A stretch of 64,000 bases of DNA, taken from Kappaphycus alvarezii (lineage: Eukaryota; Rhodophyta; Florideophyceae; Gigartinales; Solieriaceae). The notes under the pieces were generated by a model. It was not told the origin of the DNA, did no database searches, and was given only the letters and a program-made list of their open reading frames with translations. The translations under genes were made by a program, and so were the position numbers. The stretch spans positions 24,414 to 88,413 of the forward strand of contig NADL03000214.1 in NCBI GenBank assembly GCA_002205965.3, written 5' to 3'. Below are positions 1 to 64,000 of the stretch, piece by piece (position 1 is the stretch's first letter; every line of letters starts with the position of its first letter).

Positions 1-560
1 ATCAAGCGCTGCATCCTTCAACGAATCCCCTGCAGACTTTATGCGCGGCCAGACATAATGGCAACGGGCGCAGCTGGTGGCACCGACTCCTTGGTCACCG
101 ATTAATTTGATGTCACTTTTGTGGGTCCGCTCGCCCATTCTCATTTTTAGAATGAGGACCCCCAAGCCGCTTTACTACCTTAACCGCAGCCCACGCTGAA
201 AAGTTACAGAAATATCAGGAGGTTATGACCGGAACACCCTGCAGCAGGCCGTTCCCCGTTCTTATCCCCGCGCTCGGAGGTTGGCACCCGTAAGCGTTCC
301 AAACTACCACGTAAGGGGCACGGAAGGCCGTCACCGAGCCCCGACTAATTCTCTGGGGTAAATGATATTTTACATGAATGACACTGCCGCGTTGATGGAA
401 ACTTCCGACATCATCTTACTCCTGGAATCAGCCTTCTTTGCTCCCATTCCTTCTCCACTCCCCCTTATTTGGCTACAGATATTACAAAGACTCGTTTGTT
501 ACGTCCAACAGATCCCATCGCGCAAGTACAACTACACATGAAGTCCAACCCAGAAGATTA
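1..560 (+). pseudogene. LINE E 3' fragment, restriction-like endonuclease domain (copy 1)
   Basis: Broken frames give ARPDIMATGAAGGTD, then after an in-frame stop FDVTFVGPLAHSHF, and further on a region ending ALGGWHP. The order matches the C-terminal end of LINE A (RPDIQAMGSSGGTD, DVTFVNPLAPS, STLG-HP). In RLE-type non-LTR elements the PD...D pair forms the catalytic core of the endonuclease that nicks the target. The upstream part is outside the window but visible in copy 2. Several stops and frameshifts make it inactive. The 3' limit is approximate. Confidence 0.6.
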
Positions 561-599
561 TATTCTGCCATTGATTGATGAAAGAAAGTGGGGGTAAGC

Positions 600-1330
600 T
601 CCAACAGTAGTTCATGCCTTCCAATGGCAAGATATGTTCTCTACGAATCTCACCCGGAATGACTCCGCTCCCGCAACCATTCGTCCACCACCATTCCTCC
701 ACATCCACTACTTTTCAAAGACTTCTTTCCCCCGCAGAGCTCTATGAAGGCCGTTTCTACCAACGCATTCCATTCTGCTCCCTGAAACCACCTATAACTA
801 TCCAGGATACTGGTTTCGTAAACCACCTGATCCTTCAAGCCAACTCCTTCGGTTGGAGTTCTTCCGGTCGCCGCCGCCGTTTTCGCAGCAGGCCTCTTGT
901 TTCTCCTAGCTTCCATTTTTGTTTTTCCTCTTGCAATCGCCCCATTACTTCTCGCTTTTGTTTCATTGCCAGGAGCCATCGGTAAACATATTCCCGCTCT
1001 CCCAATGGAACTCAAACTTTCACAGCGTATATCTCCTGCTTCTGCCACACACTCCTATCACATCTGTACTCAAAAGCAGCCTCAAATACCTTCTCACCCC
1101 TGCCGTCACTCTTCCGAATCTCGTTCTGTTAAATTCCCAATGAAGTGATAAGCTGGGCTTCTGCTTCCATCTTCTCCCTCCAACGTAACGCGTCGGGAGC
1201 CTCCTGCTAGGTTCTCGCCCACTCTGCCTTTAGACTCATGTTGGTCGCCGCCTCTATCTGAAGCTACCACTCCCACTTTCCCTCCGGATAACCTCTTCCT
1301 TTCGGCAGATCGCTAATTTCGCCTCTCTTT
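600..1330. other. unassigned block within the direct repeat
   Basis: Short plus-strand open frames (614-985, 897-1148) cover this stretch. One includes a hydrophobic run (FLLASIFVFPLAIAPLLLAF) that could be a membrane segment. The same block recurs at 10560-11290 with frame-changing indels, for example a T-run length change near 10875, so coding is not conserved between the copies. I recognise no domain. Confidence 0.3.
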
Positions 1331-1633
1331 CTCGAGAGGCACCAAGGAATCGGACTCATTGAGGTTTGCTGCTGCAGAGGTGCTTGGTCAGTCCGACCCA
1401 GACTCCCAGTTGTCCTTCTCAGACTCGGTACTGCATCTCCATGTCCCTTTTATCTCCAGGGGTCAAAACTTCCTAAGAGCGGTGACGGCGGAGAAACATA
1501 ATCACAATTTCCTCCGCCGAGACCGACGGACGGGCAGCTCCTTGTCTCTGCCACCAGTCGTACTGAAAGCCAGCCTCAGTCACTGGCGTGCTGATAATAC
1601 CAATGGGTATGACTCCTAGCGAAGGACGAAACC

Positions 1634-2326
1634 CTACCGCTCCCCAGCGAATGATAGATGTTGGGAAAGAGGCGTGAGGAAGATCCTGCCGAGACAGGGG
1701 GTGCGTGGGGGCTCAAGATTTTGTACGGGCAGACGGGGTCTCCGACCGGTATCACCGGAACGCTGGCATGATCTGCTCGGGAGGTTCCCGCTTTGATTAG
1801 GCGGAGGAGATGATAATAACGGGTCGGTAATGGGCCGAGGGTCCAAGCTGGTTTCGACATCGGGGGAAGGATCAGTGTTTTGTCGGATGGTGGCGCCTGA
1901 GTTCAGCGCGGCTGAGGGTTGATGATCTGGGCGTGCTTGTTGGATAGTGCAATGACCATTGAAGTTGTAGTAGTCTGCGAGTGAAAAGTGTGGAAAGCAA
2001 GTCAGTGTAAGTCTCACTTGGAATTTAGAATTTGGAGATGGCGGAACAAGGATGATTATTTAACTTACGGTAATGCTCGATGTAGGTAGTAACGGCCGGT
2101 AGATGAATGTGGGAGGCTTGATTGCGGCGATCATGCGTGGAAGTTGGTTGGTGATTGGGGGTGGGGGGAAGATTCAGAGTGGAAAACTCGCCAGGAGTAG
2201 AGTGGCGATCGGGTGAGGGATGTGCTTGAGATTGGAGATGCGGATAAATAGTAGGTTGGGAAGGAGGATTGGTGGTCGGTTGGGCCGGGGGATTGTCATA
2301 GACTATTCGAGGGCGAGGGTGTTCAT
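1634..2326 (-). pseudogene. Pro/Ser-rich spliced gene, broken copy 1
   Basis: Minus-strand copy of the gene at 11654-12300. The intron is preserved (1975-2068: GTAAGT donor at 2068, CTGAC branch-like motif, CGCAG acceptor at 1975) and exon 2 still reads YYNFNGHCTIQQARPDHQPS. One G is missing just after the ATG equivalent (near 2320: GAGGGTGTTCAT, against GAGGGTGGTTCAT in copy 2), which shifts the start out of frame. Exon 2 has further indels that change the C terminus. Function unknown; the protein is low-complexity Pro/Ser/Thr/Gln-rich. Confidence 0.55.
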
Positions 2327-2399
2327 GGCAACGGGCGTAAGAAGAAGAAGGAAAGAGGCCGAGAGGAATAGACAAGAAAGTGTTCTGAAAAGGAGTGAA

Positions 2400-3190
2400 G
2401 TGTGCGGCGTGGAATGACTTGAGTGGTAATGACGGAAAGAGCGTGCAAAGCAGGGGTTTGAGGTAGAGAAGATGAAAACGGATCAGATTCGGTGGCTGCT
2501 TTGAAGCGGCAAAGCTGTTTATGACGCGGAGGTGCTTTTCAAGTCCTGATTGGTTTTTTGGTTAGGGTAAAGGTCGAGATGTAGGGAGCTGCTGGTAGGT
2601 GTGGAGGAGAGCTTGGGTCCGTGTAAGGAGAGATAGAGAGGAGTAACGACAGTAGGAGTAGTGTGGACGACGATTGAAAATGATGATAATGATAATATTG
2701 ATGAAGAGGAAAGGAGGAGCGGATGGATCGGGGGTGGGTGCGGACGTTGGAAAGAGTGACGGTTGGTCCGGCGAAAAGAGGTAAAAGCTAAGCGGTAGAA
2801 AGAGATAGATGTGAGCAAAGGGAAATTGTCACGGGCGAAGGCACGATACTGTCGTCAGGGGAAGGTAGCAAAACAACACAACACTTGACTCCCTCGGTGA
2901 CGTGGTTACACCTTGGCCTGCTTGATGTGGAGGCTCGCCAAAGCATTGGATAGCGCCTCAGATCACAGTGTGACTGGCCACACCCAAACTGTAGCACTGC
3001 CAATCAGTGGAAAGTACTGCACAAACGAAGTGTTTTCCCTTAGATATGCATTGTGATCACATGCAGCTCGAAGCGTCCGTGCGACGTCATCATTGATAGC
3101 GCCGAACGGACACTTCGAGCTCATTACTGTACCACGACCATATGTTTCAAATATTAAGCACCCCACATTTCCCCGCTGTAGTACGATAAG
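2400..3190. other. gene-poor interval, duplicated
   Basis: Minus-strand short frames (2519-2818, 2788-3003, 2963-3166) are Ser/Pro-rich or contain CPFGAINDDVARTLRAACDH. They are matched in copy 2 (12514-13147), where the first two fuse into one 143-residue frame. They might be 5' untranslated or upstream-exon sequence of the minus-strand gene, but I see no consistent splice model. Confidence 0.25.
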
Positions 3191-3375
3191 CAGTCATTGT
3201 CCTAATTTGGCGTTAATTTGGAAAGCTACTGGAAGATTTGCCAACCCGCTGTATGGGAATCGGGGTAGCCCCTCCCGGGCCACAGTAGCCAATCTCCAAG
3301 TTGATCCCCCAGTCTCCCGGAGCGAGGCTACCTTTCAATCCTTGGCTTCTCTTCATCCCCCGCCCCCCATTCCAA

Positions 3376-4053
3376 TCACTCCCATGCCCCCTCACTGTTT
3401 GCCTCCGGCGCTAAAGTTCTCGGTCTCGGATGTCCTCCACATTCAACCTCTGTCCCAGCATGCGCAATTTGGCTACCGAATCCTGCCGCTTGCATCGCTG
3501 TCCCATATTGCAAGGTTCTCGTCTGGACTGGAAACAAATCCACCGATACGAGCTCATTTCTCGTGTGCTCCATGTACGGAAGACACCAGCTTCTCTTGAC
3601 AAATGATGCCCCGTGCATACGCATGAACAGCCCGGATCCAGGGATCGTACTCGAAGACGTCTTGAGGCTCTTCACACCAATTCTATTCGGCATTACCGGA
3701 GGCACCCCTACTGCTGCACCACTTGTCGCTGTATTCCAATTCAGATTCCCTTTAGACCCAGATGGATTCCCAGACCCTTTATTTTGCAATGATATTGGAC
3801 CAATAGTGGAAACAACGGAGGAGCTTGGGACCGAAGAGGTCGCGACAGCTGAAACAGGATGTGTTGTATTGTACGTATTTTTGTCCAATTGCTGCGGTAT
3901 CATTACTAACCCAAATCTGGGGTAGCCGTACTGAGTTGCCTTCTCGCAAACGTCATCGTGATTGATGTGAACCAAGGCGTAATTTGAAGGGCTGCGTTGT
4001 TCGAACGGTCTTGCTGGACAGAAATACTTGGAGACTCTGGAGTGCATCATCAT
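3376..4053 (-). CDS. putative 225-aa protein fragment, unknown
   Basis: An open minus-strand frame beginning MMMHSRVSKYFCPARPFEQ. Residues about 22-50 (SNYALVHINHDDVCEKA...) look faintly like the RNP1 half of an RRM, followed by a Ser/Thr/Asn/Gly-rich linker. The last 20-odd codons run into the direct repeat and LINE B sequence, so the C terminus is chimeric or artefactual. A second coding-looking frame lies upstream at 4161-4391. Both could be exons of one host gene, but no clean splice pair was found. Confidence 0.35.
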   Translation of the reverse strand: MMMHSRVSKYFCPARPFEQRSPSNYALVHINHDDVCEKATQYGYPRFGLVMIPQQLDKNTYNTTHPVSAVATSSVPSSSVVSTIGPISLQNKGSGNPSGSKGNLNWNTATSGAAVGVPPVMPNRIGVKSLKTSSSTIPGSGLFMRMHGASFVKRSWCLPYMEHTRNELVSVDLFPVQTRTLQYGTAMQAAGFGSQIAHAGTEVECGGHPRPRTLAPEANSEGAWE

Positions 4054-4160
4054 TGACCATCAATATTTGGCGGTATTTTTAGAAACGAGTTGGAGCCTGG
4101 GTCGGATCTTGCGTGAGTGTCACCATGTTTTGTGAGGGAAGATTCTGATGGTGCACGATT

Positions 4161-4391
4161 CTAACATTGAACAGAACGAGCTAGATCTGGGATAGCCACC
4201 ATAACACCACGATTGGCGGCAAAAGCAAGGCAATTGTGGTACGATGTAGAACCAGGGAGATATAATGGATTGCCGCTCTTTAAGAGTGTATTAATCTCGC
4301 CTTGAGTGCCTTCGATACGTTCCAATCTTTCTTTGACGTCGTCAGGGGTCCTCCAACTGACGGAAGTAGTGTGGATATGATTTGATGAGTG
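4161..4391 (-). other. possible exon of the same minus-strand gene
   Basis: Open frame with good coding character: WRTPDDVKERLERIEGTQGE followed by a segment containing ANRGVMVAIPDLARS and a stop at 4161. A possible acceptor (CGTCAG) lies just before the TGG codon. The motif RGVMVAIPDLARS resembles RFGLVMIPQQLDK in the next frame downstream, hinting at repeated units. Unidentified. Confidence 0.3.
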
Positions 4392-4399
4392 TTAATTGT

Positions 4400-5385
4400 T
4401 GCATAGAATTGTATATCTACTGTCAAAGCAATTGTTTAGAGAAAAAGGGCTGGGAGACGGTTGAAGATCATGCATAAGGCTGTTGGCATCGGGCATGCCT
4501 CGGTTCAGGTACTGATTCGTGTCAGAATGGCTCGACTTTGGACATGGGCTTCCATAACTGGCGGTGATGTGGTTGAAAAAGGCGATGTTCCGGGCGGTGG
4601 GTTGCAGAACATGCTTGCAGAAGCTTCAAGAGAACTGCTTTGTAGACGCCACTCCTAAATGATACATATCATTACACAGGTCACAGCTGTTTGTCGAAGT
4701 CCGAGTGGGTCGGGGAGCCAGGCGTATGACCAACCTCAGACGATCCCCGCCCTCCATTCTTTCAACAATGCAGAGATCGTCGGAACAGCAGACACCCTCC
4801 AAAACGCAGCCTCATTCCATCATCAATTTTCGCCCAGTTCTAAAGACATACTCACAGCTCACATTCAGGGGGAATGTTAGGGATAAATGGATTGGTTCAC
4901 TTAGTTGACCTGATAACAGCAATCGCAGACGAGGCCTAATTCGGGCAGCCACTAAATACCTGAGAACGGAGGTTTCCTGGAGTATATGCACTTTTAAGTT
5001 GTGGCCTTAGGTGCCCCCAAAGCCTCGGAATGTTTGGGATAGTTTACTATGTGCGGAACACACACATTCATGTGAAAGCACACATACCAGTACGGTTACG
5101 GCCCGACCTCAGCGAATCACTGGCAACTGCTTTGCGTGAAGCATCTCGGCATGTCGACAAGTCCATACTGACGCCGCAAAGATCTTCACTAGAGCGATCT
5201 TGCTTCCCTCAGTGATGCTTCCCAATACCTCCGCTCCATCAAGCCGTGACTCGAACTATAAAATCAAGACCCAATCAGCGAATGAAAAATGAGGGAACGG
5301 CTTCAGCTATGAAACAAGGGACAGTTCCAGATGTTGTGAGAAAACGCTCTAATCACGCTACTTCCAGAGAAGAGACATCCCCAAC
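4400..5385. other. no recognisable gene
   Basis: Only short uncorrelated frames on both strands. No RT, endonuclease, LTR or RNA-gene signature was seen. Probably decayed repeat or intergenic sequence. Confidence 0.4.
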
Positions 5386-5660
5386 GTCCGAGAACAGAAG
5401 CTGGCCAACTTCCGACCCGCCACAAAGCCAGCAAGAGAAGACGCCTTTGCAAAAGGTTCTCTGGAAAACAATGGGATAGACCGGATATATCTTCCAAGAG
5501 TAAAACACCCAAACCTTTTACCCCTTTGGAAAAGCGGTGTATGCCTTCGGTTCATTAGTTTTCGTACCGGTAACAAAAGCTGTGGCCGACGCTCTTCGAG
5601 CAAGGCACCCTCAGGCCGTTGGAGACTACAAGGATCGCTTCGCACCTACAACTGGTCTTC
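5386..5660 (+). repeat. dispersed block D, copy 1 (split by a LINE A tail)
   Basis: Shares with 9470-9690 the sequence encoding AFGSLVF-P-TKAVADALRA and the flanking text around AAAAGCGGTGTATGCCTTCG. In this copy a 67-bp LINE A tail (5456-5522) sits inside the block; in copy 2 the site is empty, so the empty-site allele is visible in the same window. Confidence 0.7.
5456..5522 (+). mobile_element. LINE A 3'-tail micro-insertion 1 (67 bp)
   Basis: Matches the last ~60 bases of LINE A (CTGGAAAAC-ATGGGATAGA ... AAAACACCCAAACC). Flanked by CCTTTGCAAAAG (5444-5455) and CCTTTGGAAAAG (5523-5534), a 12-bp target duplication with one mismatch. The empty site is at about 9530. This is extreme 5' truncation during target-primed reverse transcription; no poly(A) tail is present. 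Confidence 0.8.
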
Positions 5661-5872
5661 GACTCTTCATCGCTCTCTCTTCTCACGAGGTTCATGGCAG
5701 AGGCCCAGATTCGACAACTACCGGCCCCTACAACCCTCTCGACCTCACCCTCAAATGACAACCGAACCGGCAGAGAAAGGGACCCCGCATTTCTACACCA
5801 CCTGGTATCTTTGCTTTCCTCTTGGTGCCGAGGCGCAGAGCTTTACCTCAACCCGAGCACGCAGTTACACTT

Positions 5873-5942
5873 GCGGTTGTCTGGAAAACCATGGGATAGA
5901 TCGGATACATCTTCCAAGAGTAAAACACCCAAACCTTTCTCC
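5873..5942 (+). mobile_element. LINE A 3'-tail micro-insertion 2
   Basis: Contains TGCGGTTGTCTGGAAAACC and the rest of the LINE A 3' end up to CACCCAAACCTTTC. No clear target duplication was found, so it may be older or rearranged. Confidence 0.65.
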
Positions 5943-5949
5943 TTTCGAG

Positions 5950-8900
5950 AAAGGCTACTTCTGTGGAAAAAGCGCTACGTGAACAGTTCAACAAGGTCTA
6001 CGGCCAGCCCTCCAGCCCCGGTACCCAACCCCAGAGCCCATCTCCGCCCTCTCGCTCAGCTCCATCCGAGAACAACCGCCCCCGCCCAGTCACTCCTGAC
6101 ACAGTACACCAAACCGCTAAGCACAGCCATCCTGAACCCCTCCGTCTAACGAAGATACGGAAATGACCCCCAACCTAGCCGCCCGCCTGGTCATCTCCAG
6201 GCGCCCCACCCTTGCCCAGATTAAAGTCATCTCTTGGAATCGGGGAAAACGTTTGGGTGTTTTACTGTTGGAAGATATTTCCGACCTATCCCATGGTTTT
6301 CCAGACAACCGCAATCGACTCAAAAAGGGTATACCTACAGCGTAATGGGGAAGGAACTACGCTTCCCAAAATCTCTTGGAATCTCAACGGTCTCTCAACC
6401 TCCACTCTCCCTCTTTGGTCCCTTCTTCACCATACTATTCTAGACGTCCTCATTTTGAGCGAAACCCGCTCTGACGCTACACCCGCTATCCGATCTCTCT
6501 GGCCGAACTCCTCAGTGTTCCAAATACCCTCGCATCGTTCCTGCTTTACAGCCCCTCTCCGCGGAGGTGTAATCCTTGCAGTACGCCCTGGTATCTCTTC
6601 GTACACCAAGATGGTACATAATGAGCATCACACGCTTTCCAACTCGTTACTCCAAATGCTCACTGTCATCCTTCCAAACAACCTCTACATAACCGCCGTC
6701 TATGCTAGCCCGACTTGCCCCTCGACCCCAATCTACACCGCTCTTCGCCGCTGCATTCTACTATCGGGCCCCCATGCTCTTATCATGGGTGACTTCAATG
6801 CCCGGGCCCCTGCCTGCGACAAAACTCTGAACCCCCGGGGACGAGCTCTCCTCAATGCCCTCCAAGGCTCCCGCTTCACTGTTTTTGTTCCCCTGGCCCT
6901 ACGTTCCAGGCTCGTTGCTTCAACGCTTTTAGCACCCCAGACGTTGCCATATTTACCAGCCCGCTCCATTGCAACCTCGCTAACAGGCATTGGATTGCTT
7001 CTTCTGACCATATCCCCATCATGGCCTCTTCCGCTGCTGGAACCCTACCCAGATCGCATACACCCCCTCGCCGTATCACGAAATCTCTCCTCTCCAACCA
7101 AAATCATCAAGCAAAAGTTACCCAACAGTACTCCTCAACTCTGCCTCCCATTATGGAGCGTCTTTAGACCTGCACCCCTGAAAGCGCCCGAGAAGTCTAC
7201 CATCAAGCAACTGAGGCCTTTAGAGCTCGGTGGCAAAGCATCGCACAACGTCGCCCTCGCCGCTACAAGCCATTCTGGTTCCGGACTCTCGATGCACTTT
7301 CCTCCCGACGAAACAAGGCATACCGACGCTTCAAAAGCAATCCCTGTCCTCAGTCCAGACTCGAATATGAACGCCTCCGGGACCTGGTCCGCAACGAGGC
7401 TCGACGTGAAAAACGGCTTCTCCAACGCCAAACCCGCGTCCGCTTACAAACGACCCACCTTGGTGCCCTCGCCTCCGCGATCGCCGCTGACCGACTCAAC
7501 TCCGCCCGAAGGCACACCGACGTCCTTAGCTCCGGCCGCCAGCTACCCCCAAAAGACTTCACCACGTTTATGCAATCTGCCTGCGACCAAAACCAACCAG
7601 CAATCGCTGTTGAAGCATTCGCTCCGCCCCCACACTTCAAGAAGGCACTCCACACCCACGTTCAACGAGCCCCACGGAACAAAGCAGTCGGCCCAGACGG
7701 CGTCCATGTTGAAATGCTTAAGGTTAATACGGCTTTGTCGGACGCTCTCCTTAACACGTGGTGGTAAGCTATCGGACGAACGCGGCAAAATCCCGAGGAG
7801 TGGTCCACAGGGCTACTGGTTTAAGTCCACAAAAGAGGGGATCAACTCCGCCCTTAGAATTATAGACCACTGTGTCTCCTTTCGCACATCCGGAAAACTA
7901 TTGAAGGCGCTCTCTCTTTACTCGTTCTCCCACAATTCCCCATCCAACCCTTTCAATACGGTTTACAACCCTCTGTAAGCCCCCTTCATGCCCTCATCTC
8001 AGCCGACTCCGCTATTCGCCAAAAACGCAATTGGATCGCGGTCCTCGACCTCACCCAAGCCAACGACAGAGTGGACCGCAACATCCTCCTCCAAGATTGC
8101 TGCCGCCATCTCCCCCCACCCTTTCCCGCCATGCTCTCTGCGTGCTTAGGACCACTCCTCGTCCGAACGAACGGAGAAGCAACTGATACTACAGCTGTAC
8201 TCCTGCTCGGAGTAATGCAAAGCTCTTTTCTCTCCACGACTCTCTTTCTCTTATCTATCAGTAACCTACCGGTCATCCTCCACTCTATTCCCCGCACTCC
8301 TGCATACCAAACCTCTCTCTCCCCTGCAAACTTGTCGTGACGACGTCCTTCTCCACTGTTCCTCCCTCCCTCTCCTGCAGTAGCTCTTGCATAGGTGCAA
8401 ATCTGGGCCTCTTCCCGCAACATTCCGCGGAAACGACAGAAGTGTCCCTCCTCCCCCCGCGCCCCCTGCACCCAACTGAGATCTGCACACTCGCTGGCCA
8501 GCCTCTCCCCGTGGTGCAATCAGCGGTCTACCGTGGTACCATACTAACCCCTGTTGGAATCGAGCCAGACGAGAACATTTGCCATGCGATAGCAGCCGTC
8601 ACTGCCTCCACCTACCCCATCCGCTCTGCTGCACTCTCCTCCGATTCACGCCCGGCCCACGCCAACCACGTGCTACATACTTTCGTTCGCAGCAGATACC
8701 TATGAGCTGCGTTCCTATTGCGTGATATAACGGCTCTCTCAATTGCTGATTAAAACGCACAACGAAGGCTGTTTTGGAACAATCCGTATATGATGCAACA
8801 TACACCGAACACGTCTGGCCCGCATCCGGTGTTTGTAGACTCCTAGATCTCCCAACGGTACTGCTCTACCACGCCCATCGCTTCACCACCAAACTCCGCC

Positions 8901-9460
8901 AGCTGAGCACCTCTCCTCACAGCCCCGTCGCCCCTAGCCATTCGCTCCCTCCAGCACCTCTTTACCTTCGGGACTGACACCATTGTCCACCGTGCCATGA
9001 ACATCCAGCTCGACCGGGCCACCTGCCGACATACTTCCGCCAATCTTGGAACCCTCCTCCTTCCTCCCTCCCACTCCCGCCTACTTCCCGCCATCCGCCG
9101 CCCGTATCCACAATCGGCGAATTCCCCACCTCTTTAATCTCTCATGTGCTTCATGGTCACCGTAGAAGACTCCTTCTTCGCTGGTTCTTGCAATGGCTCC
9201 CGTTCTAACACCGTCGCTCTAGCACTCCAGAAGGCAACCCCCATCACCTCCACAGTTCTCTCAAACTGCTTCGCCATTCATCGCTCTCCCGTCGACAACT
9301 CCAAAGGCTTTACACCGTCCTCACTCCCTTCGTTACGTATAAGCAACTTAGTGATTAGACCTCAGGGGCAGCCCCAATGCTACGGCCCACGTCGGCCCCT
9401 TGTTGGGGGTCCCTTCTTCAATAAACGTTCACCCCACCTCCCACTGACCTCACTGCTTTC
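5950..9460 (+). pseudogene. decayed LINE with APE-type endonuclease and RT
   Basis: A Pro/Ser-rich stretch (about 5963-6166) is followed by an endonuclease/exonuclease/phosphatase-type domain: ISWNLNG at 6371-6391, then LILSETRSD, ITAVYASP and IMGDFNARAP (about 6780-6815). The RT follows: NKAVGPDGVHVEMLK (7680-7725), RPLRIIDHC (about 7850), an LDLTQANDRVDR-like motif carrying the first catalytic Asp (about 8047-8080), and a degraded GV-QSSFLS motif (about 8210). The expected YADD box near 8335 is damaged by a small deletion. Many frameshifts; a possible polyadenylation signal AATAAA lies near 9420. It was also hit by a LINE A tail at 6242-6370. Confidence 0.75.
6242..6370 (-). mobile_element. 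LINE A 3'-tail micro-insertion 3 (129 bp)
   Basis: Inverted copy of the LINE A terminus (reads GGGAAAACGTTTGGGTG ... CTTCCCAAA on the plus strand). Flanked by a perfect 13-bp target duplication ATCTCTTGGAATC (6229-6241 and 6371-6383). It lies at the first residues of the APE endonuclease (KVISWN|...|ISWNLNG). Insert plus duplication is 142 bp, so it also shifts the frame. Confidence 0.9.
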
Positions 9461-9469
9461 ACAGTCTAG

Positions 9470-9690
9470 ACAGCCCCAACGTCCCGAGAGCAGAAGCAGG
9501 CCAACTTCCGACCCGCCACGAAGCCAGCCAGAGAAAACTCCTTTGGAAAAGCGGTGTATGCCTTCGGTTCATTAGTTTTCCTACCGGAAACAAAAGCTGT
9601 GGCCGACGCTCTTCGAGCAAGGCACCCGCAGGCCCTTGGAGACGACAAGGACCACTTCGTGCCTCCCAATGAATTCCCTGCTTTCGCAAC
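9470..9690 (+). repeat. dispersed block D, copy 2 (empty site)
   Basis: Same block as 5386-5660 without the LINE A tail; encodes AFGSLVFLPETKAVADALRA. Unknown origin. Confidence 0.65.
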
Positions 9691-9738
9691 AATCGACAAG
9701 GTTGAAGTGCTGCGGGCGGTTCTTTTTTTTGAACTTTG

Positions 9739-9785
9739 CGAGATTTTGAGATAGTTCGAATTTATCTTCCAAAAGTAAAACACCC
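9739..9785 (+). mobile_element. degenerate LINE A tail
   Basis: TTATCTTCCAAAAGTAAAAC within this stretch resembles the LINE A terminus (ATATCTTCCAAGAGTAAAAC) but the sides have diverged. An older insertion is likely. Confidence 0.4.
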
Positions 9786-9789
9786 TATT

Positions 9790-10560
9790 GTAAGGAGACG
9801 CGTCCAGTGCTTTGCAAGAATCCACGTGTACGGTAATGCTGCCCCCACTGCTTCCCACCACCATCGACGCAGTTTCTACCCTGAATTTGGTACGAGGGAC
9901 GTATTATTTAGGTCGTACAGTAAAATCATCGCCAGTAAACTGCTCCATCTGGAGAATCAAGCGCTGCATCCTTCAACGAATCCCCTGCAGACTTTATGCG
10001 CGGCCAGACATAATGGCAACGGGCGCAGCTGGTGGCACCGACTCCTTGGTCACCGATTAATTTGATGTCACTTTTGTGGGTCCGCTCGCCCATTCTCATT
10101 TTAGAATGAGGACCCCCAAGCCGCTTTACTACCTTAACCGCAGCCCACGCTGAAAAGTTACAGAAATATCAGGAGGTTATGACCGGAACACCCTGCAGCA
10201 GGCCGTTCCCCGTTCTTATCCCCGCGCTCGGAGGTTGGCACCCGTAAGCGTTCCAAACTACCACGTAAGGGGCACGGAAGGCCGTCACCCGAGCCCCCGA
10301 CTAATTCTCTGGGGTAAATGATATTTTACATGAATGACACTGCCGCGTTGATGGAAACTTCCGACATCATCTTACTCCTGGAATCAGCCTTCTTTGCTCC
10401 CATTCCTTCTCCACTCCCCCTTATTTGGCTACAGATATTACAAAGACTCGTTTGTTACGTCCAACAGATCCCATCGCGCAAGTACAACTACACATGAAGT
10501 CCAACCCAGAAGATTATATTCTGCCATTGATTGATGAAAGAAAGTGGGGGTAAGCTCCAA
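9790..10560 (+). pseudogene. LINE E 3' region, restriction-like endonuclease (copy 2)
   Basis: Upstream of the shared repeat it adds RSYSKIIASKLLHLENQA (about 9910-9965), equivalent to the RHDR..LAKDLATAA helix region of LINE A. Then come ARPDIMATGAAGGTD, a stop, FDVTFVGPLAHSHF and a C-terminal region with ALGGWHP. This is the C-terminal half of an RLE-type LINE protein, inactive through stops and frameshifts. No RT part of E is in the window. Confidence 0.6.
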
Positions 10561-11290
10561 CAGTAGTTCATGCCTTCCAATGGCAAGATATGTTCTCTAC
10601 GAATCTCACCCGGAATGACTCCGCTCCCGCAACCATTCGTCCACCACCATTCCTCCACATCCACTACTTTTCAAAGACTTCTTTCCCCCGCAGAGCTCTA
10701 TGAAGGCCGTTTCTACCAACGCATTCCATTCTGCTCCCTGAAACCACCTATAACTATCCAGGATACTGGTTTCGTAAACCACCCTGATCCTTCAAGCCAA
10801 CTCCTTCGGTTGGAGTTCTTCCGGTCGCCGCCGCCGTTTTCGCAGCAGGCCTCTTGTTTCTCCTAGCTTCCATTTTTTTTTTCCTCTTGCAATCGCCCCA
10901 TTACTTCTCGCTTTTGTTTCATTGCCAGGAGCCATCGGTAAACATATTCCCGCTCTCCCAATGGAACTCAAACTTTCACAGCGTAATCTCCTGCTTCTGC
11001 CACACACTCCTATCACATCTGTACTCAAAAGCAGCCTCAAATACCTTCTCACCCCTGCCGTCACTCTTCCGAATCTCGTTCTGTTAAATTCCCAATGAAG
11101 TGATAAGCTGGGGCTTCTGCTTCCATCTTCTCCCTCCAACGTAACGCGTCGGGAGCCTCCTGCTAGGTTCTCGCCCACTCTGCCTTTAGACTCATGTTGG
11201 TCGCCGCCTCTATCTGAAGCTACCACTCCCACTTTCCCTCCGGATAACCTCTTCCTTTCGGCAGATCGCTAATTTCGCCTCTCTTTCTCG
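10560..11290. other. unassigned block, copy 2
   Basis: Equivalent to 600-1330, with different frame lengths because of small indels. No recognised domain. Confidence 0.3.
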
Positions 11291-11653
11291 AGAGGCAACC
11301 AAGGAATCGGACTCATTGAGGTTTGCTGCTGCAGAGGTGTTTGGTCAGTCCGACCCAGACTCCCAGTTGTCCTTCTCAGACTCGGTACTGCATCTCCATG
11401 CTCCCTTTTATCTCCAGGGGTCAAAGTACTTCCTAAGAGCGGTGACGGCGGAGAAACATAATCACAACATCCTCCGCCGAGACCTGACGGACCGGGCAGC
11501 TCCTTGCCTTTGCAACCAGTCTTACTACCGAAGCCAGCCTCAGTCATGGCGTGCTGATAATACCAATGTCGGGTATGACTCCTAGCGAAGGACAAACCCC
11601 TACCGCTCCCGCAGCGAATGATGGATGCTGGGAAATAGGACGTGAGGAAGATC

Positions 11654-12300
11654 CTACCGGGACAGGGGGTGTACGTGGGGGCTCAAGATTTTGTACGAGG
11701 GCAGACGGGGCCTCCAACTCGGTATCACAGGAACGCTGGCATGATCTGTTGGGGAGGTTCCCGTTAGGATTAGGTGGAGGAGATGATAATACGGGTCGGT
11801 AATGGGCCGAGGGTCCAAGCTGGTTTCGACACCGGGGGAAGGGTCAGTATTTTGTCGGATGGTGGCGGCTGAGTTCAGTGCGGCTGAGGGTTGATGATCT
11901 GGGCGTGCTTGTTGGATAGTGCAATGACCATTGAAGTTGTAGTAGTCTGCGAGTGAAAAGTGTGGAAAGAAAGTCAGTGCAAGTCTCACTTGCGAGTTTA
12001 GAATTTGGAGATAGCGGAATAAGGATAATTATTTAACTTACGGTAATGCTCGATGTAGGTAGCAACGGCCGGTAGATGAATGTGGGAGGCTTGATTGCGG
12101 CGATCATGCGTGGAAGTTGGTTGGTGATTGGGGGTGGGGGGAAGATTCAGAGTGGAAAACTCGCCAGGAGTAGAGTGGCGATCGGGTGAGGGATGTGCTT
12201 GAGATTGGAGATGCGGATAAATAGTAGGTTGGGAAGGAGGATTCGTGGTCGGTTGGGCCGGGGGATTGTCATAGACTATTCGAGGGCGAGGGTGGTTCAT
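11654..12300 (-). CDS. Pro/Ser-rich spliced gene, unknown function
   Basis: Two-exon model on the minus strand: exon 1 12300-12042 (ATG, MNHPRPRIVYDNPPAQPT...), intron 12041-11947 (95 bp; GTAAGT donor, CTGAC branch-like motif, TCGCAG acceptor), exon 2 11946-11654. Exon 1 ends in phase 1 and exon 2 resumes in frame (HYYNFNGHCTIQQARPDHQPS), giving 183 residues. The protein is low complexity, rich in Pro, Ser, Thr, Gln and His, with no recognised domain and no transmembrane run. It lies wholly inside the 3.4-kb duplication, whose other copy has a destroyed start. It could be a host gene or a gene carried by the repeat. Confidence 0.5.
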
Positions 12301-13189
12301 GGCAACGGGCGTAAGAAGAAGAAGGAAAGAGGCCCGAGAGGAATAGACAAGAAAGTGTTCTGAAAAGGAGTGAAGTGTGCGGCGTGGAATGACTTGAGTG
12401 GTAATGACGGAAAGAGCGTGCAAAGCAGGGGTTTGAGGCAGAGAAGATGAAAACGGATCAGATTCGGTGGCTGCTTTGAAGCGGCAAAGCTGTTTATGAC
12501 GCGGAGGTGCTTTTCAAGTCCTGATTGGTTTTTTGGTTAGGGTAAAAGGTCGAGATGTAGGGAGCTGCTGGTAGGTGTGGAGGAGGTAGTAGCTTGGGTC
12601 CGTGTAAGGAGATAGAGAGGAGTAACGACAGTAGGAGTAGTGTGGACGACGATTGAAAATGATGATAATGATAATATTGATGAAGAGGAAAGGAGGAGCG
12701 GATGGACCGGGGGTGGGTGCGGACGTTGGAAAGAGTGACGGTTGGTCCGGCGAAAAGAGGTAAAAGCTAAGCGGTAGAAAGAGGATAGATGTGAGCAAAG
12801 GGAAATTGTCACGGGCGAAGGCACGATACTGTCGTCAGGGGAAGGTAGCAAAACAACACAACACTTGACTCCCTCGGTGACGTGGTTACACCTTGGCCTG
12901 CTTGATGTGGAGGCTCGCCAAAGCATTGGATAGCGCCTCAGATCACAGTGTGACTGGCGCACACCCAAACTGTAGCACTGCCAATCAGTGGAAAGTACTG
13001 CACAAACGAAGTGTTTTCCCTTAGATATGCATTGTGATCACATGCAGCTCGAAGCGTCCGTGCGACGTCATCATTGATAGCGCCGAACGGACACTTCGAG
13101 CTCATTACTGTACCACGACCATATGTTTCAAATATTAAGCACCCCACATTTCCCCGCTGTAGTACGATAAGCAGTCATTGTCCTAATTT

Positions 13190-14625
13190 GGCTTTAATTT
13201 GGAAAGCTACTGGAAGATTTGCCAACCCGCTGTATGAGAATCGGGGTAGCCCCTCCCGGGCCACAGCAGCCAGTCTCCAAGTTGATCCCCCAGTCTCCCG
13301 GAGCGAGGCTACCTTTCAATCCTTGGCTTCTCTTCATCCCTCGCCCCCATTCCAATCACTCCCATTCCCCCTCACTGTTTGCCTCCGGCGCTAAAGTTCT
13401 CGGTATCGGATGTCCGCCGTGCCATTCACAGCCTGGATTCTTCAACCGCTCCTAGGGCCGATTGTCTATCCCCAGTGTTCCTGCGAATGCTGCTTCGCCC
13501 GGCACGTGGGGTCACGCCCAGGGGGACTGCCTACATGCCCTGAAAAAGTTCCTCGACCTCTGTTTGAACGGCGATCTGCCGGCCGCGTGCCGCCCTTATT
13601 TCTGCGGAGGCCGTCATACTGCGCTGCCGAAGCCAAACGGGGAATCCGTCCGATCGCTGTTTTGCTTCTCTACGGACGCCTAATTTCTATGCTCGCGGCA
13701 CACAAAGCCACCCCCGCCATCCGCTCCTACCTTCTGCCCCATCAGGTCGGGGTAGGCGTCAAGAAACGCACCGATGCAATAATTCATTCTGTGCGTCTTC
13801 TTTCCCAGAGATCCGAGTTCCACGATCACCTCTTGGTCCAGATCGATGCTCGCAACGCTTTCAATTGCATCTCCTGCCAGCGCATTCTGGAAGCCGTACA
13901 GACACATGCCCCGGGCCTCGCACGGTGGGTACACTCTTATTACGATGCTCCTACAGAGCTTGCTTTCGGACCCTACCATGTCCGTAGTTCAGAGGCACCT
14001 AGCAAGGTGATCCCCTCGGACCCTTGCTCTTTGCCTAGCTCTCCATCCTCTCTTGCTATCGTTACAGGAGGAGTTCTCAACTGCCCTGAACGCTTCGTAC
14101 GCAGATGACGGTAACATTGTTCTTCCTCGGTCCCAAGCTGCCGCTGCCATCCGTTTCATCCAGCTTGAAGGAGGTCCACTAGGGTTCCAGCTCAACCTTG
14201 CCAAGACCCAAGTTTACGGCTTCTCCCCTTCCCACTCCCATTTGGCACTTCCTTGTCCCTTTTCAACCCCCCCTGGTTTCATCGTGCTGGGATCCCCGAT
14301 TGGTTCGGACCCTTTAGTTTCCCAATTTTTTCGCAGGCCGCCAAAACGCAGTCGGCCGCATCTTCCAATCCCTTCGTGACTTTTATGATGCTCAATTGGC
14401 TTTCCACTTACACCGCTTCTGCGCGAACGCCTCCAAGGTCATGCATTTGCTACGTACGCTTCCCGCCACTCAATCTGCGGTACTCACCGCTAGCTTCGAT
14501 CAGAAGCAGAGGGAAGCGTTCCACCAATTGCAGCTGCCCTGCCCGGATCAAGCCTGGGTCCGAGCCTCTCTCCCCTTCTCAATCGGCGGTCTAGGTTTCC
14601 TGCAAACTTCAGACATTACTGAGGC
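13190..14625 (+). pseudogene. LINE B reverse transcriptase, 5' part
   Basis: RT of a non-LTR element. Successive motifs across frameshifts: GIRPIAVLLLYGRL (about 13640-13690), LLPHQVGVGVKKRTDAIIHS (about 13730-13790), QIDARNAFNCIS with the first catalytic Asp (about 13840-13875), and YADDGNIVLPRSQAAAA with the catalytic pair (14098-14150), then GGPLGFQLNLAKTQVYGF. The reading ends at GGLGFLQTSDITEAY, where LINE A was inserted. A near-complete inverted relative is at 18267-21720. Its 5' end is truncated near 13190. Confidence 0.85.
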
Positions 14626-16144
14626 CTACAGCCCCTCCAGGGTCAGTACAGAGTCTCTACCCAGACGGGATTAAGCAAGAGTACAGCGAGGGTACTTCCG
14701 TCCTGAACGCCCCTGTCGGTACTAAGGAATACACCACACGGTCCTTTACGAACCATGTCTTATCTCTCAGACCATTCCTCGAGACCATTGCTGACCTTGA
14801 GAATAGGCAAGTGGCATTCCAGCTACTGCGTAACTGTTTTGGCGTTTGCAAAGTAGGCTATTTGTTGCGGGTAGTGCCCCCGTCTTGCACCGGAGAAGGA
14901 GCGGAAGAGTTCGACAGGATGATGGAGGACTGTGTTCGAAAATTGGCAGGGGAGTACTGGATTCGGAAGTATTCCGAGAACTCCAGCTGCCGGTCACACC
15001 AAGGACAAGAAAAAACCATCTCTTGGGATCGGACTCACCTCCGCGAAGAACATCGCGGCTGCGGCGTTCTTGGCTTCAGCTCATCATCTAGCAAGCTTTG
15101 CAAGACCTTGCTCCCAACTCCTATTAAGGAGCTGGGAACATACGAAGCAGCTGCAGACGCCCATCGGAGGTGGTCGACCTCTTGCCTGCCGTCTAGGATT
15201 ATCCCGTTCAGTGTAATTTGCTCGCAAAAAACACCATCGCAAAGACGCTGACGGGCGCAATCCATGAAGCAGTGCAAGAACGAATTCCTCTTGGGGATTC
15301 GAGGAGGCAGGCGTTTCGCGCGTCTATGGCCCTCCCGGGAGCCAAGGAATGGGTGTATTGTCCCCATGCCCCGGACTACAGACAAGCATTGATCCTCGAG
15401 AATTCTCGGTGTGGCTTCAATACTACTGTCAAGTCCCACTTTTTCACCCTGGCACGCCATGCCCGAGAAGGAATTGCCCGGACACACTCGATGTACATGG
15501 CGATCATCTCATGCACTGCTTGCATGGAGCCCACAGGATCAACCGACATGATCGCCAGTAAACCTTCTTGCGAAAGACCTGGCAAGAGCTGCTCGTCATC
15601 CTGTCGTAGAGCCACGCCATGGTCTCCACCGCACGAGACCAGACATCCAGGCAATGGGAAGCAGCGGAGGGACCGACTTTTTTGATGTTACCTTCGTGAA
15701 TCCCCTCGCTCCCTCCAACAGGAGAGTGAGGGCCTTCAACCCGATGTCCTCTCTGAATGCGGCGCGAAATGCAAAGCAGAGAAGATATCAATCCTTTATC
15801 GCGACCTCCACCAGAGGTAGGCTCGTGCCTGTGCCAATCTCCACTCTTGGAGCGTGACACCCGAATGCATTTGCAGTGCTAAATGACGTGGCAAGGAACG
15901 TGGCCGTGAGGGCACTGGAGACGTACGGAAAGGTTCGGGGGGTTTTGATGCAAAGGCACGCCGCAGCAGCCGTCATGTCCAATGCGGCCTGCTTGATGGC
16001 TGGCCTGAAGGTAGCATTTTAGGGAGCGTAGTTCCTTCCCCATTACTGTGTCGGTATACCCTTTTTGAGTTGATTGCGGTTGTCTGGAAAACCATGGGAT
16101 AGACGGATATATCTTCCAAGAGTAAAACACCCAAACCTTTTCCC
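14626..16144 (+). mobile_element. LINE A, 5'-truncated copy inserted in LINE B
   Basis: 1519-bp insertion flanked by a perfect 10-bp target duplication TTACTGAGGC (14616-14625 and 16145-16154). LINE B resumes in homologous register on the far side (TEAA...SVIDSF). The copy begins in the RT C-terminal region, carries the restriction-like endonuclease, and ends with a ~120-bp 3' UTR finishing CACCCAAACCTTTTCCC with no poly(A). It is the reference for the tail insertions elsewhere. Confidence 0.92.
14640..16022 (+). pseudogene. LINE A protein, C-terminal half: RT thumb region and restriction-like endonuclease
   Basis: Patchwork of frames: SFTNHVLSLRPFLETIADLE and AFQLLRNCFGVCKVGYLLR (after the RT palm), NLLAKNTIAKTLTGAIHEAV, then the zinc knuckle CPRRNC...HGDHLMHC (about 15454-15519), RHDRQ, and the catalytic signature RPDIQAMGSSGGTDFFDVTF with Pro-Asp at 15639-15644 and the next Asp at 15684-15686 (PD-x13-D). 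It ends HAAAAVMSNAACLMAGLKVA. PD-x12-14-D plus a preceding knuckle is the known hallmark of the R2/R4/NeSL-type endonuclease. Several frameshifts and a stop near 15857; inactive. Confidence 0.85.
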
Positions 16145-16154
16145 TTACTGAGGC

Positions 16155-17365
16155 TGCTTAGGCAGCATCTGTAATTGATTCTTTTGCACTTATCTCCGAC
16201 CTGCTCACTCTTTCCAAGGACCGCCACTTGGAAGAGATCCCTCGGCCCGCCGTCTCGCTCTTATCCTCCCGCCACCCGCAGATGTCTTCGTCGCTTACAG
16301 CTACGGCTCTTTTCGAGCGTTGTTCATCGCCGGTCCCCATCGAAAGGCTCCAGTCTGCGATCACAACTGAACTCATGCTATCGAAGTCCGATAGGTTGTT
16401 CACGTCCGCGGTAGCCCACGACAGAGCACGGCTCCTCTCCGTGCGCACATCCTCCGCCTCATCTGTTTTCTCTACGCTTCCTCATCCCCACCGCGGTACG
16501 TACATGTCCTCTTCTACGTAGAAAGTCGCTCTGGCTCTACGTCTCGGCATCGCGCGTTCCCTGGATCTACTCGCTGTCCGGTCTGCTCCGGCGCTCGGCC
16601 GACATCGCACCTTTCTCAGATCCAAGTGGTCAACACGCGTTGACCTGCAAATACGAAGAAGGAACGACTCGTCGTCATCACATCCTCCGCAACGTTCTTG
16701 CCCGCTACGCAAGGAAGTTGGGATCTTCGGCCTCGTCGAACATCCACTCCTCTACCAGGTTCCCAACCTATCTGGGCATTCGGAGTCCCCCGCGCTACGA
16801 ATGGACATTTACATACCCGCTGCATACGGGCTTCACAGTACCGATATGTCCAATGCGGCCTGCTTGATGGCTGGCCTGAAGGTAGCATTTTAGGAAGCGT
16901 AGTTCCTTCCCCATTACGCTGTAGGTATACCCTTTTTGAGTCGATTGCGGATGTCTGGAAACCCATGGGATAGGTCGGAAATATCTTCCAACAGTAAAAC
17001 ACCCAAACGTTTTCCCAGTACCGATATCGCTCTCGACGTTACTGTTGCCCACCCTCTGCACGCGCCACATTTCGCCAAGTACAGTTACCGCAGGCGCTGC
17101 CGCAACACTCGCAGAGCGCGAGAAACATCGTCATTACGGCACTTACTGCAACCAAAACGATATCCTCCTCTCCCCCGTCGGATTGATATCTATGGCGCCT
17201 TGGGCGACGACGGCAAGGGTTTTTTTCCGCCGCCTTGCTTCCTTCGCTGCTTCCCGTCGCGGTTCCTCCCCTCAACAGGAGCTCCGCGACTTCGTTACCC
17301 GTTTTGCATTTAGTCTCCGAATAATGCAGGCGCGACAGGTTTCTACCCGCCGCCCGCATCCGTAG
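16155..17365 (+). pseudogene. LINE B C-terminal part with second RLE-type nuclease
   Basis: Continues LINE B after the LINE A insertion: HLEEIPRPAVSLLSS, then EEGTTRRHHILRNVLARYAR (about 16650-16710), GLVEHPLLYQVPNLSGHSES, MDIYIPAAYGLHSTDIALDV (split by the insertion at 16848-17015), AATLAEREKH and ILLSPVGFDIYGALGDDGKG. D-(I/V)-x13-15-DVTV followed by E-x2-K is the PD-(D/E)xK-like layout seen at the C termini of many RLE LINE proteins. Frameshifts are frequent. The stop is at about 17363, with an AATAAAG signal near 17415. Confidence 0.75.
16848..17015 (+). mobile_element. LINE A 3'-tail insertion 4 (168 bp)
   Basis: Consists of the last codons of LINE A (SNAACLMAGLKVAF, stop) plus its 3' UTR. 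Flanked by a perfect 12-bp target duplication CAGTACCGATAT (16836-16847 and 17016-17027). It splits the LINE B nuclease between HSTDI and ALDVTV. Confidence 0.95.
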
Positions 17366-17470
17366 TTAATTTATGAATACCCTCCACACGCTGCTGTGCG
17401 ACAGTTTACAACCAATAAAGATTTACCACCACCATCTACGCCTACAGGTCGCAGCGCATTACTGTCAGTA

Positions 17471-18258
17471 AGGGAAAAGGTTTGGGTGTTTCACTCTTGG
17501 AAGATATATCCGGTCTATCCAATGGTTTTCCAGACAACCGCAATCAACTCAACTGGGTATATCGACACAGTAATGGGGAAGGAACTACGCTCCCTAAAAT
17601 GCTACCTTCAGGACAGCCATCAAGCAGGCCGCATTGGACATGACGGCTGCTGCGGCGTGCCTTTGCATCAAAACCCCCGAACCTTTCCGTACGTCTCCAG
17701 TGCCCTCACGGCCACGTTCCTTGCCACGTCATTTAGCACTGCACATGCATCCGGGTGCACCCTCCAAGAGTGGAGATTGGCACAGGCACAAGCCTACCTC
17801 TGGTGGAGTCGCGATAAAGGATTGATATCTTCTCTGTTTTGCATTTCGCGCCGCATTCAGAAAGGACATCGGGTTGAAGGCCCTCACTCTCCTGTGGGAG
17901 GGAGCGAGGGGATTCACGAAGGTAACATAAAAAAAGGTCGGTCCCTCCGCTGCTTCCCATTGCCTGGATATCTGGTCTCGTGCGGTGGAGACCATGGCGT
18001 GGCTCTACGACAGGATGACGAGCAGCTGTTGCCAGGTCTTTCGCAAGAAGGTTTACCTGGCGATCATGTCGGTTGATCCTGTGGGCTCCATGCAAGCAGT
18101 GCATGAGATGATCGCCATGTACATCGAGTGTGTCCGGGCAATTCCTTCTCGGGCACGGCGTGCCAGGGTGAGAAAGTGGGACTTGACAGTAGTATTGAAG
18201 CCACACCGAGAATTCTCGAGGATCAATGCTTGTCTGTAGTCCGGGGCATGGGGGACAA
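17471..18258 (-). mobile_element. LINE A, inverted 5'-truncated copy
   Basis: Minus-strand copy of LINE A from the residues PHAPDYRQ to the 3' end. Frame 17733-18206 preserves the CPRRNC...HGDHLMHC knuckle and RPDIQAMGSSGGTD. Flanked by TGTCAGTA at 17463-17470 and 18259-18266, an 8-bp target duplication. Inserted in the sequence between the two tail-to-tail LINE B copies. Confidence 0.8.
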
Positions 18259-18266
18259 TGTCAGTA

Positions 18267-21200
18267 GTACCGGCTATAGAACAAGGCAGTGCTTCTAATT
18301 GCAGGCTAATCTTGTGAAATTCTAATGCCTCAAAGGGGGTAAGTGGATGAGATGATAAGCGGAACGGAAAGTCTTTACGCGTTGTAAGACCTGAAAGTGT
18401 GCGGAGAGTATTCTGAGATCCACTACGCAGGCAAGGGGCGGGCGGCAACCTGTCGTACCTGCGTCACTTGAAGGCTAAACGCAAAGCGAATAACGAAGTC
18501 GCGAAGTTCTTGCTAAGGAAAGGAACCACGACGGGAAGCAGCGGAGGAAGCGAGGCGTCAGAAAATCCTCTGGCCCTCGTCATACATGTCGCCATAGATA
18601 TCGAATCCGACGGGGGAAAGGAGGATATTGTGTTGGTGGCAGTAATCGCCGCAATGAAGATGTTTCTCGCGCTCGACGAGTGTCGCGGCAGGGCCTGCGG
18701 TAACTGTACTTGGCGAGATGTGGCGTTGAGCAGAAAGATGGGCAATTGTAATGTCAACAGCAATATAACTGATGTGGAGACCATAGGCACACGGAATGTA
18801 GATGTCCATTCGTAATAGTCGGTACTCCAAATGAATAGAAGAATTGGTATCTTAGACGGGAACCGTATGGTCCAAGAGTGTAGCCAAGCCAATTCCCTCA
18901 CAAAAGCGGGCGCGAACATTGCGTAGGACGTAATGCCGGCGAGTCTTGCCGTTTTCGTATTTTCAGATCAACGCATGTTGGCCGCTTTGATCCAAGACGG
19001 GCACGACGTCGGCAGAGCGCCGGGGGCACACCGTACAATGAGTGGATCCTAGGAACAGCGCGATACCGAGACGGATAGCAAGGGAGACCTTCCTCGCTGG
19101 CCATGTACGTATCGCAGTGGGGATGAGGAGGCAAAGAGGAAACGGAAGAGGAGAGGGATGTGCGCACGGAGAGAGCCGTGGTCATTTTCGGGTGCTGCCG
19201 CAAAGAAGAACAACCTGTGGGCCTTCGAAGGCATGCGCTCAGTTGTGACCTCAGATTGGAGTCTTTCACTGGGGACCAGCGCAGAACAACTCCTGAAAAG
19301 GGCAATAGCCGTAAAAGATGAGAATAAATGCTGATGGCGGGAAGCTGGAGCCGGATAGCGAACCGAGGGACCTCTTCCAAGTACTGTTCGTGAGACGGGT
19401 CAGCAAGTCGGGGATAGGACGGTAAGAATCTATTTCAGATGCTGCGTAAGCCTCCTCGGTAATGTCCGACGTTTGCAGAAGACGCAGACCCCCATTGAAA
19501 CGGGGAGAAAGGCCTCGAGCCAGACCCGATCCGAGGAAGGCAATTGTAATTTGCGGAACGCTTCCCTCTGCTTCTGATCGCAGCTGCCGGTAAGTACCGC
19601 AGATTGAGTGGGGAGAAGCGTACGTATGAAGTGCATATCCTTAGAGGCGTTTGCATAGGATCGGGGAAGGTAGAAAGCCCTCTTTGCATCGTCAGGAGCT
19701 CAGCGAGATTGGAGGACACGATCTACAGCGGTTTGACGCTCTGCGAAGAACTCGGAAAGAAACGTTTCCGAACCAATTGGAGATACCAGCACAGCAAAAC
19801 CGGGGGGGGAAGGAAAGGGACAGGGAAGTGAAAAAGGGATGTGGGCGGGGGAGAAACAGTACACCTTGGTTTTTGAAAGGCTTCAATGAAATCCGAGTGG
19901 ACCCCCGTCGACCTGGATGAGTCGGATGGCGGCAGCTGCTTGAGAACGCGGAAGAAAAATGTTGCCGTCATCCGCATACCATGCATTCAGAGCAGGTGAG
20001 AACTTCTCCTGTAACGAGACCGAGTGACCTAGTGAGTCCTCTTGCTGAGTGCCCTCGGCGGCGGCAGACGTAGTAGGGACCGAAAGCAAGCTCTGTAGGG
20101 ACACCTAAACAGTAGTGAGCCCAACGTGCAAGACCTGGGACAAAGTTTTGTACTGTTTTAAGAATGCGCTGGAGGGAAATATGACTGACAGCGTTGTGAG
20201 CGTCAATCTGACCCAACACGTGGTCGTGGACTTCGGTGCGCTGGGAAAGACGACACACGGAGTGAATGATCGCATCAGTACCGTTATTGGCGCCAATCCC
20301 CAGCTGATGTGGCAAAAGATATGAGGCAAAAGGTATGAGCGAAGGACGGGCGAGGAATTGTGCTCCGAGAGCCTAGAACTTAGGCGCCGGAAGAAAAGCC
20401 CGACAGCGATAGGGCGGATTCCGCCGTTTGGTTTCACCAGCGGAGTGAGACGGCCTCCGCAGAGGTACAGGGGGCATGCGGCCGGCAGTTCGACGGTGAA
20501 GCATAGGTTGAGGAACTTTATCAGAGCATGAAGATTATCTCGGCCGGTCTGACCCCCCCTGACGGGCGGAGTAACATTCGCAGGAACACTGGGGACAGAC
20601 AATCGGCCCCAGCAGCGGTTGAAGGGTCCAAGCCATAATTAGCACGGCGGACGTGCGAGACACAGAACTTGAGAGGTAGTGGCAAGCGGTAGGGGGGCAT
20701 CGGAGTGATACGACCGAGCGGCGCAGGATGGAGTGAAGCCGGGGACTGAATGGTAGCTTCACTGGGAGAGAGTAGGGGATAAACTTGGATATTGGCTGCG
20801 GTGGCCCGGAAAGTTCTACCCCGGGAGAGGAAACGGCGACATCAGCGAAGAGCCGGGTCCGGGTTGGCGAGGGCCGGAGGGGGTGGAATTGGAGAGGAGA
20901 GGGCGGAGGTGAACATGGAGGTAGCCCTGCCGAGGAGGTCATACTAAGGCTAGGGAAGCCATGAGGATGTGGTCAACGTGGCTGGAGCAATTTTCACGGC
21001 GGCGGCGGACAAGAGCGCGGGGGAGATCGTGTCGAAAAACCAGCTTTGGGATCGCAAAAAGTTCCAGGAAGGCCGGAGTCTTGACCTCTGTCGAGGGAGC
21101 GGATATAACTCGGAACAAGCCCGCGAAATATAAGTCGTAACCGCGGCCTGGACTGAATGAGGAATATAGGTGAGAGCAGGGAGAGCGCGAAAGGGAGGGA

Positions 21201-21720
21201 ACGGAAGGTTAGAAGCAACAGACATAGATCCGGTACTTGGGATATGGTTGGCGGGTTGGGGGCAGTTCGGGACCTGGAGGAACCTGAAACGTGATTTACG
21301 GAAGGGGACGCATGCTTCAGGATCCAAGTCGGCATCAGGGGGAGGGATGTGTTCAAGAGGACTATATGGGGTGATATCAGATGGTGTAGCAGGGAGCGGA
21401 GGGGTGGAAAATGGGGCATTGGGGTAATTCAGCCCTCCATTTGAGTCGAAACAGAGTCATTATGAGTTCGGCGGCGTTTGAGTCCAACTGCCGCTGCTGC
21501 TTAGAGATGCAGACGAACTTCCTCAGGACGAGCAGGGAGGTGTACAGTTTGGCGTGGTTTTTGGTATCAATGTTCCGAAGAATGGTTGTGCAGAATCGAG
21601 CGGGATACCATCTGCATTTTTGGTCTCCACATGCCCCAAAAAATAAAGAGATTGACGACGAGAGAGCTAGGAGGGGCATAGTGGAGACGGCAATGTCTAT
21701 TTTAGATCATGTATAACCTC
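18267..21720 (-). pseudogene. LINE B, inverted near-complete decayed copy
   Basis: Reads right to left. About 21680-21420: N-terminal region (LRNIDTKNHAKLYTSLLVLR). 20940-20535: CSPPPSPLQFHPLRPSPTRT and then LQPLLGPIVCPQCSCECYSA. 20470-20105: RT (KPNGGIRPIAV, LLPHQLGIGANNGTDAIIHS, QIDAHNAVSHIS). About 20020-19940: YADDGNIFLPRSQAAAAIRL. 19380-18898: linker. 18830-18464: nuclease region (MDIYIPCAYGLH, VDITIAH, VEREKHLH). It is more diverged from the plus-strand B copy than recent insertions would be, and full of frameshifts. It shows the whole domain order of B, which the split plus-strand copy does not. Confidence 0.75.
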
Positions 21721-21759
21721 CAATGCAGTTTTAGCCGCCGCATAGTTCCCGTCGTGTTA

Positions 21760-24700
21760 TCCGCCAGCTAGCCGCTAATATCTATACCGAAGACGATGAC
21801 AAGCTAGCTGCAGAAGAAATAACAAAGTACATACTGAAATCAGGTCGTCGTACAACACGAAGAGGCCAGGAATAATCAGCCCCGAAGATGAAGAATCTCG
21901 TGCTACATCTGTTCCTACGCATCAGGGCAAATTGGTACTACATCGGCTCTAGATTCCATGACAAGACTAAAAGTTCTCCGGAGACCTTGGTGGTCATGGA
22001 TGGAATATGTTGCCGAGTACCAACAAGTTGCTCGTGACTATGGTCTCAGCGCTGCGCAGAAGAAGCAATACCTTCATAACCTTCTACGTGGTATGCTAAG
22101 AGATTTTACCTGGATCGGATCGATAACGAAGTTAATTCGTTTCTGAGGCGATAACCTCATTGGCAATGAATACAACTCCGTGGTTCGTCAAAATCGAGTG
22201 AAGAACTATCTCGGTGGACTTAGGTTATCTAGTCTACTTCTGGGCTTGATGAGCTTGCAGATTGAAAAAATGTACAAGCTGATAACAATGCTTTCACCGC
22301 AAGTGCCTGTTTCGCACAGGAGTGAGGCACACAAATTAATTTCTTCGTAATGCTACCGTCGGTTAGCATGGGCGACGGAGCCGTTAAGTCGCGTCGCTAC
22401 CCATGGTCCTCATTTCAGCAACTATATGGAGAACTTGAAGCAGCCTTGCATCTCTCTAGGGAGGCCAAACTGGCAAACATGATAGATAAAGTTGCAATTA
22501 GGTCACGTACTACTTCTGATGAGGACGAAAAGGTTCCTGGGATACTCTATCAAGGACCTGGTCGCTACGCAAACCGACATCGTGTGTCGGTGATACACGT
22601 AGTTACGGCCAAAGGAAGGATCCATCTGGACCACTTTCGGTCATGGGATGCTTCAATTGTGATCTTCTGAATATGCTAAGTTTGTCCGCATAAGATTGAC
22701 CTTGCTAAAGCCCTCGTCGAAAAATGGAGTACATGTCGAAGAAAACTAGACACCCGAAATGCTCAGATTGTATTTGAATTATGTCAACAGCTCGACTCTG
22801 TAAATGAAGCAAAAATGAAATGAGTCAAGAAGTACTAGATAAAACAGATGTACATGTTAACGATGAAGTTGAAGAAGAAAAAACAGAATTTGATCTCTTC
22901 GATGCACTCGTTAATTATGTCGGAGACATGAATGATGAAAAATCTGTAGCTGAAGCTACGATCATCCTTACTTCTCCTTTGGTTCCAAAAGGAATTGAAA
23001 ACTTCAATGGAGCCTGTTTGAATACTGGAGCTCAGAGATCTGTAGTAGGGAAGAGTCAAGCTGAGGCATACTACCGCCTCATGGGAATCCTCTCTAGCTC
23101 TCATTCCGTCAACAGCAAAGGTCTACAAATTTGGAGCAAATAGGAAGGAAAGCATTGGAAAGCAAAGTTCCAATCCATATGGCGACAACTGTCACATGAG
23201 ATCGTTCTGGATGTTGTAGATATTGGAATACCGCTTCTTTTAGGACTCGATGTACTTGATAAGTACAAGCTTCTAGTAGACACCGTGGACAATCGTACTC
23301 GATGCAAAGATCCTGTCTGGAGCGCACCCCTTACTCGAAGCGAGGCCATGCTCTATGAATGGTACTACGAAGTATTTATACAGAGCCAGAATTGAAAAGG
23401 ATTCACTGATACTTTTATCACCCGCATCCGCTGAGAATGTACAAACTGATGAAGCAGACCAAAGATCCTCAAGCGACACCAGAGACACTTAAGGCACTCG
23501 AAAAATTTACTGAATCTTGTGATGTTTGTCAAAGGATTTCGAATCAACCTGGTCGTTTCCGCATCGCACTGCCAAGCGAAACGTAGTCTTTAACCGAGCT
23601 GTGCTTATTGGATCTTATTACTTGGAAAGCATGCCGTGCTACACATGGTTTGCAAGGATACGTTGTTCAATGCTGCATATTCCTCGATGGAGAGTCGGCA
23701 AACAACGTATGGACATCTTACTCCGTCAATGGGCTACAAAGTACGTCGGTTACTCGAAGATATTCATACTGATCGTTGTCCGCAATTCGATAGTGACCGA
23801 TGGCGTCACTTGCTGCAAGCAGTGGTAAAAGCGCTTGGACCAGGTATCGAAAGCCAGAATGCTATTGGCGTCGGTGAAAAGTACCATGGCTTCCTCCGAC
23901 GAATTTATCGTAAGGTACGAATGGAGGACAAAATATTTCGAAAGATGACTGTCTTTCTCTTTCTGGTCATGCCATGAACAATAATGCTGGACCAGGTGGG
24001 TTGTGTCCCACTGTTCTCGTATTTAGAATCGTTCCACAATTTCCGCTAGGGTTTTCAGATCTTCCCGAGCAGCGTGAGCGAATGAAGCATTACAAAATGC
24101 TCGCTCTGAGATGTCTAAGGCTGTTGCTTCTGCGCGTATCCGCACTGCTCTTAATCGTAGCGTACCCATTGTGCATCAGACCGCGAAATTAGGATTGGAT
24201 CTCAAGTACTCTTCTATGGAAGGCCCATACAAGGTTGTTGCAGGAGAGAAAAAATCTTTGGATCAGTATCAATAACGAACTTAAAAGTGTTTCGATTGAC
24301 AGATTCCGTGAGTATATAACGGATCCGGATCACCAGGAAGGACAGAAAAAATGTCCGATAATGAGCGTGACGAAATAGGTAAGTGCTTCGAGAACAGTCG
24401 GGCGAAAAATTTCTTGCAACCGTTCAAAAGAATGGCCAAAGTTCGGGTCAAAACGAGGGAACGACTGATGTCTTAGAGACACCAAGTAACGTATATCATC
24501 GAGAAAATTCCTGCTGCTGACAAATGATCCAACTCCGCAGCATTTGAAATAGCCAAACGCAACGATATTCAGGTCTTTCTGATCGTAAAGTCTGGGAAGT
24601 CGTCAATATTTCGTCTCTTCACCGAAGGCAAACATTATCGGTGGAAGATTTGAACTTACGCTAAAGAATCCAGGTACCGACTGTCAGAAGGCCAAAGGAC

Positions 24701-26035
24701 TTTCGTTGGACAAGGCTATAAAGACGACATGAAAGAGTTTATAGTGCGTAACTGCCCAACGCTACGCCAAAGTTCTACCAAAATAATCCTTTCAGTATCT
24801 GCCATTCTTAATTACCGGCTGGCAATGATTGATTTCTTTCAAGCTTACCTCCAAGCGAAAGAAACGCTAAGTCGTGATATATATCTTAAGATCCGTGAGG
24901 CCGATCGATATTTTTCAACATCCGGGGAGATCAAGTATTGAAGCTGAAAAAGCCTCCTTATGGTATCTGTGATACTGGTGACTACTGGGGCGCTACTCTC
25001 GAATTCTTCATCAAAACGAACTAGGAATGCTACTACTCGACAGAGATCCGTCTCTCTACATGAAACAAGATACAGAGGGTACCGATGAACTTCTTGGAGC
25101 CTCTGTTGATGATAATTTGTTTGCTGGAAATGAAAATTTTGATGAGATCATTGAACTTACAGCTCGTTCTTTGAGTCAAAACCGGTTGAATATGAAAATC
25201 TTGAGTTAGTTGGCATCCATATTGAAACTGACAAATCGATTGATGGTCAGCGAACGTTCAACGCCCATCAGCCAGACTATCTTGATAAGCTCAGAACAAT
25301 ACCAAAGGACTCTACCTTTGAACTCTTTCGTTCTGTCCGAGCTGCATTCAGTTGGCTATCGCACACTCTTCCGGACATATGCTGTGCAGTCAATCGCGCA
25401 GCACAAGTAGCCGTTGAAAGTTTCGGAAAGAAGGCCATCAACGAGCTTAATACTTCCAGAAGCTACGTGAAAGATACCAAAGGCATCCGTCTCAAATATA
25501 CCCCGCTCAATTTCAACACCCTGCATATTCGTACTTACGCAGATGCATCGTTTGCGACAAACAACGATCTCACTTCGCAGTTAGGATTCATTATTTTGCT
25601 TTGAGAAGAAGCAGACCGCTGCCATGTTTTGAACTATAACAGTCGCGAATCTCGTCGCTTTGTACGGTCTATCATGGCTGGAGAAGTGTACGCATTCTTC
25701 GCCGCATTTGATGTCGCTTACATATTGAAACACGATTTGGAGCGCATTTTACGCCGTAAGATACCTCTGAAAATGTTCACAGACTCGAAGCAAATTTTTG
25801 ATGTCATTATCCGTGCTTCATATACAACTGAAAAACGTTTAATTATAGACATCGCTGCAGCTCGCGAAGCCTACAACAAGTTCGAAATATCAAATGTTGG
25901 ACTTATCCCTGGTATTGCAAATCCTGCTGATGGTCTAACGAAGCCTAATGTTTGCAAGCATCTGCTAAACATTCTACGGACTGGAGTTGGCAAAACCTTC
26001 ATCGAGCAATGGATTATCCGTAAGAAGTAAGGCAC
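21760..26035 (+). pseudogene. decayed copia-like retrotransposon of a separate lineage
   Basis: Ordered fragments of one polyprotein. Gag-like EYQQVARDYGLSAAQKKQYL (22012-22075) and EYNSVVRQNRVKNYLGGLRL (about 22166-22230). Protease ACLNTGAQRSVVG with Asn replacing the expected catalytic Asp (about 23008-23050). LLLGLDVLDKYKL (about 23236). Integrase FNRAVLI, FLDGESANNVW, MNNNAGPGGLCPTVLVF (23974-24030). RT IDFFQAYLQAKETLSRDIYL (about 24828-24890) and SVDDNLFAG (about 25105). RNase H YADASF, AGEVYAFFAAFDVAYILKHD (25677-25740), FTDSKQIFDVI and NPADGLTKP (25918-25945). Copia-type order is integrase before RT. No LTRs recognised; many stops. Confidence 0.8.
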
Positions 26036-27100
26036 ACCTGCCTCCCTTTTTGAAAGGGCGGGAAGGTTATACAGAAAAGGCTCGCGATAGAGCCAGCGCA
26101 GCATCTGTGTCAGCTAAGCAGGAATGCGTAGATATTTTATGATATTATTCTAGTACAAAATGCTAATGTAGGCACTAGATTTAATTTTTATGGTGGACTC
26201 ATTCTACACTGCCCTGTACTGTACTTTCATATACAGTGCAGAATGGATACAAAAAGTCTATATAAGGGCTTGCGTACCGAGTAGCGGAGCTAGGGCAAAA
26301 AAAAGAATCATCAGCCATCAGACAGAAGAAGTAAACACTTGTTCTTGCCGCAATAAGGGGAAGCCAACCCGTCGAGCACAACGGTCAGTAGTTGTGTCAG
26401 ACATTGTAAGCTCGGCTTGTAGGGCTTTCGGTAGACTTCCACCTGCAACCTTGCAGCGTGCTACATGTGTCATACCTTTTGGGCTGTGATTCTACAGAAG
26501 ACTCCTTCTAATGACATCAGCAATCATGGAAGAACTTAATAGATACTTGAACGCCACGTTGTTTTGTCTAAATATGGTAACGTAGAAAATGTTTTCCAAC
26601 ATAGATGTGCTTGGTCCCTTTGGCTGCATATTTGATGACGTGGCACGACTATTACCCATCTATTTTCCCCATAGAAGACTTTCCTTGACTCCATCATCGC
26701 ATCAAGGACCCGGAACCGTTCACTTATTAACAAATACTCTCTTATAGCATAGAAGCTCGACTGTAACTCTCAGTAAAAAGTTGACTGTGCAACAGCAGAG
26801 TGTTCACTCGAACACTTAGAGACACAAGTACCTGATTGCACAAACACAAAAATGTATATTTTGATTTGTGTTCCACAGCACTTGCGGCAAACTCGGAATT
26901 GTAACAAGTAAGTGTAATATCGGTTTGCGACACACTACTTTCAATAGCTTAGTTAATTTCAAATATCCCAATACATGTTCATTCGCCATCCAGTTTGGCA
27001 TTCAGTACTTTTCTGAGAAGTAAAGAAGATATTCAATGGGGAGTACAATTTCCAGGCGGCATGTGTTCTCCGGATAAACCAAGGTACTAATTATTTAACG
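26036..27100. other. no recognisable gene
   Basis: Short frames only. Could contain the remnant LTR of the preceding element, but no terminal repeat partner is present upstream of 21760 to prove it. Confidence 0.4.
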
Positions 27101-27104
27101 TTTA

Positions 27105-29000
27105 TTACTGATGAAACCGTTCCTGAAGTTGAACAATCTTCCACTTACAAGGCATGGAAGCAAGGAGATCGAAAGGCCCGGGCCATCATCGGCCTGTCGT
27201 TGTCTGATGATCAACCGGATCATGTGAGAGATGCTGTCACAGCCAAAGAAATGTGGGACGCTATCTTGGAAGTATTTGACGCCACACCTTGTTGAAAAAG
27301 GGATAGAATGCATGCGATCCCATGGTTTTTAGTTGCCACCTGGACACGTGTACACTTGTAGCATGAAAAAGTGAGTTGCACCCTTCTTCTGTGTGTACAC
27401 CTACTACACGTGTAAAATGGGCCAAATCGAAAGTTGCCTGGGACGAAAGCCCATTTTCGGGCAACTCAAAATCACGGCGCATTTTGCCATTTTCAAACCA
27501 CTTGGTATTCTGCCCTCTGATTTGCTGCTAGATACGCCCCCATACCACTCACATCGCAACAAGTGGCGATATCTGAGCTGATCATTGTGGAGCATTCTGA
27601 CACTTGGCATGTTATGGTTGGTTGATGGTTTGTCTCTATTCTAGGCTCAAAGTACTGTACCCAATGTGTCATACGTGTACTGTCTCCTATGTGGCATTCG
27701 TGTACTGTCTCCTTTCATTATTACGTGTACAGTATTATAGGTGTCGTACGTGTACAAGTAAACAGTGGTTTCTATACTTATCCTATAGTTGACTGGCTGC
27801 ATACAGTTTACACTATACTCATTATACTGGCTGCATACAAATCACTCTTGCACAAGTATGCAGCCAAAGTATGTTGATGCAGCCACGTTGCTTTTACAGT
27901 ATTGCACGTATAGCACGTAAAGCTTAATTCACGTTGAACGGCCTGCATGAGATTTACGTACTGTTACATAACAACGTGAGACAAGCCCGCCAAAAATTGT
28001 TTTCTACTTTTATGATATTTTAAGTTCCCGCCTTAAGCCTTTGGGTTCTGTTACAGGCCGAGAGATTACAGTTGCGTTGGCGGGTCACGTAAGGCATAAT
28101 TCATGGGTTGACTGTTTTAGTGTACGTTTACGTAACAGAACATGCATGGCTAGCATGCACGCAATGTTACTTCCGTTTTGAATATCGGTAATTATGAATT
28201 TCCCGCGCATGCAAATCAGGGATTCTGAGGCATCTCGGCTTGGGTAGGCTATAGGATCAACAAGATAGTACTGCAAATGTAGATTTTGCTACTTTCATTT
28301 ACTTTCACAAAGCCGAAGTGAGTACCGGCAAACAGTATATAGTTGTAGTAATAGCTCATCCAAGTAAAGAAGAGGCACGGACTTGCCTTTGATTTCAACA
28401 ACCCTTGCCGTTCTATCTCCTTTCTGTTTCTTTTATCCATCTACACTTTTTCCCTACTTCCCTTTTCATTCTTTCTCCTCATCCCTCATCATCCCCTGTT
28501 CCTTTCATCACACATTACTAAATAAGCTGGCGGCCTGGAGAGACTTCTACACGGTCACCATGCTAGACAATGAGAAAGTTTTACCGTACATAGGACGTGT
28601 GCGACACCTATCAGCTCGCTTAAAGTCAATGGGAGTCATCATTGATGACAAGAAAATGGCTATGAAAGTTTTCAATGGTCTTCCGCAGAGGTTTCAAAAT
28701 CTCATTGTAGCGCTTGACGCTCTTGGATCCGAATATAACACGTTCGGAGTAGAATATGTAAAAATTCGCCTGCTCCAAGAGGAGCAATGTGCATCGATGA
28801 AGCGTACTAGAAGGCAGAATCCGACAAGTTCTGCTCTTATTGGGCAGGTCCGTGAATCAAGGCGTATTTCGACTTTGACAGGCACTAACTGTGGTCACAA
28901 TGGACACTCGCCTGCTGCTGGGGAAAGGACATCAACGGTAGGCGACCACCGCCACCTGACCGGTTCCTACGTAGACAGTCACGGAAGCCTACTGCGATGA
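27105..29000 (+). pseudogene. F2 copia gag, split by a solo LTR1
   Basis: Gag of copia family F2. 27105-27289 encodes DETVPEVEQSSTYKAWKQGD and GLSLSDDQPDHVRDAVTAKE; 28511-29000 resumes at HTLLNKLAAWRDFYTVTML and continues to LPQRFQNLIVALDALGSEYN and the zinc-knuckle region TNCGHNGHS. The N-terminal ~40 residues are missing, so the element is 5'-truncated near 27105. In the intact arrangement these joined as VFERHTLLNKLAA. Capsid-like UBN2-type gag is standard for Ty1/copia. Confidence 0.85.
27290..28510 (+). repeat. solo LTR1 (F1 copia LTR), copy a
   Basis: 1221-bp insertion starting TGTTGAAAAAGGG and ending CCTTTCATCA (TG...CA). Flanks CACCT (27285-27289) and CACAT (28511-28515) form a 5-bp target duplication with one mutation; the uninterrupted F2 sequence at about 55495-55505 confirms CACAT. 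Solo LTRs arise by LTR-LTR recombination. No F1 internal sequence adjoins it. Confidence 0.93.
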
Positions 29001-29710
29001 TTGCTCAAGAGAAAGAAGATCCGGAAACTAATGAAGTAGAGTACACATGTCTGATGAACAAGGTAGATAACTCTGGTATCAGCATAACGTCAAACACTTG
29101 GCTTATCGACTCTGGATGCTCCGCGCACATGGCATATGACAAGAGACTATTCTCGACTACAGGGAGGTCTCAAACAGCCGCGTAGAAATGGAACAAAAGC
29201 GTGTGCAGTAGTAGCTGGAGTAGGGACCGTCCTCATTACGCTTGTAGTGAACAGGGTTCAAAGTCATGCAAGCTCACCAATGTGCTGCACGTTCCAAGCT
29301 TTGCTTTTTCCCTAATTTCTGTGCGTAAGATGGTCGATAATGGATTTGACGTTGAGTTCGTTCGTGACAAGTGCACTGTGAATAGGAGTGACTGCATCGT
29401 GGCTACTGCCACAAGTCGAGGAGAGCTGTATGTGCTTGACACATGTAACGAGGTTCATTCGGCGCACAAAGCCTTTTTGAAGACATGGCATGAAAGATTG
29501 GCCCACGTTCACACTCAAGGAATATTGTCCATGGCTTGTAAGAACGTGGTAAGTGGACTTCATATCTCCTCTTCAGATAAAACAAGAGACGCTAGCTCTG
29601 TAGGAAAAACACATTGACCACTAAGCCACATGCGCTGGCATGTCAAGTGGTGCACTGAGTGAATACACAGCCCATTTCAACAAGCTCATCTTCTGACTGT
29701 GAATCTGTGA
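28997..29710 (+). pseudogene. F2 copia protease and pre-integrase region
   Basis: TWLIDSGCSAHMAYDKRLFS (29095-29155) is the copia protease with its D-S-G active site. It is followed by a frame change and SCKLTNVLHVPSFAFSLISV, then the GAG-pre-integrase segment KTWHERLAHVHTQGILSMA (29480-29536). Interrupted by the 84-bp insertion and then LINE D. Confidence 0.85.
29599..29682 (+). mobile_element. 84-bp TG...CA foldback insertion in F2 pol
   Basis: Absent from the homologous F2 copy (about 46190). Flanked by AGCTC at 29594-29598 and 29683-29687. Starts TGTAGG and ends CAACA. The centre folds perfectly: ACCACT pairs with AGTGGT and ACATGC with GCATGT around GCTG. The 5-bp duplication and TG...CA ends are LTR-integrase-like, but 84 bp is far too short for a normal LTR and there is no coding. 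Confidence 0.8.
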
Positions 29711-31046
29711 TCTACAACGGTCATCATATGAAAATTTACAGGGCATAGCTCTCATGGACCGAGCCTGGGACCAAGTCTGCCTATCCATGCACCTCGGAGG
29801 TCAGTACTTCGAAAGCATCGCCTCGTGCCTCCACGGCGCTGCCGCCGCCAGCATCATTGATGCTGCGCCCGCACGGCAGCGAACTTCCGCATACGCCACG
29901 CCGCGTGCTTGTGCACATGCTTCTGGCCGCTACCGCAGCGACCGGTCCTTCCTTTCCCATCAGGCTGGGCCTTCTCTCCGACGTTTCGCCCTCTCCATCC
30001 CCGGGATAGTCGACCTTTCCACCCTTGACCCTCCAACTCTAGCTGTTTCACCCATCAACACTCTAACCCTTCTCAAACGCGTGCAGCAAGAGGCGCGGGC
30101 AAGAGTACATTGGCACGACGACTCCTGGGCGAATGCCCCAAACCCGACCGCACACAGCGACGCCGACATTCGACATCGCATCCGTGGCTTAGCGTTCCGC
30201 TGCAGCCCCGCTGCGGCGTTTCTCTTCGCTCACCCCACGGCAGCTACGAAGGTCCACGCCACACACTGGCAGACCATGCTCCGCCGTTACCTCGGACTGC
30301 CAGTGTATGATAACTCCATGCCCTCAACTGCCACCACTGTGACCACCCCTTGGACACCCTCGGGGATCACGCCGCCGACCTCTGCTGCCTGGTTTCTGCC
30401 GTCGTCACCGCCATAACTCGCTCTGTAATGCGATTGCGACACACGTTACCCGCGCCGCGGGTCTGGATGCTCGGCACGAGGTTCCGTTCCTCGTCCCGGG
30501 CACTGAGCTCTGGCCCGCCGATATCCTTGAACAACCGCCCTCAACCCTGGAAGTCACAACGTTGCGCCCCATTGCCTGTGACATCACTGTCGTCTCACCG
30601 TTTAAGGCCGCAGTTCGCACCAAGGCGACCCAGGTTGCCGGAGGCGCTGCCGAACTGGCGGCCCGCGACAAGGTCACAACCCTGGAACGCAACATCGCCC
30701 GACGCCTCCCGCTCCCTCAACTGGTCCATCTTCTGCGCCTTACACGCCGAACTTCACGTTTCGACCTCTGTCGTTTGATTCCCTAGGTGCCCCTTCCCCT
30801 GAAACTATTGCATTTATCGAGAGTTAGTTCCGCGGATCGCGTCCAAGTGTCACTTGACAGTTGGCGTTACCCGCCGCCGTATCTACCAGCGACTGAGTTG
30901 CACCCTCTGGTCATCCATCGCTGAAGCTATCCTGTCGCGAGTCCCGATGCGCATGGACGACGAAGTACACCCGGTTAGATCTTAACCGTGTAGTTAGGAC
31001 GTGCGCAGTCCCCAGTAGATACTGAACGCATTAAACTTCTTTCTCG
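29711..31046 (+). mobile_element. LINE D, 5'-truncated, inserted in F2
   Basis: 1336-bp insertion between TCTGTGA (29704-29710) and TCTGTGA (31047-31053), a 7-bp target duplication. Encodes a LINE C-terminal region across frames: LHGAAAASIIDAAPARQRTS, LRGLAF-type text, then LDTLGDHAADLCC (knuckle, about 30350), RHNS at about 30408, ARHEVPFLVPGTELWPADIL and PIACDITVVSPFKAAVRTKA (30565-30620), and ELAARDKVTTLERN. The GDHA...C, RHN, (P)AD and D-I-T-V-V order indicates an RLE-type endonuclease of a different family from A and B. Confidence 0.8.
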
Positions 31047-31049
31047 TCT

Positions 31050-31613
31050 GTGACATGTGATGCGTGTGTGTTAGGAAAAGCAACTCGTGCTGTGATTCCT
31101 AAACAGCGCTCTGGAGGCAGGGCCAAACATTTGCTAGACTTGGTCCATTCGGACGTCTGCGGCCCACTCCAAGTACAGTCAGTAGGTGGTGCTAGATACT
31201 TTGTCACTTTTATCGATGACCACTCAAACTGGAGTGTTGTCTATCCGATGAAGAGTAAAGATGAAACGTTCCATTTTTATCAGAAGTTTGCCCAATATGC
31301 CTTCACACACACTGGTCAACGCGTGAAAGCGCTTCGATCTGATCGTGGAGGAGAGTATCTTTCTTCAGAGTTCCAATCCTTTCTATCGTCACAAGGAACT
31401 GTTCATCAAACGACCGCTGCATACACACCTGAACAGAATGGTGTGGCAGAACGGCTCAATCGTACCCTGATTGATCTCGTCAGGTCTATGCTGTCCCATA
31501 TGAAGGTTCCGAAAGCTTTCTGGGCTGAAGCTCTGATAACGCAGTTTACGTTCGCAATCGTGTCACGACAAGAGCTTTGGGTGGTCTCGTTACTCCATTT
31601 CACCTATGGATGA
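31050..31613 (+). pseudogene. F2 copia integrase (plus-strand copy)
   Basis: Zinc-binding end TCDACVLGKATRA, then the rve core with HSDVCGPLQ, FIDDHSNW, LRSDRGGEYLSSEF and YTPEQNGVAERLNRTL: the D, D and E catalytic residues are all present. A frameshift near 31530 breaks the text after FWAEAL (the minus copy reads DNAVYVRNRVTTRALGG). Confidence 0.88.
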
Positions 31614-33720
31614 AGAAAAAGCCCGATGTATCTCACCTACGTGTGTTTGGATGTCAATGCTGGTACAAGGTGCCTGGTAATGAGGTGCGTAAACTTGACG
31701 ACCGCGCAACAACGGGAATGTTTGTTGGGTATCCGCCGGGAACTAAGGCCTACAAAATTTGGGATGACAATCTACATCGCATTGTTATTTCCAGGGATGT
31801 GCAGTTCGATGAGTCGAGACCAGGGGCTTGCTCTTACGATGAACATTTTTCCGATGATAATGATGAGGACGTTGACCCAGGGAGGCGACCATACTGACGA
31901 AATTGAGTCTGAAACATCTAATGGTGATAATGAACATGGCATTGAAACAGGGTCACCGGCGGAGGTTGAGAACTTTCAAAGTCAAGGTATTGAGCCCGAC
32001 TCAACTAATGAGACTTTGCAACCAGAAGAAGTGAGTGGTGAGCAAGATGCTGGTCCCGGCGATGTGGAACCTCGCCGCTCCACTCGTTCACGACGCCCAC
32101 CCGACAGTGGTGGACAGGCCTGGTGGGAACCAGCTTACTCACACCTTCCTGTGGCGACATCAACATACCGAACTCCTTTAAAGAGGCGATGGGTGGACCA
32201 CAACCACAGTTCTGGCAGAAAGCGATTGATAAGGAGCTAGAGTCCCAACGCAAAAACAAAACCTGGGCACTAGTGCCACGATCGGAAGGTGCCAATATTC
32301 TAACTTCTCGCTGGGTATTTACTGTAAAGGACATGCCGGACGATAACGGCACGTTGACTCAAAAGGGAAAAGGTCGCCTGGTTGTGCGGGGCTTTCAACA
32401 AATTGAGGGGATTGATTACTCAGAGACTTTTGCGCCGGTGATCAAATTTACAACGATTCGATTGTTGTTGGCGATTGTAGCCCACTTCGATTTAGAGCTT
32501 CATCAAATGGACGTGGTCACGGCCTTTCTGAACGGTGACTTAGAAGAGGATATTTATATGGAGCAGCCTGAAGGTATCGTTGACTCTTCCAGGCCCAATC
32601 ATGTTTGCAAACTTCTCAAGGCTATCTATGGTCTTAAGCAAGCGAGTCGACAATGGCACAAAAAGATTGACGATTTCCTTATTCACACGCTTGGCTTCAA
32701 GACTACGAGAAGTGACGCCTGTCTATATACAAACATATCAGAAAAAGGCGTTATGCTGATTGCCCTATATGTGGATGACTTGCTTCTTGCGGGAAGTGAC
32801 CTGAAAGCCGTGACCTGGATGAAAGGTGAACTGAACAAGAGATTTGAGATGAAAGATTTAGGCGAGGCCAAAAAGTGCATTGGGCTTGAAATAAGTAGAA
32901 AAAGGGTCCCTAGACGGATCTATATCTCGCAGACAGAGTATGCCAAGTCCATTTTGAAACGTTTTGGTATGGCCAGTTGCAATCCCGTGAGGACTCCGAT
33001 GGAACAAGGATTACACCCTGAGATGTCAACTAGCCCGTATTGCGATGTACCATATCGACAGATCATTGGCTGCTTAATGTTTCTTATGGTAGGGTCACGT
33101 CCAGATCTTGCATATGTGGTGGGAAAACTGTCCCAACACTGTGAGAACCCTCGCGAGGACCACTGGCAAGCAGCCAAACGAGTTCTGAGATATATCAAAG
33201 GAACGCTCTCACTAGGTGTAATTCTAGATGGAAATCTCCCAGTGCAAACTCTAGAGGGCTTCAGCGATGCAGACTGGGGTGGTTGCTTGGACTCGAGAAA
33301 GTCCACCAGTGGATATGTGTTCAAACTGTGTGGGGGAGCTATTAGTTGGTCTCTAGGAGACAAACGGTCGTTGCGAAATCCACATGCGAAGCGGAGTATA
33401 TTGCACTGTGTGAGGCTTGCAAAGAGGCAGCTTGGCTCAGGTGCCTTCTTGCAGACGCATTGGGAAAGTCGAAAGACAGCACAGTTACAATCGGGTGTGA
33501 TAATGCTGGTACAATAGCGTTTGCGGGTAACGAAGGAGTGAACAGGCGAAATAAGCACATTGACATATCATATCATTTTGTCCGAGATGCTGTGACTCGA
33601 AAGATTGTTTCACTGTTTCACGTACCTTCTACAGATATGCCAGCAGATATACTCACCAAGCCTCTTGGTCGCATTCTATTCATAAATGCATAAAATCTCT
33701 AGGCCTCGGAGAGCTGCACG
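31577..33720 (+). pseudogene. F2 copia integrase tail, RT and RNase H (plus-strand copy)
   Basis: KPDVSHLRVFGCQCWY linker, then the 464-residue frame 32123-33517: NKTWALVPR, GRLVVRGFQQIEGIDYSETF, HQMDVVTAFLNGDL (first catalytic Asp), YVDDLLLAGS (catalytic pair, about 32768-32797), YGLKQASRQWH. RNase H resumes in another frame at 33346 (TVVAKSTCEAEYIALCEACK ... DILTKPLG, 33645-33670). Frameshifts lie near 31880 and 33345; otherwise the sequence is nearly intact and very close to the minus-strand copy. Confidence 0.9.
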
Positions 33721-33737
33721 ATGCTTAGGTCATGTAA

Positions 33738-33747
33738 TCGAGGGGGG
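33738..33747 (+). other. F2 polypurine tract
   Basis: TCGAGGGGGG immediately before the TGTTGTTG start of LTR2. A G-run next to the 3' LTR is the plus-strand primer site in LTR elements. The same tract adjoins LTR2 at 43468-43477 and 39413-39423 (seven C there). Confidence 0.85.
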
Positions 33748-35034
33748 TGTTGTTGATTTGGCAAGACGATCACATGACCCCACATCGGTGCCAAACCTAA
33801 AGAGGCATGAGGCATGTTCCACGTGTACACATGCACACGTGTTGAATGAAGGGTGGCCTAAGGCATTCCGGAAGAAATCCAAAGTTCCCAGGGACGAAAG
33901 TACGATTTTGAGAGATCAGCGATTTAGAGGGCAAAATGTTGTTTATGGGGTGATTTTACGTAGGGTAGGGTACTATAAGTGGATGATGAGTATACTGTAT
34001 GAGAGATATGCTGAGGAAAGCTATGTACACGTGTACGTGGTGGCAGTTGTGTATGTGATGTACACGTGGTACAGCTAAGAGTAGAAACCTTTTGTGCAGT
34101 GTTGTACACGTACTGTACTAGTGCCAAATGAGGAACTGTACTTCGCACTGTACATCGTAATATACCAAGTACTGTACTCCTTACTATACCTGAGTTTGTA
34201 CAGTAGGAATCAATTATGGCAATACTGTCATGACTGCTAGAAAGAGGTATTTGATTTTATATTATGTATGAGGATTCTAGTTATGATTACGGGTTTTATC
34301 CAGCTGCATCCAAAAATCGGTTATGTGATTTCATCATATGTATGAGGTTTCTAGTTATGATACGGTTTGTACCTGCATCCAAAAATCAGTTATGTGATTC
34401 CATCATACGTATGTGGTTTCTAGTTATGATATTGGTTTGTACAACTGCATCCAAAAATCAGTTATGTGATTCCATCATACGTATGTGGTTTCTAGTTATG
34501 ATATTGGTTTGTACAACTGCATCCAAAAATCAGTTATGTGATTCCATCATACGTATGGTTTCTAATTATGATATTGTTGTACACTGCATCCAAAAATCAG
34601 TTATGTGATTCCATCATATGTATGAGGTTCGTAATTATGATGAAGATTGGACCGACTGCATCCAAAATCAGTTATGTGATTCTATTTACGTATGACGGAT
34701 TGAGTCCGTTATTTTGGCACAAGGGAATTCGTTCCGGTAAGTCTGCAAAATAAGGTACTGTATTGATGTGTGTATTGGGCCAACCTATTTACACAAATTT
34801 GTCAACTTTGGAAGCAGTTCCAAATTTGCCCCTAATGACTGTTATCACCGGGCCAAGATCTTGAAATCCGCTCAAATGGCTCAGTTTGTGATTCTGTTAG
34901 TGGACGCAGTGAGTTAGAAAGTAGTTGTAGGTTGTACTTAAGGCCAGGATTTTAGAGTTCCGAGTAAATTCTGGGTAGCAAGCCCGCAACTTCATCCGTC
35001 CAGCAAAGTCCTTCACCCTCTCCGATTCCCATTA
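33748..35034 (+). repeat. LTR2 (F2 copia LTR), complete copy a
   Basis: 1287 bp, the same length as the inverted copy at 56722-58008. Begins TGTTGTTGATTTGGC. Contains clustered CACGTG/GTACACGTG motifs (33815-34075) and a tandem array. Its right end is inferred from the primer-binding site that follows. It is the 3' LTR of the plus-strand F2 copy but is directly followed by another F2 leader, so it is shared by two elements in tandem. Confidence 0.88.
34256..34700 (+). repeat. ~72-bp tandem repeat array in LTR2
   Basis: Six units recognisable by TTATGTGATTCCATCAT at 34321, 34390, 34462, 34534, 34601 and 34672 (periods 69, 72, 72, 67, 71). Each also holds CATACGTATG (palindrome), TTTCTAGTTATGAT and GCATCCAAAAATCAG. 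Because 72 is a multiple of three, a spurious repeated open frame runs through it. Enhancer-like LTR repeats are a plausible role. Confidence 0.9.
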
Positions 35035-35048
35035 GGTTATGGGCCCAG
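35035..35048 (+). other. F2 primer-binding site, half initiator-tRNA type
   Basis: GGTTATGGGCCCAG is the exact reverse complement of CTGGGCCCATAACC, the anticodon arm of eukaryotic initiator tRNA-Met. Drosophila copia is known to prime from a cleaved iMet tRNA at this region. The same 14 nt recur at 56708-56721 (F2, inverted) and 53880-53893 (F1, inverted, directly abutting LTR1). Confidence 0.88.
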
Positions 35049-35128
35049 TTCAACGCCGTCTCTTTCTCTGAACCCCGTAAGTCGCCGTGTGTTGCTGCAT
35101 TTTTTTTGTCTATCTCAGTCTCTTGATT

Positions 35129-35794
35129 ATGTCTACTCGTTCCGGTAAGCTATTTGAATAATTCCATTTCTTTGCACATCGAAGTGATTCTCTTTGCACC
35201 TTTTGGTTGGTCTAAAGACTCATAATCCCAAAAGCTGTTACTGACGATCACTTCCACTTTTGTGCCTGCTTTTGCGGGGTTGTGCTAGACTCGGAATTAG
35301 CCCTGGTGCCCCGAGTGCCCAGGGCTGCGACAGTTAGGACTTTGCCATCTGTGGGGAGGACAGTTGTGGAATCGATCGAAGTACTCGAACCAGAAGGACC
35401 GCCGCCGAAGACGCTCGCGCTTCCCTCGTCTAGGGAAAGGTATAGGATCCCTCGTAAGTCAGTACCTCTGGATAAGCCAATAAAGAAAGTTCAACGCCTC
35501 TCGGCAAAGAAAGCTAAAGCCCTCGCCGATCGAGTTGCCAAGAAGGAACTAAAGGCTAAACGAAGAGTTCCGCCGAGGAACAAGAGGTACTGCAAGCTCT
35601 GTGATATTAGCTGCAATAGCGCACAGACATTCTACGATCACATCAATTCTAAGGGTCATAGGACTAGAGAGAAAAACAAGAAAAAGACCCCTAGGTGTAC
35701 TGCTTGTGATAGAGTGTTCGATTCCCACGAGGTTCTCAAGCGTCACGAGAACGGGAAGGAACATTTGGAAGTAGTTTTGTTCCAGAGAATTTAA
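35129..35794 (+). CDS. two-C2H2 zinc-finger protein gene in the F2 leader (intact copy)
   Basis: Two-exon model: exon 1 35129-35144 (MSTRS plus one base), intron 35145-35288 (144 bp; GTAAGC donor, ACTGAC branch-like motif, TGCTAG acceptor), exon 2 35289-35794 in frame from DSELALVPRV. About 173 residues. The middle is very basic (KPIKKVQRLSAKKAKALADR). Two fingers follow, each C-x2-C-x12-H-x5-H: CKLCDISCNSAQTFYDHINS with the second His after KG, and CTACDRVFDSHEVLKRHENG ending KEH. This spacing is the U1-C/JAZ class, often RNA- or dsRNA-binding. It lies between the F2 primer-binding site and the pre-gag hairpin, so it is carried inside the retroelement leader. Role unknown; RNA binding is inference. 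Confidence 0.8.
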
Positions 35795-35900
35795 AGAGAT
35801 CCATTTTTTTGTTTGAAGCGACGTCTTTGGCCTTTGCTTTAGTCTAGAGTTTCGTGTGCTGTGTTCTTATAGAGGTGGCTTGCCACTACAGGGGACTATC
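35795..35900 (+). other. F2 leader remnant after the zinc-finger gene
   Basis: Matches the leader before gag in the inverted F2 copy (55864-55939) up to GGGGACTATC, the left arm and loop of the pre-gag hairpin, where LTR1 copy b begins. Confidence 0.75.
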
Positions 35901-36215
35901 TAATGAAAAGAACAGGGGATGATGAGGGATGAGGAGAGAGAATGAAAAGGGAAGTAGGGAAAGAGTGTAGATGGATAAAAGAAACAGAAAGGAGATAGAA
36001 CGGCAAGGGTGAGGTTGGTGTTGAAATCAAAGGCAAGTCCGTACCTCTTCTTTACTTGGGTGAGCTATTAGACTACAACTATATACTGTTTGCCGGTACT
36101 CACTTCGGCTTCGTGACAGCAAAATGAAAGTAGCAAAATCTACATTTGCAGTACTATCTTTGTTGATCCTATAGCCTACCCAAGCCGAGATGCCTCAGAA
36201 TCCCTGATTTGCATG

Positions 36216-36446
36216 CGCGGGAAAATCATAAATACCGATATTCAAAACGTAAGTAACATTGCGTGCATGCTAGCCATGCATGTTCTGTTACGTAAACGTA
36301 CACTAAAACAGTCAACCCATGAATTATGCCTTACGTGACCCGCCAACGCAACTGTAATCTCTCGGCCTGTAACAAACCCAAAGGCGGGAACTTAAGGCGG
36401 GAACTTAAAATATCATAAAAGTAGAAAACAAATTTTTTTTGGCGGG
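36216..36446. promoter_or_regulatory. E2F/MBF-like site cluster in LTR1
   Basis: CGCGGGAAAA (36216-36225), GGCGGGAA (36383-36390), GGCGGGAA (36397-36404) and TTTTGGCGGG (36437-36446). These match the E2F/DP consensus TTTSGCGS and its complement. All four occur in the other LTR1 copies too (the first as GCGCGGGAAAT). Binding is not shown, only similarity. Confidence 0.45.
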
Positions 36447-36566
36447 CTTGTCTCACGTTGTTATGTAACAGTACGTAAATCTCATGCAGGCCGTTCAACG
36501 TGAATTAAGCTTTACATGCTATACGTGCAATACTGTAAAAGCAACGTGGCTGCATCAACATACTTT

Positions 36567-36603
36567 GGCTGCATACTTGTGCAAGAGTGATTTGTATGCA
36601 GCC
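36567..36603. repeat. 10-bp perfect inverted repeat in LTR1
   Basis: GGCTGCATAC (36567-36576) and GTATGCAGCC (36594-36603) separated by 17 bp; a further GTATGCAGCC lies near 36628-36637. Kept in the other LTR1 copies. Confidence 0.85.
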
Positions 36604-37148
36604 AGTATAATGAGTATAGTGTAAACTGTATGCAGCCAGTCCAGGCAACTATAGGATAAATATAGAAACCACTGTTTACTTGTACACGTACGACACCTAT
36701 AATACTGTACACGTACGACAGAGAGGAGACAGTACACGTATGCCACATAGGAGACAGTACACGTATGACACATTGGGTACAGTACTTTGAGCCTAGAATA
36801 GAGACAAACCATCAACCAACCATAACATGCCAAGTGTCAGAATGCTCCACAATGATCAGCTCAGATATCGCCACTTGGAGCGATGTGAGTGGTATGGAGG
36901 CGTAATCTAGCAGCCAGTCAGAGGGCAGAATACCAAGTGGTTTGAAAAATGGCAAAATGCGCCGTGATTTTGAGTTGCCCGAAAATGAGCTTTCGTCCAG
37001 GCAACTTTCGATTTGGCCCATTTTACACGTGTAGTAGGTGTACACACAGAAGAAGGGTGCAACTCGCTTTTTCATGCTACAAGTGTACACGTGTCCAGGT
37101 GGCAACTAAAAACCATGGGATCGCATGCATTCTATCCCTTTTTCAACA

Positions 37149-38793
37149 CTCCCCCTCGATCACATTGTTCTTACATTAATTTATGCTCCCCCTTACTACC
37201 CAACAATCAATCTAACAAGTTTTGTCATCTGAACTCGCCCTAGTGGTTTTGTCAAAGCGTCAGCAACATTTTCAGTTGTTGGCAGTACACCAAGTCCACC
37301 TCTTTACGCACAACTGCATCCTCTTACAAAGTGGTATGCAATATCAATGTGCTTGTTGCGTCTGGTGGTGCTCTCGTTTCGAGCGAGCTCCATAGCCCCC
37401 TGGTTATCGCTGTATATTGTAGTAGCATGATCAATTCCAAGTGCTTTCATGCCCAGCGACGTCCAGCTTTCAAGGATGTCCCGAACGACACGTCTCAGCC
37501 ATATTGCTTCTTTACTTGCTGCAGTTAACGAAATGTATTCGGCCTCACATGACGAAGCTGCGAACCGTTTGCTTTCGTGAGCACCAACTTACCCCACTTC
37601 CAGCCATGCGAAACACGAAACCACTCGTCGATTTGCGATCGGACACATCTCCGGCCCAATCCGAGTCACAGTATGCAGACAAGCCCAGATCAGCATTCCC
37701 TCGGAACACAAGACCTAAATCTTTGGTCCAGCGAGATACCTTAACACTCTTTTTAATGCTAACCAATGCTTCTCTCTTGGTTCTTCGCAGAAACGTGCAA
37801 GTTTGCCAACCGCATAAGATATATCAGGTCGTGTTCCAACAGACAAATACATGAGAGATCCAATGGCGCTCCTGTATGGAGCATCTGTCCTAGCATCACT
37901 ACCCGTATCTACCGACCGATCCACGTTCAACTCGTCAGTGTTTAGATTCATAGGAGTTGGAACAGGTCTACAATTCTGCATTCCAAATCGCTCTAAAACG
38001 CTGTCTACAAAGCGTGGCTGGGATAAAACACAAGGATCGTTCGGATCTCCGGCGAGAAATTTCAAGCCCCACAACCATTCTCGCTTCGCCCAAATCTTTC
38101 ATTTCAAAACGGCGGTTCAGCTCTCCCTTCATCCATACAATCGCCTCCATGTTGTTTCCTGCAAGCAGTAAGTCATCAACATAAAGGAGGATAATCATGA
38201 TTGAGTCGGAGGTCGGGTCAAATTTTACATAAACACAGGGATCATTAGTGCCACTTTTGAATTTGAGCCCATCAACAAGAAAATCATCGATTTTCTGGTG
38301 CCACCGCCTATGTGCCTGTTTCAAACATACAAGGCCTTCAGAAATTTGCAGACATGATTTGGTTCGAGGCGTCCTTAAATCCATCGGCTGTTCCATGTAC
38401 ACGTCCTCCTCCACCTCACCGTTCAGAAATGCCGTCTTAACGTCCATTTGATGCAGCTCCAGGTCCTGATGTGCGACAAGTGCCAAAAGCACCCGAATTG
38501 ACGTGAGCTTCACGACAGGGGCGTACGTCTCATTATAATCTACCCCTTTCACCTGTTGGAAACCACGAGCGACAAGACGCGCCTTCGATTTTCGGGAAAA
38601 GCCTCCGTTGGAGTCCTGGGCATCTTTTATTGCAAACACCCATTTTGGAGTCAGAATGTTTGAGGCCTCCAAACGTGGGACTAACTTCCATGTTTTGTTC
38701 CGAACGATCGAGTCTCGCTCGGACTCGATGGCGGACTTCCAAAAGTCTGCGTCCGGTCCTGTCGCCGCGTGTCGGTACGAGATGTTGACAAAC
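37149..38793 (-). pseudogene. F1 copia RT and RNase H, copy F1a (truncated)
   Basis: Next to LTR1-b, beginning with the inverted polypurine tract CTCCCCCTCG (37149-37158). Minus-strand frames: 38672-37968 (ASNILTPKWVFAIKDAQDSN, VDYNETYAPVVKLTSIRVLL, YVDDLLLAGNNMEAIVWMKG), 38074-37715 (FVDSVLERFGMQNCRPVPTP), 37766-37545. Frameshifts and stops throughout. It ends abruptly at RYEMLT/GATGTTGACAA, where LTR2 sequence begins, at exactly the same base as in F1b. Confidence 0.88.
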
Positions 38794-39412
38794 CAATAGC
38801 ATAACTAGAAACCTTATACGTATGCTGGAATCACATAACTGATTTTTGGATGAAGCTCGATAAAACCCATAATCATAACTAGAAACCTCATACGTAATAT
38901 GAAATCAAATACCTCTTTCTAGCAGTCATGACAGTATTGCCATAATTGATTCCTACTGTACAAACTCAAGTACAGTAAGAAGTACAGTACTTGGCATATT
39001 ACGATGTACAGTGCGAAGTACATTTCCTCATTTGGTACTAGTACAGTACGTGTACACCACTGCACAAAAGGTTTCTACTCTTAGCTGTACCTCGTGTACA
39101 TCACATACACAACTGCCACCACGTACACGTGTACATAGCTTCCCTCAGTATATCTCTCATACAGTATACTCCTCATCCACTTATAGTACCCTACCCCACG
39201 TAAAATCACCCCATAATCAACATTTTGCCTCTAAGTCGCTGACCTCTCAAAATCGTGCTTTTGTCCCTGGGAACTTTGGATTTCTTGCGAAATGCCTTAC
39301 GGCCACCCTTCAATCAACACGTGTGCATGTGTACACGTGGAACATGCCTCATGCCTATCATGAGGTTTGGCACCGATGGGGGTCATGTGATCGTCTTGCC
39401 AAATCAACAACA
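38794..39412 (-). repeat. partial LTR2, copy b
   Basis: Inverted 5' portion of LTR2, from its TG end at 39412 to within the tandem array (two units remain at 38800-38900). Joined to F1a at its right-hand LTR end being missing. Confidence 0.88.
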
Positions 39413-39735
39413 CCCCCCCTCGATTACATGACCTAAGCATCGTGCAGCCCTCCGAGGCCTAGAGATTTTATGCATTTTATGAATAGAATGCGACCAAGAG
39501 GCTTGGTGAGTATATCTGCGGGCATGTCTGTAGAAGGTACGTGAAACAGTGAAACAATCTTTCGAGTCACAGCATCTCGGACAAAATGATATGATATGTC
39601 AATGTGCTTATTTCGCCTGTTCACTCCTTCGTTACCCGCAAACGCTATTGTACCAGCATTATCACACCCGATTGTAACTGTGCTGTCTTTCGACTTTCCC
39701 AATGCGTCTGCAAGAAGGCACCTGAGCCAAGCTGC
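39413..39735 (-). pseudogene. F2 RNase H 3' end fragment
   Basis: Inverted F2 pol C-terminus (KDSTVTIGCDNAGTIAFAGN, HIDISYHFVRDAVTRKIVSL, PADILTKPLGRIL) plus polypurine tract. Cut at CAAGCTGC (39735) by LTR1 copy c. The equivalent uninterrupted sequence is at about 43790. Confidence 0.9.
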
Positions 39736-41202
39736 TGATGAAATGAACAGGGATGATGAGGATGAGGAGAGAGAATGAAAAGGGAAGTAGGGAAAGAGTG
39801 TAGATGGATAAAAGAAACAGAAAGGAGATAGAACGGCAAGGGTGAGGTTGGAGTTGAAATCGAAGGCAAGTCCGTGCCTCTTCTTTACTTGGGTGAGCTA
39901 TTAGACTACAACTATATACTGTTTGCCAGTACTCACTTCGGCTTCGTGACAGCAAAATGAAAGTAGCAAAATCTACATTTGCAGTACTATCTTTGTTGAT
40001 CCTATAGCCTACCCAAGCCGAGATGCCTCAGAATCCCTGATTTGCATGCGCGGGAAATTCATAAATACCGATATTCAAAACGTAAGTGACATTGCGTGCA
40101 TGCTAGCCATGCATGTTCTGTTACGTAAACGTACACTAAAACAGTCAACCCGTGAATTATGCCTTACGTGACCCGCCAACGCAACTGTAATCTCTCGGCC
40201 TGTAACAGAACCCAAAGGCGGGAACTTAAGGCGGGAACTTAAAATATCATAAAAGTAGAAAACAATTTTTGGCGGGCTTGTCTCACGTTGTTACGTAACA
40301 GTACGTAAATCTCATGCAGGCCGTTCAACGTGAATTAAGCCCTACGTGCTATACGTGCAATACTGTAAAAGCAACGTGGCTGCATCAACATACTTTGGCT
40401 GCATACTTGTGCAAGAGTGATTTGTATGCAGCCAGTATAATGAGTATAGTGTAAACTGTATGCAGCCAGTCCAGGCAACTATAGGATAAATATAGAAACC
40501 ACTGTTTACTTGTACACGTACGACACCTATAATACTGTACACGTACGACAGAGAGGAGACAGTACACGTATGCCACATAGGAGACAGTACACGTATGACA
40601 CATTGGGTACAGTACTTTGAGCCTAGAATAGAGACAAAACATCAACCAACCATAACATGCCAAGTGTCAGAATGCTCCACAACGAACAGCTCAGACATCG
40701 CCACTTGGCCCCTCGATCACATTTTTTTTTTTTTTTTTTTTTACATTAATTTATGCTCCCCCTTACTACCATCACAATCAGTCTAACAAGTGTTGTCATG
40801 CCACATAGGAGACAGTACACGTATGACACATTGGGTACAGTACTTTGAGCCTAGAATAGAGACAAACCATCAACCAACCATAACATGCCAAGTGTCAGAA
40901 TGCTCCACAACGAACAGCTCAGACATCGCCACTTGGAGCGATGTGAGTGGTATCGAGGAGTATCTAGCCAATCAGAGGGCAGAATACCAAGTGGTTTGAG
41001 AAAAGGCAAAATGCGCCGTGATTTTGAGTTGCCCGAAAATGAGCTTTCGTAGCAGCAACTTTCGATTTGGCCCATTTTACACGTGTAGTAGGTGTACACA
41101 CAGAAGAAGGGTGCAACTCGCTTTTTCATGCTACAAGTGTACACGTGTCCAGGTGGCAACTAAAATCCATGGGGTCGCATGTATTCTATCCCTTTTTCAA
41201 CA
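39736..41202 (-). repeat. LTR1 copy c with internal rearrangement
   Basis: Inverted LTR1, 1467 bp. Normal until about 40708. Then comes a 91-bp piece (40709-40799) of the F1 internal sequence adjoining the LTR (CCCCTCGATCAC, a 21-base T-run at 40722-40742, ACATTAATTTATGCTCCCCC). LTR1 then restarts upstream (from CCACATAGGAGACAG at 40800), so about 136 bp are present twice. Confidence 0.88.
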
Positions 41203-42849
41203 CTCCCCCTCGATCACATTGTTTTTACATTAATTCATGCTCCCCCTTACTACCACCAGAATCAGTCTAACAAGTTTTGTCATCTGAACTCGCCCTAGTG
41301 GTTTTGTCAAAACGTCAGCAACATTTTCAGTTGTTGGCACGTACACCAAGTCCACCTCTTTACGCACAACTGCATCTCTTGCAAATTGGTATGCAATATC
41401 AATGTGCTTGTTGCGTCTGGTGGTGCTCTCGTTTCGAGCGAGCTCCATAGCCCCCTGGTTATCGCTGTATATTGTAGTAGCATGATCAATTCCAAGTGCT
41501 TTCATGCCCAGCGACGTCCAGCTTTCAAGGATGTCCCGAACGACACGTCTCAGCCATATTGCTTCTTTACTTGCTGCAGTTAACGAAATGTATTCGGCCT
41601 CACATGACGAAGCTGCGACAACCGTTTGCTTTCGTGAGCACCAACTTACCCCACTTCCAGCCATGCGAAACACGAAACCACTCGTCGATTTGCGATCGGA
41701 CACATCTCCGGCCCAATCCGAGTCACAGTATGCAGACAAGCCCAGATCAGCATTCCCTCGGAACACAAGACCTAAATCTTTGGTCCCAGCGAGATACCTT
41801 AACACTCTTTTTAAAGCTAACCAATGCTTCTCTCTTGGTTCTTCGCAGAAACGTGCAAGTTTGCCAACCGCATAAGATATATCAGGTCGTGTTCCAACAG
41901 ACAAATACATGAGAGATCCAATGGCGCTCCTGTATGGAGCATCTGTCCGAGCATCACTAGCCGTATCTACCGACCGATCCACGTTCAACTCGTCAGTGTT
42001 TAGATTCATAGGAGTTGGAACAGGTCTACAATTCTGCATTCCAAATCGCTCTAAAACGCTGTCTACAAAGCGTGGCTGGGATAAACACAAGGATCTTTCG
42101 GATCTCCGGCGAGAAATTTCAAGCCCCACAACCATTCTCGCTTCGCCCAAATCTTTCATTTCAAAACGGCGGTTCAGCTCTCCCTTCATCCATACAATCG
42201 CCTCCATGTTGTTTCCTGCAAGCAGTAAGTCATCAACATACAGGAGGATAATCATGATTGAGTCGGAGGTCGGGTCAAATTTTACAAACACAGGGATCAT
42301 TAGTGCCACTTTTGAATTTGAGCCCATCAACAAGAAAATCATCGATTTCTGGTGCCACCGCCTATGTGCCTGTTTCAAACCATACAAGGCCTTCAGAAAT
42401 TTGCAGACATGATTTGGTTTCGAGGCGTCCTTAAATCCATCAGGCTGTTCCATGTACACGTCCTCCTCCACATCACCGTTCAGAAATGCCGTCTTAACGT
42501 CCATTTGATGCAGCTCCAGGTCCTGATGTGCGACAAGTGCCAAAAGCACCCGAATTGACGTGAGCTTCACGACAGGGGCGTACGTCTCATTATAATCTAC
42601 CCCTTTCACCTGTTGGAAACCACGAGCGACAAGACGCGCCTTCCATTTTCGAGAAAAGCCTCCGTTGGAGTCCTGGGCATCTTTTATTGCAAACACCCAT
42701 TTTGGAGTCAGAATGTTTGAGGCCTCCAAACGTGGGACTAACTTCCATGTTTTGTTCCGAACGATCGAGTCTCGCTCGGACTCGATGGCGGACTTCCAAA
42801 AGTCTGCGTCCGGTCCTGTCGCCGCGTGTCGGTACGAGATGTTGACAAA
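41203..42849 (-). CDS. F1 copia RT-RNase H, copy F1b (long open frame, truncated element)
   Basis: Frame 42729-41230 (499 residues): KARLVARGFQQVKGVDYNET, HQMDVKTAFLNGDVEEDVYM (first catalytic Asp), YVDDLLLAGNN (catalytic pair), GTRPDISYAVGKLARF, then RNase H TVVAASSCEAEYISLTAASK, NKHIDIAYQFARDAVVRKEV and NVADVLTKPLG. Around HQKSMIFLLMGSNSKVALM two compensating frameshifts garble about 20 residues between the catalytic motifs, so activity is doubtful. The N-terminal gag, protease and integrase are missing; the break to LTR2 is at 42849. Confidence 0.9.
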
Positions 42850-43467
42850 CCAATAGCATAACTAGAAACCTTATACGTATGCTGGAATCACATAACTGAT
42901 TTTGGATGAAGCTCGGTAAAACCCATAATCATAACTAGAAACCTCATACGTAATATGAAATCAAATACCTCTTTCTAGCAGTCATGACAGTATTGCCATA
43001 ATTGATTCCTACTGTACAAACTCAAGTACAGTAAGAAGTACAGTACTTGGCATATTACGATGTACAGTGCGAAGTACAGTTCCTCATTTGGCACTAGTAC
43101 AGTACGTGTACACACTGCACAAAAGGTTTCTACTCTTAGCTGTACCACGTGTACATCACATACACAACTGCCACCACGTACACGTGTACATAGCTTTCCT
43201 CAGCATATCTCTCATACAGTATACTCATCATCCACTTATAGTACCCTACCCTACGTAAAATCACCCCATAAACAACATTTTGCCCTCTAAATCGCTGATC
43301 TCTCAAAATCGTACTTTCGTCCCTGGGAACTTTGGATTTCTTCCGGAATGCCTTAGCCACCCTTCATTCAACACGTGTGCATGTGTACACGTGGAACATG
43401 CCTCATGCCTCTTATGAGGTTTGGCACCGATGTGGGGTCATGTGATCGTCTTGCCAAATCAACAACA
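42850..43467 (-). repeat. partial LTR2, copy c (3' LTR of the inverted F2)
   Basis: Same content and same truncation point as copy b. Directly follows the F2 polypurine tract on the minus strand, so it is the 3' LTR of the inverted F2 element, lacking its outer half. Confidence 0.88.
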
Positions 43468-46400
43468 CCCCCCTCGATTACATGACCTAAGCATCGTGCA
43501 GCTCTCCGAGGCCTAGAGATTTTATGCATTTATGAATAGAATGCGACCAAGAGGCTTGGTGAGTATATCTGCTGGCATATCTGTAGAAGGTACGTGAAAC
43601 AGTGAAACAATCTTTCGAGTCACAGCATCTCGGACAAAATGATATGATATGTCAATGTGCTTATTTCGCCTGTTCACTCCTTCGTTACCCGCAAACGCTA
43701 TTGTACCAGCATTATCACACCCGATTGTAACTGTGCTGTCTTTCGACTTTCCCAATGCGTCTGCAAGAAGGCACCTGAGCCAAGCTGCCTCTTTGCAAGC
43801 CTCACACAGTGCAATATACTCCGCTTCGCATGTGGATTTCGCAACGACCGTTTGTCTCCTAGATGACCAACTAATAGCTCCCCCACACAGTTTGAACACA
43901 TATCCACTGGTGGACTTTCTCGAGTCCAAGCAACCACCCCAGTCTGCATCGCTGAAGCCCTCTAGAGTTTGCACTGGGAGATTTCCATCTAGAACTACAC
44001 CTAGTGAGAGCGTTCCTTTGATATATCTCAGAACTCGTTTGGCTGCTTGCCAGTGGTCCTCGCGAGGGTTCTCACAGTGTTGGGACAGTTTTCCCACCAC
44101 ATATGCAAGATCTGGACGTGACCCTACCATAAGAAACATTAAGCAGCCAATGATCTGTCGATATGGTACATCGCAATACGGGCTAGTTGACATCTCAGGG
44201 TGTAATCCTTGTTCCATCGGAGTCCTCACGGGATTGCAACTGGCCATACCAAAACGTTTCAAAATGGACTTGGCATACTCTGTCTGCGAGATATAGATCC
44301 GTCTAGGGACCCTTTTTCTACTTATTTCAAGCCCAATGCACTTTTTGGCCTCGCCTAAATCTTTCATCTCAAATCTCTTGTTCAGTTCACCTTTCATCCA
44401 GGTCACGGCTTTCAGGTCACTTCCCGCAAGAAGCAAGTCATCCACATATAGGGCAATCAGCATAACGCCTTTTTCTGATATGTTTGTATATAGACAGGCG
44501 TCACTTCTCGTAGTCTTGAAGCCAAGCGTGTGAATAAGGAAATCGTCAATCTTTTTGTGCCATTGTCGACTCGCTTGCTTAAGACCATAGATAGCCTTGA
44601 GAAGTTTGCAAACATGATTGGGCCTGGAAGAGTCAACGATACCTTCAGGCTGCTCCATATAAATATCCTCTTCTAAGTCACCGTTCAGAAAGGCCGTGAC
44701 CACGTCCATTTGATGAAGCTCTAAATCGAAGTGGGCTACAATCGCCAACAACAATCGAATCGTTGTAAATTTGATCACCGGCGCAAAAGTCTCTGAGTAA
44801 TCAATCCCCTCAATTTGTTGAAAGCCCCGCACAACCAGGCGACCTTTTCCCTTTTGAGTCAACGTGCCGTTATCGTCCGGCATGTCCTTTACAGTAAATA
44901 CCCAGCGAGAAGTTAGAATATTGGCACCTTCCGATCGTGGCACTAGTGCCCAGGTTTTGTTTTTGCGTTGGGACTCTAGCTCCTTATCAATCGCTTTCTG
45001 CCAGAACTGTGGTTGTGGTCCACCCATCGCCTCTTTAAAGGAGTTCGGTATGTTGATGTCGCCACAGGAAGGTGTGAGTAAGCTGGTTCCCACCAGGCCT
45101 GTCCACCACTGTCGGGGTGGGCGTCGTGAACGAGTGGAGCGGCGAGGTTCCACATCGCCGGGACCAGCATCTTGCTCACCACTCACTTCTTCTGGTTGCA
45201 AAGTCTCATTAGTTGAGTCGGGCTCAATACCTTGACTTTGAAAGTTCTCAACCTCCGCCGGTGACCCTGTTTCAATGCCATGTTCATTATCACCATTAGA
45301 TGTTTCAGACTCAATTTCGTCAGTATCGGTCGCCTCCTCTGGGTCAACGTCGACGTCATTATCATCGGAAAAATGTTCATCGTAAGAGCAAGCCCCTGGT
45401 CTCGACTCATCGAACTGCACATCCCTGGAAATAACAATGCGATGTAAATTGTCATCCCAAATTTTGTAGGCCTTAGTTCCCGGCGGATACCCAACAAACA
45501 TTCCCGTTGTTGCGCGGTCGTCAAGTTTACGCACCTCATTACCAGGCACCTTGTACCAGCATTGACATCCAAACACACGTAGGTGAGATACATCGGGCTT
45601 TTCTTCATCCATAGGTGAAATGGAGTAACGAGACCACCCAAAGCTCTTGTCGTGACACGATTGCGAACGTAAACTGCGTTATCAAGAGCTTCAGCCCAGA
45701 AAGCTTTCGGAACCTTCATATGGGACAGCATAGACCTGACGAGATCAATCAGGGTACGATTGAGCCGTTCTGCCACACCATTCTGTTCAGGTGTGTATGC
45801 AGCGGTCGTTTGATGAACAGTTCCTTGTGACGATAGAAAGGATTGGAACTCTGAAGAAAGATACTCTCCTCCACGATCAGATCGAAGCACTTTCACGCGT
45901 TGACCAGTGTGTGTGAAGGCATATTGGGCAAACTTCTGATAAAAATGGAACGTTTCATCTTTACTCTTCATCGGATAGACAACACTCCAGTTTGAGTGGT
46001 CATCGATAAAAGTGACAAAGTATCTAGCACCACCTACTGACTGTACTTGGAGTGGGCCGCAGACGTCCGAATGGACCAAGTCTAGCAAATGTTTGGCCCT
46101 GCCTCCAGAGCGCTGTTTAGGAATCACAGCACGAGTTGCTTTTCCTAACACACACGCATCACATGTCACAGATTCACAGTCAGAAGATGAGCTAGCGTCT
46201 CTTGTTATATCTGAAGAGGAGATATGAAGTCCACTTACCACGTTCTTACGAGCCATGGACAATATTCCTTGAGTGTGAACGTGGGCCAATCTTTCATGCC
46301 ATGTCTTCAAAGAGGCTTTGTGCGCCGAATGAACCTCGTTACATGTGTCAAGCACATACAGCTCTCCTCGACTTGTGGCAGTAGCCACGATGCAGTCACT

Positions 46401-46892
46401 CCTCTTCACAGTGCACTTGTCACGAACGAACTCAACGTCAAATCCATTATCGACCATCTTACGTACAGAAATTAGGGAAAAAGCAAAGCTTGGAACGTGC
46501 AGCACATTGGTGAGCTTGCATGACTTTTGAACTCCGTTCACTAAAGCGTAATGGGACGGTCCCGACTCCAGCTACTACTGCACACGCTTTTGTTCCCATT
46601 TCTACGCGGCTGTTTGAGACCTCCCTGTAGTCGGAGAACAGTCTCTTGTCAAATGTCATGTGCGCGGAGCATCCAGAGTCGATAAGCCAAGTGTTTGAGG
46701 TTATGTTGATACCAGAGTTATCTACCTTGTTCATCAGACATATGTACTCGACTTCATTAATTTCCAGATCTTCTTGCTCTTGAGCAATCATCGCAGTAGG
46801 CTTCTGTGACTGTCTACGTAGGAACCGGTCAGGTGGCGGTGGTCGCCTTCCGTTGATGTCCTTTCCCAGCAGCGGGCAGCTGTGATTGTGAA
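43468..46892 (-). pseudogene. F2 copia pol, best-preserved copy (gag end, protease, integrase, RT, RNase H)
   Basis: Three minus-strand frames. 46892-46459: end of the gag knuckle (LLGKDINGRRPPPPDRFLRR) and protease TWLIDSGCSAHMTFDKRLFS. 46541-45183: GAG-pre-integrase (KTWHERLAHVHTQGILSMAR), CDACVLGKATRA and an integrase core with D, D and E (HSDVCGPLQ, LRSDRGGEY, PEQNGVAERLNRT). 45612-43522 (696 residues): DVSHLRVFGCQCWYKVPGNE, RT with YVDDLLLAGSD, and RNase H to PLGRILFINA. Only two frame breaks are seen, near 46540 and at an A-run near 45605 where the plus copy has one extra A, so this copy is recent. Confidence 0.92.
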
Positions 46893-48129
46893 TGAAATGA
46901 ACAGGGGATGATGAGGATGAGGAGAGAAAGGAAAAGGGAAGTAGGAAAGAGTGTAGATGGATAAAAGAAACAGAAAGGAGATAGAACGGCAAGGGTGAGG
47001 TTGGTGTTGAAATCAAAGGCAAGTCCGTACCTCTTCTTTACTTGGGTGAGCTATTAGACTACAACTATATACTGTTTGCCGGTACTCACTTCGGCTTCGT
47101 GAAGCAAAATGAAAGTAGCAAAATCTACATTTGCAGTACTATCTTTGTTGATCCTATAGCCTACCCAAGCCGAGATGCCTCAGAATCCCTGATTTGCATG
47201 CGCGGGAAATTCATAATTACCGATATTCAAAACGTAAGTAACATTGCGTGCATGCTAGCCATGCATGTTCTGTTACGTAAACGTACACTAAAACAGTCAA
47301 CCCGTGAATTATGCCTTACGTGACCCGCCAACGCAACTGTAATCTCTCGGCCTGTAACAGAACCCAAAGGCGGGAACTTAAGGCGGGAACTTAAAATATC
47401 ATAAAAGTAGAAAACAATTTTGGCGGGCTTGTCTCACGTTGTTACGTAACAGTACGTAAATCTCATGCAGGCCGTTCAACGTGAATTAAGCCTTACGTGC
47501 TATACGTGCAATACTGTAAAAGCAACGTGGCTGCATCAACATACTTTGGCTGCATACTTGTGCAAGAGTGATTTGTATGCAGCCAGTATAATGAGTATAG
47601 TGTAAACTGTATGCAGCCAGTCCAGGCAACTATAGGATAAATATAGAAACCACTGTTTACTTGTACACGTACGACACCTATAATACTGTACACGTACGAC
47701 AGAGAGGAGACAGTACACGTATGCCACATAGGAGACAGTACACGTATGACACATTGGGTACAGTACTTTGAGCCTAGAATAGAGACAAACCATCAACCAA
47801 CCATAACATGCCAAGTGTCAGAATGCTCCACAATGATCAGCTCAGACATCGCCACTTGGAGCGATGTGAGTGGTATGGAGGCGTATCTAGCAGCCAATCA
47901 GAGGGCAGAATACCAAGTGGTTTGAAAAATGGCAAAATGCGCCGTGATTTTGAGTTGCCCGAAAATGGGCTTTCGTCCCAGGCAACTTTCGATTTGGCCC
48001 ATTTTACACGTGTAGTAGGTGTACACACAGAAGAAGGGTGCAACTCGCTTTTTCATGCTACAAGTGTACACGTGTCCAGGTGGCAACTAAAAACCATGGG
48101 ATCGCATGCATTCTATCCCTTTTTCAACA
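46893..48129 (-). repeat. LTR1 copy d (3' LTR of F1c)
   Basis: Inverted LTR1 of about 1237 bp, outer end TGAAATGAACAGGGG, inner end TTTCAACA next to the polypurine tract. Sits in the F2 gag knuckle. The preceding TGTGATTGTGA (46881-46891) makes the exact outer base uncertain. Confidence 0.92.
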
Positions 48130-48139
48130 CTCCCCCTCG
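48130..48139 (-). other. F1 polypurine tract
   Basis: Minus-strand CGAGGGGGAG directly before TGTTGAAAAAGGG of the 3' LTR1; repeated at 37149-37158 and 41203-41212. Confidence 0.85.
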
Positions 48140-48151
48140 ATCACATTGTTT

Positions 48152-50104
48152 TTACATTAATTCATGCTCCCCCTTACTACCCATCACAATCAGTCTAACA
48201 AGTTTTGTCATCTGAACTCGCCCTAGTGGTTTTGTCAAAGCGTCAGCAACATTTTCAGTTGTTGGCACGTACACCAAGTCCACCTCTTTACGCACAACTG
48301 CATCTCTTACAAAGTGGTATGCAATATCAATGTGCTTGTTGCGTCTGTTGCTCTCGTTTCGAGCGAGCTCCATAGCCCCCTGGTTATCGCTGTATATTGT
48401 AGTAGCATGATCAATTCCAAGTGCTTTCATGCCCAGCGATGTCCAGGTTTCAAGGATGTCCCGAACGACACGTCTCAGCCATATTGCTTCTTTACTTGCT
48501 GCAGTTAACGAAATGTATTCGGCCTCACATGACGAAGCTGCGACAACCGTTTGCTTTCGCGAGCACCAACTTACCCCACTTCCAGCCATGCGAAACACGA
48601 AACCACTCGTCGATTTGCGATCGGACACATCTCCGGCCCAATCCGAGTCACAGTATGCAGACAAGCCCAGATCAGCATTCCCTCGGAACACAAGACCTAA
48701 ATCTTTGGTCCCAGCGAGATACCTTAACACTCTTTTTACTGCTAACCAATGCTTCTCTCTTGGTTCTTCGCAGAAACGTGCAAGTTTGCCAACCGCATAA
48801 GATATATCAGGTCGTGTTCCAACAGACAAATACATGAGAGATCCAATGGCGCTCCTGTATGGAGCATCTGTCCGAGCATCACTACCCGTATCTACCGACC
48901 GATCCACGTTCAACTCGTCAGTGTTTAGATTCATAGGAGTTGGAACAGGTCTACAATTCTGCATTCCAAATCGCTCTAAAACGCTGTCTACAAACGTGGC
49001 TGGGATAAACACAAGGATCGTTCGGATCTCCGGCGAGAAATTTCAAGCCCCAACCATTCTCGCTTCGCCCAAATCTTTCATTTCAAAACGGCGGTTCAGC
49101 TCCCCTTCATCCATGCAATCGCCTCCATGTTGTTTCCTGCAAGCAGCAAGTCATCAACATACAGGAGGATAATCATGATTGAGTCGGAGGTCGGGTCAAA
49201 TTTTACATAAACACAGGGATCATTAGTGCCACTTTTGAATTTGAGCCCATCAACAAGAAAATCATCGATTTTCTGGTGCCACCGCCTATGTGCCTGTTTC
49301 AAACCATACAAGGCCTTCAGAAATTTGCAGACATGATTTGGTTTCGAGGCGTCCTTAAATCCATCAGGCTGTTCCATGTACACGTCCTCCTCACATCACC
49401 GTTCAGAAATGCCGTCTTAACGTCCATTTGATGCAGCTCCAGGTCCTGATGTGCGACAAGTGCCAAAAGCACCCGAATTGACGTGAGCTTCACGACAGGG
49501 GCGTACGTCTCATTATAATCTACCCCTTTCACCTGTTGGAAACCACGAGCGACAAGACGCGCCTTCGATTTTCGGGAAAAGCCTCCGTTGGAGTCCTGGG
49601 CATCTTTTATTGCAAACACCCATTTTGGAGTCAGAATGTTTGAGGCCTCCAAACGTGGGACTAACTTCCATGTTTTGTTCCGAAGATCGAGTCTCGCTCG
49701 GACTCGATGGCGGACTTCCAAAAGTCTGCGTCCGGTCCTGTCGCCGCGTGTCGGTACGAGATGTTGACAACATTTGTAACGAGAGCCGTGTCATTAGGTG
49801 TCAAGGATATGTTTGATCTCCACCAAGCATTTGGGGCTCTTCGAATCCTTTCAGATCTCCGAGGAGCTACAGACACCTCAGGGGGTTCAGGGATTTCGTT
49901 ATCTGTACCTACGTTTTCGGCGACCGTTGGGTCGTTTCCAACATTAGCCTGGTCATTCCCTTGTCCCTGAATATCTTGTCTCGAAGATGCAGTTATTTCG
50001 ACTGTGTCCGGTGTAGGAAGCCGGACTTGAGCATCCTGTTCAACGCCGAGACTTACAAGATCCTCATCGGAGCTAATTGAGATACTCATCTGATTCTTTC
50101 TCAT
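48152..50104 (-). pseudogene. F1c RT and RNase H
   Basis: Frames 50104-49661 (acidic linker then ISYRHAATGPDADFWKSAIE), 49721-49317 (ILTPKWVFAIKDAQDSNGGF, HQMDVKTAFLNGDV), 49383-49096 (KALYGLKQAHRRWHQKIDDF, IILLYVDDLLLAGNNMEAIA) and 49012-48152 (FGMQNCRPVPTPMNLNTDEL, then RNase H to NVADALTKPLGR). Small indels near 49685, 49390, 49100 and 48995 break what would be a single frame. All catalytic motifs are still readable. Confidence 0.9.
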
Positions 50105-51084
50105 TTATTTCAGACTGGCAGGTTTCGCTCTCACTGAATCTGACATCTCTGGAAACAACTACCTTGTGTAATTCAGGATCCCACAGTTTGTAAGCTTTGC
50201 TGGCTTCCGCATATCCAAGCATAATTGCTTCCCGTGCTCGGTTGTCAAGCTTACTCAATGACTTGCCGGGACGGTGTACCAACATTTGCTTCCGAACGTA
50301 CGAAGGTGCGACAAATTGGGCTTGCGACCGTACCATATATGATGCGGGGTCGTGTGGCTTGGAAGTGCCCGAGTTGTAACTCTGTTTCGGATGTATACAG
50401 CAGTCGCCAGAGCTTCGGCCCAGAACTGTTTTGGCAGACTCTTTGCATGTAGCATGGACCGAACCAGATCCATCAGTGTTCGGTTCAGCCGCTCTGAAAC
50501 ACCATTCTGTTCAGGTGACTCCACTGCACTAAGCTCATGTTTTGTGCCGCGCTCGGCAAGGTAGTCCTTGAATGCAGTGGACATATATTCTCCCCTCGAT
50601 CTGAACGAAGAATGCCAATGCGACGCCCAGTATGGGCTTCGCTACGAGCTTGGAACAGTTTATATTTATCAAAGACCTCTGACTTTCGCTGCATCATGTA
50701 GACGGTAACCCAGGAAGAGTGATCGTCCGTGAAGGTGACAAAGTAGCGTGCCCTCCAACAGAAGAAACCTCCATAGGTCCACACACGTCACTGTGAACAA
50801 GGTCTAACATCGCTTCAGCTCTACCAGTCGTGCGTTCCTTCGGCACTGCTGAACGATGAGCCTTTCCATGAACGCATTGAGGAGCATATTTCGGATGTAT
50901 TCGAGCCACTGATCTGCACGCCGTCCACAACATTGTTCCTTACCATAGATGCAATGCCCTGCTTGCTTACGTGAGCCATTCTCTCGTGCCATGTCGAGAG
51001 TGTGGTGACTTTCGCAGAGTACAAGGTATCATTGGGTATCTTCTGGACTATGTCGATAGCATAAAGAAGGCTATTGCACAGCAT
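50073..51084 (-). pseudogene. F1c integrase
   Basis: STWHERMAHVSKQGIASMVR (GAG-pre-integrase), then frames with HSDVCGPMEVSSVGG, FTDDHSSWVTVYMM, GILRSDRGE, SPEQNGVSERLNRTLMDLVR, NLSHLRTFGSKCWYTVP and KAYKLWDPELHKVVVSRDVR. The D, D and E residues are present; the frame is broken near 50255, 50600, 50740 and 50900. Confidence 0.88.
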
Positions 51085-51172
51085 TTTTCCAGTTGCTAAA
51101 CTCTCCCATTCTTAGTCATCTGCAAAGATTTGTTCTCAAATACAGTTTTGATCCCTTCTATGTCCGCTTTGC

Positions 51173-52384
51173 CTACAGAGATAGAGAATATTCGAAACTA
51201 GGAACGTGGACAACATCTCGCAGAATACACCGCTTTCGAGAACCATCTACTAATAATGTGAGCTCCACGTCACCTCGCCCAGCAATCTTAGCCCGGGCTT
51301 TAGTTCCCATTTCGACTGAGGCTGCAGAAAATTCGGTATAATTCGTGAAAACACTCCTATCGTAAGTCATATGGGAAGTACATGCGGAATCTGCGTACCA
51401 AGAGGAAGTTCCGGCCGAAATCCCGGCCTGTTTAATTCGTGACATGAGGCAAACAATTTCATCATCAACGCTGTCCCCACTATCTGCTGAAGGATGAGAA
51501 TCAGTCGAATCAAATACATTTGCACCTACGAACGCCTGCTGATCTCTTCTCGGGCGATTTTTCTCGTTTCGATGATTATTAGATGCTCTGCCACTACGAG
51601 AACCGGATGCACGATAGCCCCTTGGAGCTTCCGGGCGCCTACCGTTCACATCTTTGCCCCAGCATCTGTCCGCGGTGTGACCAGAATGACCGCAGTTCGT
51701 ACAGTGCAGCTGTCTAGCATTACCTCCGTAGTCATTCGGACGGGCATTGGATATGAGTGCAGCATTGGATTTTGTCCCTTTTGACTCCCTCATTTGAGCA
51801 CGCTCCTCTTCCTGCAACAACCGGCTCTTCACAAATTCCAAAGTAAACACCCTGTCCTCATTGCCGAGCGCATCCAAGGCAACGATGAGATTGTCGAACC
51901 GAGGTGGCAATCCATTAAGCACAGCCATGGCTATCTCTTTGTCATCGATAGTCACATCCATGGATTTCAGGGTCGCTGCCAACTGTGTTACACGGTTAAC
52001 GTACTGCAAAACTCTCTCATTACCATCCATAGCCGCGGTGTAAAACCGGCGTCGAGCCGCAAGTTTATTGAGGAGTGTGTGCCTCTCAAACGTGTTGAGA
52101 ATAATAGTCCACATCTCCTTTGCAGTTGCCGCAGTGCGCACATGCTCAAGGTGCTCATCAGAAAGGGACAACCCGATGCGCGCCCGTGCTTTGCGGTCGG
52201 CCCTAGTCCATGCTTTGAAAGCCCTATCATCCGATTCCTCAGGCGGATCATCCACAATGTAGTCATCAAGCTCCCGGGCGAGAAGAAGCTGCACCTTCTG
52301 CTTCCAAACATGGAAATTATTGTTGGTGAGCTTTTCAATTCGAACTCCGCCTCCGCGATCGTCCATGACTACGTCTTTATCCAA
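51173..52384 (-). CDS. F1 copia gag-protease open frame (403 aa)
   Basis: Starts MDKDVVMDDRGGGVRIEKLT, then the capsid-like UBN2-type region (FHVWKQKVQLLLARELDDYI; TAKEMWTIILNTFERHTLLN; LPPRFDNLIVALDALGNEDR), and a basic linker. The CCHC knuckle CTNCGHSGHTADRC lies around residues 225-240. Protease SSWYADSACTSHMTYDRSVF has D-S-A in place of the usual D-S/T-G. The frame is uninterrupted to VPSFEYSLSL and is the longest intact gag in the window. The start is the first ATG after the leader hairpin. Confidence 0.9.
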   Translation of the reverse strand: MDKDVVMDDRGGGVRIEKLTNNNFHVWKQKVQLLLARELDDYIVDDPPEESDDRAFKAWTRADRKARARIGLSLSDEHLEHVRTAATAKEMWTIILNTFERHTLLNKLAARRRFYTAAMDGNERVLQYVNRVTQLAATLKSMDVTIDDKEIAMAVLNGLPPRFDNLIVALDALGNEDRVFTLEFVKSRLLQEEERAQMRESKGTKSNAALISNARPNDYGGNARQLHCTNCGHSGHTADRCWGKDVNGRRPEAPRGYRASGSRSGRASNNHRNEKNRPRRDQQAFVGANVFDSTDSHPSADSGDSVDDEIVCLMSRIKQAGISAGTSSWYADSACTSHMTYDRSVFTNYTEFSAASVEMGTKARAKIAGRGDVELTLLVDGSRKRCILRDVVHVPSFEYSLSL

Positions 52385-52461
52385 GACCCTTTGTATCTGA
52401 AACCTCTATTACCACGTATGCAGTGAGTATGCAAAGTCCTCTGTTCGGGTATCCCAAGCCG

Positions 52462-52476
52462 GCGACCGATAGTCGC
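52462..52476 (-). other. pre-gag hairpin, F1 version
   Basis: Minus strand GCGAC-TATCG-GTCGC, 78 bp upstream of the gag ATG, followed by GGCTTGGGAT. Same loop and same pairs as the F2 version except one pair swapped G-C to C-G. Confidence 0.65.
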
Positions 52477-53510
52477 TTGTCACGGCAAGCCTTTCCCTAT
52501 AAGAAGTTTGCAGCGTTTACTCAAAGACACGTGGTGTTTAATTTCCAACTCTTTACCTCTTTAGTTTTCCTCCTCTTTACCTCTTTACCACCTCTTTATT
52601 TGTGCCTTAGGGCGCTACCCCTGTATATCGGCCAGTGCTGGTCTTTCAACTTTGAGCGCAATCCGTGTGCCACGAGTAAGCACAGCGACTTTACCTGTAG
52701 ACGGCCAGGAATTTTCAGCCACTACCCCGAAAGGTCCCCGCAGCAAAGGGCGTCTTACCACAATCACAGTCTTTCCGTACTAACTCAGGCGCGTTTCCTT
52801 CCGGACTGTGTTGCTTGACTTCCGTCGTACTCGTGTGAAAGCACTCAAGGTCACCAATGAGCCTCGTCCTTCCGTGCACAGCACGTATCTACACCTCAAC
52901 AGAAGTATAGCCAGCAGGTACCAAAGTACAAGTGCAGAACACTAGTACCCGGTATGCTACCAGAGTAAGGAATTAGAAGACAGTCGTTCCCTCTCCGACC
53001 ACGGGCGATGGTGTTTCGCGTACGTATCGGTCGTTCAAGCGAGGAGCGTCTCTGTCCCGCCGGCGCGCAAAAGGGCCACTGCAACGGACCGACTCGGCTG
53101 GTACACCGTGATTCCCACCGGGAATCGGGTTCAGTCTTACGACTTCTGATAACTCGCGTTATCGCGTGGGTTTGTATGGTACGGTCCGTCCAACTCGCGT
53201 TACACAAAGGCACTGTTCTCAAAAGAGTACAGCCGGTGAGAGGATCACAAAACCGATTGCCAAGACCACGATTCGGCAAAAGAATCGGACAAACTTGGGC
53301 GGACCCCCGGCACTCTGTCTTCTTCTTTTCCGTTGCCGTGAAGGCTTTCCAAGAGTGCAAGGGGTATCAACAACCAGGCCTAGATTCCTCCTCAAACAAC
53401 AAGGCCAATATTTCCAAACAATAAACTCGAGCTGACGATTGCCGAATGACCACGACCACCACAAAAGAGACAGAAAACCAAACCAACAAACAATGACCAG
53501 CAATGACACC
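52477..53510 (-). other. F1 leader, no recognised gene
   Basis: Unusually long leader between the primer-binding site and gag. The 154-residue minus-strand frame 53360-52896 has no recognised domain and no zinc-finger spacing, unlike the F2 leader. Confidence 0.45.
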
Positions 53511-53513
53511 ACA

Positions 53514-53738
53514 AAGCACTCAGGATCCTCACACAGAGTGCTTGAAACACAAAATTGTTCTCAACAGTAGTAGAGCACAAACAACGATTGCTCTGATTCA
53601 ACACACAATGGTAACCACAAAAACACTCAGGATCCACACACAGAGTGCTTGACAACCTTAAAGTTGGTTCGTATCAACAAAAGCTTCCAACAACACACAA
53701 TGAGACCACAAAAACACTCAGGATCCACACACAGAGTG
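53514..53738 (-). repeat. three stem-loop repeats in the F1 leader
   Basis: AAGCACTC...GAGTGCTT at 53514-53543 (8-bp perfect stem), and CACTC...GAGTG at 53624-53647 and 53715-53738. Loops share AGGATCC(A/T)CACACA. Units 2 and 3 also share CAACACACAATG upstream. Candidate dimerisation or packaging elements, given their position just after the primer-binding site in the transcript. Confidence 0.7.
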
Positions 53739-53879
53739 CTTAACAATCACCAAATGGGTCCTAACAAAGACAAGAACAATCACCACAAAGCAAATGACAA
53801 CACCAACAGCACCAACAACACAGAGAAAGCAATTACCTCAACGTCAACGTCAACGGTTGAGGGACGGATAGCGGTAGGA

Positions 53880-53893
53880 CTGGGCCCATAACC
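53880..53893 (-). other. F1 primer-binding site, half initiator-tRNA type
   Basis: Minus strand GGTTATGGGCCCAG begins at the base after the LTR1 end CCTTTCATCA. Complementary to 14 nt of the iMet anticodon arm, implying a primer 3' end at ...CATAACC. Confidence 0.92.
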
Positions 53894-55104
53894 TGATGAA
53901 AGGAACAGGGGATGATGAGGGATGAGGAGGAGAATGAAAGGGAAGTAGGGAAAGAGTGTAGATGGATAAAAGAAACAGAAAGGAGATAGAACGGCAAGGG
54001 TGAGGTTGGTGTTGAAATCAAAGGCAAGTCCGTACCTCTTCTTTACTTGGGTGAGCTATTAGACTACAACTATATACTGTTTGCCGGTACTCACTTCGGC
54101 TTCGTGACAGCAAAATGAAAGTAGCAAAATCTACATTTGCAGTACTATCTTTGTTGATCCTATAGCCTACCCAAGCCGAGATGCCTCAGAATCCCTGATT
54201 TGCATGCGCGGGAAATTCATAATTACCGATATTCAAAACGTAAGTAACATTGCGTGCATGCTAGCCATGCATGTTCTGTTACGTAAACGTACACTAAAAC
54301 AGTCAACCGTGAATTATGCCTTACGTGACCCGCCAACGCAACTGTAATCTCTCGGCCTGTAACAGAACCCAAAGGCGGGAACTTAAGGCGGGAACTTAAA
54401 ATATCATAAAAGTAGAAAACAATTTTTGGCGGGCTTGTCTCACGTAAATCTCATGCAGGCCGTTCAACGTGAATTAAGCCTTACGTGCTATACGTGCAAT
54501 ACTGTAAAAGCAACGTGGCTGCATCAACATACTTTGGCTGCATACTTGTGCAAGAGTGATTTGTATGCAGCCAATAATAGTGTAAACTGTATGCAGCCAG
54601 TCCAGGCAACTATAGGATAAATATAGAAACCACTGTTTACTTGTACACGTACGACACCTATAATACTGTACACGTACGACAGAGAGGAGACAGTACACGT
54701 ATGCCACATAGGAGACAGTACACGTATGACACATTGGGTACAGTACTTTGAGCCTAGAATAGAGACAAACCATCAACCAACCATAACATGCCAAGTGTCA
54801 GAATGCTCCACAATGATCAGTTCAGACATCGCCACTTGGAGCGATGTGAGTGGTATGGAGGCGTATCCAGCAGCCAATCAGAGGGCAGAATACCAAGTGG
54901 TTTGAAAAGGTAAAATGCGCCGTGATTTTGAGTTGCCGAAAATGAGCTTTCGTCCCAGGCAACTTTCGATTTGGCCCATTTTACACGTGTAGTAGGTGTA
55001 CACACAGAAGAAGGGTGCAACTTGCTTTTTCATGCTACAAGTGTACACGTGTCCAGTGGCAACTAAAAACCATGGATCGCATGCATTCTATCCCTTTTTC
55101 AACA
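53894..55104 (-). repeat. LTR1 copy e (5' LTR of F1c)
   Basis: 1211 bp inverted LTR1. Differs from copy d mainly by small deletions, such as the missing GTTACGTAACA segment near 54443 and the shortened text near 54574. Confidence 0.93.
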
Positions 55105-55801
55105 CGGAGTGTCCATTGTGACCACAGTTGGTGCATGTCAAAGTCGAAACACGCCTTGCCTCAGGGATGTGCCAATAAGAGCAGAACTTGGCGGATTCTG
55201 TCTTCTAGTAAACTTCATCGATGCACGTTGCTCCTCTTGGCAGGCGACTTTTTACATATTCTACTCCGAAAATGTTATCTTCGGATCCAAGAGCGTCAAG
55301 CGCTACAATGAGATTTTGAAACCTCTGCGGAAGACCATTGAGAACTGCCATAGCCATTTCCTTGTCATCAATTATGACTCCCATTGACTTTAAGCGAGCT
55401 GCTAGGTGTCGCACACGTCCTATATACGGCAAAAATTTCATTGTCTAGCATGGTGACCGTGTAGAAGTCTCTCCGGGCAGCCAGCATATTTAGTAATGTG
55501 TGGCGCTCAAAAACTTCCAAGATGCGTCCCACATTTTTGGCTGTGACAGCATCTCTTACATGATCCAGGTGATCATCAGACAGCGACAGGCCGATGATGG
55601 CCCTGGCCTTTCGATCCCTTGCTTCCATGCCTTTTAAGTGGAAGATTGTTCATCTTCAGGAACGATGCCATCAGTAGTGTACTGTTCCACATCGCGAAGG
55701 GCCAACAGGAGCTGAATCTTCTGTTTACACACGTGGAAATTGGCATCCGTGAGCTTTTCGATCTTCATAGATCCTCCTCCTTGATCTTCTCCGCTACTCA
55801 T
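55105..55801 (-). pseudogene. F2 copia gag, 5' part (inverted F2)
   Basis: ATG at 55801: MSSGEDQGGGSMKIEKLTDA, then GLSLSDDHLDHVRDAVTAKN (about 55600-55540), HTLLNMLAARRDFYTVTMLD, DDKEMAMAVLNGLPQRFQNL, ending NCGHNGHS where F1c is inserted. One frameshift near 55440. Homologous to the F1 gag. Confidence 0.88.
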
Positions 55802-55848
55802 TGCAATATTCTAGAGGTGCTAATGTTCCGTTCGAAGATCCCAAGCCG

Positions 55849-55863
55849 GGGACCGATAGTCCC
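55849..55863 (-). other. pre-gag hairpin, F2 version
   Basis: Minus strand GGGAC-TATCG-GTCCC, about 48 bp before the gag ATG, followed by CCGGCTTGGGAT. Also at 60189-60203 (plus strand), and half-present at 35892-35900. Confidence 0.65.
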
Positions 55864-55939
55864 TTGTAGTGGCAAGTTCACCTCTATAAGAACACAGTAC
55901 ACGAAACTCTAGACTAAAGCAAAGGCCAAAGTAGTCGCT

Positions 55940-56624
55940 TCAAACAAACAAATGGATCTCTTTAAATTCGCTGGTACAAACTATGTTCAAATGTTCCTTT
56001 CCGTTCTCGTGACGCTTGAGAACCTCGTGGGAATCGAACACTTTATCACAAGCAGTACACTCAGGGGTCTTTTTCTTGTTTTTCTCTCTAGTCCTATAAC
56101 CCTTAGAATTGATGTGATCGTAGAATGTCTGTGCGCTATTGCAGCTAATATCACAGAGCCTGCAGTACCTCTTGTTCCTCGGCGGAACACTTCGTTTAGC
56201 CTTTAGTTCCTTCTTGGCAACTCGATCGGCGAGGGCTTTAGCTTTCTTTGCCGAGAGGCGTTGAACTTTCTTTATTGGCTTGTCCAGAGGTACTGACTTA
56301 CGAGGGATCCTATACATTTCCCTAGACGAGGGAAGCGCGAGCGTCTTCGGCGGCGGTCCTTCTGGCTCGAGTACTTCGATCGATTCCACAACTGTCCTCC
56401 CACAGATGGCAAAGTCCTAACTGTCGCAGCCCTGGGCACTCGGGGCACCAGGGCTAATTCCGAGTCTAGCAAACCCCGCAAAAGCAGGCACAAAAGTGGA
56501 AGTGATCGTCAGTAACAGCTTTTGGGATTATGAGTTTTTAGACCAACCAAAAGGTGCAAAGAGAATCACTTCGATGTGCAAAGAAATGGAATTATTCAAA
56601 TCGCTTACCGGAACAAGTAGACAT
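55940..56624 (-). pseudogene. zinc-finger gene in the F2 leader, copy 2 (broken)
   Basis: Exon 1 56624-56609 (ATG TCT ACT TGT TCC G), intron 56608-56466 (143 bp, same GTAAGC donor and TCTAG acceptor), exon 2 from 56465. A one-base loss near 56398 (TCTGTGGGAGG, against TCTGTGGGGAGG in the intact copy) shifts the frame. Finger 1 has Tyr in place of the second zinc-binding His (INSKGYRT). Finger 2 is intact (CTACDKVFDSHEVLKRHENG). Position between PBS and gag is the same as expected for the intact copy. Confidence 0.82.
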
Positions 56625-56707
56625 AATCAAGAGACTGAGATAGACAAAAAAAACAATGCAGAAACACACGGCGACTTACGGGGTTCAGAGAAAGAGACGG
56701 CGTTGAA

Positions 56708-56721
56708 CTGGGCCCATAACC
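56708..56721 (-). other. F2 primer-binding site (inverted F2)
   Basis: Plus strand CTGGGCCCATAACC, the iMet anticodon-arm match, separating LTR2 copy d from the zinc-finger leader. Confidence 0.88.
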
Positions 56722-58008
56722 TAATGGGAATCGGAGAGGGTGAAGGACTTTGCTGAACGGATGAAGTAGCGGGCTTAGCTACCCAGAATTTACTCGGAAC
56801 TCTAAAATCCTGACCTTAAGTACATCTGACAACTACTTTCTAACTTACTGCGTCCATTAAAAGAATCCCACAAACTAAGCCATTTGAGCGGATTTCAAAA
56901 TAGTGGCCCGGTGATAACAGTCATTAGTGGCAATTTTGGCTTGACAAATTTGTGTAAATAGGTTGGCCCAATACACACATCAGTACAGTACCTTATTTTG
57001 CAGACTTATCGGAACCGAATTCCCTTGTGACAAAATAACAGACTCAATCCGTCATAGGTGAAATAGAATCACATAACTGATTTTGGATGCAGTCGGTAAA
57101 ATCTTCATCATAATTACGAACCTCATACATATGATGGAATCACATAACTGATTTTGGATGCAGTTGTACAAATCAGTATCATAACTAGAAACCACTTGCG
57201 TATGATGGAATCACATAACTGATTTTTGGATGCAGTTGTACAAATCAGAATCATAACTAGAAACCACATACGTATGATGGAATCACATAATTGATTTTTG
57301 GATGCAGTTGTACAAACTAAAATCATAACTAGAAACCACATACGTATGCTGGAATCACATAATTGATTTTTGGATGCAGTTGTACAAACTAAAATCATAA
57401 CTAGAAACCACATACGTATGCTGGAATCACATAACTGATTTTTGGATGCAGCTGGATAAATCCCGTAATCATAACTATAACCTCATACGTAATATAAGAT
57501 CAAATACCTCTTTCTAGCAGTCATGACGGTATTGCCATAATCGATTCCTACTGTACGAACTCAAGTACAGTAAGAAGTACAGTACTTGGCATATTACGAT
57601 GTACAGTGCGAAGTACAGTTCCTCATTTGGTACTAGTACAGTACGTGTACACCACTGCACAAAAGGTTTCTACTCTTAGCTGTACCACGTGTACATCACA
57701 TACACAACTGCCACCACGTACACGTGTACATAGCTTTTCTCAGCATATCTTCATACAGTATACTCATCATCCACTTATAGTACCCTACCCAACGTAAAAT
57801 CACCCCATAAACAACATTTTGCCCTCTAAGTCGCTGACCTATCAAAATCGTACTTTCGTCCCTGGGAACTTTGGTTTTCTTCCGAAATGCCTTACGGCTA
57901 TCCTTCAATAAACACGTGTGCATGTATACACGTGGAACATGCCTCATGCCTCTTATGAGGTTTGGCACCGATGTGGGGTCATGTGATCGTCTTGCCAAAT
58001 CAACAACA
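56722..58008 (-). repeat. LTR2 copy d (5' LTR of inverted F2)
   Basis: 1287 bp, ends CCAAATCAACAACA at 58008. Tandem array at about 57055-57500 with six or so units of GATGGAATCACATAACTGATTTT type. Confidence 0.9.
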
Positions 58009-58290
58009 CAAGAAAGGCGGCAGACAACCTCAAGTCAAGTCCCGAGTAGCAGGAAGTTGAGAGTCAACTTCAGACCCCAGAAACGTTTTTTCTACACTGG
58101 TCACAGAGCATCAGTGGTAGACCTTGCCCTTTCTATACCTGCTTGTAGTCCTCTTAACATTATTTCTTATCCACTCCATTTCGTTCCTTCAACTATATCA
58201 CGGTAGCACAATTGTCGCTTGCAACACCTCATACTTGGGGTGATTGGTTCTGAGTATATCTTCTCCCGGCGATTTACTCTTATCATTTGG
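58009..58290 (+). repeat. LTR-like arm of an unnamed element, left
   Basis: Inverted, diverged match to 60229-60520. Conserved blocks: AGGAAGTTGAGAGTCAACTT, TATCCACTCC, TTCAACTATA, GTCGCTTGCAA and GGTTCTGA. Contains the hairpin AAGTTGA-GAG-TCAACTT (58054-58070). Confidence 0.7.
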
Positions 58291-58370
58291 TACTCTTGTA
58301 ATTGGGGTTGCACCCGAGTTATTCGATCTGTGAAGTATTGTGGAACAATTTGGGGGCTTTTTTTCGGAAA

Positions 58371-58800
58371 ACATGGGTCCCAACGCTGCTCGTATGACTT
58401 TCACAGGGATACAGACTGAAGACATTGACGAGTTTCTCTATACATATGTTAGTGTTTGATGCGTGAGAAGAGCGATGAAGAGAAGGCCGCAAGTCTCTTT
58501 GCTTATCTTTATGGTGACGCAAAGCACAAATATAAGACCAAGTTTATCGACGGGTGGTCTCTTAACAGGAATGGGCGTAACTTCGCTGAGGTATGTGAAT
58601 GACTCGTGAAAGAACATGCTAAGGAGGTAGAACCAGATGAGATTATTCGTACCGCCACAGAGGCCCGGCTCAAGTTCGACGATTTGGTATACTCACTGGT
58701 ACACTTGTGTGATATCTATGAAAAGGCTGGGTTCAACGCCCAAGCCAAGTACAGAATGCTGCGTAAGGCGGCGATGGGAACAAGCAGCTCTCTAATTGCC
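58371..58800 (+). pseudogene. gag-like fragment
   Basis: Starts ATGGGTCCCAACGCTGCT. Reads ARMTFTGIQTEDIDEFLYTY, then after frame changes DEEKAASLFAYLYGDAKHKY and KTKFIDGWS, then KEHAKEVEPDEIIRTATEAR and LVYSLVHLCDIYEKAGFNAQ. The helical, charged character, the position after an LTR-like arm and the cut by LTR2 at 58841 suggest a retrotransposon gag, but I cannot name the family. Confidence 0.45.
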
Positions 58801-58840
58801 TCCCCACCAAGAGCCCTCACACTTCTAATGAACTGCAGGG

Positions 58841-60222
58841 TGTTGTTGATTTGGCAAGAAGATCACATGACCCCCACATCGGTGCCAAGCCTCATAAGAG
58901 GCATGAGGCATGTTTCACGTGTAAACATGTACACTTATTGATTGAAGGCTGGCCCTAAGGCATTTCGGAAGAAATCCAAAGTTACCGGGGACGAAAGTAC
59001 GATTTTGAGAGGTCAGCGATTTATGAAAATTGTGCATAAATTTTGACAAGTGGAACTTGGCCCATTGTTCCCGAGGCTATAGATTACTTCCTGCAATCTC
59101 ATTGGCTGATAGGGCAATACTATCTATTCTATTGGCTACTGTGTTACAGTGTAAGGACTGTAGCGGTGCGAGGGTTGACTGTGGGCTACTTTAGAGGGAA
59201 GAATGTTGTTTATGGGGTGATTTTACGTAGGGTAGGGTACTATGTGGATGAGGAGTATACTGTATGAGAGATATGCTGAGGCAGGCTATGTACAGGTGTA
59301 CGTGGTGGCAGGTGTGTATGTGATATACACGTGGAACAGATAAGAGTAGAAACCTTTGGAGCAGTGGTGTACAAGTACTGTACTAGTGCCAAATGAGGAA
59401 CTGTACTTCGGACTATACATCGTAATGTACCAAGTACTGTACTTCTTACTGTACTTGAGTTTGTAGAGTAGGAATCGGTTATGGCAATACAGTAATGGCT
59501 CCTAGAAAGAGGTATTTGATTTTACATGGCGCATAAGGTTTCTAGTTATGATTACGGATTGTCTGTCTGCATCCAAAAATCAGTAATGTGATTCCATCAT
59601 ACATATGGGGTTTATTATTATGATATGTTTTGTTTAGGACTTTACCATCTTGGGAAGGACAGTTGTGGAATCGATCGAAGTACTCGTGCCAGAAGGACCG
59701 CCGCCGAAGATGCTCGCGCTTCCCTCATCTAGGGAAAGGTATAGGATCCCCGTAAGTCAGTACCTCTGCATAAGCCAATAAAGAAATTTCAACGCCTCTC
59801 GGCAAAGAAAGCTAAAGCCCTCGCCGATCGAGTTGCCAAGAAGGAACTAAAGGCTAAACCGAGAGTTCCGCTGAAGGACAAGAGGTACTGCAAGCTCTGT
59901 GATATTAGCTGCAATAGCGCACAGACATTCTACGATCACATCAATTCTAAGGGTTATAGGACTAGAGAGAAAAACAAGAAAAAGACCCCTGAGTGTACTG
60001 CTTGTGATAAAGTGTTCGATTCCCACGAGGTTCTCAAGCGTCTCGAGAACGGGGAGGAACACTTGAAAGTAGTTTTGTCCCAGAGAATTTAAAGAGATCC
60101 ATTTGTTTGTTTGAAGCGACTTTTTGGCCTTTGCTTTAGTCTAGAGTTTCGTGTGCTGTTGTTCATAGAGGTGAACTTGCCACTACAAGGGACTATCGGT
60201 CCCCGGCTTGGGATCTTCGAAC
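58841..60222 (+). mobile_element. internally deleted F2 fragment
   Basis: LTR2 from its TG (58841) into the tandem array, then a junction near 59633 to zinc-finger exon 2, then leader through the pre-gag hairpin (60189-60203), ending CGAACAGACA at 60222. The LTR end, PBS, exon 1 and intron are missing. The 58841-59633 part also carries a foreign stretch near 59025-59190. Confidence 0.8.
59634..60091 (+). pseudogene. zinc-finger gene copy 3 (broken, no exon 1)
   Basis: Exon 2 homolog from GRTVVESIEVL to the stop. Frameshift near 59750. Finger 1 has Tyr for its last His and finger 2 has Leu for its first His (KRLENGEEH), so neither finger could bind zinc normally. Confidence 0.85.
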
Positions 60223-60228
60223 AGACAC

Positions 60229-60520
60229 TGATGGGTTAAATCGTCGGGAAAAGAGATATTCAGAACCAACTACCCCAAGAAGGAGGTTTGCAAGCGACAA
60301 AAGGGCTAACGTGGTATAGTTGAACGAACGAAAAGGAGTGGATAGGGAAGACAGTTGAATGGGCTACAAGCAAGTATGGAAGTAGCCGGGTCTTCCACAT
60401 ATGCTTAGTGACTAGGGTAAAATAAATGCTTCTTGGGTCTGAAGTTGACTCTCAACTTCCTAACTATTTGGGACTGAGCTTGAAGCTGCCTGCCAACTTG
60501 CTTGACCTCTCCATGAGGAA
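60229..60520 (-). repeat. LTR-like arm of an unnamed element, right
   Basis: Inverted partner of 58009-58290, with hairpin AAGTTGA-CTC-TCAACTT at 60442-60458. Confidence 0.7.
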
Positions 60521-60835
60521 GCGGTTTACTCAGCTTATATAGACTTTTTGGCTACCCCTAAAGTCCGAACAAAACTACAGAAGGTACCAGGAAATGCGCA
60601 GAAACAATTTGTGGATGATGACATACTCTAAACAGAAGATACTTAAGAAACTAACAATCAATGAGGTCCTCTTATTTCCCATTCTCTAAATCAGATCCAA
60701 ACAATCCTCTAAAATATCCATGCTGTCCAAGCAGTCCCCACAGATATCTGCGAATGGCTCACAGGTCTCTATTCCCTCCTGGGAGATATCTAAACTACTG
60801 AAGATATCTCCATCCGGTTCCAGCGTCGGCACCAC
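60521..60835. other. no recognisable gene
   Basis: AT-richer unique-looking sequence; no long frames. Confidence 0.4.
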
Positions 60836-60939
60836 TTGATCATACTCTCCAGTCCAGGCCCCACCAGTACAATACTTTCCATGCCCCCATTTCCCTCATC
60901 CAACTCGTTCTCGTCCTCGTCCTCCTCCTTTCCTCTTCC

Positions 60940-61035
60940 TCCTCTTCCTCCTCATCCTAATCCTCATCCTTATCCTCATCCTCATCCTCATCCTCATCCT
61001 CATCCTCCTCTTCAACCTCATCCTCCTGTCCTCCT
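60940..61035. repeat. imperfect hexanucleotide microsatellite
   Basis: Runs of CCTCAT with variants (TCCTTA, TCCTAA), the longest block being at 60957-61010. On the minus strand it can read as alternating Asp/Glu. Confidence 0.9.
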
Positions 61036-61138
61036 CGTTATTAACCTCATAGACCAATCCAGGGGCTATCCACTCCTCAAAGGTCTCCCCAGCTCCCTCC
61101 TCGATGTCCCACTCCGCCCCTTACCTACCTCCTCCGCC

Positions 61139-61303
61139 TCATCCTCGATAAAGAGGCGACGCACGTTCGATGAACTTTTTCTTGGTTTGCCGGCGCAGGT
61201 AGTCGTCGCGGTCAGTAGGTCCGAAAGGGAGTAGGGGAATGGAGTTTAGGGGGCGGGGATGGCGATTTTTGGAAATGATTTTCGAGGGGCGTAGATTGGT
61301 CAT
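61139..61303 (-). CDS. possible first exon or truncated host gene (54 aa)
   Basis: ATG at 61303: MTNLRPSKIISKNRHPRPLN ... DDYLRRQTKKKFIERASPLY, then a stop. Beyond it, in other minus-strand frames, lies an acidic Glu/Asp stretch coded by the microsatellite. It may be a host gene whose frame has slipped in the repeat; unidentified. Confidence 0.3.
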   Translation of the reverse strand: MTNLRPSKIISKNRHPRPLNSIPLLPFGPTDRDDYLRRQTKKKFIERASPLYRG

Positions 61304-61765
61304 TTTGGCAGGTTGGGGGAATGGGAGGTAATGGAGGGTGTTTCGGGTGTGCGGCGGGGAGAGGTGTGATTAGCAAAATGATCGGGGACGTTTAAAACTT
61401 GGAATAAAGGGTTAAATAGGCTCCGGGGCAGGTTCTATAGATTAGAAATAGGTAAAACAAATCTGCAAGGATTTTTGTAGTAGTGCATTTGCGCCCTTTT
61501 TCTCAAAAAAACGAATTTGGAGAAGAGGTAAGCACAAAGGGAAAAAGAACTTGATTCGGGATCGATTCAGAGGGTAAGATACAGTATAAAAATATCTAGA
61601 TAAAATGGAAGTAAATTTGGAGAGGACCGTTGTAGTGATAAGCAAGGTTCAGGGAGGACGAAGAAGGACGAACTATAAGCAAATTTGGACAAGGAGAGGT
61701 AGCACAGTAAACTATAGGCCTGTAGATGACGAAGACAAAAAAATCTGCGCCTAACCCCCCCGGAC

Positions 61766-62812
61766 TTAGGTCGAACGTCCCGTCTTGTTCTCAATGCTCT
61801 TGTTGTTCTTGTGGAGTTCTATCCATTCATCAGGGAGAGTGTAGGGTTCACTATAAGGATATGGTAGTAGCTCATTTCCAATATGATGAGTGAATGTGTA
61901 CCGTGCGATGACCGGCTCATCTCCTTGGTCAAGAGTTTCGTAGATTCGGCGTACGGTTTCATAGTTTTCTCTAATGAGCTCCTCCCGTTTCACTTCTTCA
62001 AACCTTCCAAATGTGAGGTAATAAACGTAGTATGCAAACTTTTCTGGCAACGGTCCAGAAACGGGTATCTGAAGGAGAAAAAAACTCGCAACATAAGGAC
62101 TGAGTCCTCACGAGTAAGGTGCACCCCGTGAATGGTCTGGAAGCAGATCAAATACTAATTGCAAAAAAGGAAATTACTTCTGCTTCTCGAGGGTCCTCTG
62201 TCATTTCGCGAAGCCAACGTCTATTGTAGCCGTCCAATAATTAAGGATGCATAGTTTCCCCCTGGGAGACTAGGCGGTGTTTGAGGCGATCTTCCTGGCG
62301 ATCTTCTCGCTGCTCCCGACGCCTTGCCCTCTTCGATGATCCGCCCCGATCACTTGATGGTCCAGCTCGTATCATCATCACGGCCTCGGGAGGATCTTGG
62401 TCTTCGGCTGAGGTTGTGTTTCTGAGCCGAGCAACGTAAGGTTCCATAGAAAATACGGGACCAGTCGATATTCCATATCAGGGGGCAAGCTGCAACCTCT
62501 CAGTCGCACATCTTGGCTGTTCTTAAGAAAAACGTAAACCGGACGGATAATGTTCAGATATGTTTGCGACAAGTCTCCGATAGCTACCATTCCATACCTT
62601 CCTATAGAATAATGATATATGACTTCCACAAACTCTGGATCTGCTTCCGTGAACCTTCCGTTTTGGAATGAGAATAGAATTCTGATTAATAGTCGGAAAT
62701 CTTCTTGAGGTAGCAATGGTCCGTTCAACGTACGAAAACATAGGCATATATTAATGTAGAAATGGACGATTACGTGGAGTTCGTAGCAGTCACTCGTAAT
62801 CGAATGATCCAT
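61766..62812 (-). pseudogene. spliced host-like gene of unknown function, cut by LTR1
   Basis: Three pieces. 62812-62378: LPQEDFRLLIRILFSFQNGR, ADPEFVEVIYHYSIGRYGMV, YLNIIRPVYVFL. About 62240-62178: LLDGYNRRWLREMTEDPREA. Final exon 62068-61766: IPVSGPLPEKFAYYVYYLTF, NYETVRRIYETL. The last intron is 62177-62069 (109 bp; GTAATT donor, TCCTTCAG acceptor), phase 0. The first and last pieces share a pattern (V-Y-x3-GR(Y/F)-x-V ... R-x-(V/I)-Y-x-x-L), so the protein may have two copies of one domain. The link between pieces near 62230-62450 is broken by a stop. LTR1 copy f starts 13 bp upstream. Confidence 0.45.
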
Positions 62813-62825
62813 TCCAGGCCCTTTT

Positions 62826-64000
62826 TGATGAAAGGAACAGGGGATGATGAGGGATGAGGAGAGAGAATGAAAAGGGAAGTAGGGAAAGAGTGTAGATGGA
62901 TAAAAGAAACAGAAAGGAGATAGAACGGCAAGGGTGAGGTTGGTGTTGAAATCAAAGGCAAGTCCGTACCTCTTCTTTACTTGGGTGAGCTATTAGACTA
63001 CAACTATATACTGTTTGCCGGTACTCACTTCGGCTTCGTGACAGCAAAAATGAAAGTAGCAAAATCTACATTTGCAGTACTATCTTTGTTGATCCTATAG
63101 CCTACCCAAGCCGAGATGCCTCAGAATCCTGATTTGCATGCGCGGGAAATTCATAAATACCGATATTCAAAACGTAAGTAACATTGCGTGCATGCTAGCC
63201 ATGCATGTTCTGTTACGTAAACGTACACTAAAACAGTCAACCCATGAATTATGCCTTACGTGACCCGCCAACGCAACTGTAATCTCTCGGCCTGTAACAG
63301 AACCCAAAGGCGGGAACTTAAGGCGGGAACTTAAAATATCATAAAAGTAGAAAACAATTTTTGGCGGGCTTGTCTCACGTTGTTATGTAACATACGTAAA
63401 TCTCATGCAGGCCGTTCAACGTGAATTAAGCCTTACGTGCTATACGTGCAATACTGTAAAAGCAACGTGGCTGCATCAACATACTTTGGCTGCATACTTA
63501 TGCAAGAGTGATTTGTATGCAGCCAGTATAATGAGTATAGTGTAAACTGTATGCAGCCAGTCCAGGCAACTATAGGATAAATATAGAAACCACTGTTTAC
63601 TTGTACACGTACGACACCTATAATACTGTACACGTACGACAGAGAGGAGACAGTACACGTATGCCACATAGGAGACAGTACACGTATGACACATTGGTAC
63701 AGTACTTTGAGCCTAGAATAGAGACAAACCATCAACCAACCATAACATGCAAGTGTCAGAATGCTCCACAATGATCAGCTCAGACATCGCCACTTGGAGC
63801 GATGTGAGTGGTATGGAGGCGTATCTAGCAGCCAATCAGGGCAGAATACAAGTGGTTTGAAAAAAGGTAAATTGCGCCGTGATTTTGAGTTGCCCGAAAA
63901 TGGGCTTTCGTTCAAGCAACTTTCGATTTGGCCTATTTTACACGTGTAGTAGGTGTACACACAGAAGAGAGTGCAACTCGCATTTTCATGCTACAAGTGT
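62826..64000 (-). repeat. LTR1 copy f (runs off the window)
   Basis: Inverted LTR1 starting TGATGAAAGGAACAGGGG. Its inner end and any F1 internal sequence lie beyond 64000, so a solo LTR and a 3' LTR cannot be told apart. Confidence 0.92.

What the first reader, a model, noticed from the sequence alone, without database searches (positions are those of the whole stretch)
35035..35900. A copia retrotransposon carrying a spliced C2H2 zinc-finger gene in its 5' leader
Seen: PBS, then a two-exon gene (35129-35794) with canonical splice sites, then the pre-gag hairpin. The same order holds in the inverted F2 element (PBS 56708, gene 56624-55940, hairpin 55849, gag 55801), so the gene belongs to the element and is not a chance neighbour. 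Known: copia elements normally have only gag-pol; U1/JAZ-type fingers often bind RNA. Inference: the protein could bind the element's own RNA or regulate host or element expression, and splicing could separate zinc-finger mRNA from genomic RNA. Retention of the intron shows the element moves as unspliced RNA.
Basis: partly seen in the sequence, partly recalled or inferred. Interest (0 to 1): 0.93.

Follow-up and report, generated by a model that had tools for sequence, protein, structure and literature searches.

The report
Spliced zinc-finger gene inside copia retrotransposon
A very abundant jumping gene, probably of a red alga, carries an extra small zinc-finger gene in front of its normal genes, and the sequence suggests that splicing decides whether each transcript makes that protein or the element's structural proteins.

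Summary
Window 35129-35144 plus 35289-35794 encode an intact 173-aa protein with two JAZ/U1-type zinc fingers, around a 144-nt GT-AG intron, between primer-binding site and gag of a Ty1/copia element (F2). The gene belongs to the element: 20 of 20 loci picked by gag carry it (15 complete), and a second family (F3) has it, with dN/dS 0.21 between them.

(2) Unspliced RNA gives only a 10-codon ORF at the zinc-finger AUG, so an AUG start for exon 2 needs the splice. (3) The intron is the best-conserved leader part (4.2% between families; exon 2 20.7%, synonymous sites about 47%), folds better than shuffles, and none of 58 leaders lacks it.

Best model: a splicing switch with the intron as RNA signal and the protein as its likely ligand, in logic like Cer1 CERV or Rev. 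Layout and selection are shown; splicing, binding and function are inferred.

The parts
33748..35034 (+). F2 LTR (TGTTG...CATTA), the 3' LTR of an upstream F2 copy and directly 5' of the gene copy; holds a 72-nt tandem repeat at 34266-34695
   Evidence: LTR ends from 5-bp target-site duplications in 3 of 5 elements
35035..35048 (+). primer-binding site GGTTATGGGCCCAG (complement of the initiator-tRNA anticodon arm: recalled, not tested); holds an AUG
35077..35118 (+). possible second, tiny intron in the 5' leader (GTAAGT ... TATCTCAG); the donor is kept in 42 of 42 complete leaders and 15 of 15 parsed F3 rows; use not tested
35129..35144 (+). ZNF exon 1 with the start codon; on unspliced RNA it opens only MSTRSGKLFE-stop
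35145..35288 (+). intron, 144 nt, GTAAGC...TGCTAG, branch-point-like TACTGAC at 35239; folds better than shuffles (z -3.63) and is hyperconserved between F2 and F3
35289..35794 (+). ZNF exon 2 with stop; basic helix plus two C-X2-C-X12-H-X5-H fingers; no Met and no ATG in any frame (F2 copy L014 counted)
35795..35900 (+). ZNF-gag spacer, cut at 35900 inside the pre-gag motif by another family's LTR
31048..33741 (+). pol part of the upstream F2 copy whose 3' LTR leads into this gene
55801..56722 (-). second F2 leader: PBS, ZNF gene (frame-broken, stop after 69 aa), pre-gag motif, then gag
55830..55890 (-). pre-gag motif (GGGACUAUCGGUCCC; GCGACUAUCGGUCGC in F1)
59634..60197 (+). third copy of ZNF exon 2, 5'-truncated
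52367..53893 (-). leader of sister family F1: same PBS and pre-gag motif, one ATG (in the PBS) in 1,525 nt, no ZNF match

Best explanation
F2 and F3 are Ty1/copia retrotransposons with a third gene of their own, ZNF, in the leader. One transcript would feed two fates. If the leader intron is removed, the AUG of exon 1 joins the 168-codon exon 2 and the zinc-finger protein is made. If the intron stays, the same AUG ends after 10 codons, and ribosomes scan or reinitiate over about 800 nt kept free of AUG until gag. The unspliced RNA is also the genome, since mobilised copies keep the intron. The intron, more conserved than exon 2 or gag at synonymous sites, is a structured RNA signal present only on unspliced RNA. 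The protein, with dsRNA-type fingers, most likely binds that signal (or the leader) and shifts the balance towards unspliced RNA by slowing splicing or aiding export or packaging. Shown: element ownership in the sample, purifying selection, AUG avoidance, intron conservation and predicted fold. Inferred: that splicing happens, gag initiation by scanning, RNA binding, and the feedback.
For: Ownership: 20 of 20 gag-picked loci carry the gene; F3, 77% aa identity, has it at the same place, 9 of 15 parsed copies intact (17 looked at). Selection: dN/dS 0.21 (dS 0.73, dN 0.15). AUG avoidance: 0 against 8.7 expected (F2) and 0 against 9.3 (F3), while gag (21 vs 16.9) and pol (58 vs 59.3) are normal; 39 of 42 leaders have none, 3 have one; out-of-frame ATGs in exon 2 are avoided too (0 seen, 3.2 and 3.6 expected, P 0.012 and 0.007); 55 of 65 homologs have no internal Met. 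Intron: 6 of 144 differences vs 104 of 503 in exon 2 and 57 of 122 synonymous sites (Fisher P 5e-7 and 6e-17); differences outside the main helices; z -3.63 and -2.90; 0 of 58 leaders without it. Fingers: PF12171 and PF12874 above cut-off.
Confidence: 0.5

Rival explanations
1. The hyperconserved intron is a packaging or dimerisation signal (psi) read by Gag, placed in the intron so that only unspliced RNA is packaged; ZNF does something else.
For: Intron present only on unspliced RNA, predicted structured, conserved far beyond synonymous sites, kept in 58 of 58 leaders. Retroviral psi elements lie downstream of the major splice donor (recalled).
Against: F1, with a similar gag and the same PBS, shows no similar intron, so a Gag signal common to the families would be elsewhere, for example the pre-gag motif of F1, F2 and F3.
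Confidence: 0.25
2. ZNF acts on the host or on the element's DNA (transcription or silencing control), and the intron merely limits its dose.
For: The fold comparison lists DNA-binding C2H2 pairs as well; an extra ORF in an orchid LTR element was proposed to answer host surveillance (PMC9289625, abstract).
Against: The profile matches above cut-off are the JAZ and zf-met kinds; the classical zf-C2H2 profile stays below its cut-off (17 vs 25.2 bits). It does not explain why the intron is the best-conserved part.
Confidence: 0.2
3. The likeness of the F2 and F3 introns reflects a recent recombination tract between families, not constraint.
For: Only two families compared; the conserved block is contiguous and runs about 43 nt into exon 2; template switching is common in LTR elements (recalled).
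Against: The left edge falls at the splice donor; differences lie outside the main helices; three homologs that extend upstream begin with GVV-(L/I/T)-D, as if read through an equivalent intron end (P0013, P0019, P0033).
Confidence: 0.2
4. A host gene captured by chance and carried as a passenger.
For: Gene capture by LTR elements is known (recalled).
Against: Purifying selection between two families (dN/dS 0.21), AUG avoidance in its codons, and 65 homolog clusters of which none carries a host-gene name (the 4 named hits start at E 2.8e-4).
Confidence: 0.04

Closest known systems
Cer1 of C. elegans and its CERV protein (PMC10309623, abstract seen)
   Same: LTR retrotransposon with an extra protein made from a spliced mRNA; CERV is needed for export of unspliced genomic RNA.
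   Different: Ours is Ty1/copia with a zinc-finger protein before gag; an export role is not tested here.
Rev/RRE of complex retroviruses (recalled)
   Same: Protein from spliced RNA with an RNA target kept only on unspliced RNA: the logic of our model.
   Different: Different protein type and lineage; no binding shown here.
BARE1 of barley (PMC3735527, abstract seen)
   Same: Retrotransposon that divides its RNAs between fates, in part by splicing.
   Different: BARE splices to favour Gag from its single ORF; F2 would splice to make a separate protein and keep gag on unspliced RNA.
Orchid Ty3/Gypsy elements with an AlkB-type m6A RNA demethylase ORF (PMC9289625, abstract seen)
   Same: Extra RNA-acting ORF fixed in an LTR element lineage.
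   Different: Gypsy type, enzyme domain, 25-kbp elements.
JAZ and ZFa dsRNA-binding zinc-finger proteins (PDB 2mkd, 1zu1)
   Same: PF12171/PF12874 profile matches.

Membership tests
Ty1/copia (Pseudoviridae) | copia-type gag and RT domains (PF14223, PF07727) | tested here: met
   F2 gag, first 146 codons of L014: Retrotran_gag_2 84.4 bits, cut-off 27; F2 pol: RVT_2 236.6 bits, cut-off 31.6
Ty1/copia (Pseudoviridae) | integrase upstream of reverse transcriptase | tested here: met
   rve in ORF 46571-45183 (-) precedes RVT_2 in ORF 45678-43522 (-)
Ty1/copia (Pseudoviridae) | LTRs with PBS and short target-site duplication | tested here: met
   5-bp duplications AACCC, GCAAA, TATAG in 3 of 5 elements; no match in the other 2
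JAZ/zf-met (U1-type) zinc-finger proteins | profile match above curated cut-off | tested here: met
   PF12171 53.6 bits (22.6), PF12874 42.3 (21.2)
JAZ/zf-met (U1-type) zinc-finger proteins | fold like solved JAZ/U1-type fingers | tested here: inconclusive
JAZ/zf-met (U1-type) zinc-finger proteins | binding of structured RNA | not testable with these tools
   needs a binding assay
Rev/CERV-type export systems | protein made only from spliced RNA | tested here: inconclusive
   sequence demands the splice for an AUG start; no RNA evidence
Rev/CERV-type export systems | protein needed for export of unspliced RNA | not testable with these tools
   needs cells

The most novel reading that the evidence does not exclude
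A Rev/RRE-like circuit arose in copia retrotransposons: a zinc-finger protein from spliced RNA recognises the structured intron of its own gene, which marks unspliced RNA for export, for translation of gag across an AUG-free leader, and for packaging. Homologs form 65 clusters of unnamed, mostly environmental proteins, so such 'complex' copia elements could be common but unseen.
Probability: 0.3. Interest if true: 0.87.

Novelty: new variant of a known kind. Interest (0 to 1): 0.76.

Why it matters
Ty1/copia elements are usually taken as simple gag-pol units. Here is a lineage in high copy number with its own regulatory gene, an intron better conserved than the proteins' synonymous sites, and leaders of 0.8-1.5 kb kept free of AUG. 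It makes the question how LTR elements divide one transcript between protein, messenger and genome testable with RNA-seq and small reporters. The AUG-free leader with a Met-free protein is also a simple search signature for more such elements.

Tried and rejected

Literature: searches; among the papers listed (lists capped at 10-25) no title or abstract start describes such an element. Seen: outlines with abstracts of PMC3735527, PMC9289625, PMC10309623 and passages of PMC12477816. Subscription papers and preprints were not searched. Not done, because the genome search stayed busy: intron-less copies genome-wide (last tried), further families by protein, host rRNA.

Full report
Observation. 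Exon 1 is 35129-35144, the intron 35145-35288 (GTAAGC...TGCTAG, 144 nt, phase 1), exon 2 35289-35794; together 173 codons with no stop. The protein passes the curated cut-offs of PF12171 (zf-C2H2_jaz) and PF12874 (zf-met). Both fingers are C-X2-C-X12-H-X5-H, read from the alignment; that this spacing is typical of dsRNA-type fingers is recalled. This copy is a remnant: pol and 3' LTR of an upstream F2 copy run into it, and it stops at 35900 in the pre-gag motif, where another copia family's LTR starts. The inverted copy is complete in layout but frame-broken after 69 aa, and a third, 5'-truncated copy is at 59634-60197.

The element. F2 is Ty1/copia by gag and RT profiles and integrase-RT order. 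Typical fetched copies read LTR, PBS, ZNF, gag, pol, LTR, with 5-bp target duplications in 3 of 5 elements checked. In those three the two LTRs differ at 9 of 1147, 27 of 1073 and 14 of 1220 aligned sites, gaps apart, so they look young. The best two pol matches are unnamed environmental proteins (64-65%); the closest named ones are from Chondrus crispus, the best five at 55-58% identity (120 of 4752 matches listed). The host is therefore probably a red alga; rRNA was not reached because the search machine was busy.

Does the gene belong to the element? Searching the genome with the gene gave 40 of 40 scored hits at 99% or more (818 candidates). To avoid choosing by the gene, I searched with gag alone (40 scored of 768 candidates) and fetched the upstream side of 20 of the 40 places: 20 of 20 contain the gene, 15 complete from LTR end to gag, 2 cut by contig ends, 3 truncated or rearranged. 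Of 42 complete leaders from all fetches (41 F2, one F3), 27 have an intact reading frame (biased to best matches); among the 15 complete gag-picked ones it is 4. 40 of the 42 follow a strict F2 LTR end, the other two a variant or F3 one, and 40 are followed by the gag start; the two without are a contig end and the truncated window copy.

A second family, F3, was met by chance at L022:8536-9407 (82% identity). Its own search gave 40 scored hits (781 candidates, which may overlap with F2's). Of 16 F3 loci fetched plus the L022 copy, 15 parsed and 9 have an intact 172-aa ZNF. F2 and F3 proteins are 77% identical, with dS 0.73, dN 0.15, ratio 0.21: the protein has been under purifying selection in active lineages. 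Gag over its first 146 codons is more constrained still (93% identity, synonymous sites saturated).

AUG avoidance. From the end of ZNF exon 1 to the gag start F2 has no ATG in 810 nt (8.7 expected from a first-order model), and F3 none in 824 nt counted from just after its start codon (9.3 expected). The F1 leader has one in 1,525 nt, the one inside the PBS (19.5 expected). Gag (21 vs 16.9) and pol (58 vs 59.3) are normal. 39 of 42 leaders have none and 3 have one, and 14 of 14 F3 copies in which gag was found have none. Given the protein and element codon usage, 3.2 and 3.6 out-of-frame ATGs would be expected in exon 2 of F2 and F3 and none is seen (P 0.012 and 0.007). Among 65 homologous protein clusters there are 13 internal Met in 10,382 residues, and 55 have none, against about 2% in F2 pol and F1 gag. 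The leader is thus kept clear for ribosomes on the way to gag, and the ZNF protein has been built without methionine. Two sites with the same PBS in L011 are followed by many ATGs, so not every such element here is AUG-poor.

Why splicing is implied. On unspliced RNA the ZNF start codon ends after MSTRSGKLFE. Exon 2 has no ATG, so an AUG start for this conserved protein needs the junction. Donor and acceptor are kept in the leaders parsed, a TACTGAC motif in 42 of 42. None of 58 leaders (the 42 and 16 F3 loci) lacks the intron, so the copied RNA is unspliced.

The intron. Between F2 and F3 it differs at 6 of 144 aligned sites plus 2 gap columns (7 of 144 in the many-copy alignment), against 104 of 503 in exon 2, 52 of 247 at the LTR end and 53% at gag third positions; synonymous sites of ZNF differ at 57 of 122. 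Within F2 the two regions decay at 0.81% and 1.29% (P 0.11), so a mutational cold spot does not explain it. It folds better than shuffles in both families (z -3.63 and -2.90), with the differences outside the main helices. There is no covariation, and with two families a recombination tract remains possible; the block also runs about 43 nt into exon 2.

Wider distribution. A profile search found 69 proteins at E 0.01 or better. 65 are unnamed, mostly environmental; the 4 named ones (ZMAT3-like proteins and a U1-type finger protein) match weakly, from E 2.8e-4. Three that extend upstream (P0013, P0019, P0033) begin with residues equal to reading through an intron end like ours (GVV-L/I/T-D), which hints that the intron is old. 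Their contigs could not be read, so whether they lie in copia elements is open.

Reading. The anatomy fits a splicing switch: spliced RNA makes ZNF; unspliced RNA is gag-pol messenger and genome. The most economical role for a structured RNA found only on unspliced transcripts, next to a protein of the dsRNA-finger kind made only from spliced ones, is a feedback pair, in logic like Rev/RRE (recalled) and Cer1 CERV (PMC10309623, abstract). I hold the layout, selection and AUG avoidance as shown, the switch as likely, and the pairing of protein and intron as a hypothesis (about 0.3).

Noticed in passing
L009 and L010 (contig C199, about 61000-80900): Head-to-tail array of about 4.2-kb units LTR-ZNF-gag-short pol remnant, with most of pol missing; 4 of the 5 complete ZNF leaders fetched there are intact.
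   Followed up: partly
window 52367-53893 (-), family F1: A 1,525-nt leader with a single ATG (in the PBS) and no ZNF match: AUG avoidance seems older than, or independent of, the gene.
   Followed up: partly
window 52440-52491 (-) and 55830-55890 (-): Pre-gag motif shared by F1, F2 and F3 in otherwise unlike leaders, with one covarying pair in its hairpin.
   Followed up: partly
window 35077-35118: A second perfect donor GTAAGT and a pyrimidine-rich CAG before the ZNF start codon, kept in F2 and F3; joined to the main acceptor it would give a leader without the ZNF AUG.
   Followed up: partly
window 34266-34695: 72-nt tandem repeat, 6.1 copies, in the LTR; the number appears to vary between copies.
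   Followed up: partly
window 31047-33798 and 43417-46172: Long, nearly perfect inverted F2 pol copies with pieces of family F1 between them.
   Followed up: no
L011:9060 (+) and 6749 (-): Sites with the same PBS sequence followed by many ATGs; which element they belong to was not worked out.
   Followed up: no
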